Assembly: GCA_022823505.1 (NCBI GenBank)
Contig: JAJEIA010000052.1
Span: 1 to 64,000, forward strand
DNA: 64,000 nucleotides
Direction: 5' to 3'
Source: Dehalococcoidia bacterium
GTDB lineage: Bacteria; Chloroflexota; Dehalococcoidia; Lucifugimonadales; UBA3495
The translations under genes and the position numbers were made by a program. The notes under the pieces were generated by a model. It was not told the DNA's origin. It saw nothing but the letters and a program-made list of their open reading frames with translations, and did not search any database. This document shows, one piece after another, positions 1 through 64,000 of this stretch. Within the stretch, counting starts at the first letter, position 1. Each line of letters begins with the position of its first letter.

Positions 1-604
1 CCGCCGCGAGCCCGATGCCGAAGGCCACCACCGGCACCAGGGCCTGCACAATGAACGTCAGCAGCGCGCCCAGGATGAAGGACAGCAGTATCGACTCCGC
101 CGAGATCTCCAGGCCGGCCTGGAACCAGGCCTGATCGGACAGCGGGTGCGCCGACTCCTTAATAAGGACGAGACCGAAGAGCAGGGCCGCCACCCCGAAC
201 AGCATGGCGCCGGCCTCCCGGTAGTTGCCTCGGTTGAGACGGGTGATGATGACGCCGCCTATGCCGATGCCGTAGAGGGCGGCGATGCGTATGTCCACCG
301 TGACGATGAACAGGATCAGCCCGACGCCCATCTGCGCGCCCAGGGCGATGGGGTAGCCCTGCTTGGCCGAGATCAGGCCCGACCGCAGCATGCTGATGGT
401 GATGAAGGTGACGGCCGGGGATGACTGGGTGATGGCGCCGGCCAGGGTGCCCCAGCCGAAGGCGGCGAAGCGGTTGTCGGCCAGGCGGCTGGCCAGTATC
501 CGGAGGCGGGGTCCCACCACCGTTTTGAGGTTCTCGGAGAGTAGCCACATCCCGAAGAACAGCAGCCCAACGCCGCCGAGGATGCCGCCGAACACTGCAA
601 TCAT
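1..604 (-). CDS. Na/Pi-cotransporter family protein (3' end outside window)
   Basis: A hydrophobic reading frame opens at ATG 604 and runs off the left edge, giving about 201 residues. It begins with a glycine-rich helix (GGILGGVGLLFFGMWLLSEN) and continues with the repeated QSS-type motif of Na+/phosphate cotransporter II (NptA/PNaS) proteins, here ITQSSPAVTFITISML, and a following G-A-Q-M-G segment where the family usually has GANIGTT. Several further membrane helices are visible. It is expected to be an inner-membrane Na+-coupled phosphate or anion importer. The C-terminal half, where a PhoU-like domain may occur, is not in the window. Family assignment is good; the substrate is inferred. 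Confidence 0.8.
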   Translation of the reverse strand, partial: MIAVFGGILGGVGLLFFGMWLLSENLKTVVGPRLRILASRLADNRFAAFGWGTLAGAITQSSPAVTFITISMLRSGLISAKQGYPIALGAQMGVGLILFIVTVDIRIAALYGIGIGGVIITRLNRGNYREAGAMLFGVAALLFGLVLIKESAHPLSDQAWFQAGLEISAESILLSFILGALLTFIVQALVPVVAFGIGLAA

Positions 605-805
605 GGAGTTATCGAGCCCCCCTATAGCAAAGTATGAGACCCGGTGGCATTATCTTTGCGCGACGCGGGAGATTCAACCCGCTGGTGCACCCGTTGGTGC
701 GGGCTGCCGGGCCCGTCGGTCCCGGGCAGGTTCCGTTCGAGGCCACACTCGGGCTCGGGTGTATTGCAGCGCCCGTTACTGGATCAGCCAGGATGTATAG
801 GGAAA

Positions 806-860
806 TTAGCGAAGTTAGCGTTAAATTGTAATTTGCCTAATTTTGCTATATATAGTCGGC
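806..860 (+). promoter_or_regulatory. Candidate promoter for a leaderless ATPase mRNA
   Basis: The DNA turns AT-rich just before the ATPase gene. A -10-like TATATATAG lies at 847-855, only about six bases before the ATG at 861, and no Shine-Dalgarno is visible, so transcription probably starts at or next to the start codon. Two direct copies of TTAGCG (806-811 and 815-820) lie upstream and could bind a regulator. Positions 605-805 hold no gene that I can support. Confidence 0.4.
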
Positions 861-2048
861 ATGGATCCGATTCGTAACCCATACGCCCCGGGCGCTGGCA
901 CCCCGCCGCCCGAGTTGGCCGGCCGCGACTCCATTCGTGATTCTGCGCACGTGGCGTTGGAACGCACTCGTATTAGGAGGCCGAGCAAAAGCCTGTTGAT
1001 GGTGGGATTGCGGGGTGTTGGAAAGACGGTGCTGCTGGAACGCATCCGACAGGACGCGGAGGCCGCCGGCATCTATACCCTCATCATCGAATCGCCAGAA
1101 AACCGGTCGTTGCCGGCCTTGCTCGCTCCCGCGCTGCGCGTCGCTTTGCTGAAACTCTCGGGCAAGGAAACGGCCAGGGAACTGGCCCAAAGAGCCCTTC
1201 GTGGCCTGGCAGGCCTGGTTGGCGCATTGAAATTGAAGTATCAGGACATCGAAGTGGGATTGGACTTTCTCCCCGAGCCCGGTTTGGCGGACAATGGTGA
1301 CCTGGAGATCGACCTGCAAGCATTGTTTGAAGTCGTTGCCGCCGCCGCTGCCGCCGACAACACATGCGTAGCAATTTTCATCGACGAACTGCAATATGTG
1401 AGAGAGGACGAACTGGCGGCGCTGATCACAGCATTGCACCGGACGTCCCAACGGCGTCTCCCTATTGTCATGCTCGGCGCCGGTCTTCCGCAGGTCAGAG
1501 GGCGTATGGGGCAAGCCAAATCGTACGCCGAACGGCTTTTCGATTTCCCTGAGATAGGCGCATTGACGCCCGAAGATGCGCGTATCGCCATCGCGAAACC
1601 TGCTCAGGACGAAGGTGTGGATATTGATGGTCCGGCTCTTGAAGCTGTCATCACTCAAACGCAATGCTACCCATATTTCCTCCAGGAATGGGGCAAACAC
1701 CTTTGGGATGTGGCTGATGAATCTCCCATCACGCTAGGCCATGTCCACGCCGCATCCCAACAGGCAATTGCTACCTTGGACCAAAGTTTCTTTTCAGTCC
1801 GATTCGACAGGCTCAGGCCTTCGGAAAGACGCTACGTACGCGCCATGGCTCAATTGGGAGCCGGACCGCATCGGTCCGGCGACATTGCCAATGAACTGAA
1901 CCGCTCGGTAAGTTCCCTGGCTCCAACTCGCAACCAATTGATCAACAAAGGCATGATTTGGAGCCCCAGCCACGGCGATACTGCGTTCACCGTTCCCATG
2001 TTTGACGAATTTATGCTGCGCATTATGCCTGGCAATGACTGGCGGTAG
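861..2048 (+). CDS. AAA family ATPase with C-terminal winged-helix region
   Basis: A protein of 395 residues when started at ATG 861 (MDPIRNPYAPGAG); this N-terminus is typical of the family, and a TTG start at 843 would lie inside the -10 region. Walker A is GLRGVGKT near residue 55, and Walker B is AIFIDELQ near residue 175, followed by a sensor-like MLGAGLP. The C-terminal third looks like a winged helix. It resembles Orc1/Cdc6- or STAND-like ATPases (AAA_16), which couple ATP binding to DNA or partner binding; the exact role is unknown. It stands alone, convergent with the phage portal gene 20 bp downstream, so it may be cargo of the phage remnant or a neighbour. Confidence 0.75.
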   Translation: MDPIRNPYAPGAGTPPPELAGRDSIRDSAHVALERTRIRRPSKSLLMVGLRGVGKTVLLERIRQDAEAAGIYTLIIESPENRSLPALLAPALRVALLKLSGKETARELAQRALRGLAGLVGALKLKYQDIEVGLDFLPEPGLADNGDLEIDLQALFEVVAAAAAADNTCVAIFIDELQYVREDELAALITALHRTSQRRLPIVMLGAGLPQVRGRMGQAKSYAERLFDFPEIGALTPEDARIAIAKPAQDEGVDIDGPALEAVITQTQCYPYFLQEWGKHLWDVADESPITLGHVHAASQQAIATLDQSFFSVRFDRLRPSERRYVRAMAQLGAGPHRSGDIANELNRSVSSLAPTRNQLINKGMIWSPSHGDTAFTVPMFDEFMLRIMPGNDWR

Positions 2049-2068
2049 CACAGCAGGCGAGCTAGCCA

Positions 2069-3343
2069 TTAGCTCCGGGAGGCATCTCCCAACGGCCCGT
2101 CCCCCCACGGCACCTCGGGCAGGTTCCGCTCCCGGCGCACCTCGTTGATGGTGAGCACGCCCCGGTCCAGCAGGGCCGACTCCCGCTGCACCCGGTTGTT
2201 CTCGTCCTCCTGCAGCGCCTCGATGGTGGACAGGTCGAACTCCACCGTCAGCTGCGGGTAGCCGAGGCGGGGCAGCAGCATCCGGTTCAACTGCTCCTCC
2301 AGGAACCGGACCTCCGGCACCACGGTGTTGCGCCAGAACATGCGCTCCGACGCCTGAACGTTGGCGTAGGTGGCCCGCTCGAAGTCGCCCAGCAGCAGCT
2401 TGGGCACGCCGTAGGTGCGGCTGACCTCCTCCAGGCTCCAGCGCAGACCCTGGATGAAGTCGATGTCCCGGTGGGACAGGCCCAGGGTCTTCACGTCCCG
2501 CACCGCCGACGCCACGGCCGGACGGTTGGCGTTGGCCGATCCCTGGTGGCGCATCTCCCACCGGGTGTAGAACTCCTCCAGCTCCGCCTCGTTCATCTCC
2601 TCGTCGGTCAGCAGCAGGAAGTCGGGACGCGCCGAGTTGCGCAGCAGGTGCCGGTTGAACCGCAGCCCTTCGTGACCCATGTCGGCGGAGAGCCGCGCCG
2701 GCGCCAACGGCGACAGGCCGGCCAGATCCTCCAGCGGGTTGAAGTAGCGCAGCCACACGATCTCGTCGGGCGTGTAGGCCACCGGCTCCGTTGTCGAAGA
2801 TCCCGGCCCGCGGTACACGAACCCGCGCACGTAGCGCCGGCGGTCCGGGATGACGGCCACGCGGTCGGGGCGCAGGGGCCACAGCTCCGGCTGGCCGTCC
2901 TCGTCCCGCTCGATGGCCCAGAAGGCCGCGCCCCACAGGCACAGGTGGGTCTCCGTCGCCCGCCACAGGTCGGTGCGGGTGTGCCACGGGTTCACCCGGT
3001 CCAGCAGGCGCGCCGCCGGATGCGACGGCTCCACCGCCGTCCGTCGCCCGCCCGACTCGCCGGTGCGGTATACCCGCAGGGGCGGCCGGGTCAGGGCGTC
3101 GGCCCGCAGCTTGATGGCGGCGTACACCGACGGCGACGTGGCCATGTACCGCCCGTACTCCGGCCGGGCCCAGCCGCCGGCGGTGTCGGATGCCAGGCCG
3201 GCCAACCGATCCTCCGACGGCAGCCGGTCGGCCAGCGCGGGACGCGAGCCCTTGCTGATCCCGGCCCGCTGCACCACGCTGCTCTCCGCCCCGTTGCGTC
3301 GCGGGATGCGAACCGCGCCCAGCATCTTGCCCAGTTTCACCAT
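2069..3343 (-). CDS. Phage portal protein (HK97-type family)
   Basis: A 424-residue protein. The start ATG at 3343 is chosen because it has a clear AGAGGAGAG ribosome site; the frame stays open further upstream only because a palindromic repeat there has no stop. Portal hallmarks are the segment around YMATSPSVYAAIKLRADAL, the tryptophan-rich WGAAFWAIERD strand, and a C-terminal stretch starting near VPKLLLGD. Portal proteins form the dodecameric ring at the capsid vertex through which DNA is pumped. It follows the terminase gene as in tailed phages, but no prohead protease, capsid or tail genes follow, so the module is incomplete. Confidence 0.85.
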   Translation of the reverse strand: MVKLGKMLGAVRIPRRNGAESSVVQRAGISKGSRPALADRLPSEDRLAGLASDTAGGWARPEYGRYMATSPSVYAAIKLRADALTRPPLRVYRTGESGGRRTAVEPSHPAARLLDRVNPWHTRTDLWRATETHLCLWGAAFWAIERDEDGQPELWPLRPDRVAVIPDRRRYVRGFVYRGPGSSTTEPVAYTPDEIVWLRYFNPLEDLAGLSPLAPARLSADMGHEGLRFNRHLLRNSARPDFLLLTDEEMNEAELEEFYTRWEMRHQGSANANRPAVASAVRDVKTLGLSHRDIDFIQGLRWSLEEVSRTYGVPKLLLGDFERATYANVQASERMFWRNTVVPEVRFLEEQLNRMLLPRLGYPQLTVEFDLSTIEALQEDENNRVQRESALLDRGVLTINEVRRERNLPEVPWGDGPLGDASRS

Positions 3344-3364
3344 GTTTGCTCTCTCCTCTTGTAT

Positions 3365-3466
3365 TGTCAGAATCAGGATTGCCGGGATTCGCAGGATTGT
3401 GGTGCCTCTGCCGTCGGACAACCCAATCCTGCGAATCCGCAAATCCGGTGAATCCTGCTTCGGACA
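3365..3466. repeat. Imperfect palindromic repeat between terminase and portal
   Basis: The two arms (about 3365-3402 and 3421-3466) are inverted copies built from AGGATT/AATCCT words, for example GGGATTCGCAGGATTG against CAATCCTGCGAATCC. The element separates the terminase stop from the portal ribosome site and could fold as a long hairpin in RNA. Related copies lie at 4829-4909 and 54062-54159. Confidence 0.75.
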
Positions 3467-3473
3467 CTCATCT

Positions 3474-4952
3474 TTAAAGGAACAGGTCCCGCATCCACCG
3501 CGGCATCTCGGCCGGCTGCTCCGGGTCCAGGAAGGCCAGCATCAGGGCGTCGGCCTTGTCCGGCGACGGCAGCCCGCGCCGCTTCATGTCCTCCTTGCTC
3601 TCCATCAGAACCTTGCCCCGGCTGTTGTAGCGGTAGCGCAGCGACGCCAGCTCGGCGATGAGCTCCGCGTCCCGGGGGATGCGGATGGTGTGCTCGCGGA
3701 ACCGGCGGGCCAGGGTCCAGTACCCCTCCGCCCGCAGGTTGGCGCAGATGACCTGCTCCCGCACCGGCGCGGCCGATCCGTTGAACCCGTACACCGCAAA
3801 GCCCTGCTCCCGCAGGATGTCCACCACGCCGGAACCCACGCCCGTTTCGTCCACGTTCAGCCGGTCCGGATGCCGGTCGCGCGCGGCCGCAACGATCTGT
3901 CCGGCCACGGCGGTGGTGGCGAAACCGTGGAACACCCGCAGGTCCAACACCACGTTGCCCCGACGGGTCACCACGACGCTGCGGTCCGGTCCGAAACGGG
4001 CCACGTCCACGCCGACGACCACCGGCTCGTACCCGTCCGTCGCTGCCGGATACTCTCCCGCCGGATACTCTCCCGGTGAATACGCAGCGTCGTCAATGTC
4101 CGAGATGGCGATCAGGTTGTCCTCGCCGCGGTCCGGGAACTCGCCCGTCACCCGCGCCCGGAACAACTCGCTGCCCGCTCCCCACATCTGCCGCCGTTCC
4201 TCCACCCACGCGGCCGTGGTCAGGCCGGGGATGACGATCCGGCCCTCCGCCACGTTGGGCGACTCCAGGGCCGACATGGTGATGGTCTCGTAGATCCCCC
4301 GCTCCCGGTGGAAGGCCCGGTGGAACCCGCCCGACGTGGTCGTCGGGTTGCCGATGAGCAGCAGCGTAGGGTGCGCCGAGGTCATCACCGCCTCCACCGC
4401 CTCGTAGATGGGCTCGGCGACGCCCTCGGCCTCGTCCACCACCACGAACATGTTCTCGCAGTGGAACCCCTGGAACTGGTCGGCGTCGCTGGCCGACAGC
4501 CCCATGGCGTAGCGGTCCTCCGCCACCTCCCACCGGGTGTCCAGCATCGTGCCGCCCAGCGTGTCCGACGCGTTCCGGTAGAGCCGGTGGATCTGACGCC
4601 ACAGCACGTGGCGCACCTGCCGAAACGTCGGCGCCGTGCTCAGCACGATGGCCGGATCATGGGCGTGCACGTACCACAACACGGCCACCGCGGCGGTGAA
4701 GTCCTTGCCCAGGCCGTTGCCCGATTTCACCGCCACCCGACGCGCCCGCTCCACCGCCCGCAACACCTCCTCCTGCTTGCTCCACAGCCGCACGCCCAGG
4801 GTGTCGTGGGCGAACCGCACCGGGCCGCTGTCTGAAGCAGGACTGCCGGATTCGCCGGACGGGCGGAAATCCCGACCATCCTCAAATCCGGCCAATCCCG
4901 CTTCGGACGATTTTGAGACGGTTGTACCAACGTCCGTCCCATTTCGCCCCAA
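3474..4952 (-). CDS. Phage terminase, large subunit
   Basis: A 492-residue packaging ATPase-nuclease. The start is TTG 4952, which directly follows the upstream stop codon and has GAGGAGG eight bases before it. The N-terminal ATPase shows a Walker-A-like VKSGNGLGKDFTAA and a Walker B VVVDEAEG; the C-terminal nuclease begins around VVVGVDVARFGPDRS, with later acidic residues at NVDETGVG and PDKADALM. It should cleave concatemeric DNA and drive it through the portal. Residues about 15-42 are encoded by a palindromic repeat (4829-4909), so the true ancestral N-terminus probably began near VRFAHDTLGVRLW. A short repeated stretch (SPGEYPAGEYPAA) lies between the two domains. Confidence 0.88.
   Translation of the reverse strand: MGRNGTDVGTTVSKSSEAGLAGFEDGRDFRPSGESGSPASDSGPVRFAHDTLGVRLWSKQEEVLRAVERARRVAVKSGNGLGKDFTAAVAVLWYVHAHDPAIVLSTAPTFRQVRHVLWRQIHRLYRNASDTLGGTMLDTRWEVAEDRYAMGLSASDADQFQGFHCENMFVVVDEAEGVAEPIYEAVEAVMTSAHPTLLLIGNPTTTSGGFHRAFHRERGIYETITMSALESPNVAEGRIVIPGLTTAAWVEERRQMWGAGSELFRARVTGEFPDRGEDNLIAISDIDDAAYSPGEYPAGEYPAATDGYEPVVVGVDVARFGPDRSVVVTRRGNVVLDLRVFHGFATTAVAGQIVAAARDRHPDRLNVDETGVGSGVVDILREQGFAVYGFNGSAAPVREQVICANLRAEGYWTLARRFREHTIRIPRDAELIAELASLRYRYNSRGKVLMESKEDMKRRGLPSPDKADALMLAFLDPEQPAEMPRWMRDLFL
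4829..4909. repeat. Palindromic repeat inside the terminase coding region
   Basis: Inverted arms at about 4829-4862 and 4870-4909 match the repeat at 3365-3466 (shared words GAAGCAGGA, CCGGATTCG and AATCC). The repeat is read in frame and adds about 27 residues near the terminase N-terminus. Translating the 3365-3466 copy gives a related peptide (SEAGFTGF against SEAGLAGF), which confirms the common origin. Confidence 0.7.
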
Positions 4953-5135
4953 CTACCGCGCCTCCTCGGAGTTGATCGGCGCCGCGGCCGGCTGCACGTT
5001 GGCGCCCCCGGCCAGACCCGCGGGCGGGCTGAACAGGAAGCCGCAGTCCAGGCAGCGGTACACCGTGTGGTCTTCCCCGTCCAGTCGGGCCAGTTCCAGC
5101 AGTCGGTCGGAGTTGCAACGACGGCACATCAACAC
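4953..5135 (-). CDS. Small zinc-ribbon protein of the phage module
   Basis: A 60-residue protein with two CxxC knuckles (MCRRCNSD and YRCLDCGF) spaced about 24 residues apart, a minimal zinc ribbon. It starts with GTG 5135 (or the ATG two codons later) behind GAGAGGTGAAC, and its stop is immediately followed by the terminase start, so the two are translationally coupled. Small zinc ribbons often sit before terminase genes, sometimes as DNA-binding helpers. The function is not known. Confidence 0.65.
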   Translation of the reverse strand: MLMCRRCNSDRLLELARLDGEDHTVYRCLDCGFLFSPPAGLAGGANVQPAAAPINSEEAR

Positions 5136-5241
5136 TGTTCACCTCTCTGTCGTGGCCCGAATTTGCAAATTGGCCAGGCCACACCACACTACTGTATAGA
5201 ACATATATTCGATAAGTCAACACCCTTGTGTCACCAAATAA

Positions 5242-5268
5242 AAAGCCCCGCCGGGAAGCCGGCGGGGC
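5242..5268 (-). terminator. Intrinsic terminator after the small acidic phage gene
   Basis: A perfect 10-bp GC stem (GCCCCGCCGG pairing with CCGGCGGGGC, loop GAAG) is followed on the minus strand by TTTTTATTT. It ends transcription of the 5303-5497 gene and separates it from the zinc-ribbon/terminase/portal transcript. Confidence 0.85.
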
Positions 5269-5302
5269 GCAATCTGCGGGGGTGTGCTGGTGCGGGAGCT
5301 AA

Positions 5303-5497
5303 CTAGCCCGGATTGTGCCGCTCCACGAACTCCACGATGCGCGCGTCCAGCGATCCCTTCTGGTCGTCCAGCGTGCCGGCGTCGGCGAACGCCACCGCCA
5401 GGTGGGCGTCCCGTTGGATGTCTTCCCAGTCGGTCTCCAGCTCGAACTCGTCCCGCAGTTCTTCAAAAAGCTGGTCCAGCGAAGCCTTGTCGAACAT
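5303..5497 (-). CDS. Small acidic hypothetical protein
   Basis: A 64-residue, strongly acidic protein (MFDKASLDQLFEELRDEFEL...). ATG 5497 is chosen for the very strong upstream GGAGGAGGTAAC. It ends just before a strong terminator. It lies at the head of the phage packaging cluster and may be a phage protein; I recognise no family. Predicted to be mostly helical. Confidence 0.6.
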   Translation of the reverse strand: MFDKASLDQLFEELRDEFELETDWEDIQRDAHLAVAFADAGTLDDQKGSLDARIVEFVERHNPG

Positions 5498-5638
5498 ATC
5501 GGTTTTGTTACCTCCTCCGGTTGGTCGGCGATCCTGCAGTCGGACCGCCCCGAGCCACGTCGCCGGCGCGGGCCGCCCCGTGCCCAAGCCGGGCCAGTTT
5601 CCGGCGCTCATGGCAGCACGGGGTATATTACTCCCATT

Positions 5639-5670
5639 CATCGCCGGGGGCAAGCATCGCCGGGGGCAAG
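5639..5670. repeat. Tandem 16-bp direct repeat
   Basis: Two exact head-to-tail copies of CATCGCCGGGGGCAAG, followed by a partial third copy (CATCGCCG). Confidence 0.8.
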
Positions 5671-5719
5671 CATCGCCGCGACCCCGCGCCGGCCCGCTTT
5701 GGCGAATACGGGGTCAACC

Positions 5720-5848
5720 TTACATCGATGCACAGGATCGACAGGATGGGGACGCCGGCGTCGGGCGCTTCATCACCCGGCGTCATGCCTGTCGCCGGGG
5801 CATCCGGGTCAAACATCAAATCCTGTCCATCCTGTGCATCGATGTGAA
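5720..5848. repeat. 129-bp palindromic element with 28-bp arms
   Basis: The outer arms (5720-5747 and 5820-5848) are near-perfect inverted copies, each carrying ACATCGAT at the outer end and ACAGGAT-type words inside; I count about 26 of 28 matching positions. The middle has a further GC-rich inverted pair. A sibling with the same length and ends lies at 35613-35741. No coding capacity; it behaves like a REP/MITE-type interspersed palindrome. Confidence 0.8.
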
Positions 5849-6023
5849 ATGGCGGACCGCACGCGCACGGGGGGCCGGCGCCGGGGCAATGGATTGGCCT
5901 TTTCTCAAAAAATCGGCCAAATTTTGTTCCTTTCTGTAATACTCCCGTAATATTGACGCCGCTACAATGGCAAGCCAAGTCTGGAATTCCATCTAGCCGT
6001 CGCCCACGGCCGGCCACCCCAAT

Positions 6024-6080
6024 CGTCATTCCGGCGAAAGAACGTCATCCCGTACTCGATACGGGACCGGAATCCAGGAC
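6024..6080. repeat. CGTCATTCC-type interspersed palindrome, copy 1
   Basis: CGTCATTCCGGCGAAAGAAC is followed by an inner inverted pair (CCCGTACTCGATACGGG) and closes with GGAATCCA. The same architecture recurs at 6174-6231 and, more diverged, at 49443-49520 and 55233-55314. Confidence 0.75.
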
Positions 6081-6173
6081 CGGCCCCACCGACGGCCTCA
6101 CCACAAGGAGGTGTGAGCCAAGATACCTGTCAAAAGCCGCCCCACGCCCGCCCGCGGGCAACTCAATCGCTCA

Positions 6174-6231
6174 CCCGTCATTCCTGCGAAAGAACGTCAT
6201 CCCGTACTTGATGCGGGACAGGAATCCACAG
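6174..6231. repeat. CGTCATTCC-type interspersed palindrome, copy 2
   Basis: Nearly identical to the copy at 6024-6080 (CGTCATTCCTGCGAAAGAAC, then CCCGTACTTGATGCGGG, then GGAATCCA), in the same orientation about 150 bp away. Confidence 0.75.
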
Positions 6232-6293
6232 GCAGAGAACAGGCCCCGGAAACAACGGGCCGAGGGCGCAACCAGAAACTCAAATTTCCCAAG

Positions 6294-6319
6294 GACAATC
6301 TCGAAAGGGAGATTTTGTC
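6294..6319 (+). promoter_or_regulatory. Leader hairpin enclosing the Shine-Dalgarno of the FN3 gene
   Basis: GAC-AATCTC pairs with GAGATT-(TT)-GTC around a GAAAGG loop, ending two bases before ATG 6322. The likely ribosome site (AAAGGGAG) is in the loop and 3' arm. The same structure precedes the next large gene (8962-8985), with a different bulge sequence but the same pairing. Confidence 0.5.
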
Positions 6320-6321
6320 AA

Positions 6322-8880
6322 ATGAGTAGAAAAACGAGAAAGCTGATATGGTCAGCGCCCCTGGTGGCGGTACTAGCCGTTGCCGGCGCCCTGGCCATCT
6401 TCGCCGCGCAGGTGCCCCATTTGGTTTACGCCGACGCCTTGCCCGGCACACCGACTGGCCTCACCGCCAAAGCGGACGGGCGTAACGCCGTAGATTTGAG
6501 CTGGAATGCTCCCACAGACGGCGGCTCGGTTGACGGTTACCGGATTGACCGGTCCACCAACGGTCATACCTGGGACTCTTTCCAGGGCGCTACCATGGAC
6601 ACTTTGATCCAGGGAACCAGCTATAAGGATACTATGCTGAAGCCCGGGACGGACTACATTTACCGGGTATTTGCCGTGAACAGCCACGGAGCTGGCCCCA
6701 CGTCCGACGACGCCGGAACCACCACCGACGCGATCGAAGCGCCCGGCGTAGTCCGCAACCTCCAAGCTTCGGATGGCAGCTATCCAACAAAGATCGTTCT
6801 GACCTGGCTGCCGCCCGCGGACAACGGCGGAAGGGCAATCACGGCCTACTACATCAATATCAAAGACTCCACCGGTGCATGGCCCACAAGCCGTTTTGAC
6901 ACCACAGATGATGAAGTCATCAAGGTTGATGTGGAAGCGGATGTGTGTGCGGTGGACGGCGAGATGCCATCCACTGAAACCGTCACTTACACGCACAAAT
7001 CCCTGCTGGCGACAGTGGACCACAGCTACCGGGTGTACGCCAGCAACGGCGAAACCGCCGATGACAGCAACACTCAGAGCGCTAGCGACACCGACTCCGG
7101 TTCCACTGGCGACCCTATCGCTCCGGACCCGGTGACTGACCTGGTACTGCTGAAGGACCCGGATACTAACAACGTTTATATCTATTGGGTCGAGCCGGAA
7201 AGCAACGGCGGCCAGAATATCTCCGGTTTCCGCCTGCACGTCTCCAAGACCAACCGGCACTGGTCGAGGTTTGCTGACGCGACGATAACTATCGCTGCCG
7301 ACTCGTTGGACAATACCAACGCCGTGGCTGAGCAGATCGCCGTGCCAGCCGCAGCTACAAATGCGTATCAGCACTCGCACGTGATACCGGCGGATTTGAC
7401 CGGCACATGGTACTACCGGATCTACACCGAAACGAGAGACGCCGATGGTGCCAACGATGCCACCGAGACTCCCTTGCGCAGTCGTCGCGCGGAAGGAAGG
7501 GTCAACTTCGGCGCCATACTCCCCCGACAGCCAGGCACAATCACCGGCACAGGGGTCTCCCACGACCAGATCGACCTGGAGTGGGTAGTCATGGAATGGA
7601 ATTCTGCTGACGGAACAGCGGTGGTCCCGGGCACTACGCCACCTGCCAACGTGCGCCGGCCCACGGGCTATCGCGTTGACGTTTCCGAGGACGCCATTAA
7701 ATGGACGAGTGTTCTGGAAGACAACACCAACCTGGCGTTGCCTGAATTTTCGCACGAAACTGGCGTAGAGGCCGGTGATGGGTTCATGTATCGCGTGTTC
7801 CCCATCTTTGCCAGCAGGGTCGGCCCTGCCGTTCATGTCACAACCGAAGTAACCGCCGCCGCCGCCACTGTGCCTGGCAATGTTGGTAACCTCCAGGCAG
7901 TAGAGAGCGGAGCCGGACGCATCATGGTGACCTGGGACGCGCCCACCAACAACGGTGGCTCGGCTATCACCGGCTATCGGGTAGAGGAGTCCAGCGATCA
8001 GACAACCTGGACCTTGTCCGAAACCAGTTCGTCCTGTGAGTTGAGCTTCACCGACACTGGCTTGGCGGAAGAAACCACTTTGTACTACCGGGTGATCGCA
8101 CTGAACAGCGTGAACGAAGGTGCTACTTATTTCGACACTCCAGCCAACTACCCCAGCAACCTGGTGGAGCGGAGTGCGACCACCACGGCAGCGGACCTGC
8201 CGCCGAAGCCCATCGGCCTGACGGTGGAGCCGGCCAAGGACTCCACCATCCAGACGCACGGTGACCGTGGCATCCTCGTGTACTGGAACGCGCCTGACGA
8301 TCCGGACGGCGCGCCCATCGAGAACTATCGCGTGGAACGCCGTGTGAAGGCTGACGCCGATTCTCAGTACGGAGAGTGGGAATGGGTCCAGACCTGTTTG
8401 TCCACGGCAGGCACGTTGCTGTACACCCACTGTACTGACCCGGATGAGCCGGACGTGGCAGCCGGTGAAGAGCGGATGTACAAGGTCGCGGCGCAGAATG
8501 CCGCCGGCATCGGCGCCTTCACCGATCCCATCACCACACCGCGCCCCGCTGCTGACCACACGCATCCGCCGGCCTCCATGGAACTGACCGCGCCGACTAT
8601 CACCTCGGTGATGGTTGACGCCACTACCGATCCCGGAACGACGAACATCGACGTCGCTTGGGATAACGGGGATAACGCCCTGTCCCACATGGTGTTGCTG
8701 CTTGACAACGACGCGGACTACGAACTCGCGAAGCCCGTGGCGAGCATGCAGGACGATGGCATGACGACATTCACCGATGTTGCGCCCGGAATGTACACGG
8801 TGGTCGTTGTCTCGTACAACGCCAGCTTTGACTTCCAGTTCGTGTTCACGACTGTGACCGTGAATGCCGCCGGGAGTTAA
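6322..8880 (+). CDS. Secreted/anchored protein with about six fibronectin type III domains
   Basis: An 852-residue protein. The N-terminus is KTRK followed by a 25-residue hydrophobic segment, a signal peptide or uncleaved anchor. Six FN3-like units follow, each opening with a P-x-x-P/V and L-x-A pattern and a W-x-x-P strand: starts near residues 42 (GTPTGLTA), 140 (PGVVRNLQA), 255 (PDPVTDL), 395, 512 (PGNVGNLQA) and 620 (PKPIGLTV). A seventh, diverged beta domain ends the protein, with no C-terminal membrane segment. Such arrays extend proteins from the cell surface for adhesion, cell-cell contact or polymer binding. ATG 6322 is chosen for the signal sequence and leader hairpin. The first 20 or so bases of coding sequence resemble those of the next gene, implying a shared origin of the 5' ends. 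Confidence 0.8.
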   Translation: MSRKTRKLIWSAPLVAVLAVAGALAIFAAQVPHLVYADALPGTPTGLTAKADGRNAVDLSWNAPTDGGSVDGYRIDRSTNGHTWDSFQGATMDTLIQGTSYKDTMLKPGTDYIYRVFAVNSHGAGPTSDDAGTTTDAIEAPGVVRNLQASDGSYPTKIVLTWLPPADNGGRAITAYYINIKDSTGAWPTSRFDTTDDEVIKVDVEADVCAVDGEMPSTETVTYTHKSLLATVDHSYRVYASNGETADDSNTQSASDTDSGSTGDPIAPDPVTDLVLLKDPDTNNVYIYWVEPESNGGQNISGFRLHVSKTNRHWSRFADATITIAADSLDNTNAVAEQIAVPAAATNAYQHSHVIPADLTGTWYYRIYTETRDADGANDATETPLRSRRAEGRVNFGAILPRQPGTITGTGVSHDQIDLEWVVMEWNSADGTAVVPGTTPPANVRRPTGYRVDVSEDAIKWTSVLEDNTNLALPEFSHETGVEAGDGFMYRVFPIFASRVGPAVHVTTEVTAAAATVPGNVGNLQAVESGAGRIMVTWDAPTNNGGSAITGYRVEESSDQTTWTLSETSSSCELSFTDTGLAEETTLYYRVIALNSVNEGATYFDTPANYPSNLVERSATTTAADLPPKPIGLTVEPAKDSTIQTHGDRGILVYWNAPDDPDGAPIENYRVERRVKADADSQYGEWEWVQTCLSTAGTLLYTHCTDPDEPDVAAGEERMYKVAAQNAAGIGAFTDPITTPRPAADHTHPPASMELTAPTITSVMVDATTDPGTTNIDVAWDNGDNALSHMVLLLDNDADYELAKPVASMQDDGMTTFTDVAPGMYTVVVVSYNASFDFQFVFTTVTVNAAGS

Positions 8881-8961
8881 TGGCCAGTGAGGGTTGGAGA
8901 GCGTCCTTGTGGACAGGTCCGTGAGGACGTTCTTCAGCCACCGGCGACAATACCTATCAAC

Positions 8962-8985
8962 GACAATCTCAAAGGAGATTCAGTC
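8962..8985 (+). promoter_or_regulatory. Leader hairpin enclosing the Shine-Dalgarno of the Ig-like surface gene
   Basis: GAC-AATCTC pairs with GAGATT-(CA)-GTC around an AAAG loop and ends two bases before ATG 8988. The Shine-Dalgarno AAAGGAG is within the loop and 3' arm. It is a near copy of 6294-6319. Confidence 0.5.
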
Positions 8986-8987
8986 AA

Positions 8988-11780
8988 ATGAGTAACAAAA
9001 CGAGAAAGCGCTTCTCGCCCGCGTTGCTGGTGATGTCACTGGCGGTGGTGGGCGTGCTGGCTGCGTTCATCGCGTTGGCGGCCCAGCCGGGTGATACCGC
9101 GGCCCACGGCCCCAATGACCACCCCAATCTGCCGGCCTGTGAAGATATGACACCGGCGCAGCAGTCCATCCACGACAGCGTCCACGGCCAGTTCGGCCAG
9201 GATGGCTGCCCTGACGTGACGCCGACCATGATGCCGACGGCGACGGAAGAGCCGTCCGCCGATGCTGAGGTCACGTCCAGTTCCACGTCGGGCAGCGCCA
9301 CCGTGGAGCTCAAGCTGACCATTGACGAGCTGAACCAGGACCTGGCGGTCGGCGGTTCCATCGTGCTCTACATTGAGGACGACTTCCAGGAACCTGATGA
9401 CATCAGCGCCAGCGACGTGTACTTCGTGGCCAAGGGCGGCACGGCTGACGAGCAGCGGCAGACCGGCAACGGCGCGCGCGTCTACGCCACCGTCGACCCG
9501 GTGATCGCCACCAGTGACTACTTCACGGCCGACAAGGACGACATTTCCATCCAGGTGTTGGTCCCCGACATGTGCACCAACGCCACCGACCTGTGCGAGG
9601 GTGACAATGGCCTGCACATGGGCCAGGAAGTGTCCCTGATCATCACAAAGGGCGCCGGCGTCAAGAACCCGTCGGAAGAAGGCACCCACAGCACCGGCTA
9701 CAGCGTGCTGCCGTCCGACTACACCGGCTCAGTTCCCAACCCGGCCCAGGTGAACCTCAACACCCTGCCGACCGTTGCCAAGATCGGCCTGTCCGACGTT
9801 GACAACGACCGCGGCTATGAGCTGACGGTTACCGGTTCCGGCTTCAACAACGGGACCACCGCCGGCGCGTACGTCCTGCACATCGCGGGCAGCGACGGCG
9901 CCCACAAGAATGCTTACATCTGGAACGCGCTGGACTGCATGGAGATGGTGGCGGCGGTTCCGGCCGATGCCGCTGGCAACACCGGCATGGCCAACATGAA
10001 CAACCCCTACTGCGCCATGTACGCGGGCCTGGGTGATCCTCAGAAGGCCGTTGTTGGAGCCTTGGACTTCAGCAAGGGAGCCGCTGAAGCGGCCCTGTGC
10101 TCTGCCATCATTCGGAGCGGCACCCAGGCTGGTGGCGCGCTGGTCGGCAGCGACGACAAGGTCGCCGTGACCTTCGAGGTCACCGTGCCCACCTTCGGCC
10201 CCGGCAACACCAACCACATCTGCATGGTTGACGGCGAAGGCCGCGCGTCCAAGACCGACGTTGAGGACTTCAACCTGCAGCCCTCCATCGCCGTGGTGCC
10301 TGGCACCGCCAACTCCGGCGACACCGTCAATGTGTTCGCCCAGGACTATCAGAACACCGGCGCCGCCTTCACCCGGCTGAAGATCGGCGGCCAGACCATG
10401 GCCCCCAACGGCGCTTCGCTCATGTCCTTCGTCAGCGACACCGAGTCCATCAGCGTCGCTGGTTCCGGGTCCGTCACCTTCGAGGTGCCCGGCGGCTTTG
10501 AAGGCACGCTGCGTGTGGACGCCCGCTGGGGTAGCCCCAACGCAGACGGCGACTGCAATGCTTCCGAGGGTTGTGAGGACGAGGACGGCAAGATCACCAT
10601 CGGCGGCGCTGAGCTGAACGCCAGCAAGACCAGTGTTTTGCCCAATGAGACCATCACCATCAACGGCAACGGTTTCGGCTCACAGAGCTGTATACCCGTG
10701 GCAAACATCACCTTGGACAATGTGGCAGTGATGGTCCACGAAGATTCTGCCGACGCGTGTGAGGACAGGACTACCGGCGAAACATTTGTCGACGCTGTTG
10801 AGGTTTCGAACTCCGGCCAGTTTGTCGCCACCATCATACTGTGGCCGGCCGACTCACGCGCTGTGACCAACCCGACGCTCATCCCGGGTACCCACTCGCT
10901 GGATGTCACGGACAGCCAGGAGTACGACTCGGAAATCAGCCTGACCATCGCCGAGCCGTCCATCACCGTGACCCCGGACGTCGCCGGCCCGCGTGACTAC
11001 ATCACCGTCACCGGCGAAGGCTGGGCCGTGGACAATCTGGATAACACGCTTAGCGATCCCATCTCCGTCCTGGTGGAGGACTACAATAACGGTCGCACCT
11101 ACCCGGTGTACGCCGACAGCGTGGGCCGCTTCACCGTGGAGCACCGGGTCCACCGCCGTGTTGCCATCCCTGACAGCGTTCAGGTCAAGGCCAACTACGA
11201 CGACGGCCGCGTGGTGCAGATCGGCTCCTTCTCGGTGCCGGCATCCACCATCGAGGTCACCCCCGGTGAGGGCCAGCCTGGCGACATGGTCACCCTGACC
11301 TCCGGTAACCTGCCGGTGTACTCCGAGGTTGACTATGTCGAGGTCGGCGGTACGACCTACACCGACCCCGGCGTCAACACCGACCGCGACGGCAACGTCA
11401 CCGTTGAGGACGTGCTGATCCCCGGTCTGGACCCCGGCGTCTACAGCGTCGTGATCAACGTTGACGGCACCATCGCCATCGGCGAGGTCAAGGTCCTGGC
11501 CGAGTCCTCCGCCGCCGGCGCTCCCGCCGCGCTCCCCGGAGCCGTGGAGAGCCTGGGTGACAACCTGGTTGCCATCTTCCACTTCGACGACGTGGGCAAG
11601 GTCTGGTCCTTCTACGACCCGCGCCCCGAGTTCGCCGATCTCAACACCCTGACCGAAATGGTCAACGGTGAGGCCTACTGGATCCTGGTCAGCGAGACCG
11701 TGGAAGACGTGGTCCTGAACAACAAGGTCCGCAGTCTCACCTGCCGTGGCGACGACTGCTGGAACCTGGAGGTCTGGTAG
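8988..11780 (+). CDS. Large secreted protein with IPT/Ig-like repeats
   Basis: A 930-residue protein starting MSNKTRKRF with a signal/anchor helix (residues about 10-32). A threonine- and proline-rich stretch near 75-95 leads to beta-sandwich domains; several carry IPT/TIG-like phrases such as YELTVTGSGF, TITINGNGFG and YITVTGEGW. The last about 80 residues (from ESLGDNLVAIFHFDD, with WSFYDPRPEF, AYWILVSE and a CxxxxCW tip) form a separate terminal domain that I remember from large Chloroflexota surface proteins. Probably part of the cell envelope or S-layer-like coat. Acidic overall. It sits 107 bp after the FN3 gene with a matching leader, so the two are probably co-regulated. Confidence 0.75.
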   Translation: MSNKTRKRFSPALLVMSLAVVGVLAAFIALAAQPGDTAAHGPNDHPNLPACEDMTPAQQSIHDSVHGQFGQDGCPDVTPTMMPTATEEPSADAEVTSSSTSGSATVELKLTIDELNQDLAVGGSIVLYIEDDFQEPDDISASDVYFVAKGGTADEQRQTGNGARVYATVDPVIATSDYFTADKDDISIQVLVPDMCTNATDLCEGDNGLHMGQEVSLIITKGAGVKNPSEEGTHSTGYSVLPSDYTGSVPNPAQVNLNTLPTVAKIGLSDVDNDRGYELTVTGSGFNNGTTAGAYVLHIAGSDGAHKNAYIWNALDCMEMVAAVPADAAGNTGMANMNNPYCAMYAGLGDPQKAVVGALDFSKGAAEAALCSAIIRSGTQAGGALVGSDDKVAVTFEVTVPTFGPGNTNHICMVDGEGRASKTDVEDFNLQPSIAVVPGTANSGDTVNVFAQDYQNTGAAFTRLKIGGQTMAPNGASLMSFVSDTESISVAGSGSVTFEVPGGFEGTLRVDARWGSPNADGDCNASEGCEDEDGKITIGGAELNASKTSVLPNETITINGNGFGSQSCIPVANITLDNVAVMVHEDSADACEDRTTGETFVDAVEVSNSGQFVATIILWPADSRAVTNPTLIPGTHSLDVTDSQEYDSEISLTIAEPSITVTPDVAGPRDYITVTGEGWAVDNLDNTLSDPISVLVEDYNNGRTYPVYADSVGRFTVEHRVHRRVAIPDSVQVKANYDDGRVVQIGSFSVPASTIEVTPGEGQPGDMVTLTSGNLPVYSEVDYVEVGGTTYTDPGVNTDRDGNVTVEDVLIPGLDPGVYSVVINVDGTIAIGEVKVLAESSAAGAPAALPGAVESLGDNLVAIFHFDDVGKVWSFYDPRPEFADLNTLTEMVNGEAYWILVSETVEDVVLNNKVRSLTCRGDDCWNLEVW

Positions 11781-11903
11781 GCGTCCGGCCGCGTAAAGGC
11801 GGAAGGACAGTCAACCGACTGAATGAGTGTCCAGTAAAGCGCCCCGCTCCCGTGGCCCAGGGCTGCGGGGGCGGGGGGACCACCCCAAGCAGGAGCAGAT
11901 GAG

Positions 11904-12584
11904 ATGAAGAGAATTGGAGCGATGGCGGCGGTGGCGTTGATTGCCCTGCTGATCGCATTGCCCCTGGGCCTGGTTGCGGCCCAGGGAGATGCGCCGCGGG
12001 CCAACGTGCCGCCCGCCTTCATATTCGGCAACGCGATGGCGGACGGCCTTCCGGTGCCCGAAGGGACCATGATCGTCGCCATGGCCGGCGACGAGAAGAT
12101 CGGTTCCGCCATGGCCATGCAGGGCGGCGGCTTCGAGCTGCAGCTGATGCAGCCCATGGACATGGACGCGATGGTCACGTTCATGATCGGTGAGCGCATG
12201 GTGGACTACGAGTACACCTGGATGAGCGGCGACCGGATGATCATGGACATTTCGGCCGACCTGGCCGGCCAGGACGGGGCCATGGGTCCCACCGGCCCGG
12301 CCGGCGCGGCTGGCCCTCCGGGCGTCCCCGGGCCCGCGGGCGCTGACGGCGCCAACGGCCGTGACGGCCGTGACGGAGCCGCCGGGGCCGCCGGACCTCC
12401 GGGTCCCCAGGGCGAGCAGGGCATCGCCGGGCCTCCGGGCCCTCCGGGTCCGCAGGGTCCGCAGGGTGAGATCGGTGCGGCCGGCGGCGCCGGTTCCATG
12501 GGCATCATCGCGCTGATCGTGGCCATCGTGGCCGTGATAATCGCGATCGTGGCCATCGTCATGGGACGGCGCACCACCGCGTAG
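11904..12584 (+). CDS. Collagen-like repeat protein with signal peptide and C-terminal membrane anchor
   Basis: A 226-residue protein in four parts: a signal peptide (residues 1-27, ending near GLVAAQG), a methionine-rich globular domain (about 30-120), an uninterrupted run of about 24 Gly-X-Y triplets (from [13 protein letters not shown] to [10 protein letters not shown]), and a C-terminal helix ([20 protein letters not shown]) followed by RR. The order predicts a rod projecting from the membrane. Gly-Pro-Pro triplets favour a true triple helix, so the protein is probably a trimer. It follows the Ig-like gene by 123 bp and is followed by a strong terminator. Confidence 0.85.
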
Positions 12585-12642
12585 TCTCCGGACAGCCCCC
12601 TGGGTCGGGGTCGCCCCCGCGGCGACCAACGATCCGAAAGCA

Positions 12643-12672
12643 GGCCCCCGTCGGCAACGGCGGGGGCCTTTT
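12643..12672 (+). terminator. Intrinsic terminator after the collagen-like gene
   Basis: GGCCCCCG pairs with CGGGGGCC around a short loop, followed by TTTTCGTT on the plus strand. Confidence 0.8.
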
Positions 12673-12816
12673 CGTTATCAAAAATTGTTCAAAATCGCGC
12701 GCCCGCGCCGATGTCGACCTCGCCCCGCGCCGGCTAGCATTAACCACCCTCAATACAAGACTGGTGAAGGGTCGATACACGACCTACAACTGATGGTGAC
12801 CAGCGGGAGCACGGAC

Positions 12817-13542
12817 ATGAAACGCAACCATACACGCCGCCCCCGGTTCGCGCGGCGAATGATGCTTCGGCAAACAATGCTTCGGCATACAATCCTGACC
12901 CTGGGCCTGGCGTCGCTGCTGGCGGCATCCATGCTGGCCGCCCTGGGCGCCGGACCGGACGATACCGCGGGCGCCACGGCGTCCAACACGGGCAGCCAGT
13001 GGCAGGTGTTCGAGGGGCACGCCTTCGCCGACAGCCGCATTGTTCCCACGGGAGTGTCCCTGGTGGCCTGCCTGGGCGGGTGCGAGGACGGTTACGTCAG
13101 CGAAGCCGTGGCCATCGGCCAGGACGGGCGCTACAGCGGCCTCATGGTCGAGCCGGGCGGCGCGGACCGCAGCACGCTGCCGGATGCCGACGTCATCACC
13201 TTCTGGCTCGTGGGCCACGACGACCGCGTATCGGCCGTCCAGTCGTGGCTGTTCACCGGAGACGGGCGCACCCGCGAGCTGCACCTGAGCTTCCAGAAGC
13301 TGCCCGTGCCCTCGCGCGGGGTCACGGCATCAGGCGAGGGCCGGGGTACGGTGACCACCGACCTGACCGTGCCCGACGCGGGAGAGCTGGGTTTGGCTCC
13401 GGCGGACAGCCCGCACAGCTACGTCAACTCCTGGACCTACGCCGGCGTGCCGGTTCTGCCCGGCCTCACCATATTGGTCGGGATGCTGATCGCCATCATC
13501 GGCGTGGCGTTGCTGGTTCACCGACGGCGCCTCACCTGGTAG
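12817..13542 (+). CDS. Exported protein with N- and C-terminal membrane segments, unknown function
   Basis: A 241-residue protein from ATG 12817, behind GGGAG. The N-terminus is very basic (RNHTRRPRFARR) before a hydrophobic signal helix (about 23-45). A beta-rich ectodomain of about 150 residues holds one Cys pair in VACLGGCEDG. The C-terminus has a second helix (GLTILVGMLIAIIGVALLV) and HRRR. The fold of the ectodomain resembles the globular part of the preceding collagen-like protein in size and position (FGNAMADG there, FEGHAFAD here), so the two may be related envelope proteins. No named family recognised. Confidence 0.65.
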   Translation: MKRNHTRRPRFARRMMLRQTMLRHTILTLGLASLLAASMLAALGAGPDDTAGATASNTGSQWQVFEGHAFADSRIVPTGVSLVACLGGCEDGYVSEAVAIGQDGRYSGLMVEPGGADRSTLPDADVITFWLVGHDDRVSAVQSWLFTGDGRTRELHLSFQKLPVPSRGVTASGEGRGTVTTDLTVPDAGELGLAPADSPHSYVNSWTYAGVPVLPGLTILVGMLIAIIGVALLVHRRRLTW

Positions 13543-13558
13543 GGAGGCGCCGCGCCAA

Positions 13559-14809
13559 CTATGCGTCGTCCAGGCCGGGTACGGGGAACTGCCGGCTCAG
13601 GTGCCGCACCTCGTCGCCGATGGTTGACATTGCAGGCTTGTCCCCGATGCTGCCCAGCGTCTGCACGATGAGCCGGGCCACCTGGCGCGTATCCTCCTCG
13701 CCCATGCCCCGGCTGGTGATGGCGGGAGTGCCCAGGCGCAGACCGGACGCGGTGCGCGGCGGCAGCTGGTCGTAGGGGATCGCGTTCTTGTTGGCGACGA
13801 TGTTCACTGACTCCAGCGCGCGCTCCGCCTGCCGTCCGGTGATGCCCAGGGGCGTGAGGTCCACCAGCATCAGGTGATTGTCGGTTCCGCCGGCCACCAG
13901 GCGGACGCCGGCCTCGGATAGTTCTTGCGCCATCACCTGCGCGTTGGCCACCACCTGGTGGGCGTAGCGCGAGAAGTCGGGCTGTAGGGCCTCGCCGAAG
14001 CAGACCGCCTTGGCGGCGATGACGTGCATGAAGGGTCCGCCCTGCATGAAGGGGAACACCGCGAAGTCGATCTTGCGGGCCAGGTCGTCCTCGGTCAGGA
14101 TCATTCCGCCACGAGGGCCGCGCAGGGTCTTCTGGGTGGTCGACGTGACAATCTGGGCGTGCGGGAAGGGCGACGGATGCGCTCCCCCGGCGATCAGGCC
14201 GGAGATGTGCGCCATGTCCACCATCAGCAACGCCCCCACGGAATCGGCAATGGCGCGGAACCGGGGGAAGTCCAGCACCCGTGAGTAGCTGCTGCAACCG
14301 GCCACAATCAGCTCGGGATTGTGTTCCCGTGCCAACCGTTCCACCTGGTCGTAATCGATGGTCTCGGTTTCCCGGTCCACACCGTAGGGTATGAAGTTGT
14401 ACAGTTTTCCGGAAAAGTTGACGCCGGCGCCGTGGGTCAGGTGCCCCCCCATGTCCAGCTGCATCCCCAGCACGGTGTCCCCCGGCTCCAGGACGGCGAA
14501 GTAGGCGGCCATGTTGGCCTGGGCGCCGCTGTGGGCCTGAACGTTGGCGTGCTCCGCACCGAACAGTTCCTGGACCCGTTCGATGGCCAGGGTTTCCACC
14601 ACGTCGACGAACTCGCAGCCGCCGTAGTAGCGCCGTCCGGGGTACCCCTCCGCGTACTTGTTGTTCATCAGCTGCGACTGCGCTTCGAGCACCGCCTTGC
14701 TCGCGTAGTTCTCCGACGCGATCAGCACGATTGAATCGCGCTGGCGGTGGTTTTCGCCTTCAATGGCAGCGGCGACGGCGGGGTCTATCCGGTCAAGCAG
14801 CGTGGTCAT
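13559..14809 (-). CDS. glyA: Serine hydroxymethyltransferase
   Basis: A 416-residue PLP enzyme that interconverts serine and glycine while charging tetrahydrofolate with a one-carbon unit. The full length and the family signatures are present: [20 protein letters not shown] near the N-terminus, the [14 protein letters not shown] segment, HSGAQAN, the DMAHISG aspartate contact, and the PLP-lysine motif [14 protein letters not shown]. It is a single-gene unit convergent with the preceding exported-protein gene (16 bp apart). Confidence 0.97.
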
Positions 14810-14946
14810 GCGTGAGTGGCTCCTGCGATGTGTTTGTACTATCTGCGTCGAATTTCGTACTTACATCATAACAAATCGAAAATGACCGGACGTTGCGCCT
14901 CCACGTCCTCCCCGATGCCTCGACCCGCTGGGCGTGCCGGATTGTC

Positions 14947-16920
14947 TCACGGGCGTGCGTAGATTCGGACAAAGTTGTTGGTAAAATCGTCGGGATTGTC
15001 GGGATTGTCGGGATTGTCGGGGTGAAGCACGAACGTTGGGATCACCTCCCGCTCGCGGAAACTATCGCATGGGTATTGCTGCGAATGCGTTGCGTCCTGG
15101 TCCAGGCAGACATACTCGTCGGGACTGTCCACGTGCTTTACGACGTTGGTTTCGTAGCACGCGCTCGGTTCCAGTGGGATCAGCGCCCCGTTGTTGGTGA
15201 TGATCTTGACGAACTTGATCTGAGTTCCATAGAGGCTCGGATCCCACACATTCCAGGATGCCAGGCGGAACTTCCGGGTGCTGGTCAGATTCCCCAGGTA
15301 GCAGCCCTGCAGGCGGATTGCTTTGCCGCGCGCCAACTCATTGACCGTCGAGTGGGTGGCGTTGGGGTAAAGCCACTCCGCTGGCGTGAGCGTCGGAGTA
15401 GGCGGCAGAGGGACAGCGGTTGCAGTCGCCGGCGGGGTCGGCTCGAAGACTGCCGCCGGTGTGGACACGATTGGTGGTATTTCCACCGTTGGGACGATCG
15501 TTGCCGTCACCCCTGTCCCGGGCGGCGGTGTGATCGTTGGCGCCACGGTGGGCGAGAAATCGACCGTGGGCTCTGTTGCGGGTGCCAGGGCGACCATCAG
15601 TGTGGGTGTTGGAACCCGGGTGGCAACCACGACAGGCGGCGCCGTCGGCATCGACACGCTGGCGCTGTTCGTGGCGCGCGACGCTTGCAGGAGCCTCGCG
15701 AACTCCCGCTCGTCGCGGTAATCGCGCCACTCCTCGAAGGCCATTACCACCAGGTTGCAGGACACGTACGCGATGAACAGCGCTGCGGCCCCGATCAAAA
15801 CCGTCCGCCATCTGACGCGCCGACGGGGTGGAGCAGCCGCCGGCGCTGGCGTCACCGGCGATGCCGGAGGCGGCGTCGGCATCCGCTGCGCCGGTGGTCT
15901 CGGCGGCGCCGGCGGCGGAGATCGGTAGACGGTTGGTGCCGCGGGTTGAACGGGAGGCGGAGGGGTCCGGGTAACGGCCGGAGTCGGCGCTACTTCGGCC
16001 GGCATTTCCTGCAGGGCTTCCAGCCATTCTTCGGGGGTCGGGCGCGGCTGTCCCTGGTATTGCCAGTCGAAGCACCGTGCGAACAGTTCTTGCTGCCCAT
16101 CGGTCAGCGCCTCCCACGCGGCATCGTACGGCTCCGGCGCCTCTACCATTGCGCGGTTGCTGGGCGGGAACAGCCACGCTTTGATCCGGTCCCCGGGTTG
16201 CGGATGGTTCGGCTGGTTGACCACCGTGTAGGGGTGGTAGCCGGTGAGCAGGTGGAACATGATGACCGCCAACCCGAAGCGGTCGTGGTTCTGCGTCCGG
16301 TTGGCGTAGTCGTCCTGTGCTTCGGGCGCCTGGAATTCGGCGCGCCCCATGTTGTTGGCGAAGGTCCTGCCGGTGTCGGAGACAGTGAACCCATACGAGT
16401 CACAGTCCACCATGGCGATGTCGTTCTGGCGGTTGACCTCAACGTTCTTCTCGTTGACGTCGCCGATCACATAACCGGCGGCGTGGACCGCCCGGAAGGC
16501 CAGGGCCAGGTTGGTCGCCATGCGGACCCGGTCGTCCACCCGCAGTTCTCGGCCCTGCTCCTGCTCGGTATTCTGCGCCGCCCGCCGGTTGTAGTACTCG
16601 ACTATCGGTTCCCACGACGCGCCGGGGTCCAGCAGCGGCATGGTGTAGCCAACGGTGACGCCGTTTTCCTGCACCAGGTGCTGGGGCCAGGTGATCTGCC
16701 AGGTCGCTCCCAGGTCCGGCTCGACGGGATTGCACAGCATGTAACGGAGCTTTGCGTCGGCGTCCTGCGGGGTTCTCCCGGGATGCCAGATCTTCATCAC
16801 CGACCCTGGGTCGCCTTCCAGCAGGTACACCGCCCCTTCGCCGCCCTCGCCAAGCTTTTGCCCCGGCGCGACTCGGTTGCCGGTTTCGTCGTGGAAGCGA
16901 CGTTGGTGCAGCGAAGCCAT
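14947..16920 (-). CDS. Transmembrane protein kinase of the TerY/PP2C/kinase triad
   Basis: A 657-residue protein. The N-terminal about 290 residues form an atypical kinase: glycine loop GEGGEGAVY (residues 24-32), lysine in VMKIWH (K43), catalytic loop IGDVNEKN (D154, N159) replacing HRD, and VDCDSYGF (D172/D174) replacing DFG. This GDVN...DxDS signature is that of kinases paired with TerY-type VWA proteins and PP2C phosphatases. A proline-rich linker (about 295-365) leads to one membrane helix (about 372-392), a Thr/Pro-rich stalk, and a Cys-containing outer domain of about 150 residues. The membrane span and ectodomain are unusual, and suggest sensing of an external signal. The last residues contain a PDN repeat from a 9-bp tandem repeat. 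Confidence 0.8.
   Translation of the reverse strand: MASLHQRRFHDETGNRVAPGQKLGEGGEGAVYLLEGDPGSVMKIWHPGRTPQDADAKLRYMLCNPVEPDLGATWQITWPQHLVQENGVTVGYTMPLLDPGASWEPIVEYYNRRAAQNTEQEQGRELRVDDRVRMATNLALAFRAVHAAGYVIGDVNEKNVEVNRQNDIAMVDCDSYGFTVSDTGRTFANNMGRAEFQAPEAQDDYANRTQNHDRFGLAVIMFHLLTGYHPYTVVNQPNHPQPGDRIKAWLFPPSNRAMVEAPEPYDAAWEALTDGQQELFARCFDWQYQGQPRPTPEEWLEALQEMPAEVAPTPAVTRTPPPPVQPAAPTVYRSPPPAPPRPPAQRMPTPPPASPVTPAPAAAPPRRRVRWRTVLIGAAALFIAYVSCNLVVMAFEEWRDYRDEREFARLLQASRATNSASVSMPTAPPVVVATRVPTPTLMVALAPATEPTVDFSPTVAPTITPPPGTGVTATIVPTVEIPPIVSTPAAVFEPTPPATATAVPLPPTPTLTPAEWLYPNATHSTVNELARGKAIRLQGCYLGNLTSTRKFRLASWNVWDPSLYGTQIKFVKIITNNGALIPLEPSACYETNVVKHVDSPDEYVCLDQDATHSQQYPCDSFREREVIPTFVLHPDNPDNPDNPDDFTNNFVRIYARP
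14992..15018. repeat. Three tandem 9-bp units in the kinase 3' end
   Basis: Three exact copies of GGGATTGTC, in frame, encoding repeated Pro-Asp-Asn on the minus strand. Slippage here would change the protein by three residues per unit without a frameshift. Confidence 0.85.
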
Positions 16921-16964
16921 CGTATTCCGCGGTTGATACGCCCGGCCTCACGGACTCCGGAGCC

Positions 16965-17666
16965 CTAAAAGTCCAGGTAGTCGGGCTCCGGAAGCCGTAT
17001 GTTCTCCCCCGGCTGGGACTGGGAAACCGCGGCCACTGACCGGGACAGCCACTGGATGGAGCCGTCAAGCTGCTCCATGTTGGTCAGTTCCACCGGCGGC
17101 CGGTGGTCCGGCGCCAGCTTGGCCAGTTCCGTCAGGTCGGCCGGAAAGCCCTCCTGGCTGATCCCGAACGAAAAGAACGCGATGCCCCGGCTGTCTTCCA
17201 TTTCCGCCAGGCGGGCGGCGGTTTGGGCCAAATCCCCGGGAGTGTCGTGCTGGGGATATCCGTCGGTGAGGAAATAGGCCAGGCTGCGGTAGTAGGCGAT
17301 GCCGCCGTCGCGGTAGCTCTGCTTGCGCGCCTCCACCATGTCCAGGGCGAGGTTGATGGCCTTGGAGTAGTTCGTGCCGCCGTTGATGCCCAGCACAGGC
17401 GGTTGGAAGTCGGTGCCGTTGGTGAAGTCCAACGCCACCCGGGGCTCGTGGTCGAAGGCAACGATCGCCACGTCGGCACGTAGCGACGTCACCGGGTCTT
17501 CCTGGATTATGTCGCGGAACTTGACCAGCGCTTGATTCACCGTGTCGATCTTCTGACCTCCCATCGAACCGGAGGCGTCCAGGATCAGCACGATGGAGCA
17601 CCGTGCTTCGGGGTTGTCCGCGAACTCCACGGTGTCGTATGCGCCAACCGAGTCTTGCATACTCAT
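16965..17666 (-). CDS. TerY-like von Willebrand A domain protein
   Basis: A 233-residue cytoplasmic single-domain VWA protein with an intact metal-ion-dependent adhesion site: DASGS at residues 30-34, T98 in GGTNYS, and D135 in LTDGYP. TerY-type proteins act as metal-dependent scaffolds in Ter-linked stress and defence systems. Its ATG overlaps the stop of the PP2C gene by four bases (17663-17666), and the kinase gene follows 44 bp later, so the three form one operon. No TerD/TerC genes are visible nearby. Confidence 0.85.
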   Translation of the reverse strand: MSMQDSVGAYDTVEFADNPEARCSIVLILDASGSMGGQKIDTVNQALVKFRDIIQEDPVTSLRADVAIVAFDHEPRVALDFTNGTDFQPPVLGINGGTNYSKAINLALDMVEARKQSYRDGGIAYYRSLAYFLTDGYPQHDTPGDLAQTAARLAEMEDSRGIAFFSFGISQEGFPADLTELAKLAPDHRPPVELTNMEQLDGSIQWLSRSVAAVSQSQPGENIRLPEPDYLDF

Positions 17667-18517
17667 ATCCGGTCCTCCCTGTGGTTTCGAGGGTTTCGGG
17701 TTGCGATGGCTATGGTCACGTCGTCGCCGGTGCGGGACTGCACCCGCTCGCCGCTGATGAAACTGTACAGCCTCCCTGGAACGGCTTCGGGTTTGTCGGT
17801 CTGGGCCAGGTCATTCAGCAAAGGGCGCCAGAACCCCATGAACGCTTCCCGCTCCGGCATCTTCAATGCCAGGTTCTGCAACCCGTCGGTGATCAACGCC
17901 AGGGCGTCCCAGTCGGACCCGTCGGCGCAGCCCACCGACGCGATGCGGTGGGGACGAGTGCGTGACGTGATGAAGGTCGTCTCGTTGGCGTGTTCGCCCG
18001 TATGCGCCGCGCACAATGTCCTGGCTGTGCCATCGGGCAGGTTGAACGCCACAACGGCGCCGTCGCCCACCTGCGCCGCCGTGATCAGCCGGTCACTGGC
18101 GATAGCCACGATCAACGTGGACGCCAGTTCCCGGGGTTCGAGGTTCTGCCTCCGGGAGTAGCGGACCACCTCGTTCCTGGCCCGTTTCACAGCCATTCGG
18201 ACCAGGGAGGTGGCCAGGTGTTCCACCAGGGCTGCGGCCGGTCTTTTCTCGATGCCTCGCACGACGGCACCGACGGCGATGGTGACCGCGATGCGGGAGC
18301 CCTCATCCGACCGGGCCGCCGACCCTGCGCCATCGGACACCGCCGCCACAACCACCTGTCCCCTTCCGGTCTCAACGATGCGGTGCGCTACCGCGTCCTG
18401 GTTGCGCACGCCGCTTCTGAGATGAGAAGACCCGGCAGCGGTGGCTGCCGCAACGCGCCAACCGTCTCTGCCGGGTACTCCGATACCCATTTCTATGGAC
18501 CGGTTTGGAGGTGTCAC
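17663..18517 (-). CDS. PP2C-family Ser/Thr phosphatase of the triad
   Basis: A 284-residue phosphatase, started at GTG 18517 (GGAAG about eight bases upstream; the ATG nine codons later is an alternative). Metal-binding aspartates lie in RNQDAVA (D41), VSDGAGSA (D62), LITDGLQN and GDDVTIAI. It should reverse the phosphorylation made by the kinase encoded two genes downstream. First gene of the PP2C-VWA-kinase operon, with ATGA overlap to the VWA gene. Confidence 0.85.
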   Translation of the reverse strand: MTPPNRSIEMGIGVPGRDGWRVAAATAAGSSHLRSGVRNQDAVAHRIVETGRGQVVVAAVSDGAGSAARSDEGSRIAVTIAVGAVVRGIEKRPAAALVEHLATSLVRMAVKRARNEVVRYSRRQNLEPRELASTLIVAIASDRLITAAQVGDGAVVAFNLPDGTARTLCAAHTGEHANETTFITSRTRPHRIASVGCADGSDWDALALITDGLQNLALKMPEREAFMGFWRPLLNDLAQTDKPEAVPGRLYSFISGERVQSRTGDDVTIAIATRNPRNHREDRI

Positions 18518-18558
18518 ATAAGCTTCCGGGATTGACCTCTATGATATGTGTCCGGAGA

Positions 18559-19566
18559 TTACAGCACGTGGTACAGCAGCAGGTGGTCCCGCTGCACGTC
18601 GGCGGCGAAGTCGTTGTTCACGTCACGCAGCACCGAGTGGATGTGGTTGGCGCCGTCCTGCCGGTTGTCGTACTCCACCACGAAATCACCGCCGTGGAGC
18701 CGGTAGTAGTGCGGCTGGGCGCGGTCGACGGGGCCGCCCCAGGCGAGGTGGATCTTCTCCAGACCGCCCTCACGCAGGGCGTTGAGCTTCTCTTCGGCCA
18801 GGTCGGAGCGGATCCGCGTCACGTACTCGCTGGCCAGGGACATCAACATCTCGCGCTGGGTGCCCGACATGGCGGTGGCGGGAAGCCCTTCTTCCTTCGG
18901 GAGTGACGCCTTGGAGGAGTTGAAGGTGATGATGTCGGCCGGCGCCTCGTCATAGATGATCGCCTTGCTCTTCTGCCCGGTGTCCAGGCTGTCCATCAGT
19001 TCCAGGGCGATGTCCTGGCTGGCGCCCAGGATGCGCAGGCCCTGCTTGGGTCCCTTGCGGACCTCGGCAGGATTTGCGCCGAAGAAGAACGGCGTGACGG
19101 ACAGCACCCGGTCGCCCCAGATGCTGTAGTGCAGCGAAACGTGGTGTCCCTCCACCCTCCAGCCCCACGGCTCGGCGTCGCTGGCGGGGTCGCCGAAAAT
19201 CGTCCACGCGTACCACAGCGTGTCCCGCAGGAACGTCACGCGGCCCGCCTCCTGTTCCAGCGGACCCAGCACGTCCTCGTGCTCGATGATCAACTGGGCC
19301 TGCCGGTTGGAGTCCTCGGTCAGGCCGGTGGCCATCAGCGCGTAGGCCAGTCCCCGCTGCTCCTCGGTCATGTCCCGCAGCATCAGCCCGTGCCGGTTCA
19401 TCGGCGGGTAGTACCAGAAGATCCGCTCGCCGTCGTGGTAGCTGTACGAAATCGCAACTTTCTGGGCCGCGTCCAGGCTGTTGAGCAGCGCCAGCGCCGC
19501 CGCGCGCATCTCCGACGCTGCCTGCGGGTGCGTGTGGGGATGATCGTGAGTGTGAGCGGTGGTCAT
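18559..19566 (-). CDS. DUF3500 domain protein
   Basis: A 335-residue protein matching remembered DUF3500 features: an N-terminal YHDGERIFWYYPPMNRHGL segment, LRDMTEEQRGLA, the PWGWRVEGHHVSLHYS histidine-rich strand, and FFGANPAEV. The extreme N-terminus is His-rich (HTHDHPHTHP), a possible metal-binding tail. Function of the family is unestablished. It lies 41 bp upstream of the PP2C gene on the same strand, so it could share its transcript, but nothing in it suggests a direct role with the triad. Confidence 0.75.
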   Translation of the reverse strand: MTTAHTHDHPHTHPQAASEMRAAALALLNSLDAAQKVAISYSYHDGERIFWYYPPMNRHGLMLRDMTEEQRGLAYALMATGLTEDSNRQAQLIIEHEDVLGPLEQEAGRVTFLRDTLWYAWTIFGDPASDAEPWGWRVEGHHVSLHYSIWGDRVLSVTPFFFGANPAEVRKGPKQGLRILGASQDIALELMDSLDTGQKSKAIIYDEAPADIITFNSSKASLPKEEGLPATAMSGTQREMLMSLASEYVTRIRSDLAEEKLNALREGGLEKIHLAWGGPVDRAQPHYYRLHGGDFVVEYDNRQDGANHIHSVLRDVNNDFAADVQRDHLLLYHVL

Positions 19567-19652
19567 ATGGGGTATCCTCCGTGCAACGTCGCGGCCGGCG
19601 CCATCCCGGCCGAATGGCCAGAGTGTATGCGCCCCCGATTTGGGGTGTCAAA

Positions 19653-20132
19653 CTACGAGGCGCAGGCGGCCGCGGCCCGCACCGACGCCAGGATGCGTCC
19701 GTAGGCGTTGCAGCGGCATAGGTTGCCGGACAGGGCCTCGCGTATCTCGGCGTCCGTGGGTGACGGGTTGCCGTCCAGCAGCGCCCGCGTCGCCATGACG
19801 AACCCGGGCGTGCAGAACCCGCACTGGCCGCCGTCCTCGTCGAGGAAAGCCTGCTGTAACGGCGACAGTTCCCCCGCCGGCGCGAGCCCTTCAACCGTCA
19901 GCACATCGTGTCCGTCGGCGCGTATCGCCAGCACCTGGCAGGCGTTGACCGGCGTCCGGTCCAGCAGCACGGTGCAGGATCCGCATTCCCCGCGATCGCA
20001 CCCGCGCTTGGCTCCGGTCAAGCCCAGCGCTTCCCGCAGCACGTCAAGCAACGACCAGTGGTGCCGCACGGTGAGGGTCTGCTCCGCGCCGTTGACGGTG
20101 ACGGTTATCTCGGCGGTGTGGGGGTTGGTCAT
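19653..20132 (-). CDS. [2Fe-2S] small subunit of a molybdenum hydroxylase (PaoA/CoxS type)
   Basis: A 159-residue protein from ATG 20132. It has the plant-type [2Fe-2S] motif CDRGECGSCTVLLD and the second cluster motif QCGFCTPGFV plus LCRCNAYGRI. It relays electrons from the molybdenum centre to the FAD subunit in the xanthine oxidase family. Its partners (21139-23427 and 23904-24893) are on the opposite strand and separated from it by two unrelated genes, an unusual dispersal for a heterotrimer. Confidence 0.92.
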   Translation of the reverse strand: MTNPHTAEITVTVNGAEQTLTVRHHWSLLDVLREALGLTGAKRGCDRGECGSCTVLLDRTPVNACQVLAIRADGHDVLTVEGLAPAGELSPLQQAFLDEDGGQCGFCTPGFVMATRALLDGNPSPTDAEIREALSGNLCRCNAYGRILASVRAAAACAS

Positions 20133-20259
20133 GGTTGCTGCATCGTATCGCAGCGTTGAATGGCGGGCAAGCCAGCGGCGATGACAGCGTTGCGTTGACG
20201 GTGGAGGAAACTGCTGACTATAGTGCCCGCACATAGGTTATTTGGTGTTGGAGTTAACG

Positions 20260-20577
20260 ATGTCAAGCGCAAAAATCGATTGGGGCCATGACCGCGAGAA
20301 GCCTGAGGGCGTGAAGATCAACTTGTCCTACGTGGGCCCGGGAATGCATCCAGAGGAAAGGATCGTACAGTTCAGAATAGGCGGGAACCAATACGTGGGA
20401 TGGATGCCCGACTACTCGGTCAACGAGACCGAGAAATGGCTCAAGGCATTTATCATTGCGGATTTTGACGATGGTAGATGGCTGATCCAAATCCCTGACG
20501 AAACCCTAACGTCCGGCGCGAGGCTTTTCGTTCCCAAAGAAGATCAGAACACGGTGGTTACATCGGGATGGTGGTAA
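20260..20577 (+). CDS. Hypothetical protein coupled to dcd
   Basis: A 105-residue protein from ATG 20260 behind TTGGAG. It is acidic and beta-rich with several tryptophans (GGNQYVGWMPDYS, GRWLIQIPDE). No family recognised. Its TAA overlaps the ATG of the following dCTP deaminase-like gene (TAATG), so the two are translated together. Less GC-rich than the flanking oxidase genes, which suggests later insertion. Confidence 0.65.
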   Translation: MSSAKIDWGHDREKPEGVKINLSYVGPGMHPEERIVQFRIGGNQYVGWMPDYSVNETEKWLKAFIIADFDDGRWLIQIPDETLTSGARLFVPKEDQNTVVTSGWW

Positions 20578-21134
20578 TGATCTACAGCGATAGTGACATT
20601 ATCGAAGCGCTGCAATCGAGCGCACTGGTTATAGAACCTAATCCTAGTCGTACGATGTTTTCGACATCGTCGGTAGACTTACGCTTAGATAATGGGTTCA
20701 CTGTTTTCGACGCACCTCCCGCAGGATCCGAAATCCTCATCAGGGTTGACCAAGCTGATCCAGAAGCAATTGCAAGACGCTATGGCCGAGAAGTCAGGCT
20801 GGAATTGGGACAGTCGTTGCCGGTTCGCCCTGATGCCTTCGTTTTGGCCTATACGCAGGAACGGATAACCTTGCCCAGGGATGTTGCGGCTCGGGTCGAG
20901 GGCAAGAGTTCACTTGCTCGGCTGGGGATATCCATCCATCAAACGGCGCCCACCGTCCAGGCGGGTTGGGGACAGAATGGCAGCGCGCCGTTGCGGTTGG
21001 AGATTTCCAATGTCGGTCCGTTTGTGTGTCACCTGACCCCCGGTATGCAGATCTGCCAACTTATTTTTGAGGAGTTGAGGACCCGGCCGGGACAAGAGCT
21101 CAACTCGCGGTTCCAAAACCAAAGCCCTGACTGA
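20577..21134 (+). CDS. dcd: dCTP deaminase / dUTPase-like protein
   Basis: A 185-residue protein of the Dcd/trimeric dUTPase fold. Signatures are the N-terminal SSVDLRLDNGF, the GKSSLARLG strand with its conserved Ser and Arg, HQTAPTVQAGW where Dcd has H-x-TA-x-x-x-x-PGW, the glutamate in LRLEISN, and PGMQICQL. It probably converts dCTP to dUTP (or hydrolyses the triphosphate). The residues after HQTA differ from canonical Dcd, so activity should not be taken for granted. Start is ATG 20577, coupled to the preceding gene; ATG 20568 is possible. It may be housekeeping or have a nucleotide-depletion role. Confidence 0.82.
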   Translation: MIYSDSDIIEALQSSALVIEPNPSRTMFSTSSVDLRLDNGFTVFDAPPAGSEILIRVDQADPEAIARRYGREVRLELGQSLPVRPDAFVLAYTQERITLPRDVAARVEGKSSLARLGISIHQTAPTVQAGWGQNGSAPLRLEISNVGPFVCHLTPGMQICQLIFEELRTRPGQELNSRFQNQSPD

Positions 21135-21138
21135 CGTC

Positions 21139-23427
21139 GTGACGACCACACCTTCATCGCCCCTCACCACCGTCGGCCGCAGCGTCCCACGCTACGAGCT
21201 GGCCGACAAGCTTTCCGGCGCTGCTCAGTACTCGGCCGACATCTCGCTGCCGGGAATGCTCCACGGTGTCATCGTGCGCAGCCCGCACCCCCACGCCGAC
21301 GTGCTGTCCGTGGACCCCAGCCAGGCCCTGGCCCTCTCCGGCGTCCGAGCCGTCGTCACACCCCAGGACGTGTCTGACGCTCGCCTCGCCCCCGATATGC
21401 TGGTGCTGGACACCCGCGTGCGGTTCGTCGGCGATGAGGTGGCCGCCGTCGCCGCTGACGATCTCGACACCGCGAGGCGAGCCGCCGCGCTGGTCCGCGT
21501 CGAGTACAGCGTGCTGCCCTTCGTTACCGATCCCGTCGCCGCCCTCGAACCTGACGCTCCGCAGATCCATCCTCACGGCAACCTGGCCATACCGGAACCG
21601 TTGGCCCTGCAACGCGGCGACCCGTACTCTTTACAAAGCAATGCGGGTTTCGCCGCTGCCGACATCGTCCTGGAAGAGACCTACCACCTGCCCACCCACT
21701 CGGCCACGCCGCTGGAGCCGCGCGCCGCGTTGGCGTCCTGGGAAGGCGATCATCTGACGGTGTGGAAGTCCACCCGCGGCGTGCACGTGGACCGCGACGT
21801 GCTGGCCCAGGCGCTGGGGCTGGATGCCGCCAACGTCCGCGTCATCGGCCCCAACATGGGCGGCAGCTACGGCAACAAGGATGAGTCCCGCATGGCCGCG
21901 TTGGCGGCGCTGTTGTCCCGGCAGTCCGGCCGTCCGGTGCGCATCGAGTACAGCCGTGAGGAGGAATTCGTCGCCGGACGCACCCGCCACGGCGGCCGCA
22001 TCAACCTCCGCATCGGCATAACCCGCGACGGCGACATCACCGCCATTCACGGCGATGCGCTCATGGACTCCGGCGCGTACCAGGCGACGGCGCCTCAGAT
22101 GACCCGTCGTATCGGCCAGGGCATTCTGTACCTCTACCGGTGTCCCAACGTCCGTTTCGACGCCCGAACGGTCACCACCAACCGGCCCGTGGCCGGCAGC
22201 TACCGCGCGCTGGGAGCGCCCCAGGGTCACTTCGCGCTGGAAACCCTCATGGATCGCGCTGCCGAGGCCATCGGCATGGACCCCCTGGCTTTCCGGTTGC
22301 GCAACCACGTCCCGCCGGAGGGACAGGCCGGCCCGCGCCTCACGCCGCTCGATCAGATCGTGGATGGCCAGCCTGTGGAGGGCGGCATCCCATTCTCGAG
22401 CAACGGCATGGAGGAGTGCCTGCGCCGCGGGGCCGCCGAGTTCGGCTGGGCCGAGCCTTTCGAGCACGCCGATCCGTCGGATCCGTTCATCCGACGCGGC
22501 CGGGGCATCAGCATCATGCTCTACCGGGGCGGCGTGGGCTTTGACTCCGCCGCACGCCTTGCGATCGGCGACGACGGCAAAGTCCATCTAATCAGCGGGT
22601 TGATCGACGTGGGCGAAGGCGCGGTCACCGTGCTGTGCCAACTGGCCGCCGAGGCTCTGGCCGTGCCCTATGAGGACGTCATTCCACGCTTCGCCGACAC
22701 CCAGGGCACGCCCGACGCGCCCATCACCGCCGGTTCCGCTGCCACCTTCTCCACGGGAACGGCCGTTGTCCAGGCGGCGGATAGCCTGAGGGAGCAGTTG
22801 CTCGAAGCCGCCGCGGGACGCCTGGAGGCCGACGTCTCAGCCCTTTCCATCACCGACGGCGCCGTCGGCGTTGCAGACGATCCTGCCCGCCGCGTAACCT
22901 ACGCCGAGCTCGCCAGGGCGGTCGCTCCGCAAACCTTCACTGCCGAGGCCACCATCACGCCCGGCAGCCCCGACTATATCGTCAACTCCTTCGGGGCACA
23001 CTTCTGCGAGATCGAGGTGGACACCGCCACCGGCCGGGTCCGGGTGACCCGCTACGTCGCCGCCCACGACTCCGGGCGCATCATCAACCCCCGCACCGCG
23101 TTGAACCAGGTGGAGGGCGCCATCTCCCAGATGCTGGGCTTTGCCCTCAGCGAGGAGCTGATCACCGACGAGCCCACCGGCGTCACCCTGAATGGAAGTT
23201 ACCTGGAGCACAAGAGCCCCACCATCCAGGACTACCCCGACATCACCACCATCTTCGCTGATGTGATCGACCCGATAGGCCCCATGGGAGCCAAGGCGCT
23301 GGGCGAGGTGCCATCCGTGGGTGTCGCGCCGGCAATCGCCAACGCCCTATACGACGCCATAGGCGTGCGCTTCACCCGCCTGCCTATCACCCCCGACCGC
23401 GTGTTGAACGCTCTGGCGCAGCGGTAG
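21139..23427 (+). CDS. Molybdopterin-binding large subunit of a molybdenum hydroxylase (PaoC/XDH type)
   Basis: A 762-residue protein starting at GTG 21139. It has the N-terminal GRSVPRYELADKLSGAAQYS domain, the molybdenum cofactor motifs GGSYGNKDE and VAGSYRALGAPQGHFA, and a C-terminal GPMGAKALGEVPSVG where the family carries the catalytic glutamate. The active-site loop is SYRALGAPQ, not the AYxCSFR of form I CO dehydrogenase, so an aldehyde or N-heterocycle hydroxylase is more likely than CO oxidation. Starts five bases after the dcd stop, although its proper partners are the iron-sulfur gene (opposite strand) and the FAD gene downstream. Confidence 0.9.
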   Translation: MTTTPSSPLTTVGRSVPRYELADKLSGAAQYSADISLPGMLHGVIVRSPHPHADVLSVDPSQALALSGVRAVVTPQDVSDARLAPDMLVLDTRVRFVGDEVAAVAADDLDTARRAAALVRVEYSVLPFVTDPVAALEPDAPQIHPHGNLAIPEPLALQRGDPYSLQSNAGFAAADIVLEETYHLPTHSATPLEPRAALASWEGDHLTVWKSTRGVHVDRDVLAQALGLDAANVRVIGPNMGGSYGNKDESRMAALAALLSRQSGRPVRIEYSREEEFVAGRTRHGGRINLRIGITRDGDITAIHGDALMDSGAYQATAPQMTRRIGQGILYLYRCPNVRFDARTVTTNRPVAGSYRALGAPQGHFALETLMDRAAEAIGMDPLAFRLRNHVPPEGQAGPRLTPLDQIVDGQPVEGGIPFSSNGMEECLRRGAAEFGWAEPFEHADPSDPFIRRGRGISIMLYRGGVGFDSAARLAIGDDGKVHLISGLIDVGEGAVTVLCQLAAEALAVPYEDVIPRFADTQGTPDAPITAGSAATFSTGTAVVQAADSLREQLLEAAAGRLEADVSALSITDGAVGVADDPARRVTYAELARAVAPQTFTAEATITPGSPDYIVNSFGAHFCEIEVDTATGRVRVTRYVAAHDSGRIINPRTALNQVEGAISQMLGFALSEELITDEPTGVTLNGSYLEHKSPTIQDYPDITTIFADVIDPIGPMGAKALGEVPSVGVAPAIANALYDAIGVRFTRLPITPDRVLNALAQR

Positions 23428-23456
23428 CGAGTTACAACCGCCGGCCTTGGCTGTGG

Positions 23457-23834
23457 TTATAGCGGGCCACCCCAACCGAATCGAAGCGCCGGTACTGGAA
23501 CCAATTCTTGACCTACTGGGTCCACCGCTAGCTTGAAGATTTCCAACGTAGTTGCCCCGAGCAAAAACTGGTTGTCCGGCCCGAAAATCACCGGGCAGAT
23601 TTTGGTCCGTTTGCCGATGCGAATAGCGGCTTCGCCATAGGCGCGGGTATCGGTTTGCCCGTTTGCGTACCGGCAGGGGTATGTTCCCTCAGGTTCAACG
23701 TGAAGTTCTTCCAGCAGAGACGTGGGAAACACCGAATCCGACGCCCCCGTATCTACTACCGCCTCCACCGGGCGCATATCGCCTCCCGGTCCCCACGGAT
23801 AACCAACGTAAACCGGAACGCTAAAGTACCCCAT
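23457..23834 (-). CDS. Retroviral-type (clan AA) aspartic protease
   Basis: A 125-residue single-domain protein with the catalytic motif VVDTGASDSVFP, the flap-like region around YANGQTDTRAYGEA, and the C-terminal FLLGATTLEIFKLAVDP where the family has a hydrophobic-hydrophobic-G pair. Such short proteases act as homodimers. It is encoded antisense between the large and FAD subunit genes of the oxidase. The protein family is common in Chloroflexota and cyanobacteria; targets are unknown. Confidence 0.8.
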   Translation of the reverse strand: MGYFSVPVYVGYPWGPGGDMRPVEAVVDTGASDSVFPTSLLEELHVEPEGTYPCRYANGQTDTRAYGEAAIRIGKRTKICPVIFGPDNQFLLGATTLEIFKLAVDPVGQELVPVPALRFGWGGPL

Positions 23835-23903
23835 GTTGCTCTCCTTACTATCTCTTGCTGCGTGTTACTGTAACATAGGGAGCATCAGTTTGAGGGATTG
23901 TCC

Positions 23904-24893
23904 ATGACCTTTCAGCTGCTTCAACCCTCCACCCTTGCGGAAGCGTGCGCTGCGCTGGCCGATGCTCCCGGCGGTGTTGTTCCCATCGCCGGCGGCACCG
24001 ACCTGCTGTCTGAAATTCGCGACGGGACGGCAACGCCGTCCACCCTGGTCGCACTGGACGCCATCGCAGATGCTGATCTGACCGGCATCACGGAAACGCC
24101 CGACGGCGGCCTCCGCATCGGCGCGCTGACGACCATCGCTGACGTTGCCGCTCACGAAGGCATCCGCAGTCGCCATACAGCACTGGCCCAGGCCGCCGGC
24201 GGGCTGGCGACGCCGCAGGTGCGCAACCTTGGCACCCTGGGCGGCAACCTGAACCAGCGTCCACGGTGCTGGTACTACCGTCATCCGCTCACCGTGTGCC
24301 TGAAGCGCGGCGGCGACCGGTGCTACGCCATCCAGGGCGTGGGCAAGTACCTTTGCGTGACCGGCGGCGACCGTTGCTTCATCGTGCATCCCTCGGATGC
24401 CGCCGTCGCCCTGACCGCGCTTGGGGCGTCCGTGACCGTTGCTTCTGCTGACGGCGAGCGCACCGTTGCCATCGCCGACTACTTCGTTGGCCCCGACGTG
24501 GACCTGATGCGCGAAAACGTTCTTCAACCGGGCGAACTGCTCACCGCCGTATCGCTGCCTTCGCCCGCCGCCGGCCAGCGCAGCATCTACCTCAAGGCCC
24601 GCGAGCGCGAGTCGGGGGACTTCGCGCTGGTCAGCGTCGCCACCGCCCTGGTCGTGACCGACGGCACTGTCACCGAAGCCTCGGTGGTACTGGGCGGTGT
24701 GGCTCCCGTGCCCTACCGCGCACGCAATACCGAGGAATACCTGCGCGGCCGCGCGGTGGATGACGTTGTGCCAGCGGATGCCGGCGCGGCCGCTATCGCC
24801 GACCCCAGGCCGCTGCCCGACAACGCCTACAAAGTCCCCATGGCGTCCAACCTGGCGGCCCGCGCCGTGGCCTCCCTGCTGAGCGTTGCATAG
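23904..24893 (+). CDS. FAD-binding subunit of the molybdenum hydroxylase (PaoB/YagS type)
   Basis: A 329-residue protein from ATG 23904 (GAGGG upstream). FAD-binding motifs are PIAGGTDLL and the LGTLGGNLNQRPRC segment. Cysteines in RPRCWYYRHP, CLKRGGDRCYA and KYLCVTGGDRCF match the insertion that carries an extra [4Fe-4S] cluster in PaoB-type subunits. This supports an aldehyde oxidoreductase-like enzyme of PaoABC type rather than plain CO dehydrogenase. Confidence 0.9.
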   Translation: MTFQLLQPSTLAEACAALADAPGGVVPIAGGTDLLSEIRDGTATPSTLVALDAIADADLTGITETPDGGLRIGALTTIADVAAHEGIRSRHTALAQAAGGLATPQVRNLGTLGGNLNQRPRCWYYRHPLTVCLKRGGDRCYAIQGVGKYLCVTGGDRCFIVHPSDAAVALTALGASVTVASADGERTVAIADYFVGPDVDLMRENVLQPGELLTAVSLPSPAAGQRSIYLKARERESGDFALVSVATALVVTDGTVTEASVVLGGVAPVPYRARNTEEYLRGRAVDDVVPADAGAAAIADPRPLPDNAYKVPMASNLAARAVASLLSVA

Positions 24894-24975
24894 CGTCGGG
24901 TCTCGGCCGAAATTCCCGTGGCCCGCGGTCCACTGTCCGGCGCCGCCGGGACACGGTTGGACCGGCGGTCTTTTC

Positions 24976-25005
24976 TTGACATCCTGTTACCCCTGTAACA
25001 GAATA
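24976..25005 (+). promoter_or_regulatory. Sigma70-like promoter with a palindromic operator in its spacer
   Basis: TTGACA (24976-24981) and AGAATA (25000-25005) are 18 bp apart. The spacer contains the perfect inverted repeat TGTTAC-CCCT-GTAACA (24985-25000), which also reaches into the -10 box. A dimeric repressor, for example of the TetR or GntR type, bound here would block the promoter of the hydrolase gene at 25038. Confidence 0.6.
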
Positions 25006-25037
25006 ACGCCATCCTCACCCCGCACAGGAACGAGAGT

Positions 25038-25832
25038 ATGACAACAGTTCAGAGTGGTTCCCGCACTACCGTAAATGTCAACGGTACTGCCGTCGAAATG
25101 TACTCCGGCGGCAATGGTCCGCCGTTGGTTTTCTTCCATGGCGCCGGCGGCTCCAACGGCTGGCAGGCTTGGCACGAAGACCTGGCGGCGGAGTATACCG
25201 TTTACGTCCCGAGCCAGCCCGGTTTCAATGGCACCGAGGCCCCCTCCTGGATCAAGACCATCAACGACGTGGCCCACTTCAACCACATGTTCGTCGATGC
25301 CCTGGGCCTGCAGGATATCGTGCTGATGGGTTCCTCCATGGGAGGCTGGGTTTCCGCCGAGATGGCCGCCATGGACGACCACAACATCGATGCCCTGGTC
25401 CTGGTGGACCCCGCCGGCATCAAGCCCGTGGAGGGTGAGATCGCCGAGATCTTCATGGTGTCGGCCGACACCCGCCTCAAGCAGCGCTTCCACGACCCCA
25501 GCCAGGTGGAAAACTACGAGAACTACGCCCGTGAGTTGACGCCCGAAGAGCAGTTGGTGGTGCACTCCAACGCCATCACGGCGTCCCAGCTGTGCTGGAA
25601 GCCCTACCTGCACAACCCCAGCCTGCCGCATTTCCTGTCGCGGGTGACCACCCCCACCCTGATCGTCTGGGGACGGGAGGACGCGATCATACCGGTGGAA
25701 TGCGGGCACCTGTTCCAGCAGGCGATCCAGGGCAGCCAGCTGCGCGTCATAGATAACTGCGGGCACTCGCCGGCGGTGGAAAAGCGCGGCGAATTCGTCG
25801 CCGCCGTAACCGGTTTCCTGAACAGCCTCTAA
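25038..25832 (+). CDS. Alpha/beta hydrolase
   Basis: A 264-residue hydrolase with the oxyanion motif FFHGAGGSNGW, nucleophile elbow GSSMGG (S100), acid in WGREDAIIP (D215) and histidine in NCGHSP (H243). It resembles meta-cleavage-product and lactone hydrolases. It has its own promoter and putative operator and lies 143 bp before an LLM oxidoreductase, so a role in breakdown of a small organic compound is plausible; the substrate cannot be read from the sequence. Confidence 0.85.
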   Translation: MTTVQSGSRTTVNVNGTAVEMYSGGNGPPLVFFHGAGGSNGWQAWHEDLAAEYTVYVPSQPGFNGTEAPSWIKTINDVAHFNHMFVDALGLQDIVLMGSSMGGWVSAEMAAMDDHNIDALVLVDPAGIKPVEGEIAEIFMVSADTRLKQRFHDPSQVENYENYARELTPEEQLVVHSNAITASQLCWKPYLHNPSLPHFLSRVTTPTLIVWGREDAIIPVECGHLFQQAIQGSQLRVIDNCGHSPAVEKRGEFVAAVTGFLNSL

Positions 25833-25872
25833 CTCTGACCCGAGCGCGCACCCACTTTTGGACACGGGAACC

Positions 25873-25953
25873 ATTTGCATGTATCAGCAGGATGAACGTG
25901 ATAAGGATTCCGTAAATTTATTCGATCCTGTGAATCCTGTACATACATGCAAA
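25873..25953. repeat. Palindromic element between hydrolase and LLM oxidoreductase genes
   Basis: TTTGCATGTATCAGCAGGAT (25873 onward) is an inverted copy of the ATCCTGTACATACATGCAAA that ends the element, with further GGATT/AATCC words inside. It resembles the ACATCGAT...AGGAT family in layout but has different outer ends. Confidence 0.65.
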
Positions 25954-25975
25954 TTTCCCCAAAGGAGCGAACATC

Positions 25976-27127
25976 ATGGCGCACGAACTCGAAGTATTCT
26001 GGTTCTCCGAACAGCCCTACGGCCACGTTACTGAGGATGACCTGGAGGGTTGGGAATCGGGGCGGATGCACTTCCCCAACACCTATTTCGACCCCGAAAA
26101 GGCCCACGTCCTCTACACCAACTACCACGACCAGTACCAGTTGGCCGATGAGGTCAATTTCGACGGCATCATGTCCAACGAGCACCACAGTTCTTACTGG
26201 TGCATGAAGCCCTCCGTCAACGTGGACGCGGCCGTCATCACCCAGCGCACCAAGAAGGCGAAGATCGCCATGCTGGGCAACGTCATCGCCGTCAACGACC
26301 CGGTGAAGATGGCCGAAGAGATCGCCATGCTGGACTGCATCAGCGGCGGCCGTGTCATCTCCGGCTTCGTGCGCGGCACGGCGGTTGAGACGCTGCACGC
26401 CGGCTACCCGCCCACCGAGAACCGCCCGCGCTTTGAAGAGGCCCACGACCTCATCGTCAAGTGCTGGACCCAGCCCGGACCCTTCCGCTGGGAGGGCGAG
26501 TACTGGCCGCACCGCATGGTCAACCCCTGGGTGGTGCCCATCCAGAAGCCGCACCCGCCGGTCTGGTTCCCCGGCACCGGCAGCCCTGAATCCGTGATCT
26601 GGGCCGCCAAGCACCGCTACCCGTACATGAACCTGGGCTCCCTGCTGGACCTCACCAAGCAGCTGAAGGGCATCTACCACGAGACCGCCGCCGAAGAAGG
26701 ATACGAGGCTGGCCCCGAGCACTTCGGCTACCTGATCCGCTGCCTCGTCGCCGACACCGATGAGAAGGCACAGGAGATCGGCCGCACCTTCCTGTGGACC
26801 GAGAACCACCGCAACCGCGGGCCCATGGAATTCAACGACCCGCCCGGCTACCAGTCCCGCGAGGCCCTGCGCATCAAGATGTCCCGCCCCCTCATCGGCA
26901 CCGGCACCATGGGTCGCCGTATGACCTACGAGGACCTGCAGGACGCCTACAACATCATCGTCGGCAGCCCGGAGACCGTGACCGAGAAGCTGCGGCACAT
27001 CCGCAAGGACCTGGATCCCGGCTACATCCTCATCTACGGCAACGAGGGTCACATGGCCCACGAAGACGTGATGCGTTCCGTGGAACTCCTGGGCACCAAG
27101 GTAATACCGGCGCTGAAGGAAGGCTAG
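25976..27127 (+). CDS. LLM-class (luciferase-like) flavin-dependent oxidoreductase
   Basis: A 383-residue TIM-barrel monooxygenase of the bacterial luciferase superfamily. Recognisable parts are the N-terminal VFWFSEQPYGH, the FDGIMSNEHHSSYW active-site histidines, IAMLGNVIAVNDPVKMAEEIAMLD, and the ISGGRVISGFVRGT loop. Such enzymes use reduced FMN or F420, often with O2, on organosulfur or other small substrates. It is followed by a hairpin and then a toxin-antitoxin pair. Confidence 0.88.
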   Translation: MAHELEVFWFSEQPYGHVTEDDLEGWESGRMHFPNTYFDPEKAHVLYTNYHDQYQLADEVNFDGIMSNEHHSSYWCMKPSVNVDAAVITQRTKKAKIAMLGNVIAVNDPVKMAEEIAMLDCISGGRVISGFVRGTAVETLHAGYPPTENRPRFEEAHDLIVKCWTQPGPFRWEGEYWPHRMVNPWVVPIQKPHPPVWFPGTGSPESVIWAAKHRYPYMNLGSLLDLTKQLKGIYHETAAEEGYEAGPEHFGYLIRCLVADTDEKAQEIGRTFLWTENHRNRGPMEFNDPPGYQSREALRIKMSRPLIGTGTMGRRMTYEDLQDAYNIIVGSPETVTEKLRHIRKDLDPGYILIYGNEGHMAHEDVMRSVELLGTKVIPALKEG

Positions 27128-27156
27128 TCAGCCCAGTTCAGCCAGACACAGAGTTT

Positions 27157-27186
27157 ATAGGAGCGGGTTCGAAAACTCGCTCCTAT
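27157..27186 (+). terminator. Hairpin downstream of the LLM oxidoreductase gene
   Basis: ATAGGAGCG pairs with CGCTCCTAT, and the loop carries a secondary TTCGAA. It is followed by TGTTTC, a poor T tract. It may act as a terminator or may simply be one of the AGGGGCG-type small palindromes of this genome. Confidence 0.5.
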
Positions 27187-27247
27187 TGTTTCATACCCCG
27201 AATGTTACACTCGAAGTAGTCAAGGCGACGGCTCTGGGGGAAAAGGC

Positions 27248-27475
27248 ATGGCTACGTCGGTCGAACTCTCGTCGGAAACCGAGGAGCGCCTCGGTTTTCT
27301 TTCGGCGCACACTGGTCGTTCGATATCTTCTCTTCTCCGCGAAATTATCGAAAGCGGACTTGAAGATGTGGAAGACTATTACCTCGCTCACGAGGTTTTG
27401 GAGAGAATTCGCAGCGGGCGCGAACATACTCACACCGCCGCAGAGGTGAGGCGAGAGCTTGCCCTGGACGATTGA
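27248..27475 (+). CDS. Ribbon-helix-helix antitoxin
   Basis: A 75-residue protein with an N-terminal RHH fold (SVELSSETEERLGFLSAHTGRSISSLLREIIESG) and an acidic tail expected to wrap the toxin. It overlaps the toxin gene by 17 bases. A short-range type II antitoxin and autorepressor. Confidence 0.8.
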   Translation: MATSVELSSETEERLGFLSAHTGRSISSLLREIIESGLEDVEDYYLAHEVLERIRSGREHTHTAAEVRRELALDD

Positions 27476-27731
27476 GTATTCGGACACTGCCAGGGATCAG
27501 CTGCACCGGTTGGATAGGCAGATGACCAGGCGCGTCGTGGATTTCATGGATGAGCGGGTGGCCACGCGAGACGACCCCCGCAGTATTGGGCGAGCCTTAT
27601 CCGGGCCAATGGGAGGACTTTGGCGGTATCGTGTCGGAGGATGCCGCATCGTTTGCGATATTCAGGACGAGACTTTACGTGTCCTCGTGGTTCGTTTAGG
27701 CCGGCGAGACAGCGTTTATCGCAAGCACTGA
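27459..27731 (+). CDS. RelE/ParE-family toxin
   Basis: A 90-residue protein beginning with TTG 27459 inside the end of the antitoxin gene. It carries the RelE pattern: WTIEYSDTARDQLHRLD at the N-terminus, LSGPMGGLWRYRVGGCRIVCDI, and the closing LVVRLGRRDSVYRKH. It is more likely an mRNA interferase of RelE type than a gyrase inhibitor, because of the YRVG...R...Y layout. Partner of the RHH antitoxin. Confidence 0.85.
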   Translation: MPWTIEYSDTARDQLHRLDRQMTRRVVDFMDERVATRDDPRSIGRALSGPMGGLWRYRVGGCRIVCDIQDETLRVLVVRLGRRDSVYRKH

Positions 27732-27744
27732 TCGATCCCAAAAT

Positions 27745-27770
27745 GCAGGGGCGAAAATTCTCGCCCCTAC
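27745..27770. repeat. Short AGGGGCG palindrome after the toxin gene
   Basis: GCAGGGGCGA and TCGCCCCTAC are inverted around AAAATTC. A near copy follows the other plus-strand toxin-antitoxin pair at 52234-52262. Confidence 0.7.
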
Positions 27771-27797
27771 GCTCTGTCTATATGCGTCGCGTCCCTG

Positions 27798-29102
27798 CTA
27801 CTTCCCGTTCCGCGACTGGGAGCCGTCGGGATACAGGTCGTCCCACAGGGCGTCGCGCCAGTCCACGCCCACGGGCAGGATCGCCTGCGACGGCCGCAGC
27901 ATGTAGTAGTTGTCCCCGACGCCGGGCGGGGAGCCGCCCTCGGCCACCGTCCGCGCCGCCTGCAGCAGTTGTCTCCGGGCGTAGATGATGGCCATGTCGG
28001 TCCGCGAGAGGTTCTCCCTCGAGCGGTCGACGATGTGCCCCATGCTCTCCTGCACGGCGACGTCCTGGGCGTTCACGCCGTCGATGCCGCTGAACGTCTC
28101 CGTCTTCTGCACCGACCGGTTGATCATCCAGTTGTTGTCCCGGTTCACGCGAGTGCGGAAGTCGGTCAGCATGTGCTCCGGCCCGCGCCCGTAGCCGCGG
28201 TCCATGTCGACGCGTTCCTCCTCCTCAATGGGCTCATCGTAGGAGAGGTCCCAGTTCCAGACCATCACGTTGTGGTCGTCCATGGGTACCCACATGTGAC
28301 CGGAAGCGAGGAAGCCCACGGGACCCGCCTGTCCGCGATAGCCGCGCTGGCTGGCGCGGATCTGGTGGAAGGGCATCACGAAGTGGTACGCCCGCACGTG
28401 ATTGCCTTCGTCGCCCAGCGACCGGATGCCGACGTAGCGATACCCGTAGTCGGTGATGTCCACCTCCAGTTCCGGCGGCTTGCCCCGCACGTGGGGCGAG
28501 TCGACGCGCAGGCCGGCGTGGGGAGTGTCCACCCGCAGCGTCCGGTGCAGGATGGTGGCGTGCGCCGAGTCGATGCCGCCCTCCAGGGCCTGCAGCCAGT
28601 TGCACTCCTGGATGTTCTTGGTGACGTGGCGGTGCGTTTCCGGAACGGCGGCCCACTCGAACTTCGGCGGCGGGGGCATGTGCTCCTTCGGCCCCATGTA
28701 GGCCCAGATGACGCCGCCCAACTCTACGGTCGGGTAGGACGTGGTCGTCATCTTGGACGGAAAATCGCTGTCCTCCGGCTCGTTCATCATGTCCACGCAC
28801 TGCCCGTTCACGTCAAACTTCCAGCCGTGGTACACGCAGCGCAGGCCGCAGTCTTCGTTGCGGCCCAGCCACAGCGACACCAGGCGATGCGGGCAGAACT
28901 CGTCAAGCAGGCCGATGCGCCCGTCGGTGTCGCGGAAGGCCACCAGCTCCTCGCCGAGGAGCTTGACCCGAACCGGCTCTCCGTCCGGCTCCGCCAGCTC
29001 CCAGGACAGCAGGGCGGGCATCCAGTAACGGCGCATCAGTTCGCCCATGGGTGTGCCGGGCCCGACTTGCGTGAGCGTCACATTTTCTGCTTGCGAAATC
29101 AT
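27798..29102 (-). CDS. Rieske [2Fe-2S] ring-hydroxylating oxygenase, alpha-subunit type
   Basis: A 434-residue protein from ATG 29102 with AGAGGAGG upstream. Rieske ligands are C70-P-H72 and C89-V-Y-H92; the mononuclear iron facial triad lies in ECNWLQALEGGIDSAHATILH. Such oxygenases hydroxylate or demethylate aromatic or cyclic compounds and need a reductase, which is not next to it. The divergent amidohydrolase gene 125 bp away may act in the same pathway. The flavin reductase-like protein at 44411-45181 is a possible but unproven electron donor. Confidence 0.9.
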   Translation of the reverse strand: MISQAENVTLTQVGPGTPMGELMRRYWMPALLSWELAEPDGEPVRVKLLGEELVAFRDTDGRIGLLDEFCPHRLVSLWLGRNEDCGLRCVYHGWKFDVNGQCVDMMNEPEDSDFPSKMTTTSYPTVELGGVIWAYMGPKEHMPPPPKFEWAAVPETHRHVTKNIQECNWLQALEGGIDSAHATILHRTLRVDTPHAGLRVDSPHVRGKPPELEVDITDYGYRYVGIRSLGDEGNHVRAYHFVMPFHQIRASQRGYRGQAGPVGFLASGHMWVPMDDHNVMVWNWDLSYDEPIEEEERVDMDRGYGRGPEHMLTDFRTRVNRDNNWMINRSVQKTETFSGIDGVNAQDVAVQESMGHIVDRSRENLSRTDMAIIYARRQLLQAARTVAEGGSPPGVGDNYYMLRPSQAILPVGVDWRDALWDDLYPDGSQSRNGK

Positions 29103-29227
29103 AGGGCATACCTCCTCTGCATGGTGCCAGAGTAGCAGCAAATGGGCCGATTTGCTATGCTCTGCAACTGCTACGTGCGCCCTCGATCGGACGCTTTCCG
29201 ATCACCCGAATCCTGGGGGATGCAACC

Positions 29228-30013
29228 ATGACCATCGTCGATACCCACGTCCACATCGGCCGGGACCACTACGAACCGGTGGAGATGTTGCTGGCCCAGA
29301 TGGAGCTGAACGGCGTGGCGAAAACCGTGCTGGTGCAGTCCACCGCCACCCTGGATAACTCCTACGTGCTGGAGTGCCGGCAGCGCTTCCCTGGACGCCT
29401 GGCCGTGGTCTGCCGCGTGGACGTGGACGATCCGGCCGCGCCCGACACCCTGGAAGGCCTGCGCGACGCCGGCGCCGAGACCCTGCGCATCCGTAACTTC
29501 CACCGGTCGCCGGGAAACGACCCGCTGGCCATCTGGCGCGCCGCCGCCCGATTGGGCGTGTCCGTCAGCGTCGGCGGTCCGGCCGAAGGCTTCGCATCCC
29601 CCGAATTCGCCGCGCTGGTCGAGGAACTTCCCGACCTCACCGTTATCATCGAGCACCTGGCCGGCATGGGCATCCACGCCATCGGCGCGCCGGAGATGCC
29701 GCCCGACGACGTGTTCCGGCAGTCCCTGACTCTGGCCCGTTTCCCCAATACGGTGATGAAGATCCACGGCATGGGCGAGATCAGCGATCCGCCCTTCCCG
29801 TACCGGAACACGCCGCCCTACGTTCGCATGGCCTATGATGCCTTCGGCCCCGACCGCATGATCTGGGGCTCGGACTGGCCCCGAGTGACCAACCGAGAAG
29901 GTTACCGCAACTCGCTGCGGCACACCTGGCGGCAGATGGAAGAGTGGTGTCCCAAAGCCGACCTGGAGAAAATCTTCGGCGGGACCGCCCTATCGCTATG
30001 GTCGTTCGCATAG
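29228..30013 (+). CDS. Amidohydrolase-family (PDC lactonase-like) hydrolase
   Basis: A 261-residue TIM barrel. The N-terminal DTHVHIG supplies two metal ligands, IIEHLAGMG a further histidine, and the C-terminal WGSDWPR the last aspartate. The family includes 2-pyrone-4,6-dicarboxylate lactonases and decarboxylases of aromatic catabolism. Divergent from the Rieske oxygenase, which fits stepwise ring degradation. Confidence 0.82.
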   Translation: MTIVDTHVHIGRDHYEPVEMLLAQMELNGVAKTVLVQSTATLDNSYVLECRQRFPGRLAVVCRVDVDDPAAPDTLEGLRDAGAETLRIRNFHRSPGNDPLAIWRAAARLGVSVSVGGPAEGFASPEFAALVEELPDLTVIIEHLAGMGIHAIGAPEMPPDDVFRQSLTLARFPNTVMKIHGMGEISDPPFPYRNTPPYVRMAYDAFGPDRMIWGSDWPRVTNREGYRNSLRHTWRQMEEWCPKADLEKIFGGTALSLWSFA

Positions 30014-30139
30014 CAGTTCCCGGTATTCGCCAATCCGGCGTGTCATTGCGATTGTCAAAACCGAAGACGTTGACTTATCATTGCCGTGAATTGTGTGCCG
30101 ACGTAGGGCGAAATAGACATCCCCAGGAGGTAATATTTG

Positions 30140-31309
30140 ATGACCAAGACCGTTAAGTACATCGCCGGCATGATGCTGCTTGCCGCCACGGTGGCGCTGC
30201 TGGCCTGCGGTGGTGAAGAGACCGCCGCCCCGGCCCCCGTTGCTGAACCCACGGCTCCCGCCGCCGCCACCGCCATGCCCGAGCCGCCCACCGAAGCTGT
30301 TCCCACGCCCACCGAATCCCAGGACGTTCAGGTTGGAAACCGGCTCCAGACCGTTATGGACCGCGGGCACGTCATCTGCGCCAGCCGCAACGACGTTCCC
30401 GGTTACGGGTTCCTGGATGCTTCCGGCAACAACGTCGGCTTCGACATTGACCTGTGCCGCGCCCTTGCCACTGCAGTGGTGGGCGATCCGAACGCCATTG
30501 AAATTCGCCTGATCACCGCCGCTGAGCGCGGGCCCACCATCCAGTCCGGCGAGGTCGACATGCTGGTCCGCACCGTTACCTGGACCACCTCCCGCGACGC
30601 CCAGTGGGGCAACTACGCACAGACCATGTTCTACGATGGCCAGGGCTTCATGGTTAACAAGTCCCTGGGCGTCAGCAGCGCCTATGACCTGCAGGGCGCC
30701 TCGGTCTGCGTGACCCAGGGCACCACCACCGAGCTGAACCTGGCGGACTTCTCCAACCAGAACGGCCTCAACCTGGAGGCGTTGACCTTTGAAGATACCG
30801 CCGCCGTGGTCGCCGCCTACGAGAGCGGCCAGTGCGACGCCTTCACCAACGACCGCTCGCAGTTGGCGGCGCTGGGCACCTCCCTCTCCAATCGCGACGA
30901 CCACGTCATCCTGCCGGAGACCATCTCCGAGGAACCACTGGGACCGGTGGTGCCCCACGGCGACGACCAGTGGTTCGACATCGTCAAGACCGTGATGGCC
31001 ATCCTGATCTACGCCGAGGCCTACGGGGTTACGTCTGACAACGTCGCGAGCGCTGCCACCGGCGACACCAAGGTTGACCGGCTGCTGGGCACCGAGGGCT
31101 CCTGGGGCCAAGAACCGCTCGGGTTGAGCCAGACCGCCGCCCAGGACGTGATCAAGGCCGTCGGAAACTACGGCGAGATTTACAGTCGTAATCTGGGCCC
31201 CGACGGCATCAACCTGCCTCGGGAGAACGGCCGCAACGCGCTGTGGGCCAACGCCCCCTGCCAGGACTGCCCCAAGGGCGGCCAGATTTACGCGGCTCCC
31301 TTGCGCTAG
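30140..31309 (+). CDS. aapJ: Amino-acid ABC transporter substrate-binding lipoprotein (AapJ-like)
   Basis: A 389-residue lipoprotein: signal peptide with lipobox LLAC (Cys about residue 22), an Ala/Pro-rich linker, then a periplasmic binding domain (VICASRNDVPGYGFLD, NVGFDIDLCRALA, ERGPTIQSGEVDMLVRT) as in general L-amino-acid binding protein AapJ. The tail CQDCPKGGQIYAAPLR adds a Cys pair. ATG 30140 follows AGGAGG. A terminator separates it from its permease genes. Confidence 0.88.
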   Translation: MTKTVKYIAGMMLLAATVALLACGGEETAAPAPVAEPTAPAAATAMPEPPTEAVPTPTESQDVQVGNRLQTVMDRGHVICASRNDVPGYGFLDASGNNVGFDIDLCRALATAVVGDPNAIEIRLITAAERGPTIQSGEVDMLVRTVTWTTSRDAQWGNYAQTMFYDGQGFMVNKSLGVSSAYDLQGASVCVTQGTTTELNLADFSNQNGLNLEALTFEDTAAVVAAYESGQCDAFTNDRSQLAALGTSLSNRDDHVILPETISEEPLGPVVPHGDDQWFDIVKTVMAILIYAEAYGVTSDNVASAATGDTKVDRLLGTEGSWGQEPLGLSQTAAQDVIKAVGNYGEIYSRNLGPDGINLPRENGRNALWANAPCQDCPKGGQIYAAPLR

Positions 31310-31340
31310 TCATACTCTCCTGCGTAACCGACGCAATTCA

Positions 31341-31376
31341 CGGGGTGACCGGTCCAATCCGGTCACCCCGATTTTT
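31341..31376 (+). terminator. Strong terminator between the binding protein and permease genes
   Basis: A perfect 12-bp stem (CGGGGTGACCGG with CCGGTCACCCCG, loop TCCAAT) followed by ATTTTT. Partial read-through would give much more binding protein than membrane components. Confidence 0.9.
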
Positions 31377-31467
31377 GCCGGCCACCGATGCCGGCGTGGC
31401 CGTCCGATTTGCGCTAAAATCTGGCCCACCTGAGATCACGGCAAAGTAGAACGCCTCCAACTGTTCG

Positions 31468-32664
31468 ATGGCCGCAATACTGCAAAACCTCACCTACCAG
31501 GGCATCCCCATCTGGCGGCATGCCCTGGTCATCCAGTGGACCGCCCAGATCCTGTCCGGGTTCCTGGTGGTCTTCCTGGTCGCCTGGTTCTTCTTCAACA
31601 TCGCCAACGCCATCGAACATCGGGAGATCCCCTACGGTTTCAGCTTCCTCGAGCGCGCCTACCAGACGCCCATTGGCCAGCACTTCCTCCCCTACGAGAC
31701 TTCGGACACTTTCCTGTATGCCTTCGTAGTCGCCGCGGTCAACACCATCGTGGTCTCCATCGTCGGCGTCATCCTGGCCACCCTGGTCGGGATATTCGTC
31801 GGCGTTTGTGCGTTGTCGGGCAACTGGCTGGTGGCCAAGGTTGCACTGGTCTATGTCGAGTTCTTCCGCAACGTTCCCCTGCTGATCCAGCTGTACTTCT
31901 GGTTCTACATCGTGTTGACGTTGCCCCAGGTGCGGGAGGGGTACGTCATCGCTGACCGGTTGTACATCAACAACGCCGGCGTTTCCATACCGTTTCCGTT
32001 TCCCGACGGGTTGGCCGCGGCGCTGATCTGGCTGGCCCTAGCGGCGGCCGGCATAATCGCCGGGACCGCCGTCAACAAGGGCTTGACCCAACGCGAGGTC
32101 ACCACCGGCCAGCCCTCATATCCGCTCGTGGGTGGGTTCGCGACTGCCATCGTCATCGGAGCCGTGGCGTGGGTGGTCATCAGCTTCGTCGCCGGCGCCC
32201 CCCTGGTCGTGTCTGATCCGGCGCCCCAGGGCACATTCGGCCGGATCGCCGGTGGATTTACCATCTCGGGAGGCCTGATGGCTCTGCTGATCGGCCTGGT
32301 GATGTACACGTCGTCGTTCATTGCCGAGATTGTCCGCGCCGGCATTCAGTCCGTTGGACGCGGCCAGATCGAGGCGGCCCGCGCCCTGGGGCTGTCCCCC
32401 ATGAGCACCCTGCGGCAGGTCACCTTCCCCCAGGCGCTGCGCATCATAATCCCGCCGCTGATCAGCCAGTTTCTCAACCTCACCAAGAACAGCAGCCTGG
32501 CCGGCGCCATCGGTTTCGCAGATCTGATGAACGTCGCCAAGACGATGACGCAGACCGCGCCCGCGATCAACATTATCATTCTCGTCATGGTGGCCTACCT
32601 CGCCATGAGCCTGACCTACTCTTTGATCGGCAACCTGTACAACCGCCACATCCGTATCGCGTGA
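31468..32664 (+). CDS. aapQ: Amino-acid ABC transporter permease (AapQ-like)
   Basis: A 398-residue multi-span permease. The long form typical of AapQ/BztB is present: an N-terminal extra region (about residues 1-90), helices around VYVEFFRNVPLLIQLYFWFY, and the conserved coupling loop AARALGLSPMSTLRQVTFPQALRIIIPP near the C-terminus. It pairs with AapM as the membrane channel. Confidence 0.9.
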   Translation: MAAILQNLTYQGIPIWRHALVIQWTAQILSGFLVVFLVAWFFFNIANAIEHREIPYGFSFLERAYQTPIGQHFLPYETSDTFLYAFVVAAVNTIVVSIVGVILATLVGIFVGVCALSGNWLVAKVALVYVEFFRNVPLLIQLYFWFYIVLTLPQVREGYVIADRLYINNAGVSIPFPFPDGLAAALIWLALAAAGIIAGTAVNKGLTQREVTTGQPSYPLVGGFATAIVIGAVAWVVISFVAGAPLVVSDPAPQGTFGRIAGGFTISGGLMALLIGLVMYTSSFIAEIVRAGIQSVGRGQIEAARALGLSPMSTLRQVTFPQALRIIIPPLISQFLNLTKNSSLAGAIGFADLMNVAKTMTQTAPAINIIILVMVAYLAMSLTYSLIGNLYNRHIRIA

Positions 32665-32673
32665 GTCTGACCG

Positions 32674-33939
32674 GTGTCCGCCGTTACCGAACGCGCCACG
32701 AACTCTCCCCTGCCTCCGCCGCGCCTGGAAACCGGCGTGGCCGGATGGCTGCGCGCGAACCTTTTCAGCACCTGGTACAACGCCGCGCTGACGATGGTGG
32801 TCGGCGTGCTGACGGGCCTGGCCATTTGGTACGGCTTGCGCTGGCTGCTCACCGACGCCGACTTCACCGTGATCCAGACCCTGGGCGGCCTGCTTGTCAT
32901 CGGCCAATACAACACGGAGCAGGCCTGTCCGGGCCAGAACTGTTTCTGGAGACCGCAGGCCGCCCTGATGCTGGTGACCCTGCTGCTGGGAATGTCGTGG
33001 GGATTGGCGGGCGGCGGCTTGACCGGGCGTATTGCGATCATCGTCACCGTTGTGGTCGCGCTGTTTGCCTTCTTGCCCTACAGCCTGGAGCGGATGGGGT
33101 GGGATGTCCGCCTTCTGCTGCTGGCCAACGTGCCGGCGGTTTTGCTGGGCTGGATTCTGGCCCGCTATACGGCACTGGGCACCTGGCGCTGGGTCGCCAT
33201 CCTCAGCGTGGCCGCGTTCCTGCTGACCCTGGTGCTCCTGCGCGGACTCCCCGGCGTCCCCGGCCTGCAACCGGTCTCCACACTGTACTGGGGCGGGTTG
33301 ATGCTGAACCTCCTGCTGGCGGTGGCCGGCATCGTGGTCAGCTTTCCAATCGGGATCGCGCTGGCCCTGGGGCGACGCAGTGATCTGGTGGTTCTCAAAA
33401 CGCTGTGCGTCGTGTTCATCGAGGTATTCAGGGGGATGCCCCTCGTCACCCTGCTGTTCATGTCGCAGGTTCTGGTCCCGCTGGCCTTCCCGGAAAACTT
33501 CCCGCTCAATGCCCTGCTGCGCGCTGCCATCTTCATTACGCTCTTCAGCGCCGCCTACATGGCGGAAAACATTCGCGGAGGATTGCAGGCGCTCCATCCG
33601 GGGCAGGCCGAAGCCGCTCGCGCATTGGGACTGCCCGGCTGGCAGACCACGCTGCTGATCTCGCTGCCCCAGGCTATCCGCAACGTCATCCCGGCCATCG
33701 TGGGCCAGTTCATTGCGCTGTTCAAGGACACCAGTCTCGTCTACATCATCGGGATGCTGGACATCGTCGAACTCAGCCGCAAGTTCGCAACCACCTACGT
33801 CGAAGGCGGTATGCTGCCGTACCTGGACGACGTGCAGGAGGTGTTCATTTTCCTGGCCTTGGTGTTCTGGATTTTCTGCTACGGCATGTCTTATATCAGC
33901 CGCCGCATCGAGCGTCACCTGGGGGTGGGAGAGCGGTAA
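32674..33939 (+). CDS. aapM: Amino-acid ABC transporter permease (AapM-like)
   Basis: A 421-residue permease, started at GTG 32674, nine bases after the aapQ stop. It has an extended N-terminal half with several membrane helices, the IEVFRGMPLVTLLF segment and the coupling loop AEAARALGLPGWQTTLLISLPQAIRNVIP. The C-terminal helix motif KDTSLVYIIGMLDI is typical of AapM. Forms the heterodimeric channel with AapQ. Confidence 0.9.
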   Translation: MSAVTERATNSPLPPPRLETGVAGWLRANLFSTWYNAALTMVVGVLTGLAIWYGLRWLLTDADFTVIQTLGGLLVIGQYNTEQACPGQNCFWRPQAALMLVTLLLGMSWGLAGGGLTGRIAIIVTVVVALFAFLPYSLERMGWDVRLLLLANVPAVLLGWILARYTALGTWRWVAILSVAAFLLTLVLLRGLPGVPGLQPVSTLYWGGLMLNLLLAVAGIVVSFPIGIALALGRRSDLVVLKTLCVVFIEVFRGMPLVTLLFMSQVLVPLAFPENFPLNALLRAAIFITLFSAAYMAENIRGGLQALHPGQAEAARALGLPGWQTTLLISLPQAIRNVIPAIVGQFIALFKDTSLVYIIGMLDIVELSRKFATTYVEGGMLPYLDDVQEVFIFLALVFWIFCYGMSYISRRIERHLGVGER

Positions 33940-33994
33940 CGGGTGATTCACTGGCCCACTCTGCTAGAATACGCTCGGGCGGCAGCTTGGGCGA

Positions 33995-34474
33995 ATGAAG
34001 AAACGGTCATTGGCATGGGCGCTGCGTCTGCTGTTTTACGTCTTTCTGGACGCCGTCACTGGTGCGGTAATCTACGGCATCAGCATAGGCGAAGCTGACC
34101 TAGCTCCGGGGCAGTTGGCGATTCGCATATTGACCGCCATGACGCTGGTCAGCGCAATTGTAGGAGGGCCGGACTTCATGCTTTACTGGCAGGAATCAGG
34201 GCGGCGCATCGCCGCCGAGCAAGAGCGGGATGAGGAGCGGGACGCCCGTATCGCCGCCGAGGAACGTCTTCAAGCCGCCATGCAGGAGCGGGACGCCCGC
34301 ATCGCTGCGGAGCAGCTCCTCGAAGCCACTGCGCAGGAGCGGGATGCCGCCGTGGCAAACGTGGCCGCCATGACGCAACGATTGGACGAATTGAGCGCCC
34401 AGGTAGAACAGTTGCGAAATGATCGGGCTGCCCGCCGTTCCCGCCGCCGTCGCCTGCGCAGCAACGGCCAATAG
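33995..34474 (+). CDS. Membrane protein with long charged coiled coil, inserted in the aap operon
   Basis: A 159-residue protein with two short membrane helices (about 8-30 and 42-62) followed by a continuous helix rich in Glu, Arg and Ala that contains near-repeats (QERDARIAAEERLQAAM and QERDARIAAEQLLEATA) and a basic tail (RRSRRRRLRSNGQ). It lies between aapM and aapP (55 and 23 bp gaps). No known role in ABC transport. It recalls the membrane-plus-charged-tail protein at 38762-39235. Confidence 0.6.
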   Translation: MKKRSLAWALRLLFYVFLDAVTGAVIYGISIGEADLAPGQLAIRILTAMTLVSAIVGGPDFMLYWQESGRRIAAEQERDEERDARIAAEERLQAAMQERDARIAAEQLLEATAQERDAAVANVAAMTQRLDELSAQVEQLRNDRAARRSRRRRLRSNGQ

Positions 34475-34497
34475 AACCCACCGCAACGGAGCGCACC

Positions 34498-35262
<765 letters not shown>

Positions 35263-35319
35263 TCTGGTTGTCGTTGCGAGCGCAGCGCGGTAATCTCGTA
35301 GACAGCGAAGGCATCCACG

Positions 35320-35514
35320 ATGGAACTGGCGAGGAAATTCGGGCGCTGGATCTGGGCTGGCGGCAGCGCCGATTCCCTTTGGGCGCGCGAAAGGCGCCTG
35401 CCCTTCTGGGAACATCCGTGGTTCACGCGCCTCTATCGGATTGCGTTCGTCACGGGATGGGTGGCGGTTATCGCGTTCTTCCTGATCTGGAACCTGGCGT
35501 GGGCCACTCCCTGA
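35320..35514 (+). CDS. Small single-span membrane protein
   Basis: A 64-residue protein, tryptophan-rich (WIWAGGSADSLWARERRLPFWEHPWF), with one helix (YRIAFVTGWVAVIAFFLIW). It begins 57 bp after aapP. The ribosome site is weak (GAAGG), so the call is tentative. Part of the region before it (35268-35300) resembles a degenerate TTGCGAGC-type repeat. Confidence 0.45.
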   Translation: MELARKFGRWIWAGGSADSLWARERRLPFWEHPWFTRLYRIAFVTGWVAVIAFFLIWNLAWATP

Positions 35515-35612
35515 CGCCGCGAGCCCGCGTTCTTGCCGTACCCAGGCGGCGATGCCGAAAACCGGGCAGACCTCCTCACGCATAACCGCTTCAAGCGGCC
35601 ATCGGGGTGATT

Positions 35613-35741
35613 TTCACATCGATCACAGGATATACAGAATTTGATCGCTTGATGCCTGCGTCCCGGATGCCGCGGCGCTGCTGTGATCGGAAGGCCGGGA
35701 CGGCATTGTGGGCATCTTGTTCATCCTGTCATCGATGTAAA
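35613..35741. repeat. 129-bp palindromic element, sibling of 5720-5848
   Basis: Starts TTCACATCGATCACAGGATA and ends with the inverted TCATCCTGTCATCGATGTAAA. Length, outer ACATCGAT/ATCGATGT words and GC-rich core match the copy at 5720-5848. Confidence 0.78.
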
Positions 35742-35848
35742 ACGACAAAATGGTCGCGCGTGAGAGCCGACCTCCGTTTGCCCCGCTGACACACGCGCGA
35801 TAAAATCCCGGAAGCCTCATCCCGTACCCAGTCACCAGGAGCGCAGCC

Positions 35849-36757
35849 ATGCCTGACCGACAGATGCAGATAGGGGTCGTTTTTCCACAGACGGAAATCG
35901 GTTCCGACCCCGTTGCCGTGCGCGATTACGTGCAGGCGGCCGAGGAGCTGGGTTACGCCCACATCATCGCCTATGACCACGTGCTGGGCGCGGACACCGC
36001 GTACCACCAGCCGTGGACGGGCAGCTACACCAAGGACAGCATGTTCCACGAGATCTTCGTGGCGTTCGGGTACATGGCGGCCCTGACCACCACCGTGGAG
36101 CTGGTCTCGGCCATCGTCATCCTGGGGCAGCGGCAGACGGCGCTGGTCGCCAAGCAGGCGGCGGAGGTGGACGTGTTGAGTGGCGGTCGCCTGCGCCTTG
36201 GGGTTGGCATCGGCTGGAACCCGGTGGAATACGAAGCCCTGGGCGAGGACTTCTCGACCCGTGGCCGCCGGGCCGAGGAGCAAATGGAGTTGCTGCGCCG
36301 GCTCTGGACGGAAGAAGTGGTTGACTTCCATGGCCGGTACCACGACGTCACGAACGCCGGCATCAACCCCCTGCCCGTGCAGCGCCCGATCCCGTTGTGG
36401 ATGGGAGCCGGCAGCCGCGCCCGCGGGCCGATCCCCACCGACCGCGTGCTCAGCCGAGTTGGGCGTTGCGCCGACGGCTGGTTCCCGCAGTTCCAGTCCG
36501 ATGATCCCCAGGCGGCCACCGCCATCGCCAAGGTGCGCGAGGCTGCCGTGTCCGTCGGCCGCGATCCCGACGCCATCGGCATGGAACCCCGGGTGAATTA
36601 CTCCGACGGCGATCCGGAATTCTGGCAGGCCAGGGCTGAGGAGTGGCGGGGCATGGGCGCAAGCCACTTTTCCGTGAACACCATGTCGGCCAACCTGAGC
36701 GGGCCGGATGCTCACATCAACGCCATTCGCGAATTCAAGGAAGTAATCAGCGGTTAG
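35849..36757 (+). CDS. LLM-class flavin/F420-dependent oxidoreductase
   Basis: A 302-residue luciferase-like TIM barrel (MQIGVVFPQTEIGSD at the start, YDHVLGAD, the ETA-type strand VELVSAIVILGQRQ, VDVLSGGRLRLGVGIGWNP). The last motif is typical of F420-dependent members. Start ATG 35849 follows AGGAG. A second LLM enzyme besides 25976-27127, in a lineage known for many paralogues. Followed 61 bp later by an SDR gene, a possible partner. Confidence 0.87.
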   Translation: MPDRQMQIGVVFPQTEIGSDPVAVRDYVQAAEELGYAHIIAYDHVLGADTAYHQPWTGSYTKDSMFHEIFVAFGYMAALTTTVELVSAIVILGQRQTALVAKQAAEVDVLSGGRLRLGVGIGWNPVEYEALGEDFSTRGRRAEEQMELLRRLWTEEVVDFHGRYHDVTNAGINPLPVQRPIPLWMGAGSRARGPIPTDRVLSRVGRCADGWFPQFQSDDPQAATAIAKVREAAVSVGRDPDAIGMEPRVNYSDGDPEFWQARAEEWRGMGASHFSVNTMSANLSGPDAHINAIREFKEVISG

Positions 36758-36818
36758 CGTGGCGTTCAAACCGCAGCACGTTGCTGCCCGCTAACCGACA
36801 GTCACAAGGAGGGATCAC

Positions 36819-37583
36819 ATGGGCAGGTTGGACGGCAAGGTTGCTCTCATCAGCGGCGGCGCGCGCGGTCAGGGGGCGGTGGAGGCCAGGATGTTCGCCG
36901 CCGAAGGAGCGTGCGTCGTGTTCGGCGACATCCTGGACGACGAGGGTCGCCGGGTGGAGGCCGAAATCAGGGAACTGGGCGGCCAGGCCACCTACATCCA
37001 CCTGGACGTGACCAGCGAGTCTGACTGGCAGGCCGCGGTCGATGCCGCCGTCTCCGAGTACGGCAAGCTCAACGTGCTGGTGAACAACGCGGGCATAGTC
37101 CTTGGCCGCAGCATCGAGGAGATGACCGTCGAGGAATGGGACCGCCTCTTCGACGTCAACGCCAAGGGAGTATTCCTGGGCACCAAGGCGTCCCTGCCCG
37201 CCTTGCGCGAGGCCGGAGGCGGCAGCATTGTGAACATATCCTCCACTGCCGGCCTGGTTGGCAACGACTACAACCTCGCCGGGTACAGCAGCACCAAGGG
37301 CGCCGTCCGGCTGTTCACCAAGTCCACTGCCATTCAGCACGCCAGCGAGGGCATCCGCTGCAACTCGGTGCATCCCGGCCCGATCGACACGCCCATGCTG
37401 CAGGAGTCCCGCGCCAATCGCGGCAGCGGTCTCAGTGACGAGGAACAGCGCCGACGCGTACCCCTGGGCCGTATTGGCCGTCCTGAGGACATTGCCTACG
37501 CGGTGGTCTACCTGGCGTCTGACGAAGCCTCGTTTGTCACCGGAAGCGAGGTCGTCGTCGACGGCGGGAGAACCGCGATGTGA
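36819..37583 (+). CDS. Short-chain dehydrogenase/reductase
   Basis: A 254-residue classical SDR: cofactor motif SGGARGQGA (TGxxxGxG type), NNAG at NVLVNNAGIV, catalytic Ser in VNISSTAGLVG, and YSSTKGA (YxxxK). An acidic residue after the second strand (FGDILDD) suggests NAD preference. Ribosome site AAGGAGGGA. Probably oxidises or reduces an alcohol/ketone in the same pathway as the preceding LLM enzyme. Confidence 0.88.
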   Translation: MGRLDGKVALISGGARGQGAVEARMFAAEGACVVFGDILDDEGRRVEAEIRELGGQATYIHLDVTSESDWQAAVDAAVSEYGKLNVLVNNAGIVLGRSIEEMTVEEWDRLFDVNAKGVFLGTKASLPALREAGGGSIVNISSTAGLVGNDYNLAGYSSTKGAVRLFTKSTAIQHASEGIRCNSVHPGPIDTPMLQESRANRGSGLSDEEQRRRVPLGRIGRPEDIAYAVVYLASDEASFVTGSEVVVDGGRTAM

Positions 37584-37590
37584 CGCAGAA

Positions 37591-37611
37591 GGGCACCCTT
37601 CAAGGGTGCCC
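37591..37611. terminator. Short perfect palindrome after the SDR gene
   Basis: GGGCACCCTT-C-AAGGGTGCCC. No T tract follows, so it may be a weak terminator or a repeat; it lies between the SDR stop and the convergent tRNA gene. Confidence 0.45.
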
Positions 37612-37634
37612 CAGTTAATGCGCTTCGGTCAAAA

Positions 37635-37711
37635 TGGTCGGGGCGGCCAGATTCGAACTGGCGACCCCCTGCACCCCATGCAGGTGCGCTACCGGGCTGC
37701 GCTACGCCCCG
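37635..37711 (-). tRNA. tRNA-Pro (GGG anticodon)
   Basis: On the minus strand a 77-nt cloverleaf starts CGGGGCGTAGCGCAGCC and ends CGCCCCG-A-CCA with the CCA encoded. The anticodon arm is CCTGC-ATGGGGT-GCAGG, giving GGG, which reads CCC/CCU proline codons. The T arm carries GTTCGAATC with a CCAG/CTGG stem. Confidence 0.95.
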
Positions 37712-37822
37712 CCCCGACCGTTTCAGGGTATCACCCGCACCGACAATTGGCAAACTGGTTGGCATCGGCAGTGATTATTCTGACTATTACCTGATACGAT
37801 TGCGGCGTATCACAACAGAACC

Positions 37823-38509
37823 ATGAACGGCGATTGCTACAGTATCCTCGGTGTTCCGGCGGCAGCCACGACGGAAGAGATCCGTGCCGCCTACCGCAGA
37901 CTGGCCCGGCAGTATCACCCGGATCTCAACACCGGGCCCGAAGCCGAGGCGCGCATGAAGGAAATCAATCATGCGTACGCCACCCTGTCCGATCCGCAGC
38001 GCCGCCGCCACTACGACATATATGGCGTTGCTGACCTTCCCACGGCCGAGCCGAGCCGTCGCAGCCAGCAGCGCGGCCCCAGACCGAGCGCAACCCGACC
38101 GGCCCGGCCTCGCTCCCATTCGCCGTCGGATCCCCAGCGCGGCGAGGATATCGAAGCGGCGCTGCTGATCACGCGCCGCGAGGCAAAACAGGGGATGCGG
38201 AAAGTGTTCCCGGTCACGCGCACCGAAACCTGCCAGCGCTGTCGGGGAACGGGCTTCGAGCCGGAGGAGACTCTGGAGGCTGGCCAGTGCTGGCGGTGCA
38301 GCGGAGAACAGAGGTTGCGGCGGGACTTGTGGCTGAGCGCCACCATACCGGCCGGCGTGGCTGACGGACGCCGCCTGCGACTCCGCGGTCAAGGGAACGC
38401 CGGCCTGGACGGCGGAGCCAGCGGGCACATCTACATCACCGTCCGGGTAGCCCAACACACCAAATTGCGCCAGGCCGTTTCCTTCGTGCTGCGTCACCTC
38501 TTCCGCTAG
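37823..38509 (+). CDS. DnaJ-like co-chaperone with reduced zinc centre
   Basis: A 228-residue protein: an N-terminal J domain (residues 4-70, with the HPD motif in ARQYHPDLN), a Pro/Arg-rich linker, a short central region with only two CxxCxG knuckles (CQRCRGTG and CWRCSGEQ) instead of four, and one substrate-binding domain ([16 protein letters not shown]). It is much shorter than DnaJ (about 375 residues) and lacks the second half of the zinc domain. It should stimulate an Hsp70. No dnaK or grpE is nearby. Confidence 0.82.
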
Positions 38510-38718
38510 CGTTGCGGATCGGTTCCATCTGCGGAATCAGGGGTAGGTTCGTCGAACGGCATACCGTCGGCCATAGCTTGCAGCCGTCGTTGGTTCCACT
38601 CACGCCAGGCAGCGTCGGCTTCTCTGCGTCCTTCCTCTCGCCCCTCCCTGCGGATTTTCTGGCGAAACATTTCAGCGTATACGATGGAGGCTCCGCCGAC
38701 CGGGATCGAACTGAACAC
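38506..38718 (-). pseudogene. Truncated copy of the neighbouring WREWNQRR-tail membrane protein gene
   Basis: The 70-residue frame (from GTG 38718) aligns with the C-terminal half of the protein at 38762-39235: EMFRQKIRREGREEGRREAD, then WREWNQRRLQAMADGMPF, then DEPTPD. The N-terminal membrane helices are missing and an in-frame stop lies just upstream, so this looks like a tandem duplicate that lost its front. It overlaps the J-domain gene end by four bases. Confidence 0.6.
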
Positions 38719-38761
38719 GATCCCTGAACCCAGCGTTGCCGACCGTTAGGGCCGGTATCCG

Positions 38762-39235
38762 TTATTCCCTCACGCTGTTTGTCCCGTTCGGTGGATCGGG
38801 AGTAGGTTCTTCGAACGGTACCCCGTCGGCTATCGCTTGCAACCGTCGCTGGTTCCACTCGCGCCAGGTAGCGTCGGTTTCTTGCCGCCCTGCTGCCTGT
38901 CCTTCCTCGCGACCTTCTTCACGTCCCTGCTCACGCCCTTCTTGTCGCGTCTTCTGTCGAAACATTGCGGCGAATACCATGGTAACTCCTTCGACCAGGA
39001 TCGGGCTGAATATGATCCAGAACCCGGCGGCGTACACGATGTCGCCCATAATAGCCGATGGCGTGTCACGCCATGATGACGTGTCGGCGTCTATCGCGTG
39101 GACGTAGACGTAAAACATGGTGGTGGCGATGAAAAAGGTGCTGAACGTCCAGAAGTGTGGCCTGATGCGTCGTACCGGCACGGTGAAAATCGACGCTCGT
39201 TCCGCATCGTCATCAAATTGAATTGTGTCGTTCAC
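38762..39235 (-). CDS. Small membrane protein with charged repeat and WREWNQRR tail
   Basis: A 157-residue protein from GTG 39235. Two membrane helices (WTFSTFFIATTMFYVYVHAI and IMGDIVYAAGFWIIFSPIL) are followed by a helix of EGR/EGREE repeats (about 100-125) and the tail TWREWNQRRLQAIADGVPFEEPTPDPP. I recall similar proteins from Chloroflexota genomes, but no function. A truncated tandem copy lies directly downstream. Confidence 0.6.
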   Translation of the reverse strand: MNDTIQFDDDAERASIFTVPVRRIRPHFWTFSTFFIATTMFYVYVHAIDADTSSWRDTPSAIMGDIVYAAGFWIIFSPILVEGVTMVFAAMFRQKTRQEGREQGREEGREEGQAAGRQETDATWREWNQRRLQAIADGVPFEEPTPDPPNGTNSVRE

Positions 39236-39287
39236 ATCCTAAATCCTTCGACCGTTGTCTATCAAGGTCGCAATGTGCCGATGGCGC

Positions 39288-40820
39288 TCAGCTCAACTCA
39301 CGGGCGCGGTACTGCAGCGCCTCGGCGAGATGCGCCGGTCCGATGCGTTCGGCTCCCGCAAGATCGGCAACCGTGCGCGCCACCTTGATGACACGGTGCA
39401 GCGCCCGAGCCGAGAGGTCCAGTTGCTGGGCTGCCCGTTGCAACAGCGCTTGCGCGTCATCCTGCAACACGCAGTGCTCCCAGATGGTCGAGCCTGACAT
39501 TTCCGCGTTGGAAAGGCCGGCGGTTTCGGAGCCCTCGCTGAACCGTGCCTCCTGCATTGCGCGCGCCGCAATGACGCGTTCGCGTACGGCCGCTGAGCCC
39601 TCCGCCTCCGACCGACCCAGCAGGTTGTCGTATTCCACCGGCGGCACCTCCACGAAAATGTCGATGCGTTCCAGCAGCGGCCCACTGATGCGTCGCTGGT
39701 AACGGGCTCGCGCCGACGGGCTGCATACGCACTCCTTGCGCGGATGAGAGGCATAGCCGCAGGGACACGGGTTCATCGCTCCCACCAGCATGAAACTGGC
39801 CGGATAGGTCACCGTGCCGCTGACCCGGGTGATCGTTACCGTTTTGTCCTCCAGGGGCTGGCGCAGCGATTCCAGCGCGGCGTGCCCGAACTCGGGCAGT
39901 TCGTCCAGGAAAAGCACCCCCCGGTGGCTCAGCGTGATCTCTCCGGGGCGCAGCATGCGGCCGCCGCCCACCAGGCCGGCGTTGGAGATGGTGTAGTGCG
40001 GCGCGCGGAACGGACGCTGGGCGATCAGCGGGCTGTCCGGCGGCAGGTTGCCGCTCACGCTGTAGATCTTGGTGACGTCCAGCGCCTCGTCGGCGGTCAG
40101 GTAGGGCAGGATGCCCGGCAGCGCACGCGCCAGCAGCGTCTTGCCGGAACCCGGCGGTCCGCTCAACAGGATGTTGTGGAACCCGGCGGCGGCTACTTCC
40201 AGGGCGCGCTTGGCGTGATCCTGACCCCGTATGTGGCACAGATCGGTATTGCCCGGCTGCTCGCGGTTTCCGTTGAGGTGGACGCCGTTCTGCGGAAACG
40301 GGGATATGGCCCCCTCGCCCTGCAGGTGGGAGAGCAGTTGCGCCAGCGTGTCAACGGGATAAACCCGAACCCCGTCCACCAGGGCTGCTTCGGCAGCGTC
40401 GACTGCCGGCACGTAAACCGAGCTTATGCCCTGGTCGCGCGCCACGGACACCATGGGAAGTATGCCCGCCGTGTGGCGCAGGCCGCCGTCCAGGGAAAGC
40501 TCGCCAAGGAATATCGCCGGTTCCGCGGTGGGCGGCGCCTGGCCGGTGCTGAACAATATCCCCACCGCGATGGGCAGGTCATAGGCCGGGCCGGCTTTCT
40601 TCAGGTCGGCTGGCGCCAGGTTCACCGTGATGCGGCGCATGGGAAACTCGCAGCCGCTGTTGCGCAGCGCCGCCCGCACCCGCTCCTTGGCTTCCTGTAC
40701 CGCCGTGTCCGGCAGGCCAACGATGTGGAAGGCCGGCAGTCCCGGTGAAATATCCGTTTCCGCTTGAATTATCTGGCCGTCCAGCCCGATGACGGCGCAC
40801 GTTTGAGCAGTTGCCAACAT
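39288..40820 (-). CDS. comM: ComM/YifB-family Mg-chelatase-like AAA+ ATPase
   Basis: A 510-residue protein from ATG 40820 (CGGAGGACC upstream). The N-terminal Lon-like domain (PAFHIVGLPDTAVQEAKERVRAAL), Walker A GPPGSGKTLLARALPGILP, Walker B GVLFLDELPEF, the NPCPCGYASHPRKECVC zinc-like segment, and the C-terminal arginine-finger helix bundle (LSARALHRVIKVARTVADL) are all present. ComM is a helicase assisting branch migration during natural transformation in some bacteria. Full length for the family. Confidence 0.93.
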   Translation of the reverse strand: MLATAQTCAVIGLDGQIIQAETDISPGLPAFHIVGLPDTAVQEAKERVRAALRNSGCEFPMRRITVNLAPADLKKAGPAYDLPIAVGILFSTGQAPPTAEPAIFLGELSLDGGLRHTAGILPMVSVARDQGISSVYVPAVDAAEAALVDGVRVYPVDTLAQLLSHLQGEGAISPFPQNGVHLNGNREQPGNTDLCHIRGQDHAKRALEVAAAGFHNILLSGPPGSGKTLLARALPGILPYLTADEALDVTKIYSVSGNLPPDSPLIAQRPFRAPHYTISNAGLVGGGRMLRPGEITLSHRGVLFLDELPEFGHAALESLRQPLEDKTVTITRVSGTVTYPASFMLVGAMNPCPCGYASHPRKECVCSPSARARYQRRISGPLLERIDIFVEVPPVEYDNLLGRSEAEGSAAVRERVIAARAMQEARFSEGSETAGLSNAEMSGSTIWEHCVLQDDAQALLQRAAQQLDLSARALHRVIKVARTVADLAGAERIGPAHLAEALQYRARELS

Positions 40821-40975
40821 TCCTGGTCCTCCGTGGTTGATATGATCGCCGCTCTGATCGCGGTTCGCAGAGACACTATCAGCCAAGAACACCCGTTCGC
40901 TACGGGTGGCTGTCATCAATTTTTCGGAAGTCCTGGCCTTTGCCATCGCCGCAGCCCTAATCTATACTTGCGCCG

Positions 40976-41797
40976 ATGGACCTGCAGTTTGAAATCGGCG
41001 ACCCACAGCGGCCGCGGGGCCACGCGATTCTCTATTTTCGCGTGGACACCGAGCCGGACCACGTTTACGGCACCTACATCATCACCCTGCCCATCACCGC
41101 CGATCTGACCAAATATGTCCCGCCCTTCCTGGCCGCGCATTTGGGGAGCGCCGGGTCCGGCCCGCTGGCAAACTTCTCCGCATTCGCCATGCCGCCAATG
41201 TCCGAGCTGGTGGACGGCGGCTATGAACAACTGGTCCGCCTCGCCAACGTCCGCAACGACGATCTGGTCTATGGCGGCAGCATGTTCTCGTACGACCTGG
41301 CGAGGATGATGGAATCGGTTGCCCAGGCCGTCCAGGAATACGCTGACGCGTGGTTCCGTACCAGCGGCGAGGAGGGCGTCTCCACCCTGCCTGCCGAGGA
41401 CTCCGCCATACCCCTGGGAGGCTCGTCACCCCTGGCCGGAGCGTTGGATGGCGACGAGGGCGACAGCCTGGGCGTGAATGAGGTGCTCTGGAGCTTCATG
41501 AGCGAGGGCGACCGCCTGGCCGAGATGGGTCGGCTACTGGGCCGCCTGCGCTTCGCCCAGGAAGGCAACGATGCTGCCGCCATCGCCGACATCATCGCCG
41601 AGATGACCGCCCTGGGACGGCACCTGCCCGATGAGTTTGGCATCGGCTCGCTGGTCGCCGCCGCCAACGACGCCACTCCGAACGGTGTGCAATTGGCCCA
41701 GCTGTATCTCGACCGCTGCTACCGGCTGTCGTCGGGAGACACGGAGCAGGTGCGGCGCATCGACGAGGCCATCAAGAATCTGCAACGGCGAGGGTGA
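40976..41797 (+). CDS. Conserved-looking hypothetical protein
   Basis: A 273-residue cytoplasmic protein without membrane segments. The N-terminal 100 residues look beta-rich (LQFEIGDPQRPRGHAILYF, YGTYIITLPITADLTKYVPP), the middle is acidic and Gly/Ser-rich, and the C-terminal 120 residues are helical (RLAEMGRLLGRLRFAQEGND...). No family recognised. Divergent from comM with 155 bp between; a bidirectional terminator overlaps its stop codon. Confidence 0.6.
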   Translation: MDLQFEIGDPQRPRGHAILYFRVDTEPDHVYGTYIITLPITADLTKYVPPFLAAHLGSAGSGPLANFSAFAMPPMSELVDGGYEQLVRLANVRNDDLVYGGSMFSYDLARMMESVAQAVQEYADAWFRTSGEEGVSTLPAEDSAIPLGGSSPLAGALDGDEGDSLGVNEVLWSFMSEGDRLAEMGRLLGRLRFAQEGNDAAAIADIIAEMTALGRHLPDEFGIGSLVAAANDATPNGVQLAQLYLDRCYRLSSGDTEQVRRIDEAIKNLQRRG

Positions 41798-41813
41798 CGA
41801 AACCCTCGCCGTT
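41783..41813. terminator. Hairpin shared by two convergent genes
   Basis: AACGGCGAGGGT pairs with ACCCTCGCCGTT and spans the stop of the hypothetical gene, 50 bp before the end of the recombinase gene. There is no strong T tract on either side, so efficiency is uncertain. Confidence 0.5.
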
Positions 41814-41864
41814 CGCAATCGGCAGTGCGGGCGGCGGACCGCTCCGACGTCACTGGTCCTTCGG

Positions 41865-42773
41865 TCAGGCCCGTGGGTGGCTCCGCTCGTATTCGGCGCG
41901 GACGTGGGAATCGGTCAGGTGCGTGTACACCTGGGTCGTGGAGATGCTGGAGTGTCCCAGCAACTCCTGCACGTGGCGCAGGGATGCCCCGTTCTGCAGC
42001 AGGTGGGTGGCGAAACTGTGCCGCAGCGTGTGCGGGGTGATCTTCGGGTCGACGTCGGCGGCCTTGGCGGCGGTTTTGAGGATGTTCCAAACCCATTGCC
42101 GGGTGAGCCGCTCACCACGCTGATTCAGGTACAGGGCGGTTTCACCCTTCTTGTCACCCAGTAGCTCGACGCGGGCGCCGCCGATGTACTCCCGCAGGTT
42201 CGACAGGGCGTCGGGGTAGAGGTAGACGATCCGCTCCTTGGAACCCTTTCCCCAGGTGCGGATGAAGCCCTCTTCGAAGTCGATGTCCTGCACATTGAGC
42301 GCCACCAGTTCGCTCACCCGCAGGCCGGTGGCGTACAGCAGTTCCAGGATACTGGCGTCCCGGCGCCCTTCGGGCGTGCCGGTGTCGGCCGCCGTGGTCA
42401 GCAGTCGCCTGACGTCGTCTTCCGAGATGTACTTGGGGACCGTCCGCCCCACCCGGGGCGAGCCCAGGTTCTCCGTGGGGTCTTCGGTGATCAGCCCGTT
42501 GGCGCTGAGGTAGCCGAAGAATGATCGAACCGCCGCCACTTTGCGAGCCGTGGTGGTGTCCCGGTACTTGCGGTTATCCCTGAGCTCGCTGATATACGCG
42601 TTGAGCAGGTTGATGTCGACCAGACGCCATACTTCCTGATCCTCGGAATTGAGGCTGTCCGCGACGAATTCGCGGAACTGGTTCAGGTCGTTGCTGTACG
42701 CGTCCAGCGTGTTCTGGGAAAAGCCCCGCTCAACGATGAGGTGTTGCAGGAACGAATTTACCGTTTGCCTCAT
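41865..42773 (-). CDS. Xer-family tyrosine recombinase
   Basis: A 302-residue protein with an N-terminal SAM-like domain (FLQHLIVERGFSQNTLDAYS) and a catalytic domain carrying the R-K-H-R-H-Y set: ATGLRVSEL, GKGSKER, HTLRHSFATHLL, LGHSSISTTQVYTH. Length and motifs fit chromosome-dimer resolution (XerC/XerD; I cannot separate the two) rather than an integrative-element integrase. No att-like repeats are visible. Confidence 0.9.
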   Translation of the reverse strand: MRQTVNSFLQHLIVERGFSQNTLDAYSNDLNQFREFVADSLNSEDQEVWRLVDINLLNAYISELRDNRKYRDTTTARKVAAVRSFFGYLSANGLITEDPTENLGSPRVGRTVPKYISEDDVRRLLTTAADTGTPEGRRDASILELLYATGLRVSELVALNVQDIDFEEGFIRTWGKGSKERIVYLYPDALSNLREYIGGARVELLGDKKGETALYLNQRGERLTRQWVWNILKTAAKAADVDPKITPHTLRHSFATHLLQNGASLRHVQELLGHSSISTTQVYTHLTDSHVRAEYERSHPRA

Positions 42774-42918
42774 GATCTCCGCCAGTGGGCTGGTGTATGG
42801 CCCGTCTCCGCCTTGCTTCCCGGTCTGCCGGGTGGTGTGGCGGGCGTATTGCGCTATTCTTGTACATCCAAACCAGAGACGTCATTCGGCGAACGATGCG
42901 GGATTCGGCGAATTCCGG

Positions 42919-43404
42919 TCACACGAGGCTGAAAACTCCCACCGCCGCCAGCGTTACGAGAGCGGCGTGGATGATCAGGCTTGCGGCGATTGATGCCAAC
43001 AACCGGCTCCGGCGCATCCCGGCCACCTCCAGGGTCAGCGTGGTAACATACACCCCGGCCCACGGTGTGACGACCAGAACGCCCCACACGCCCCAGCGGT
43101 CCAGCGCCTGCAACAACCGTTGGCTCCGCCGCCGCAGCATCCACCTGACCGCCGATCGAACCGGCTTGAGACGCATACGAAGCATTACTCTGAGCACCCC
43201 CGTGCCGCGCTCCGCCCTCTGGAACATCACGGAAATCACCACCGCGGGCAATAGGTTGAACGCCACAGACACCACGGCAACCAGTACGGGATTCAACCCC
43301 AGTCCCACGCCCAGCGGTATGGACACCAACTCCTCGCCGATGGGCGATGCGGCGGTCAGCGCCACCGCTACATACTTGGCCCACAAACTCGCGGCCTCCC
43401 GCAC
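42919..43404 (-). CDS. Small multidrug-export family (COG2426-like) membrane protein
   Basis: A 161-residue hydrophobic protein with four to five helices and the family pattern SPIGEELVSIPLGVGLGLNP followed by AFNLLPAVVISVMF; a basic loop (RMRLKPVRSAVRWMLRRRSQR) sits in the middle. Family function as an exporter is only presumed. It reads divergently from the next small membrane protein gene. Confidence 0.72.
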   Translation of the reverse strand: MREAASLWAKYVAVALTAASPIGEELVSIPLGVGLGLNPVLVAVVSVAFNLLPAVVISVMFQRAERGTGVLRVMLRMRLKPVRSAVRWMLRRRSQRLLQALDRWGVWGVLVVTPWAGVYVTTLTLEVAGMRRSRLLASIAASLIIHAALVTLAAVGVFSLV

Positions 43405-43470
43405 CGGCCGGTTGGCCGGCCGACGGTGCGTTCCTTACAGTCGTCCGCAACGACGACCAGAGATTTGAAC

Positions 43471-43689
43471 ATGAACGGGTTAATTGTACTGGCAGCAGCC
43501 CTGCAGGCCGGCGGAGAGCCGGCGGATCTGTCTTTCCTGGCCTACCTGGATATATGGATTATCGGTGGGTTGGTGTTGCTGGCGGTAGTCGTGGTGACCG
43601 GCAAGTGGATCTATGGACGACTCCGTCGGCGTGATGAGGACGACCGGTATTATGACGAGCGGTACGACGGCTACGATTATGAATGCTGA
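43471..43689 (+). CDS. Small single-span membrane protein with acidic, tyrosine-rich tail
   Basis: A 72-residue protein: a hydrophobic N-terminus, a transmembrane helix (IIGGLVLLAVVVVTGKWIY), then RLRRRDEDDRYYDERYDGYD. Positive-inside charge predicts a cytoplasmic tail. No family recognised. Confidence 0.55.
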   Translation: MNGLIVLAAALQAGGEPADLSFLAYLDIWIIGGLVLLAVVVVTGKWIYGRLRRRDEDDRYYDERYDGYDYEC

Positions 43690-43805
43690 CCCACGCGATC
43701 CCTGTTGATGCATGCTGCGAGTTGGGATTCTCCGTATATCGTTTGACAGGATTCTACGGATTTTATACCCTCGGCTAACAACGTCGGCCTCAGGAGTACG
43801 TGCAG

Positions 43806-44411
43806 ATGGTCACCCGAGGATTCTTCGGACGGCGCCGCGAAACACCCCCTCGCCCCATCCCGCCCGGTCAATACCTGGAACGGGGCTTCCCGGTGCTGAC
43901 CGCGGGTCCCACCCAGCGGGTGCCGCTGGATCAGTGGAGCTTCGTCCTGGTCGGAGCGGAAGGCGAACCGCTGGGCGAGTGGAACTGGGAGCAATTTCGT
44001 TCGTTGCCCGAGACGGAGATTTTCACCGACATCCACTGCGTCACCAAGTGGAGCAAGCTGGACACCACCTGGAAGGGCGTCACCATCGATGATCTCCTGG
44101 TGGCCGCCGGAGTTTCGGATCCACCGCCGTACCTGATGGCCTTTTCCTACGGCGGCTACACCACCAACCTGCCCACGTGGGATGTCCTCGAGGGTCGCGG
44201 CATGGTGGCGTTTGAGTTCGACGGACAGCCCATCGCGGCGGAGCACGGCGGGCCGGCTCGCCTGGTGGTGCCGCACCTGTACTTCTGGAAATCCGCCAAG
44301 TGGCTGCGTGGCATCCGGTTCATGCCCCAGGACCAGCCGGGCTTCTGGGAGCAGTACGGTTACCACATGTACGGGGATCCCTGGAAGGAACAGCGGTATT
44401 GGGGCGATTAG
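43806..44411 (+). CDS. Sulfite-oxidase-like molybdopterin oxidoreductase
   Basis: A 201-residue protein from ATG 43806 (CAGGAG ten bases upstream). It contains the molybdopterin-binding core only: the cysteine in DIHCVTKWS that ligates molybdenum, the strand TTWKGVTIDDLL, GYTTNLPTWD, and the C-terminal LYFWKSAKWLRGIRFM. Family members reduce or oxidise small S- or N-oxides; MsrP is a relative. Its stop overlaps the start of the flavin reductase gene by one base, suggesting an obligate pair. Confidence 0.88.
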   Translation: MVTRGFFGRRRETPPRPIPPGQYLERGFPVLTAGPTQRVPLDQWSFVLVGAEGEPLGEWNWEQFRSLPETEIFTDIHCVTKWSKLDTTWKGVTIDDLLVAAGVSDPPPYLMAFSYGGYTTNLPTWDVLEGRGMVAFEFDGQPIAAEHGGPARLVVPHLYFWKSAKWLRGIRFMPQDQPGFWEQYGYHMYGDPWKEQRYWGD

Positions 44412-45181
44412 TGCCGGACGCGGCCACAGCGCCCGCCACAGCCTGGCAGTTGACCACCGTGGAGCGGGTTACTGTCGAGACCTACCGCGCCAAGACCTTC
44501 ACCCTGCGGCTCGCCGAGCCGCGCCCGTTTCGCGCCGGCCAGCACTACGACGTCCGCCTGACCGCGCCTGACGGCTATCAGGCCCAGCGTTCCTACTCGG
44601 TGGCGTCGGCTCCGGACGATTGCGCGCGCATCGATCTCACGGTGGAGCTGATACCGGATGGCGAGGTTTCCCCGTACTTCCACGAGATGGTGGAGCCGGG
44701 TGATGTCCTGGAAGTGCGTGGCCCCATCGGCGGCCCCTTCACCTGGACACCTGACCTTGCCGGCCCTCTCCTGCTGTTGGCCGGTGGGTCCGGGATCGTC
44801 CCCCTGAAGTCCATCCTGATGCATCGAGATCTGGCAGCCCCGGACACGCCGGCGTTGTTGCTGTACTCGGCGCGCGGCCCGGAGGACATCATCTACCGCA
44901 AGTTCCTGGACGGCGCTGGCCGGCGCAACTCCTGTGTTGCCGTCCGGTGCGCGCTGACCCGACGACAGCCGCCCGGCTGGATCGGATACTCACGCCGGGT
45001 TGATGCGGTCATGGTGCGGGAATGCATCGATGAGCTCATGACGATGCACGGTAGCGACGCCGTTCCCCTGGCCTACGCCTGCGGGCCCACCGGTTTCGTG
45101 GAGACTGCGGCTGACGCCCTGCTGTCCGTCGGCGTCGCCGAATCCGCCATTCGAACGGAGCGGTTCGGGCCGACTCAATAG
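44411..45181 (+). CDS. Ferredoxin-reductase-like FAD/NAD(P)H oxidoreductase
   Basis: A 256-residue flavoprotein from GTG 44411. FAD motif RSYSVAS, phosphate loop GPIGGPFTW, NAD(P) motif LLAGGSGIVPLKSIL, and the C-terminal ACGPTGFVETA. No ferredoxin domain is fused. Translational coupling to the sulfite-oxidase-like gene indicates that it feeds electrons to that molybdenum protein, so the pair probably works as a reductase. Confidence 0.88.
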   Translation: MPDAATAPATAWQLTTVERVTVETYRAKTFTLRLAEPRPFRAGQHYDVRLTAPDGYQAQRSYSVASAPDDCARIDLTVELIPDGEVSPYFHEMVEPGDVLEVRGPIGGPFTWTPDLAGPLLLLAGGSGIVPLKSILMHRDLAAPDTPALLLYSARGPEDIIYRKFLDGAGRRNSCVAVRCALTRRQPPGWIGYSRRVDAVMVRECIDELMTMHGSDAVPLAYACGPTGFVETAADALLSVGVAESAIRTERFGPTQ

Positions 45182-45210
45182 CCTCACGCCTGCCCGTTTT
45201 CGCTTGAACT

Positions 45211-45303
45211 GCCATTGCGAGCGAAGAGCGGCAATCTCGTTCCGGGCGGAATCATCGCCCAAGCAGCGAGACCGCCACGACGCTGCACTCCTCGCGATGA
45301 CAA
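45211..45303. repeat. TTGCGAGC-type interspersed palindrome
   Basis: GCCATTGCGAGCGAAGAGCG (45211 onward) is an inverted copy of the right arm, which ends CTCCTCGCGATGACAA. Inner words CAATCTCGT and CGAGACCGCC also pair. A second copy lies at 58101-58198. Confidence 0.75.
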
Positions 45304-45322
45304 TAACTGGGTATATGTGAAC

Positions 45323-46018
45323 TCAATAGCCGGTGCCCAGCTCAGCCAGCCAGTTAGCCACCGGGAGCAGGGTGGACCACAGGATGCCGGGCCGCAGCAC
45401 GTAGTCCGACGCGATGAGGGCCACCAACAGCAGCGGCGCAAACCGCTGGAACCGCTGGTGCGTTTCCGCCGCCGACTCCGGGAGCAACGCGGCCAGCACC
45501 CGGTAGCCGGCCAACGGTGCCAGCGGCAGCACCTGGAACGCGGCCTGCATCAGGTTGTAGATGATCAACAATCCGACCACGTCCGATATCCCCGAGCGCA
45601 GGCCGCCCGTCATCACCAGCGTCAGGGTGTCGGGCGACGGGTAGGTCCAACCAAGCAGGCCGGCCTTGACCGGCGAGGCCAGCAGGAACGCCACCGTGAT
45701 GTTCCCCAGCGGTCCGGCGGACGAGACCACGACCGATGGCCAACGTCCCTGCCGTCCCGGCGGCCCCGGCAATTGGCGGCCCCAGCCGAATCCGGAGACG
45801 GTCGCCAGGATCAGGCCGGCTATATCCAGATGTCGCAGCGGATTGCCGAGCAGGCGTCCCTGGGCGCGAGGCGCAGGGTCTCCCAACAGGGTGGCGATCA
45901 ACGCCTGGAACCACCCGTTGACCCAGATGGCGACCGCGCCGGAAAAGGCGCAGAGCACCACCAGACGCACGAAGGCCCCAATGTCCTCGGGCAGCAGATT
46001 CGCGGACGATATCAGCAT
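45323..46018 (-). CDS. Site-2-protease-like membrane protein lacking its zinc site
   Basis: A 231-residue protein with five to six helices, clearly shaped like the short M50 family: a first motif helix followed by LLGDPAPRAQGRLLGNPLRHLDIAG, then GFGWG, and later NLMQAAFQVLPLAPLAGYRVL. The catalytic HExxH position reads NGWFQ (residues 34-38) and the NPxxDG-type aspartate position reads LAGY, so all zinc ligands are lost. It can hardly be a protease; it may bind peptides or act as a scaffold. Last gene of the minus-strand R2/HEPN-like cluster, 78 bp after its neighbour. Confidence 0.75.
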   Translation of the reverse strand: MLISSANLLPEDIGAFVRLVVLCAFSGAVAIWVNGWFQALIATLLGDPAPRAQGRLLGNPLRHLDIAGLILATVSGFGWGRQLPGPPGRQGRWPSVVVSSAGPLGNITVAFLLASPVKAGLLGWTYPSPDTLTLVMTGGLRSGISDVVGLLIIYNLMQAAFQVLPLAPLAGYRVLAALLPESAAETHQRFQRFAPLLLVALIASDYVLRPGILWSTLLPVANWLAELGTGY

Positions 46019-46096
46019 CAGCGGCGGCTATTTTACGCCATAGCCGCCGCAACGCCCGCACACCCCGGTGCGGGTTCTCGGGTCATTCGAGACCGG

Positions 46097-46549
46097 TCAG
46101 CCCGGTTCGACCCACTGCCCGAAGGATACGCCGCCCGTGTATTGCTCCGGAAGCAGATCGCAAAGGATATCCAACAGCGGTCGGACGTCCGCCAGGGCAT
46201 TTCGGGCGCGTTCCGAGTTCATATAAACTTCGTAGAAGTTGCCGTGCAAACCCTCCGCAGCGCGAAGGCCCCGGTCAATAGTCAGGGCCTGTTCGGGTAG
46301 TTCTGCCATCAACCCTGCGATCGCGTCTCGGATGGCCTCGTGATCATAATGCTCCCATTCACGCAGGGTGGCTACGGCCTTGGTGAGTTGTGCGACCGTG
46401 CCCCAGCCTTTTTCGCCGGCCTGGCAGTAATCACCCTCTGCCAGGTGCGCCGGCCACTTCGACCAGTAATCGCGCGCCTGGGCCAGGTGCTTCATGACGC
46501 GAGCGTCTCTGCGATCCGGCCTTTCAGGCCGGCGGGTTCGTGGCGGCAT
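46097..46549 (-). CDS. HEPN/PaREP1-like small helical protein, second copy
   Basis: A 150-residue all-helical protein (ATG 46549; ATG 46495 would remove a basic N-terminal extension). Shared with the copy at 47844-48221: AGEKGWGTVAQLTKAVATLREWEHYDH against ASEKGWGAAAQMLKSIAEQRGWEHKGH, then GLHGNFYE against SLHTNFYE. This matches my memory of PaREP1/HEPN-like proteins. It starts four bases after the stop of the degenerate R2-like gene. Confidence 0.6.
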   Translation of the reverse strand: MPPRTRRPERPDRRDARVMKHLAQARDYWSKWPAHLAEGDYCQAGEKGWGTVAQLTKAVATLREWEHYDHEAIRDAIAGLMAELPEQALTIDRGLRAAEGLHGNFYEVYMNSERARNALADVRPLLDILCDLLPEQYTGGVSFGQWVEPG

Positions 46550-46553
46550 GTCC

Positions 46554-47765
46554 TTATTCAGCCTGCTGCAACACAGCGGCCAGGTCCGGATGCAGCCCGC
46601 TCTCCTGCTTCTGGATGCCCACGTAGTGCAATCGCGTCAGGTACTGGCGGACGTAGTCCGCGCGCAGTTTGTTTACCGCGGTCATGCCCTCGGTCATCCC
46701 TGCGACCGAGCCTCCGGCGATGATCGCCATGGCTTCCCACAGTACCGGGTCGCGCATCTCGCCTGCCATGTCCTTCTCAATGGAGCCCAGGATCCGTCGC
46801 AGCGACACGCCGAAGTCAACGCCCTTGACGGCGACCGTCAGCTTCAGCATCGCCATGCCGTAGGCCAGGTGTCGAGCCTTGTCCTGCAGGGAAAGGCTGA
46901 ACAGCTTGCGGTCCACCGGGTTGGTGGCGAAGTGCGCCCCGAACCGGTAAAGCAGCATCGTCAGCGTGCCCCGGGCGATGTACAGCGAAACGGAAACTTC
47001 CGGCCAGCCGGCCCGGGTCTCGGTCATGCGCCGGCTCACCATGCCGGGGGATTCCAGACCCAGGGCGCCGCCGTTGCAGAGCGCCCGGTGCCGCATCGCC
47101 TCGAAGTGCCGCGCCGAGTCGAATTCCTGGGTGGCCAGGAACATCTTGGGTTCGATGTAGGCGTAGTTCATGCGGTGCAGCCACAGGCCGATGGTTTCGA
47201 TCTCGGCGGTGGCATGCTGGCCCAACTCGGTGCACAGCTGGCACCATGCCAGTTCCAGGGTCTCCGGCTGGTCGGGAATCTCGTCCCACGGGATGTCCTG
47301 CATGGCGTTCCAGCGGCGCTGGATGGCCTCTTCGTAGAGCCAGGCCGCGTTGTCCGACCATAGCTCATCCTTGCGATTCACTGAGTAGTTGTCCAGGCGT
47401 GGCATTCCCGGCGTGGCAAAGGACCCGCGGGGCATTCGGGTCATCTCCCGGCTCTCCTCGGGGATTTCGCCGTACAGGCCAACGTTGATCCCATCTATGG
47501 TCAGCCCGTGAGCGGTGGGAGTGGCACGGGTTCCCCACTGCCGGGTGTCCTTCATCCAGGGGAACCGCTCGGTCGGAGACGGTGGTGCCTCGGGCTCGGC
47601 CGGCGCCTCTGCGGTCTTGGCGACCTCTGGCTCAGCGGCGGTGTTTTCGGCGACGTTCTGCTGGACGCGTTCTGCGGCCGACGACCGGTAGTTCCCGGTG
47701 GGGTTGCTGTCGTCGACGGGCCCGGCCGGGTCGCTGCTGTTCTGCGGATCATTCTGCGTGGTCAT
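46554..47765 (-). CDS. R2-like ferritin-fold protein with degenerate metal site
   Basis: A 403-residue protein: a disordered Ala/Glu/Pro-rich N-terminus (1-65), then a ferritin-like four-helix core homologous to the protein at 48234-49331. The helix motifs keep both histidines (H220 in EFDSARH and H299 in LQDKARH), but the carboxylates found in the paralogue are A185, S217, A277 and K296. It therefore probably cannot bind a diiron centre in the usual way. Likely a non-catalytic partner or regulator of the intact paralogue. Confidence 0.72.
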   Translation of the reverse strand: MTTQNDPQNSSDPAGPVDDSNPTGNYRSSAAERVQQNVAENTAAEPEVAKTAEAPAEPEAPPSPTERFPWMKDTRQWGTRATPTAHGLTIDGINVGLYGEIPEESREMTRMPRGSFATPGMPRLDNYSVNRKDELWSDNAAWLYEEAIQRRWNAMQDIPWDEIPDQPETLELAWCQLCTELGQHATAEIETIGLWLHRMNYAYIEPKMFLATQEFDSARHFEAMRHRALCNGGALGLESPGMVSRRMTETRAGWPEVSVSLYIARGTLTMLLYRFGAHFATNPVDRKLFSLSLQDKARHLAYGMAMLKLTVAVKGVDFGVSLRRILGSIEKDMAGEMRDPVLWEAMAIIAGGSVAGMTEGMTAVNKLRADYVRQYLTRLHYVGIQKQESGLHPDLAAVLQQAE

Positions 47766-47843
47766 GATGTGTTACCCCAATCAATACGGCCCGTCAATTC
47801 GAATGAGACGGGCCGTGAGCAATGATCGTGCCGCTCGTCGCAG

Positions 47844-48221
47844 CTACTTGAATTGGTTGTTGTGGGCCAGTAGCGGTTCCAAAATGTCCAAAAACTGCCT
47901 GACGTCTTCCAAGCCGTCCGCCACGTCCTCAACAGTGTCCAGATCTTCGTAGAAATTTGTGTGCAGGCTGTCGGCCACTCTGTAGAGACGGCGGATGTTA
48001 CGATCGCCGGTTTCATCGGCCAACCGACTCGCTACCCGCCGGATCAGCCGATGCCCTTTGTGCTCCCATCCTCGCTGCTCGGCGATGGATTTGAGCATCT
48101 GGGCGGCCGCACCCCAGCCTTTCTCAGACGCCTGTTGGGTGTCGCCTTGCGCAAGTTCAACGAAGCCCTGCTCCAGTAGCCTTCGGCTGGCCTCTTGGTA
48201 TGTTTGCGCTTGCGTAACCAT
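47844..48221 (-). CDS. HEPN/PaREP1-like small helical protein, first copy
   Basis: A 125-residue helical protein (MVTQAQTYQEASRRLLEQGF...) whose core AQGDTQQASEKGWGAAAQML and SLHTNFYED motifs match the copy at 46097-46549. Classical HEPN RNases carry R-x4-6-H; no clear one is seen here, so nuclease activity is doubtful. It follows the intact R2-like gene by 12 bp. Confidence 0.6.
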   Translation of the reverse strand: MVTQAQTYQEASRRLLEQGFVELAQGDTQQASEKGWGAAAQMLKSIAEQRGWEHKGHRLIRRVASRLADETGDRNIRRLYRVADSLHTNFYEDLDTVEDVADGLEDVRQFLDILEPLLAHNNQFK

Positions 48222-48233
48222 GGTCCGTGCAGG

Positions 48234-49331
48234 TTACGCCGCTGCCTGGTAGACCTCCAGCAGCGCGGGGTTCACGCGCCCGTTCTCGATGCGGTCGTCG
48301 AAGCCACAGGACTTGAGGCGCTGGAAGTATTCCTTGACCTGGCGCTGGCGGATGGCCGCCAGGATCTTCTGGCCCTCTTCGGCCTTGTCCGCGCCGCCGC
48401 CCAGCAGGATGGCCAGCGACTCGGCAGTCAGGTTGGCGCTGCGGGCCGCCGGGTTCTCGCCGCCGTTGCCTGTGGCCTGCCGGTCCTCAGCCTCGTCCAG
48501 GTAGGCGTGGACCTCTTCCCGCCGCTCCGGCACACACTCGTTCATGTAGCGGGCGTGCAGTACGCCGAAGGCCACGTGGCGCGCCTCGTCCTGGGCCGCG
48601 CGACGGTAGATGGCCTTCTCGGCGTCGTTGTATGCCATGAGCTCGCCCAGGCGGAACAGGGTCAGCACGTTGCCCTCGCCGACGATGTGCAGCCGGCTGG
48701 AAAGCTCGGTGAACTCGCGGGCGTTGTCGGTGCTCCCGCCGGTGACGTCGCTCACCGAGTCGATCATCCGCATCAGGCCGCCGCCGTTGGCCAGCGCCCG
48801 CTTGCGGAACACTTCCATGTGCCGCGACTCGTCCATCACCTGGGTCAGCAGGAACATCCGCACCTCGTGGTAGTCCGGGGACATCTGCGCGATGAACCGG
48901 CCCGGCACGTCGGCGGCGACGAACTCGACCTGGGCGAAGAAGGTGGCCAACTGGCACTGCGCGGCCTCAACGTCGTCGGGCAGCGGGCGCAGCGTCTCCC
49001 ACGGAATGTCGGTGGCCGAGGACCACTGCCGTGAGACGGCCTCCTGGTACAGCTTGGTCAGGTTGAAGCCCCAGACTTCCTTCTTGTCGCGGAAGGTGTA
49101 GGCCCCATATTGCGGAACGCCTTCCCGGGGGATCGCGCCGCGGGTGCGCTGGGTCTGGTTGGGCGACTCGTCCAGCAGGCCGGCGGTGTACTCCGCCAGC
49201 GTGGGGTCGTGCGCCAGTTCCTCTTCGGCGCCGGGAACCTGGTCTTTTATTTGCTGGAGCCACGACAGGCTGAAGCCGTTCTGCAGCGCCTGTTCCATCT
49301 CTACAGTGGTGCGGTCTTGCAAAGTAGCCAT
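48234..49331 (-). CDS. R2-like diiron ferritin-fold oxidoreductase
   Basis: A 365-residue protein of the ribonucleotide-reductase-R2/ferritin-like superfamily. Likely metal ligands are E136 (AQVEF), E168 and H171 (MDESRH), E230 (LGELM), and E249 and H252 (QDEARH), the classical four-helix E, ExxH, E, ExxH order. Not a true NrdB: no large subunit is nearby and the length and N-terminus differ. It could be an oxygenase or desaturase. First gene of the five-gene minus-strand cluster; a repeat and a divergent gene lie upstream. Confidence 0.75.
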   Translation of the reverse strand: MATLQDRTTVEMEQALQNGFSLSWLQQIKDQVPGAEEELAHDPTLAEYTAGLLDESPNQTQRTRGAIPREGVPQYGAYTFRDKKEVWGFNLTKLYQEAVSRQWSSATDIPWETLRPLPDDVEAAQCQLATFFAQVEFVAADVPGRFIAQMSPDYHEVRMFLLTQVMDESRHMEVFRKRALANGGGLMRMIDSVSDVTGGSTDNAREFTELSSRLHIVGEGNVLTLFRLGELMAYNDAEKAIYRRAAQDEARHVAFGVLHARYMNECVPERREEVHAYLDEAEDRQATGNGGENPAARSANLTAESLAILLGGGADKAEEGQKILAAIRQRQVKEYFQRLKSCGFDDRIENGRVNPALLEVYQAAA

Positions 49332-49442
49332 AGGTAGTCCTTCTTCGCCGATGATGACGGAATTATGCTCGCAATGTACCCGATGGCGCGGTGAAGCGTC
49401 AAGCGTGGTGTCGCGGGAGTCAAGGCCTTGTCAAAGTTAATT

Positions 49443-49520
49443 CGTCATTCCCGCTTATGCGGGAATCTAGGAGGTCGTAGTGATCGGATTGTTCTAGATT
49501 CCGGCGAAACCGGAATTACG
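49443..49520. repeat. CGTCATTCC-type interspersed palindrome, copy 3
   Basis: CGTCATTCCCGCTTATGCGG with a GGAATCTAG word is inverted relative to the CTAGATTCCGGCG...CCGGAATTACG arm. It fills most of the gap between the R2-like operon and the divergent tcmP gene; the rest of that about 300-bp gap shows nothing else. Confidence 0.7.
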
Positions 49521-49640
49521 GTTCGGGGTGAAAGGCCGCCAACCTGCGCTTTGAAAAGGCCCTGCGCGGGAGTGCGTTGCGGGAATGTGTCTAGCCTGAT
49601 ACTCTCCATGATAGATCAAATATTCTATCGAGGCTATGGC

Positions 49641-50540
49641 ATGACTAGCGAAGCAATCCATCCCGAGCGTTCTTGGACGGAGGAAAAGCTACAGATTCTC
49701 GAAGGCTACTTGAAGGCTTACACGACCGCACTGAAGAACCGAGATTTCCATCTCACTTACGTGGATGCGTTCGCTGGCACCGGGTATGTCAGCCGTGACG
49801 CAACGCAAAGCCTAGCGACTTGGGGTGATGACCTTGATGACATGTCGAGGGACGTCTTGCAAGGTTCTACACGACGGGCAATCGCGGTCGACGACAAGCC
49901 GTTCGACAGTTTTATATTTGTGGAACAAAATCCTGAACACGCAGCGGCTCTGCGCAGAATGCAGCATGAATTCGGAGAGCGCGACATTAAAGTTGAGCGG
50001 GCAGAGGCTAACGGATTTCTACAAATGTGGTGCGACGCCCAAAATCGCCTGCTTGGGGTCCCTTGGGATAAGCCAGGGAACCGCCAGCGTGCCGTCGTGT
50101 TCCTCGACCCCTTTGCCACACAAGTCGAATGGCAAACCGTATCGTCCATTGCGAGAACACAATCCATTGACCTATGGATTTTATTCCCATTGTCTGCGAT
50201 CACGAGGATATTGCCTCGCAACCGCCAGCCTGACGAAAGCTATGCTGCAACCCTTGATAACATTTACGGAAGTGACGAATGGCGTACCCTGTATCGAACC
50301 AGAGTCCGGCGGACGCTGTTCGGTGACGAATTAGAGATCATTCGTGCCGAGCAAGAGGCTATTGTGCAGCTGTATTTGGAAAGGCTGAGTTCTGTTTTCG
50401 GCGCGGTTTCACCATCACCAAAATGGTTCAATAATTCGCGCAATTCTCCGCTGTTTGCATTCATGTTCGCTGCAGCCAACCCAGGTCGCGGCGGGCGGAT
50501 AGCGCTCGACATCGCCAACCACCTGTTAAGAAACTGGTAA
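49641..50540 (+). CDS. tcmP: Three-Cys-motif partner protein TcmP
   Basis: A 299-residue protein from ATG 49641. The N-terminus WTEEKLQILEGYLKAYTTAL and YVDAFAGTGYV, and later VFLDPFATQVEW, match TcmP; the DAFAGTG and LDPFA motifs resemble those of Rossmann methyltransferases. TcmP genes are found next to genes for a three-cysteine protein (Gp37/Gp68, DUF5131), as here, three bases downstream. The molecular role of the pair is not established. GC content is lower than that of the surroundings. Confidence 0.85.
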   Translation: MTSEAIHPERSWTEEKLQILEGYLKAYTTALKNRDFHLTYVDAFAGTGYVSRDATQSLATWGDDLDDMSRDVLQGSTRRAIAVDDKPFDSFIFVEQNPEHAAALRRMQHEFGERDIKVERAEANGFLQMWCDAQNRLLGVPWDKPGNRQRAVVFLDPFATQVEWQTVSSIARTQSIDLWILFPLSAITRILPRNRQPDESYAATLDNIYGSDEWRTLYRTRVRRTLFGDELEIIRAEQEAIVQLYLERLSSVFGAVSPSPKWFNNSRNSPLFAFMFAAANPGRGGRIALDIANHLLRNW

Positions 50541-50543
50541 CTC

Positions 50544-51251
50544 ATGGCCGCCTCAAAAATCGAGTGGACCGACGCAACCTGGAACCCGGTCACTGGCTGC
50601 AACAAGATCAGCCCGGGTTGCAAGCACTGCTACGCCGAGCGCCTTTCCAGGCGTCTCAAGGCTACCGGTATGGACAAGTACCGGAACGGTTTTGCCGTGA
50701 CGTTGCACCCTGACACGCTGGATATCCCGTTGCGGTGGCGCAAGCCCCGCTCCATCTTCGTCAACTCCATGAGCGACCTTTTCCACGATGAGGTGCCCAA
50801 CGAGTTCATCGCGCAGGTTTTCGACGTAATGACCCGTGCTGACTGGCATCGTTACCAGGTGCTTACCAAGCGTCCGGAGCGCGTGGCCAGTTTGAATCCG
50901 CAACTGGAGTGGCCCGACCAGGTCTGGATGGGCGTCAGCGTTGAATCAATGGACTACATCCACCGTATCGACCTGCTGCGCGAGACCGACGCGACGGTAA
51001 AGTTCCTGTCCCTGGAACCGCTGCTGGGTCCCTTGCCCGATATGGACTTGTCAGAAATCGATTGGGTCATCGTGGGCGGCGAATCCGGCCCAGGCGCGCG
51101 TCCCATGCAGGCTGATTGGGCTCGCGACATCCGCGACCAGTGCCAGGCTGCCGGCGTACCGTTCTACTTCAAGCAATGGGGCGGCGTCTTCAAGAAACGA
51201 CACGGCCGCGCCTTGGACGGCAGAACTTGGGACGCAATGCCGCTGCTATAA
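50544..51251 (+). CDS. DUF5131 / phage Gp37-Gp68 family three-Cys protein
   Basis: A 235-residue protein with the cysteine cluster [17 protein letters not shown] near residue 20, which could hold an iron-sulfur cluster as in radical-SAM-like proteins, then [43 protein letters not shown] and [14 protein letters not shown]. Full length for the family. It forms a two-gene operon with tcmP. Found in phages and defence-like islands; biochemical function unknown. Confidence 0.88.
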
Positions 51252-51283
51252 TCACAACGGATAGATACATAGGAGCAACCGTT

Positions 51284-51871
51284 ATGGACTGGCAAGATCG
51301 GATTGAAAAAGTGCCGGGTGTTTTGAGCGGCAAGCCTGTAATAAAGAACACCCGGATCTCCGTTGAGCAGATCGTGGGGCATCTCAACGGCTCTTGGACT
51401 GAGGATGACATCATCTCCGGTTACGACATCACCGCGGAGGATATTGAAGCCTGTCGCAAATTTGCCGCCACCGGGGAAGCGCTGTCTCCAACGACTTGGG
51501 CCGAATTCGAAGCCGCCGTTTTTAGCGACGACGACCAGCGACGCAAGCAAATCGTGCTGTACTGTGAGCGCCATCGCAACAAAACTTTGCAGATCTCAGA
51601 TTGGCAAGAGCGCATCGAGCAAGTGCCCGTCGTACTCAGCGGCAAGCCAATAATCAAGGGGACCCGTATCTCTGTAGAACAAATCGTTGGCCACCTCTAC
51701 GGCGGCTGGAATGAGGATGACATCATCACCAGCTACTCTCACCTCACCCCAGAGGACATTGAGGCCTGCCGCCAATTCGCCGCCACTGGCAAACCTCTGT
51801 CTCCGACAACTTGGACCGAATTCGAAGCCAACGTTTTTGGCGACCGCCAGCCGGGTAAACAAAAGGCGTAG
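51284..51871 (+). CDS. Antitoxin with two fused DUF433 domains
   Basis: A 195-residue protein from ATG 51284 (AGGAG eight bases upstream). Two homologous halves, about 2-82 and 106-188, each contain V-LSGKP-IK-TRISVEQIVGHL and EDIEACR-FAATG-LSPTTW. DUF433 proteins are usually a single copy of about 75 residues and act as DNA-binding antitoxins. A 22-residue linker (QIVLYCERHRNK...) joins the copies. The toxin gene starts seven bases downstream. Confidence 0.85.
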   Translation: MDWQDRIEKVPGVLSGKPVIKNTRISVEQIVGHLNGSWTEDDIISGYDITAEDIEACRKFAATGEALSPTTWAEFEAAVFSDDDQRRKQIVLYCERHRNKTLQISDWQERIEQVPVVLSGKPIIKGTRISVEQIVGHLYGGWNEDDIITSYSHLTPEDIEACRQFAATGKPLSPTTWTEFEANVFGDRQPGKQKA

Positions 51872-51878
51872 ATAGCGT

Positions 51879-52226
51879 ATGCGAATACTGGCCGACGAAA
51901 ATATCCCTGAACAGTCCATCCCAATGTTGCGCGACTTTGGTCACGATGTCCTATGGGTCAGAGAAGAACAGCCCAGGACTCCTGACCCCTATGTGCTGGA
52001 CTGGGCTACCAGAGAAAGCCGGTTGTTGATTACATTGGACAAAGACTTTGGGGAATTGAACCAGCGTTACGGCAGTCAAGCTCCTTTTGGTGTAATCCTG
52101 TTCCGAATCGCTGACAATGTGCTCGGAGCCGAACGGTCTCTGCTGATTACCCAAAACGTCAACGCTCAAGTTGATTGGCTCGGCTATCTATGGGTAATCA
52201 ACATCCGCAAACGCCCTGTGGCCTGA
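51879..52226 (+). CDS. DUF5615 PIN-like toxin
   Basis: A 115-residue protein with the family pattern MRILADENIPEQSIPMLRDFGHDVLWV at the N-terminus and LLITLDKDFGEL in the centre; the acidic residues (D and E of ADEN, D of LDKDF) are the presumed metal-binding nuclease site. Pairs with the DUF433 antitoxin upstream. Followed by an AGGGGCG palindrome. Confidence 0.88.
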   Translation: MRILADENIPEQSIPMLRDFGHDVLWVREEQPRTPDPYVLDWATRESRLLITLDKDFGELNQRYGSQAPFGVILFRIADNVLGAERSLLITQNVNAQVDWLGYLWVINIRKRPVA

Positions 52227-52233
52227 ACAAAGC

Positions 52234-52262
52234 GCAGGGGCGGATTTCAAACCCGCCCCTGC
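52234..52262. repeat. Short AGGGGCG palindrome after the DUF5615 toxin gene
   Basis: GCAGGGGCGG and CCGCCCCTGC, a perfect 10-bp stem around ATTTCAAAC. Closely related to 27745-27770. It may also terminate the convergent toxin and leuA transcripts. Confidence 0.75.
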
Positions 52263-52288
52263 ATTAGTTTGCGAGTTCGCCAACCAGC

Positions 52289-53848
52289 CTAGTCCGGCGT
52301 TGTGCCCACCGCCGGCAGCTCTGCCTCCTCGTCGGCGGCCAGCATGCGGTTCATGGCACTCAGGTAGGCGTGCGCGCTGGCGACGATGATGTCGGTGTTC
52401 GCGCCCCGCCCGGAGAACATCCGGCCGTTGTTCTCGACCCGGATCGACACTGAGCCAACCGAGTCGCGGCCTTCCGACACGGCTTGCACTTGGAAGTCGG
52501 AGATCCGCGCGGTGGTGCCAATAACGCGGTCGATGGCGCGGCACACCGCGTCCACCGGGCCGTTGCCCGTGGAGGCGTCGGTCTTGGCGTTGCCGTCGGG
52601 ACCGATGAGGCGCACCGTGGCGGTGGGGATGTCCTTGTCGCCGCTGGTGAAGTGGACCGTCTCCAGCGAGTAGGTCACCGGCTCCGACGCCGTCCGGTTC
52701 TCCTCGTCCATGAGGATTTCCAGGTCGCGGTCGGTGACCTCGTTCTTCTTGTCGGCCAGCTCGACGAACCGCTCGTACACGCTGGTCACTTCCTCGCGGG
52801 TCAGCGAGTAACCCAGCGCCTCGAGCCTGGCCTGCAGGCCGGCGCGGCCGCTGAGCTTGCCCAGCACGAGCTGGACGTCCGGCGGCAGGCCCACGCGCTC
52901 CGGCTTCATGACCTCGTAGGTGGAGCGGTCCTTCAGCACGCCGTCCTGGTGGATGCCGGAGGCGTGGCGGAAGGCGTTCTCGCCCACGATGGCCTTGTTG
53001 GCCTGCACGCTCATGCCGGTGATGCGGCTGACCAGGCGACTGCTGGGGTAGAGTTGCGTGGTATCCACGCCCAGCTCAACGCCGAACAGGTCCTTGCGGG
53101 TGTCCAACGCCATGATGATCTCTTCCAGCGAGGCGTTGCCGGCCCGCTCGCCGATGCCGTTGATGCAGCCCTCCACCTGGCGCGCGCCCACTTCGATGGC
53201 GGCCAGGCTGTTGGACACGGCCAGGCCCAGGTCATTGTGGCAGTGCACGGACAGCGTTACGTTTTCGATACCGGCCACGTTGCGCTGGATGTCCTTCAGC
53301 AGGGTCTGGAAGTCGGACGGGATGGCATAGCCGACGGTGTCGGCGATGTTGATGGTGGTCGCCCCGACCTTGATGACCTCTTCCAGCATGCGGTACAGGT
53401 AATCGGGGTTGGTGCGGGTGGCGTCCATGGGCGAGAACTCGACGTCTTCGCAGTAACCCTTGGCTTTGGAAACCATGTCCACGGCCATGGTCATGACGTC
53501 TTCCCGGTCCTTCCGCAGCTGGTGCATCTGATGGATCTCGGACGAAGACAGGAACACGTGGATGCGAGGCTTCGCCGCGCTCTTGATGGCGCCCCAGGCG
53601 GCGTCGACGTCGCCGGGAACCGCACGAGACAGCGAGCAGATGATCGGGCCCTGCACGTCCTCGGCGATGCGCTGGACGGCCTGGAAATCACCGGGCGAAC
53701 TGGCGGCGAAGCCGGCCTCGATGATGTCGACCTTGAGGCGGCCGAGCTGGCGCGCGATCTGGAGCTTTTCGTCCACCGTCATGCCGATGCCGGCGGACTG
53801 TTCGCCGTCGCGCAGCGTGGTGTCCAGGAATTTTACTTGTGCAGCCAT
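52289..53848 (-). CDS. leuA: 2-Isopropylmalate synthase
   Basis: A 519-residue protein from ATG 53848. Catalytic motifs are LDTTLRDGEQSAGIGMT (metal and base residues), SVHCHNDLGLAVSNS (HxH), and GCINGIGERAGNASLEE; HASGIHQDGVLKD marks the linker before the C-terminal leucine-binding regulatory domain, which is present at full length. It condenses acetyl-CoA with 2-oxoisovalerate in leucine synthesis. Last gene of the ilvBNC-leuA operon. Confidence 0.97.
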   Translation of the reverse strand: MAAQVKFLDTTLRDGEQSAGIGMTVDEKLQIARQLGRLKVDIIEAGFAASSPGDFQAVQRIAEDVQGPIICSLSRAVPGDVDAAWGAIKSAAKPRIHVFLSSSEIHQMHQLRKDREDVMTMAVDMVSKAKGYCEDVEFSPMDATRTNPDYLYRMLEEVIKVGATTINIADTVGYAIPSDFQTLLKDIQRNVAGIENVTLSVHCHNDLGLAVSNSLAAIEVGARQVEGCINGIGERAGNASLEEIIMALDTRKDLFGVELGVDTTQLYPSSRLVSRITGMSVQANKAIVGENAFRHASGIHQDGVLKDRSTYEVMKPERVGLPPDVQLVLGKLSGRAGLQARLEALGYSLTREEVTSVYERFVELADKKNEVTDRDLEILMDEENRTASEPVTYSLETVHFTSGDKDIPTATVRLIGPDGNAKTDASTGNGPVDAVCRAIDRVIGTTARISDFQVQAVSEGRDSVGSVSIRVENNGRMFSGRGANTDIIVASAHAYLSAMNRMLAADEEAELPAVGTTPD

Positions 53849-53920
53849 TTGGTCCTTTCCCTCCATTGGGATGAGCGCCCGTCGTGTCCCGGCATGGGTT
53901 GGGCGCGTCAGCGTTGATTG

Positions 53921-54034
53921 TTACGTCGTGCCAGATGGGGAAAGGCCGGGCAGGCACACGCAGTCCACCACAGCCAGCCCCGCCAGGACCAGTCTGCGAT
54001 GGTGAACTGCTCTGCACAGTACCTCCATGCCCAT
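53921..54034 (-). CDS. 37-codon small ORF between ilvC and leuA
   Basis: ATG 54034 is preceded by an excellent AGGAGGTGACAC. The peptide (MGMEVLCRAVHHRRLVLAGL, then AVVDCVCLPGL, then SPSGTT) has seven valines and six leucines out of 37 residues, with three cysteines. It could be a leader peptide acting on leuA expression or a free small protein. No clear terminator/antiterminator pair is seen before leuA, so its role is open. Confidence 0.45.
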   Translation of the reverse strand: MGMEVLCRAVHHRRLVLAGLAVVDCVCLPGLSPSGTT

Positions 54035-54061
54035 GTGTCACCTCCTGCTATCTCTTGGCAT

Positions 54062-54159
54062 TCGTCAGAATCAGGATTTTCAAGATTGCGAGATTGCTGG
54101 GATTACGTTCCCTACCATCCTGTAAATCCTAAAATCCAGTGAATCCTGATTCTGATGAA
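54062..54159. repeat. Palindromic repeat of the AGGATT/AATCCT family in the ilvC-leuA gap
   Basis: TTCGTCAGAATCAGGATTTT is an inverted copy of AAAATCCAGTGAATCCTGATTCTGATGAA; inner AGATTG/CATCC words pair less well. Closely related in arms to 3365-3466. Confidence 0.75.
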
Positions 54160-54190
54160 ACCTCCTGAATGACAGTCGAGTCTTGGGAAG

Positions 54191-55201
54191 TCACTCAATC
54201 TCCCGGGGGTTCATCCACGGCATCATCTCGCGCAGGCCGCGGCCCACCTCGTGAATGCGGCTGGTGCGGGCTTCCTGGCGCAGACGCAGGAAGTTGTGCC
54301 GTCCCTCGTCGCACTCGGCCATCCACTCCTGGGCGAAGGACCCGCTCTGGATGTCGTCCAGCACCCGGTGCATGTTCTCGCGGACGTGGTCGTCCACGAC
54401 GCGGGTGCCGCGGGTGAGGTCGCCGTACTCGGCGGTGTCGCTCACGGAGTAGCGCATGTAGTTGAACCCGCCCTGCTGGATCAGGTCAACGATCATCTTC
54501 AGCTCGTGCAGGCACTCGAAGTACGCGATTTCGGGCGGATACCCGCGCTCGACCAGCGTCTCGAAGGCCAGGTTGATCAGGGCGGTGACGCCGCCGCACA
54601 GCACCGACTGCTCGCCGAACAGGTCGCTCTCGGTCTCGTCCTTGAAGGTGGTCTCCAGCACGCCGGCCCGGGCGCAGCCGATGCCGGACGCGTAGGCCAG
54701 CCCGATGTTCTTGGCGTTGCCCGTGGCGTCCTGGTGAATCGCCAGCAGGCACGGCACGCCGATGCCCTGCTCCACGAAGTGCTCGCGCATCCGGTGGCCG
54801 GGCGCCTTGGGCGCGACCATCATCACGTCCACCGTCGGTGGCGGCACCACGAACTGGTAGTGAATGGTGAACCCATGGGCGAACATCAGGGCCTTGCCCG
54901 CGCCCAGGTTGGGCTCGATCTCGTCCCGGTACACATCCTTCTGTACGTGGTCGGGAATGGCCACCATCATGACGTCGGCCTCTTTGGCGACCTCGGCAAC
55001 GCTGCCGACCTCCAGCCCGGCGTCGCGGGCGACCTGGCGGCTGGCGCTGCCCTCGTACAGGCCCACCATCACCTTGATCCCGCTGTCGTGCAGGTTCAAG
55101 GCGTGGGCGTGTCCCTGGCTGCCGTAGCCGATCATCCCCACCGTCTTTCCCTCAAGGAAGGACATGTCGGCGTCTTTGTCGGTGTAAATGTTCACTGCCA
55201 T
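54191..55201 (-). CDS. ilvC: Ketol-acid reductoisomerase
   Basis: A 336-residue class I enzyme. NADPH-binding [13 protein letters not shown], catalytic region [14 protein letters not shown], and the metal-binding C-terminal domain with [12 protein letters not shown] and E-rich helices ([15 protein letters not shown]). It converts acetolactate or acetohydroxybutyrate to the dihydroxy acid in valine and isoleucine synthesis. 120 bp after ilvN, with a repeat in the gap. Confidence 0.97.
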
Positions 55202-55232
55202 GCTAGTTCATCCTTGTTTTGTGCTGGTTTCC

Positions 55233-55314
55233 CGTCATTCCCGCGAAAGCGGGAATCCACGGAGGTTGTTTGCGTGCTACACATCTGGATTCCGACCCAG
55301 GGCCGGAATGACGG
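55233..55314. repeat. CGTCATTCC-type interspersed palindrome, copy 4
   Basis: CGTCATTCCCGCGAAAGCGG, then GGAATCCA, is inverted relative to TGGATTCCGACC...GGCCGGAATGACGG. It lies inside the ilv operon between ilvN and ilvC. Confidence 0.78.
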
Positions 55315-55321
55315 ATCCCGA

Positions 55322-55927
55322 TTAGACTCCCTCGTAGTGCCCCGGCGCTGAGCCGACCGCCCGCTCCGCCACGGCTCCGTTCCTCCCCATGATGACGGCG
55401 TCGGCGCCAACGTCGTCGCTGACCCGGCCGCCGGACTTGCCGCGCACCATGGCCACGCGGCCGGTGCGCATCAGTTCCAGGATGCCAAAGGGACGCAGCA
55501 GGTCGTACAGGGCGTCGATCTTGTCCTCCTCGCCGGTGGTTTCCACCACCAGTGAGCGGTTTCCAACGTCCACCACCTTGGCCCGGAACAGGTTCACGAT
55601 TTCCAGGATCTCGCTGCGGTTGGACGGCGTGGCCCGCACCTTGATCAGGGCCAGCTCCCGCGCCACCACGTCCTCCTCGGAAATGTTGGACACCTTCACC
55701 ACGTCGATCAGCTTTTCCAGATGGCGGGTGGCCTGCTCCACGGTGTACTGGTCGCCGGTGACCACGAAGGTCAGGCGGGACAGGCCCTTCTGCTCGCTGG
55801 CGCCCACGGCCAGGCTGGCGATGTTGAACCCGCGCCGCCGGAACAGGCCGGCCACCCGGGTCAGGACACCGGGCCGGTCCTGCACCAGCGCGATGATGGT
55901 GTGCTGTTGCGTGCTAGGCGCGTTCAA
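55322..55927 (-). CDS. ilvN: Acetolactate synthase small (regulatory) subunit
   Basis: A 201-residue protein: an N-terminal ACT domain (IIALVQDRPGVLTRVAGLFRRRGFNIASLAV) for valine feedback, then the second regulatory domain (REIALIKV-like RELALIKVRAT, RAKVVDVGNRSLVVETTG). The C-terminus extends about 25 residues beyond the usual length. Its start overlaps the end of ilvB by 14 bases. Confidence 0.95.
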   Translation of the reverse strand: MNAPSTQQHTIIALVQDRPGVLTRVAGLFRRRGFNIASLAVGASEQKGLSRLTFVVTGDQYTVEQATRHLEKLIDVVKVSNISEEDVVARELALIKVRATPSNRSEILEIVNLFRAKVVDVGNRSLVVETTGEEDKIDALYDLLRPFGILELMRTGRVAMVRGKSGGRVSDDVGADAVIMGRNGAVAERAVGSAPGHYEGV

Positions 55928-57620
55928 AACCCACCCCCTCGGCCTCGGGCTCTTCCAGCATCTCGTGCACCGACTCCCCGGCGGGGATCATCGGGTACAC
56001 GAACTCGTCTTCCTTCACCACGAAGTCCACGACCACCGGCCCCGGCGTCTCCATGGCTTCCTGGATGGCGCCGGACACCTCTTCCTGCCTGGTGACCCGG
56101 ATGCCCCGGATGCCGTAGGCTTCGGCCAGCTTCACGAAGTCGGGGTTGCCGCTGTAGATGGTGGCGAAGAAGTCCTTGTCGTAGAAGAAGTCCTGCCACT
56201 GCCGCACCATTCCCAGCGAACCGTTGTTGAGGATGGCGTACTTCACGTCGATCTTGTTCTCCACCGCGGTGGCCAGGTCGCACAGGGTCATCTGGAACCC
56301 GCCGTCGCCGGCGATGGACCACACGGTCTTTTCCGGCCGGCCCACCTTGGCGCCCAGCGCCGCCGGCACCTCGTACCCCATGGCTCCGCTGCCGCCGGAG
56401 GTGATCAGCGAGTTCGGTTCCTTGTAGCCGTAGTGCTGCGCGGCCCACATCTGATGCTGCCCGACGCCGGTCACGATGATGGCTTCGCCGTTGGTCTCGT
56501 CCGAAATTTGCTTCATCACCTGCTGCGGCAGCAGCTCTTCCGACTTGCGGATGAACAGCGACGGATGCTCGGCTCTGAGTGTGTCCGTCTCCTTGATCCA
56601 GTCCAGGTGCACGTTGGACTCCACCAGGGGCATCAGCGCGCGCAGGCTGGCCTTGAGATCGCCCAGCACGGGGGCGTCGGCGACCACGTTCTTGTTGAAC
56701 TCGGTGGGGTCGACGTCGACGTGAACGATCTTGGCGCCGGGCGCGAAGTCGCTGAGGCGGCCGGTCACCCGGTCGTCGAACCGCGCTCCCAGGGAGATCA
56801 CCAGGTCCGACCGGTCGATGGCCAAACTCGCGTAGGCCATGCCGTGCATTCCGGGCATGCCCAGGTTCAGCACGTGCTCGGTGGACATGGCGCCGATGCC
56901 CAGCAGCGTGGTGATCACCGGGATCTGCGCTTTTTCGGCCAGTTGCCGCAGCTCGTCCCAGGCCCGGGAGATGAGCACGCCGTGTCCGGCCAGGATCACC
57001 GGACGCTCCGCCTGGTTGATCAGGTGAGCGGCGGCCCGCACCTGTCGCGCGTCTGGCTCACCCGGCGGCACGTAGCCGGGCAGGTCAACCTCCTCCGGCC
57101 ATTCGAACTCGATCTTCTCGCCGGCCAGGACGTCCTTCGGCACGTCGATGAGGACGGGGCCGGGACGACCGGTGCGCGCGATATAGAAGGCTTCCTTGAT
57201 GGCCGGTGCGATGTCGCGCACGTCCATCACCAGGTAGTTGTGCTTGGTCACCGGCAGGGTGATGCCGGTGATGTCGGTCTCCTGGAAGGCGTCGCGGCCG
57301 ATGGCGGCGCGCGGCACCTGTCCAGTGATGCATACGATGGGCACGGAGTCCATTTGCGCGGCCATCAGGCCGGTTACCAGGTTGGTGGCGCCCGGCCCGG
57401 AGGTGGCGGAGCATACCCCCACCTTGCCGGTGGCGCGGGCGTAGCCGTCGGCGGCCATGGCGGCGGCCTGCTCGTGGCGTACCAGGATGTGGCGCAGCTT
57501 GGGATAGCCGGACAGCGCGCCGTAGAACGGCAGTACAGCGCCGCCGGGCAGCCCGAATATAGTGTCCACGCCTTCGCGCAGCAAGCTTTCGCAAATGATC
57601 TCTGCGCCTGTCATTTCCAT
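55914..57620 (-). CDS. ilvB: Acetolactate synthase large (catalytic) subunit
   Basis: A 568-residue thiamine-diphosphate enzyme. Motifs are the catalytic glutamate in LVRHEQAAAMAADGYARATG, the FAD-binding centre, and the ThDP motif GDGGFQMTLCDLATAVENKIDVKYAILNN. ATG 57620 follows AGGAG. It makes acetolactate and acetohydroxybutyrate, the first common step of branched-chain amino-acid synthesis. Controlled by the T-box immediately upstream. Confidence 0.97.
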   Translation of the reverse strand: MEMTGAEIICESLLREGVDTIFGLPGGAVLPFYGALSGYPKLRHILVRHEQAAAMAADGYARATGKVGVCSATSGPGATNLVTGLMAAQMDSVPIVCITGQVPRAAIGRDAFQETDITGITLPVTKHNYLVMDVRDIAPAIKEAFYIARTGRPGPVLIDVPKDVLAGEKIEFEWPEEVDLPGYVPPGEPDARQVRAAAHLINQAERPVILAGHGVLISRAWDELRQLAEKAQIPVITTLLGIGAMSTEHVLNLGMPGMHGMAYASLAIDRSDLVISLGARFDDRVTGRLSDFAPGAKIVHVDVDPTEFNKNVVADAPVLGDLKASLRALMPLVESNVHLDWIKETDTLRAEHPSLFIRKSEELLPQQVMKQISDETNGEAIIVTGVGQHQMWAAQHYGYKEPNSLITSGGSGAMGYEVPAALGAKVGRPEKTVWSIAGDGGFQMTLCDLATAVENKIDVKYAILNNGSLGMVRQWQDFFYDKDFFATIYSGNPDFVKLAEAYGIRGIRVTRQEEVSGAIQEAMETPGPVVVDFVVKEDEFVYPMIPAGESVHEMLEEPEAEGVGFERA

Positions 57621-57701
57621 AGTACGGCTACTCCTGTGATCTCTCCGGTTTCCGGTTTGGCCCGTTTCCAGTCCTGTCCGTTCCCTGTCTGGTCAAAACA
57701 C

Positions 57702-57730
57702 AAAAAAGCCCGACCCCGAAGGGACGGGTT
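57702..57730 (-). terminator. T-box-controlled terminator of the ilv operon
   Basis: On the minus strand CCCGTCCC-TTC-GGGGTCGGG is followed by CTTTTTTG. It competes with the antiterminator that uses the T-box sequence at 57737-57753. Confidence 0.85.
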
Positions 57731-57975
57731 GTGATTCCCGCGGTACCACCCTTCTTTTCCGCGCTCCGCTCATTGCCTGACACGTCCCTGGCGAGCGCTC
57801 AACGCGAAACTCTTTGTACACAGCCGTTATCGGAGCCGACCCGCTGTCCCTACGCACGCTGTCGCGCTTCAGGCCAGTCGCTCAGGGGCGAGTTCGGAGT
57901 TTCCGGCCGCCGACTTCCACCAACCGTCGGCTCTCTATGAGGCCTTCCGCGCCTACTACTCCCCGTCACCGCGAT
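57702..57975 (-). promoter_or_regulatory. T-box riboswitch leader of ilvB, probable leucine specifier
   Basis: The conserved T-box AAGGGTGGTACCGCGGG is read on the minus strand at 57753-57737, just before the terminator. Upstream in the RNA are the stem I elements GGGGAGTAGTAG (near 57960), AGAGAGCCGAC with GGTTGGTGG, and CGAACTCGCCCCTGAG. The last would place CTC (57892-57890) as specifier, i.e. tRNA-Leu(GAG); this assignment is by analogy. Uncharged tRNA would stabilise the antiterminator and switch the operon on. Confidence 0.85.
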
Positions 57976-58100
57976 AAAACTGCCGGATATGCTAACACCC
58001 GCCCCAAATGCTGTCAACGAAAACCGTAACGCGCAACCGACCAATTACGGGCCTCGACACACCCCCGATTGGTCTCACGCGCGTCCGGTTCCGCCTGCTT

Positions 58101-58198
58101 TGTCATCGCGAGCGAAGCAGGGCAATCGCGCCGAGGGCGACGGACGCGCCACCGGAAACGAGACCGCCACATCGCTGTGCTCCTTGCGATAACAGACT
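58101..58198. repeat. TTGCGAGC-type interspersed palindrome, second copy
   Basis: TGTCATCGCGAGCGAAGCAG (58101 onward) is inverted relative to the right arm GAGACCGCCACATCGCTGTG...CTCCTTGCGATAACA. Followed by GGGTACGCGTGAACCCAAT, a phrase also seen in diverged form after the copy at 45211-45303. The rest of 58199-58367 shows nothing that I can assign. Confidence 0.72.
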
Positions 58199-58367
58199 GG
58201 GTACGCGTGAACCCAATCGAGGGGTGCGGGACCGGTGAACATCGCGTTTCCCTCACCATATATTTACGCTTCCCGGCGTAAATTTCACGCCATTTTCACA
58301 GGCCCGCGCCAGCAGCCCGTCTGAGGATAAGGTTGTGCTGTCGATAGGACCGTGTTTTGGCGAGGGT

Positions 58368-58737
58368 TCACGCCGGTTGGGGGATGGGTGACGGTGGACT
58401 GACTGACCGACGAGAGTGGCGAAAAAGCTTGAGCAGGTTGTGACCGGTGCAGATCAGCGACCACTCGCCCTGCACCTGGTCCAATCCCCGCAGCAGGAAC
58501 TGCCGGAAGCCTCTGCCCTGCTTGATCTGGCCGAATACGGGCTCCACCGTCGCCATGCGCAGCGCGTAACGCTTGCGGCCCCGTTTGGTCTGCAACTTGC
58601 GGCGCATCCGGTCTTTGGGGGAGAGAGCTTTGGGGATGAGTCCTCCGGGCGCGGGCGGCCGAGTAGTAACCGGCATCGGCGGACACTTCCCGGGGCGCCA
58701 CTCCCACATTGGCGATGGTCTCCTCGATCAGCGCCAG
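58368..58737 (-). mobile_element. Remnant of an IS1182-like transposase gene
   Basis: In one frame EVSADAGYYSA matches the DDE-transposase D-A-G-Y-x-S motif; after a frame change the C-terminus continues as LSPKDRMRRKLQTKRGRKRY, ALRMATVEPVFGQIKQGRGF, and GEWSLICTGHNLLKLFR, typical of this family's 3' end. The first two thirds of the transposase are absent, and the middle is deleted and frameshifted. No terminal inverted repeats were found. The remnant replaces the second part of the ImmA-like gene. Confidence 0.75.
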
Positions 58738-58974
58738 CCTGGTGTCGTTGAACACCACGGTTCGGTTGTTGGGATCCAACCCGGCCAGGATGGACTGGCC
58801 CGGTTTCTCGGGTACTGTGTTCCACAGGATGCTGAGGTCCAGAATGTTCTCCAGGATGGATTCAACCGGCACTGGCGGACAGGCAATCGGCCCGTACCTT
58901 TCCTCGTACCGGTCCAGTAACCGGTACGCCATCCGTTCGAGTGCCGCTTCCGGCGAGTAACTGTTCGTCGTCAT
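58738..58974 (-). pseudogene. Truncated ImmA/IrrE-like metallopeptidase
   Basis: The 79 codons from ATG 58974 (AALERMAYRLLDRYEERYG, then SILAGLDPNNRTVVFNDTR) match the start of ImmA/IrrE proteins. The sequence then changes to transposase remnant exactly where the HExxH active-site helix should follow, so no peptidase activity is possible. The start overlaps the stop of the XRE pseudogene by one base, the normal arrangement of such pairs. Confidence 0.6.
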
Positions 58975-59329
58975 TATTCCGATTCCTGACCCTGTATCAG
59001 CCTTTGCCACTCGTCGGCGGATCGCACATCATCCCCAAGGGAGCGTAGAAATCGCACCGCCCCGGGATTGCGGGCCAGCGTTTCGGCCAGGTCCGACGGG
59101 ATGTTGCCGGCCAAGGTGATCAGCTCGTCGATAATTCCGTCGTGTCCAGTTCCAGTGCCTCGGCCAGCACTGCTGCAATGTTCTTCACGACGGTCTCGCT
59201 GGGCGGTTCGACCCGGCCGTTTTCGATCTTGCTCAGGTAGGTGAAGTCAACGTTCACGCGCTCAGCCAATCCGCGCTGGCTGAGCCCAGCTTCCCGTCAT
59301 AAGGCTCGTAGACGTTGCGGGAAATCCAT
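58974..59329 (-). pseudogene. XRE-family regulator, inactivated by stop and frameshift
   Basis: From ATG 59329 (with GAGGTGAA upstream) the frame reads MDFPQRLRAL, then TGA (59299-59297), then REAGLSQRGLAERVNVDFTY, LSKIENGRVEPPSETVV, a good helix-turn-helix. A frame change near 59135-59150 precedes the intact tail GIIDELITLAGNIPSDLAET...RLIQGQESE. Two independent lesions make it a pseudogene unless they are sequencing errors. Divergent from the restriction gene 41 bp away. Confidence 0.65.
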
Positions 59330-59332
59330 GAT

Positions 59333-59347
59333 TTCACCTCATGTGAA
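59333..59347. promoter_or_regulatory. Candidate operator between the XRE remnant and the restriction gene
   Basis: The inverted repeat TTCAC-CTCAT-GTGAA lies in the 41-bp divergent gap, covering the ribosome site of the XRE gene and about 24 bp before the restriction gene start. It is a plausible binding site of the now broken regulator. Confidence 0.4.
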
Positions 59348-59370
59348 GTATGATGTGGGCGAGGAGAATC

Positions 59371-62300
59371 ATGGAAAATCCCTTCTTTGACCAGCCGATC
59401 ATCAACTCTCCGTACGAGTATCCCGCGCAACACTGGGAGTTGGATGACGAAGGCCAGCCTACCCAACAGATCATCGCGACCCGACGCGGCGCCAAGTTCA
59501 TCACGCCCATCCCCAGGCCCCGCCAGCGCGGGCGGGCCCGTGAACCCCAGGGCCGTCTCGTGATGGATGAGGGCGCGGGTATGTCCACCGCAGAGCAGGA
59601 GTATGACGTCACCGCCGCAGTGAATGAAATACGGCGGCACGTCGACACTTGGCGCAATATCCCGTCGCCCAGCGACTGGGGCGTAACACCGGAAACCGCC
59701 CGGTTGATGCTCCATTGGCGGCAGCACAAGTTCAGCCACTATCGCCCTTTCTTCTGCCAGGTCGAGGCGGTTGAGACCCTGATCTGGCTCACCGAAGTTG
59801 CGCCCCGGTTGGGGCAGAACGAACGCCGCGTCCTGCAACGCCTGGCGAACGCCAATCACGAGGCCAACCCGGAGCTGCTGCGTACCGCGTTGAAATTGGC
59901 CACCGGCGCCGGCAAGACCACCGTGATGGCCATGATCATCGCGTGGCAGACGGTAAACGCCGTGCGACATCCCACCAGCAACCGCTTCACTCGCGGGTTC
60001 CTGGTGGTCACGCCCGGGCTCACCATCAGAGACCGCCTGCGCGTGCTGCAACCCAATGACCCCGACAGCTACTATGCCAGCCGTGAACTGGTGCCCAGCG
60101 ACATGCTCGGTGACCTGCAGCGGGCCAGGATCGTCATCACCAACTACCATGCTCTTCGCCAACGGGAGCGCGTCGAAATATCTCGGGGTGGTCGGGATCT
60201 GCTGCAGGGACACGGCGACCCCGTCGCAACGCTGGAATCCGAGGGCCAAATGATCCAGAGGGTCATGCCCGAATTGATGGGCCTGCGGAACATCATGGCG
60301 CTCAATGACGAGGGGCACCACTGCTACAGACGCAAACCGGGCGAGGACGATGAGCGCAGCCTGACCAGGGAAGAACGGCAGGAGGCCAATCGGAATAACG
60401 AAGAGGCCAGGCTCTGGATTTCAGGCCTGGAGATGGTCAAGCGCAAACTGGGTATCGGTCGCGTCGTTGATCTCTCCGCCACGCCCTTCTTCCTGCGCGG
60501 TTCGGGATATGCCGAGGGTACCCTGTTCCCCTGGACCGTCAGCGACTTCTCGCTGATGGATGCCATCGAGTGCGGCATCGTGAAACTGCCCCGCGTTCCC
60601 GTCGCCGACAACATTCCCGGCGAGCGGGTGCCGGTGTTCCGCAACCTCTGGGAACACATCCGCGAGGATATGCCCCGGGCCGGCCGCGGCAAGAACGCCT
60701 ACCTCGATCCGTTGGGCCTCCCGGTGGAATTGCAGACCGCCCTGGAAGCCCTCTACGGCCACTACAAATCCACCTTCGAGCAGTGGCAGTCATCGGGGGC
60801 CACCGTTCCTCCCTGCTTCATCGTCGTGTGCAACAACACGTCCACATCCAAGCTGGTCTATGACTACATATCGGGATTCGAGCGGGAGAACGAAGACGGC
60901 TCCACCGCGCTGCACAATGGGCGCCTGGAGCTTTTCCGCAACTTCGATGAATCGGGCAACCGCTATTCAATCCCCCGCACCCTGCTCATCGACAGCCACC
61001 AGTTGGAATCCGGAGAGAAGCTCAGCGACGACTTCCGCAGGGCGGCCGAATCGCAGATCGACCGATTCCGCGCGGAGCGGCTCGAAAGGACGGGTGACCG
61101 CGAGGCCGCAGACAATATCACCGACACCGAGCTGCTTCGGGAGGTGATGAACACCGTCGGCAAGGAAGGCCGGTTGGGCGAACAGATCCGCTGCGTCGTG
61201 TCCGTCTCCATGCTCACCGAGGGGTGGGACGCCAACACCGTTACACACGTCCTGGGCGTGCGGGCGTTCGGTACCCAGCTGCTGTGCGAGCAGGTGGTCG
61301 GTCGCGCCTTGCGGCGCCAGTCCTACGACCTGAACGACGACGGGCTGTTCGACGTGGAATACGCCGACGTGCTGGGCATTCCCTTCGACTTCACCGCCCG
61401 CCCGGTGGTGGTGCGGCCGGGACCGCGCCGGAACACCGTGCAGGTGCACGCCGTTCGACCCGATCGCGATGACCTTGAGATAACCTTCCCGCGCGTTTCC
61501 GGCTACCGGGAGGACCCGCCCAGGGATGACCTCATCGCCAACTTTACCGACGACTCCCGCTTGCGCCTGACGCCCGACTTGATCGGTCCAACAGTGACCC
61601 GCAACCAGGGGGTCATCGGCGAGGGTGTTGATCTGAACCTGGTGCACACCGGCGACCTGCGCACCTCCAGCCTGGTGTTGCACCTGACCAAGCGGCTGCT
61701 GGAGACTAAGTGGCGGGATCCCAACGAAGACCTGAAGTTGCACCTGTTCGGCAAGCTGAGGAACGTCGTCAAGCAGTGGCTGGACACCTGCCTCGTCTGC
61801 CGGGGCGGGACCTATCCGGCGCAGCTGATGTACCAGGAGCTGGCGGACATGGCGTGCAATCGCATCACCGCCGCCATCACCAGCCGGACCGGCGAGCGCT
61901 CGGTCCGGGCGCTGTTGGACCCGTACAACCCCATCGGATCCTCCCGTTTCGTAAATTTCGCCACGTCTAAGCCGGGGCTCTGGACCACCGACTCCCGCAA
62001 GTGTCACGTCAACCTGGCCGTGCTGGACAGCGACTGGGAGGCCGAGTTCTGCCGCGTCGTGGAGTCCCATCCGGCGGTGACGGCCTACGTGAAGAACCAC
62101 AACCTGGGCCTGGAGGTGCCGTACCGGTACGGCTCGATCCCGCGCACCTATATCCCCGACTTCATCCTGCGGGTGGACGACGGCCACGATGATCCCCTGA
62201 ACCTAATCGTGGAGATCAAGGGCTATCGCGGCGAGGATGCGGTGGAGAAGAAGAACACCATGGACGCCTACTGGCTGCCCGGCGTGAACGCCGCCGGCGA

Positions 62301-62394
62301 GTTCGGCCGCTGGGCCTTCGCCGAATTCACCGACGTGTACGATATAGAGAGCAACTTACGACAGGTTGTTGAAGCCCAGCGCGTCAGAGTTTAG
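59371..62394 (+). CDS. Type III-like restriction helicase-nuclease (BPTD_3080 type)
   Basis: A 1007-residue protein from ATG 59371 (GAGGAG upstream). SF2 helicase motifs: Walker A LATGAGKTT (about 180), DEGHH in place of DEAH (about 311), LSATPFF (about 367), SVSMLTEGWD, and QVVGRALRR (about 640). The C-terminus has a PD-(D/E)XK nuclease: IPDFILRV (about 928) and LIVEIKG (about 947). It should translocate on and cut unmodified DNA together with the methyltransferase encoded from 63239. The Res-before-Mod order with a toxin-antitoxin pair between is unusual. Confidence 0.9.
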   Translation: MENPFFDQPIINSPYEYPAQHWELDDEGQPTQQIIATRRGAKFITPIPRPRQRGRAREPQGRLVMDEGAGMSTAEQEYDVTAAVNEIRRHVDTWRNIPSPSDWGVTPETARLMLHWRQHKFSHYRPFFCQVEAVETLIWLTEVAPRLGQNERRVLQRLANANHEANPELLRTALKLATGAGKTTVMAMIIAWQTVNAVRHPTSNRFTRGFLVVTPGLTIRDRLRVLQPNDPDSYYASRELVPSDMLGDLQRARIVITNYHALRQRERVEISRGGRDLLQGHGDPVATLESEGQMIQRVMPELMGLRNIMALNDEGHHCYRRKPGEDDERSLTREERQEANRNNEEARLWISGLEMVKRKLGIGRVVDLSATPFFLRGSGYAEGTLFPWTVSDFSLMDAIECGIVKLPRVPVADNIPGERVPVFRNLWEHIREDMPRAGRGKNAYLDPLGLPVELQTALEALYGHYKSTFEQWQSSGATVPPCFIVVCNNTSTSKLVYDYISGFERENEDGSTALHNGRLELFRNFDESGNRYSIPRTLLIDSHQLESGEKLSDDFRRAAESQIDRFRAERLERTGDREAADNITDTELLREVMNTVGKEGRLGEQIRCVVSVSMLTEGWDANTVTHVLGVRAFGTQLLCEQVVGRALRRQSYDLNDDGLFDVEYADVLGIPFDFTARPVVVRPGPRRNTVQVHAVRPDRDDLEITFPRVSGYREDPPRDDLIANFTDDSRLRLTPDLIGPTVTRNQGVIGEGVDLNLVHTGDLRTSSLVLHLTKRLLETKWRDPNEDLKLHLFGKLRNVVKQWLDTCLVCRGGTYPAQLMYQELADMACNRITAAITSRTGERSVRALLDPYNPIGSSRFVNFATSKPGLWTTDSRKCHVNLAVLDSDWEAEFCRVVESHPAVTAYVKNHNLGLEVPYRYGSIPRTYIPDFILRVDDGHDDPLNLIVEIKGYRGEDAVEKKNTMDAYWLPGVNAAGEFGRWAFAEFTDVYDIESNLRQVVEAQRVRV

Positions 62395-62431
62395 AGTTCC
62401 GCCACGGAACCACAACGGGATGGTGAGCATC

Positions 62432-62794
62432 ATGTCCACAGCCGGAGAATTCCCTGCTGACCAGGCCGGCAAAATGTCAGACAACCGGCACAACTACGGC
62501 CTGTATCAGGATCCGGTAGATTATGCCTACCTGGAAGAACATCTCGACGAGTTGGACCTCAGCCCAACTTACCATGAAACCATGGAGGAGAAGCACCTGC
62601 GCCAGGGGGCCGAGTTCTTCAGGTTCGAGGAATTCAGCCGCAATCTCGATGAGCAACTGCAAGGGTTGAGTGATCGAGAGCGTCATCTGATATTCCTGAA
62701 GGAAGAAGGCAAGCACGACAAAGGACAACGCCGGCGCTATCTCCTGTTCCTCAGGCATGAACGGTGGCGTGTGGAAGGGAAACTCGAAGCATGA
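62432..62794 (+). CDS. Presumed antitoxin of a PIN toxin
   Basis: A 120-residue, acidic, helical protein (start ATG 62432 behind GGTGAG; ATG 62420 possible). Features: HNYGLYQDPVDYAYLEEHLDELDLSPTYHET and a C-terminal RRRYLLFLRHERWRVEGKLEA. No DNA-binding family recognised. The ATGA overlap with the PIN gene, size and order point to the antitoxin role. Confidence 0.6.
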   Translation: MSTAGEFPADQAGKMSDNRHNYGLYQDPVDYAYLEEHLDELDLSPTYHETMEEKHLRQGAEFFRFEEFSRNLDEQLQGLSDRERHLIFLKEEGKHDKGQRRRYLLFLRHERWRVEGKLEA

Positions 62795-63204
62795 CGCTGC
62801 TCGCCGATACCGGGCCTCTGGTGGCCAATATTAACCCGGCGGACCAGTATCATGCGGAATGTGCGGCAAGGCTCCGGTCTTTACAGGGGGAGCCGATGAT
62901 TAGCACCTGGCAGTGTTTCACCGAGGCGATGCACTTTCTCGCCCGCGACGCCGGGTACCACTTGCAGGACGCTCTGTGGGATATGCGCCGTACCGGACTG
63001 CTGCGTATTCACGCAACAACAGATTCGGAAGCCGACCGCATGGACCTCTTGATGCACCAGTACAGAAACTTCGAGATGGACCTGGCCGATGCGTCGCTGA
63101 TTGCAGCGGCGGAATCCCTTGCTCTGCGCCGCCTTTTCACGATTGATCACGATTTCTACTCGTACATCCTTGCCGACGGCTCGGTAATGGAAGTAGTTCG
63201 CTGA
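62791..63204 (+). CDS. PIN-domain toxin (VapC-like)
   Basis: A 137-residue PIN nuclease: LLADTGPLVA (first Asp), TWQCFTEAMHFL (Glu), MDLADASLIAAAE (Asp) and FTIDHDFYSY (last Asp). Start ATG 62791 overlaps the upstream stop. Expected to cleave RNA when the antitoxin is lost. Lies between the two subunits of the restriction system. Confidence 0.85.
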   Translation: MTLLADTGPLVANINPADQYHAECAARLRSLQGEPMISTWQCFTEAMHFLARDAGYHLQDALWDMRRTGLLRIHATTDSEADRMDLLMHQYRNFEMDLADASLIAAAESLALRRLFTIDHDFYSYILADGSVMEVVR

Positions 63205-63238
63205 CCCACACGGCTGCATCATCCAGGAGGAACCCGCC

Positions 63239-64000
63239 ATGCCCCGCCCCCGCCGACGCGAGCGTACCGTCGAAGCCCTGCGCCACGAGGATGACACCCG
63301 CACCAACATCCCACCGCCGAGTATCAGTCCATGGTGCGGGAGGAGCAGGAATCGCCGCTGCAGAAGTCGTATGAGCGGCGCAACCGCGACCTTGATCCCC
63401 AGTTGGTGTGGCGCGGCAAGGACGAGCAGGACCTGTCCGACCTGGTGGTCAACGTGCCGCCCCTGTACATCCAGGAGAAAGTCCACCCCAAGGCGCTCAT
63501 CGCCGATTTGATGGCCAGCAGCCAGTGGCTAGCGGCCAGCGGTAAGCAAGGAGACCAGACGCCAGGCACTGACGCCCGGTCACCGGGCGCTGACCACTGG
63601 CAACCGGAGCTGTTCGCCGACTTCAACGGCCTGCCCGAGGGAGTAGACCGCACCGACTTCTACCAGCACGACGGCTACTGGCAGAACCGCATGATACTGG
63701 GCGACAGCCTGCAGGTGATGGCGTCGCTGGCCGAGCGGGAGGGCCTGCAGGGCAAGGTGCAGTGCATCTACATCGACCCGCCCTACGGCATCCGCTTCAA
63801 CTCCAACTTCCAGTGGAGCACCACCAGCCGCGACGTGCGCGACGGCAACGCGGCCCACATCACCCGCGAGCCGGAGCAGGTCAAGGCTTTCCGCGACACC
63901 TGGCGCGACGGCATCCACTCCTACCTCACCTACCTGCGCGACCGCCTCACCGTGGCCCGCGACCTGCTGGCCGACTCCGGTTCCATCTTCGTGCAGATTG
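63239..64000 (+). CDS. Type III-like DNA methyltransferase, frameshifted near its start, 3' end outside window
   Basis: ATG 63239 (GGAGG upstream) opens with RTVEALRHEDDTRTNIP, which matches the N-terminus of such methyltransferases as I know them, but the frame is lost at about 63311. The correct frame resumes as TAEYQSMVREEQESPLQKSY and is open to the window end (first ATG in it 63331): RNRDLDPQLVWRGKDEQDLS, LYIQEKVHPKALI, MILGDSLQVM (SAM-binding motif) and YIDPPYGI (DPPY catalytic motif). One missing base explains the break. It could be a sequencing error, a real mutation, or translation could start at 63331. Confidence 0.8.

Follow-up and report, generated by a model that had tools for sequence, protein, structure and literature searches.

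Which genes of a compact bacterial gene run belong together in function? This question is raised by five genes that follow one another on the minus strand of a 64-kb stretch of DNA (here called the window) from a 3.7-Mb draft genome of the class Dehalococcoidia. A first-pass annotation had read them as a repeated module, in which an R2-like diiron protein and a small HEPN-like protein each occur twice and are accompanied by an inactive M50-type membrane protein. Its description of the locus proved accurate. The five open reading frames lie in one run with gaps of exactly 12, 78, 4 and 78 bp (Table 1). One R2-like copy (R2A) keeps E136, E168xxH171, E219 and E249xxH252, the other (R2B) has lost these ligands and reads A, S..H, G and K..H, and the M50-like protein lacks HExxH, the position being GWFQA or GWFQS in nine of nine aligned copies. 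The near relatives of the R2A locus are Dehalococcoidia/SAR202 metagenome assemblies with 92-99% identity, and nearly all sequences compared here come from metagenome assemblies.

Table 1. Features of the five-gene run, in window coordinates.
Feature	Position	Strand	Remarks
R2A, catalytic-type R2-like (ferritin-fold) diiron protein, 365 aa	48234..49331	-	ligands E136, E168, H171, E219, E249, H252
HA, PaREP1/HEPN-family probable passenger between R2A and R2B	47844..48221	-	PF05942 61.6 bits, PF05168 31.1 bits
Conserved inverted repeat ACGGCCCGTC...GACGGGCCGT in the gap ahead of R2B	47786..47816	-	GC-rich
R2B, ligandless R2-like partner (predicted pseudoenzyme subunit), 403 aa	46554..47765	-	site A/S-H/G/K-H
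HB, second PaREP1-family probable passenger, past R2B	46097..46549	-	PF05942 42.3 bits
M50-like membrane protein without HExxH	45323..46018	-	PF02163 17.5 bits, under cut-off

An Rfam scan of the window returned only a T-box leader (57717-57978, minus strand; RF00230, 102.5 bits) and a tRNA, both distant from the five genes. A FAD/NAD oxidoreductase gene (44300-45181, plus strand) was considered as electron donor and rejected, being on the opposite strand, adjoining a molybdopterin protein and showing no sign of linkage. On the other flank (49428-51251, plus strand), as judged by eye, a three-Cys-motif-partner-like gene precedes a DUF5131/Gp37-like one, a combination that occurs near defence genes, and an open reading frame at 51116-51871 (plus strand) has two DUF433-like domain copies arranged head-to-tail. 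Viral contigs searched for R2A relatives yielded none, which argues against a link to phages.

HA and HB both pass the cut-off of the Pfam PaREP1 family (PF05942, 24.4 bits), HA also that of the HEPN family (PF05168), and each carries an RX4-6H motif (RVADSLH and RAAEGLH, respectively). Among the near relatives, HA occupies the site between R2A and R2B only in the window and in L147. A HigBA-like pair, recognised by eye, replaces it in three relatives (L143:9229-9919, L144:9232-9889 and L146:9228-9885), L152 has yet another gene there, and the remaining near relatives have a short gap with the conserved inverted repeat; the R2A-R2B gap is thus a small insertion hot spot. HB is present in the window, L143 and L145 and absent from L144, L146, L147 and L149-L154, so that the presence of PaREP1 genes varies independently among genomes whose R2A proteins are more than 90% identical. 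Beside the R2 pair of distant genomes no PaREP1/HEPN genes were found. The host genome, on the other hand, holds 39 PaREP1 matches, only two of them inside the window, and the neighbours identified by eye include a probable glycyl-tRNA synthetase, a tRNA thiouridylase and luciferase-like monooxygenases. Relatives (G570-G581) carry 10 to 58 copies per genome, and two outgroup genomes (L155 and L159) gave no match. In Pyrobaculum, paREP genes likewise mark regions that one species has and another lacks (PMC3558965). Taken together, the sequence comparisons suggest that in these bacteria PaREP1 genes travel as small mobile passengers.

These results bear directly on the proposal that the HEPN-like proteins are matched helical partners of the R2-like proteins, which they do not support: distant pairs do without them, close relatives are polymorphic for them, and a HigBA-like pair can take the same site. 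The module is repeated insofar as R2-like and HEPN-like genes each occur twice, but it did not arise in one duplication event, since the R2A/R2B split predates the spread of the pair (see below) and HA and HB, at 46% identity, resemble one another less than each resembles other PaREP1 paralogues (62% and 69%). Co-duplication of the HEPN-like and R2-like genes is ruled out by these identities together with the R2 tree.

The M50-like protein stays below the PF02163 cut-off of 27.2 bits, and its gene is found beside the R2 pair in the near-relative clade only, where it is missing at L152. In most copies a TAAAAT/TAGAAT-like element lies close upstream of its start; in L149 and L153 the gene starts a few bases past R2B. 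With this clade-confined distribution and, mostly, an upstream element of its own, the gene is not supported as the membrane component of the system for which it had been taken. It would be conceivable that two R2-like, two matched HEPN-like and one inactive M50 protein act together after all, for example in defence or stress, as the gene order in the window is compact and the PaREP1/HEPN family, which shows lineage-specific expansions, has relatives linked to conflict systems (PMC3710099). Given the absence of PaREP1 genes from the R2 pair elsewhere, their polymorphism in near relatives, the 39 copies beside unrelated genes and the clade-specific M50-like gene, we regard such joint action as very improbable.

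In relatives without HA, the inverted repeat sits directly between R2A and R2B. Across 11 sequences, 99% of cells retain its 10-bp stem; covariation of the stem is not significant because eight of the ten pairs never vary. The repeat is possibly an attenuator or a terminator. A promoter and terminator scan gave matches no commoner than in shuffled sequence.

What remains of the run is the R2 pair. Judged by its sequence, R2A is a remote R2-like protein: it matches the NCBIfam R2-like oxidase model with an E-value of 2.3e-8 (33.6 bits against a cut-off of 194), its sole Pfam match is Ribonuc_red_sm (E = 0.0096, below cut-off), and the best sequence match in the PDB is a VlmB homologue (E = 1.7e-4). 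Two DExRH motifs, D167-E168-x-R170-H171 and D248-E249-x-R251-H252, are present in 41 of 41 R2A sequences. The position of the radical tyrosine, four residues past the first ligand histidine, is phenylalanine in every one of these 41. A139 is invariant and L214 nearly so; they stand at what we take to be the positions of the Val-Tyr ether cross-link of R2lox. Comparison with near relatives gave a dN/dS of about 0.05.

R2B is clearly homologous to R2A (E = 1.7e-38, 32% identity; 28% over 335 columns in a profile comparison). The second-shell Asp and Arg of both motifs are retained in 41-42 of 42 R2B sequences, and a new Arg has appeared just ahead of the lost E219 position in 41 of 42, which argues that the site has been rebuilt rather than decayed. 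Against relatives with more than 90% identity in R2A, the dN/dS of R2B is about 0.08-0.15. R2B evolves approximately 1.8 times faster than R2A, and both proteins are under purifying selection. The reading of R2B as a decaying pseudogene is rejected, given a dN/dS near 0.1 in comparison with close relatives. The predicted structure of R2B (pLDDT 85.6; this and the model described below are of single chains) has VlmB (Z 23.4) and R2lox (Z 22.9) as nearest folds in structural alignment, and an aldehyde-deformylating oxygenase fits about equally well. Foldseek, in contrast to the structural alignment, ranks class Ie ribonucleotide reductase R2 proteins at the top. These also lack carboxylate ligands, and with Lys in place of the final Glu in 27 of the 42 sequences one could imagine R2B as a metal-free redox protein with a DOPA radical. 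We consider this far-fetched: the Lys is not invariant, the 42 sequences have Phe (28), Tyr (8) or another residue (6) at the His+4 position, and a class Ie radical protein was rejected since the radical Tyr is not conserved.

At 65 of 79 loci with an R2A relative, a ligandless R2B follows R2A in the same direction, in 56 cases within 150 bp; at seven of the remaining loci the contig ends first, and at the other seven no partner is in reach. The hosts belong to the Chloroflexota and Gammaproteobacteria, with one Acidobacteriota metagenome-assembled genome (Vicinamibacterales). Catalytic copies read EEHEEH, and not one carboxylate was found at the four Glu positions of the 65 adjacent partners. 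Six genomes of the class were searched copy by copy; several paralogous R2 pairs can occur in one genome, and their partners differ in the substitutions at the site (GAKKSH, GGLDIH, AHHAKH, SLHGLQ, ALHDRM); some of these (GGLDIH, ALHDRM) have Asp at the E219 position. In the tree, A and B sequences each form essentially one clade with mirrored branching, and the A and B distances correlate with 0.879, compared with a maximum of 0.239 when the labels were permuted. From a phylogenetic perspective, R2A and R2B thus appear to descend from one ancient duplication that predates the spread of the pair over several phyla. Within the class, 117 of 393 genomes have R2A relatives, as opposed to none of 20 other genomes listed from the family and order of the host. 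The idea of an enzyme/pseudoenzyme pair has therefore held up, as a conserved and apparently undescribed pair. The co-location in distant genomes that had been suggested as a check exists for the two R2-like proteins, not for the HEPN-like genes, which are absent there beside the pair.

A different explanation would be that R2A alone forms a homodimeric oxygenase, with R2B as a paralogue outside the active enzyme, a regulator or sensor that binds the substrate or competes for R2A. The faster evolution of R2B and the existence of R2A-like singletons are in line with this, as are four genomes (G584-G587) in which a copy of R2A stands apart from R2B and its FmdB-type and SCP2-like neighbours (see below). 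All parts are retained in these four, and G584 also carries a cut-off R2A adjoining R2B. What makes a separate role of R2B unlikely is that R2B is present in six of six examined genomes with a partnerless R2A copy (in one, apparently, as fragments at contig ends only), that the gaps between the genes are tight and their order conserved across phyla, and that the pairs duplicate together.

Two further arrangements were observed. L195 has two intact R2A genes in tandem (L195:7740-10687) without an adjoining ligandless copy; the apparent R2B fragments at contig ends belong to this genome. A sister subfamily of single R2-like proteins, with the full ligand set but no adjacent pseudo-partner, is encoded at L050:6917-8155, L051:6629-7840 and L052:1-996, near what by eye are acyl-CoA dehydrogenase-like and substrate-binding-protein-like genes.

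If not HEPN-like proteins, which genes accompany the pair? Downstream of R2B, distant genomes carry a gene for an FmdB-type zinc ribbon and one or two genes for an SCP2-like protein of 130-150 aa; which of the two kinds comes first varies. The SCP2-like protein has no match in Pfam or NCBIfam, SCP2 models included; its predicted structure (pLDDT 93.3) has the SCP2 fold, with Z 13.1 to 2cx7. The host genome contains exactly one SCP2-like gene, which adjoins a zinc-ribbon gene on another contig than the R2 pair, and each of 12 near relatives tested likewise has a single SCP2-like gene apart from the pair. In G584-G587, R2B, the zinc ribbon and the SCP2-like gene stand together upstream of a gene that resembles CaiB by eye. 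The genes have thus become separated at different points without the loss of any part, which argues for a joint function. Across the 393 genomes of the class, 110 have both R2A and the SCP2-like gene, 7 only R2, 3 only the SCP2-like gene and 273 neither, counts that ignore phylogeny. The co-conserved partners of the R2 pair are the SCP2-fold protein and the FmdB-type zinc ribbon, which here lie outside the window.

The wider surroundings give a hint of the chemistry. The R2B-SCP2-FmdB operons often continue with a gene for a CoA-transferase III or one for a sodium:solute symporter, and a thiolase together with a ChsH2-type protein adjoins the operon in L049 and lies near it in L048. This thiolase/ChsH2-type pair and the CoA-transferases might weakly point to a CoA-linked or lipid-like substrate. 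No reductase, ferredoxin or effector gene was recognised in the recurrent neighbour clusters at the 79 loci. The same neighbourhoods bear on another notion, namely that the pair resembles the azoxy synthase VlmB and acts in biosynthesis or N-oxidation, not as an oxygenase of catabolism or of lipids. Among solved structures VlmB comes closest to R2A in sequence, and it is one of the nearest folds to R2B, but its E-values are marginal (1e-4), and R2lox and aldehyde-deformylating oxygenase fit R2B similarly. As the neighbours include CoA-transferases and, at single loci, the thiolase and ChsH2-type protein, and N-N pathway genes were not recognised among the recurrent ones, we deem a VlmB-like role rather improbable.

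We propose that R2A and R2B form a heteromeric diiron oxygenase of the PaaA/PaaC kind, in which R2B is an inactive subunit and the SCP2-fold protein supplies the substrate, and we assign this reading a probability of roughly 0.64. The tandem R2A genes of L195, the single R2-like proteins, the Asp at the E219 position of some paralogous partners and the lack of a recognised reductase or ferredoxin among the recurrent neighbours count against it. R2A would bind two metals via its six ligands, as a diiron or Mn/Fe centre, and activate O2. R2B, whose fold and second-shell Asp and Arg persist around a metal site without carboxylates, would join R2A in a complex and probably complete the site for the substrate or the donor. 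PaaC plays such a part for PaaA, and in methane monooxygenase (MMO) the beta subunit does so for alpha. The SCP2-fold protein, in one or two copies, would present a hydrophobic substrate, perhaps a lipid or an acyl-CoA, and the FmdB-type zinc ribbon may be a further accessory. In the host genome this operon would be split with all four genes retained, the PaREP1/HEPN genes would be passengers, and the M50-like gene a clade-specific neighbour.

Pairs of catalytic and inactive diiron subunits are of a kind already known. The R2 pair and its SCP2-fold partner stayed below the cut-offs of all curated family models tested, and neither was found in the literature searched. Carriers of the pair include many marine and sponge-associated bacteria, and the SCP2-like gene is nearly always in the same genome. 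In the dark ocean SAR202 bacteria are plentiful, and expansions of flavin and Rieske oxygenase paralogues have been used to argue for their role in carbon cycling (PMC6946804, PMC5395668); term searches in these two papers did not find a ribonucleotide-reductase-like or ferritin-type family. It is tempting to speculate, at slightly less than even odds, that the genes represent an undescribed class of ferritin-fold oxygenases, made up of an obligate catalytic/pseudoenzyme pair with a dedicated SCP2-fold carrier, pair-duplicated in SAR202-type Dehalococcoidia, shared with marine Gammaproteobacteria and oxidising lipid-like organic matter. If so, these bacteria would possess a so far uncounted oxygenase family for such matter. 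A further paired oxygenase family in 117 of 393 genomes of the class, with its conserved inactive member and a partner resembling lipid carriers, would add to the known pairings of live and dead diiron subunits, and it is directly testable.

Several known systems invite comparison. In phenylacetyl-CoA epoxidase (PaaABCE), the catalytic ferritin-fold diiron subunit PaaA and the structural subunit PaaC of the same fold are encoded in one operon (PMC4498308). R2A and R2B likewise combine a catalytic-type and a same-fold ligandless member in one operon; they differ in having no Pfam match to the Paa family and in being more alike (28-34% identity, versus 17% for PaaA/PaaC). PaaB and PaaE are not among the recurrent neighbours, and SCP2-like and FmdB genes accompany the pair instead. 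The hydroxylases of bacterial multicomponent monooxygenases (for example MMOH) have an alpha subunit with two DExRH motifs and a beta subunit without metal ligands. R2A shares the two motifs, whereas no Pfam model of this family matches R2A or R2B at E-values up to 1, and their reductase and effector genes were not recognised among the recurrent neighbours at the 79 loci. Yeast ribonucleotide reductase Rnr2/Rnr4 is a pair of R2 paralogues with one member devoid of metal ligands, from which R2A departs by the Phe at the radical-Tyr position (41/41). R2lox resembles the pair in fold (Z about 22.9 for R2B) and in the six-ligand pattern; it is set apart by the low NCBIfam score of R2A (33.6 versus 194 bits) and by Ala139 and Leu214 at the presumed cross-link Val/Tyr positions, and we know of no pseudo-partner of R2lox. 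VlmB is the best PDB sequence match of R2A, albeit with a marginal E-value, and the top fold for R2B, and to our knowledge it has neither a pseudo-partner nor an SCP2-like gene. Finally, the accessory protein has the predicted fold of the SCP2/UbiJ lipid carriers (Z 13.1 to 2cx7), of which UbiJ serves ubiquinone synthesis. Unlike these, it falls outside the Pfam and NCBIfam families and is tied to a diiron pair.
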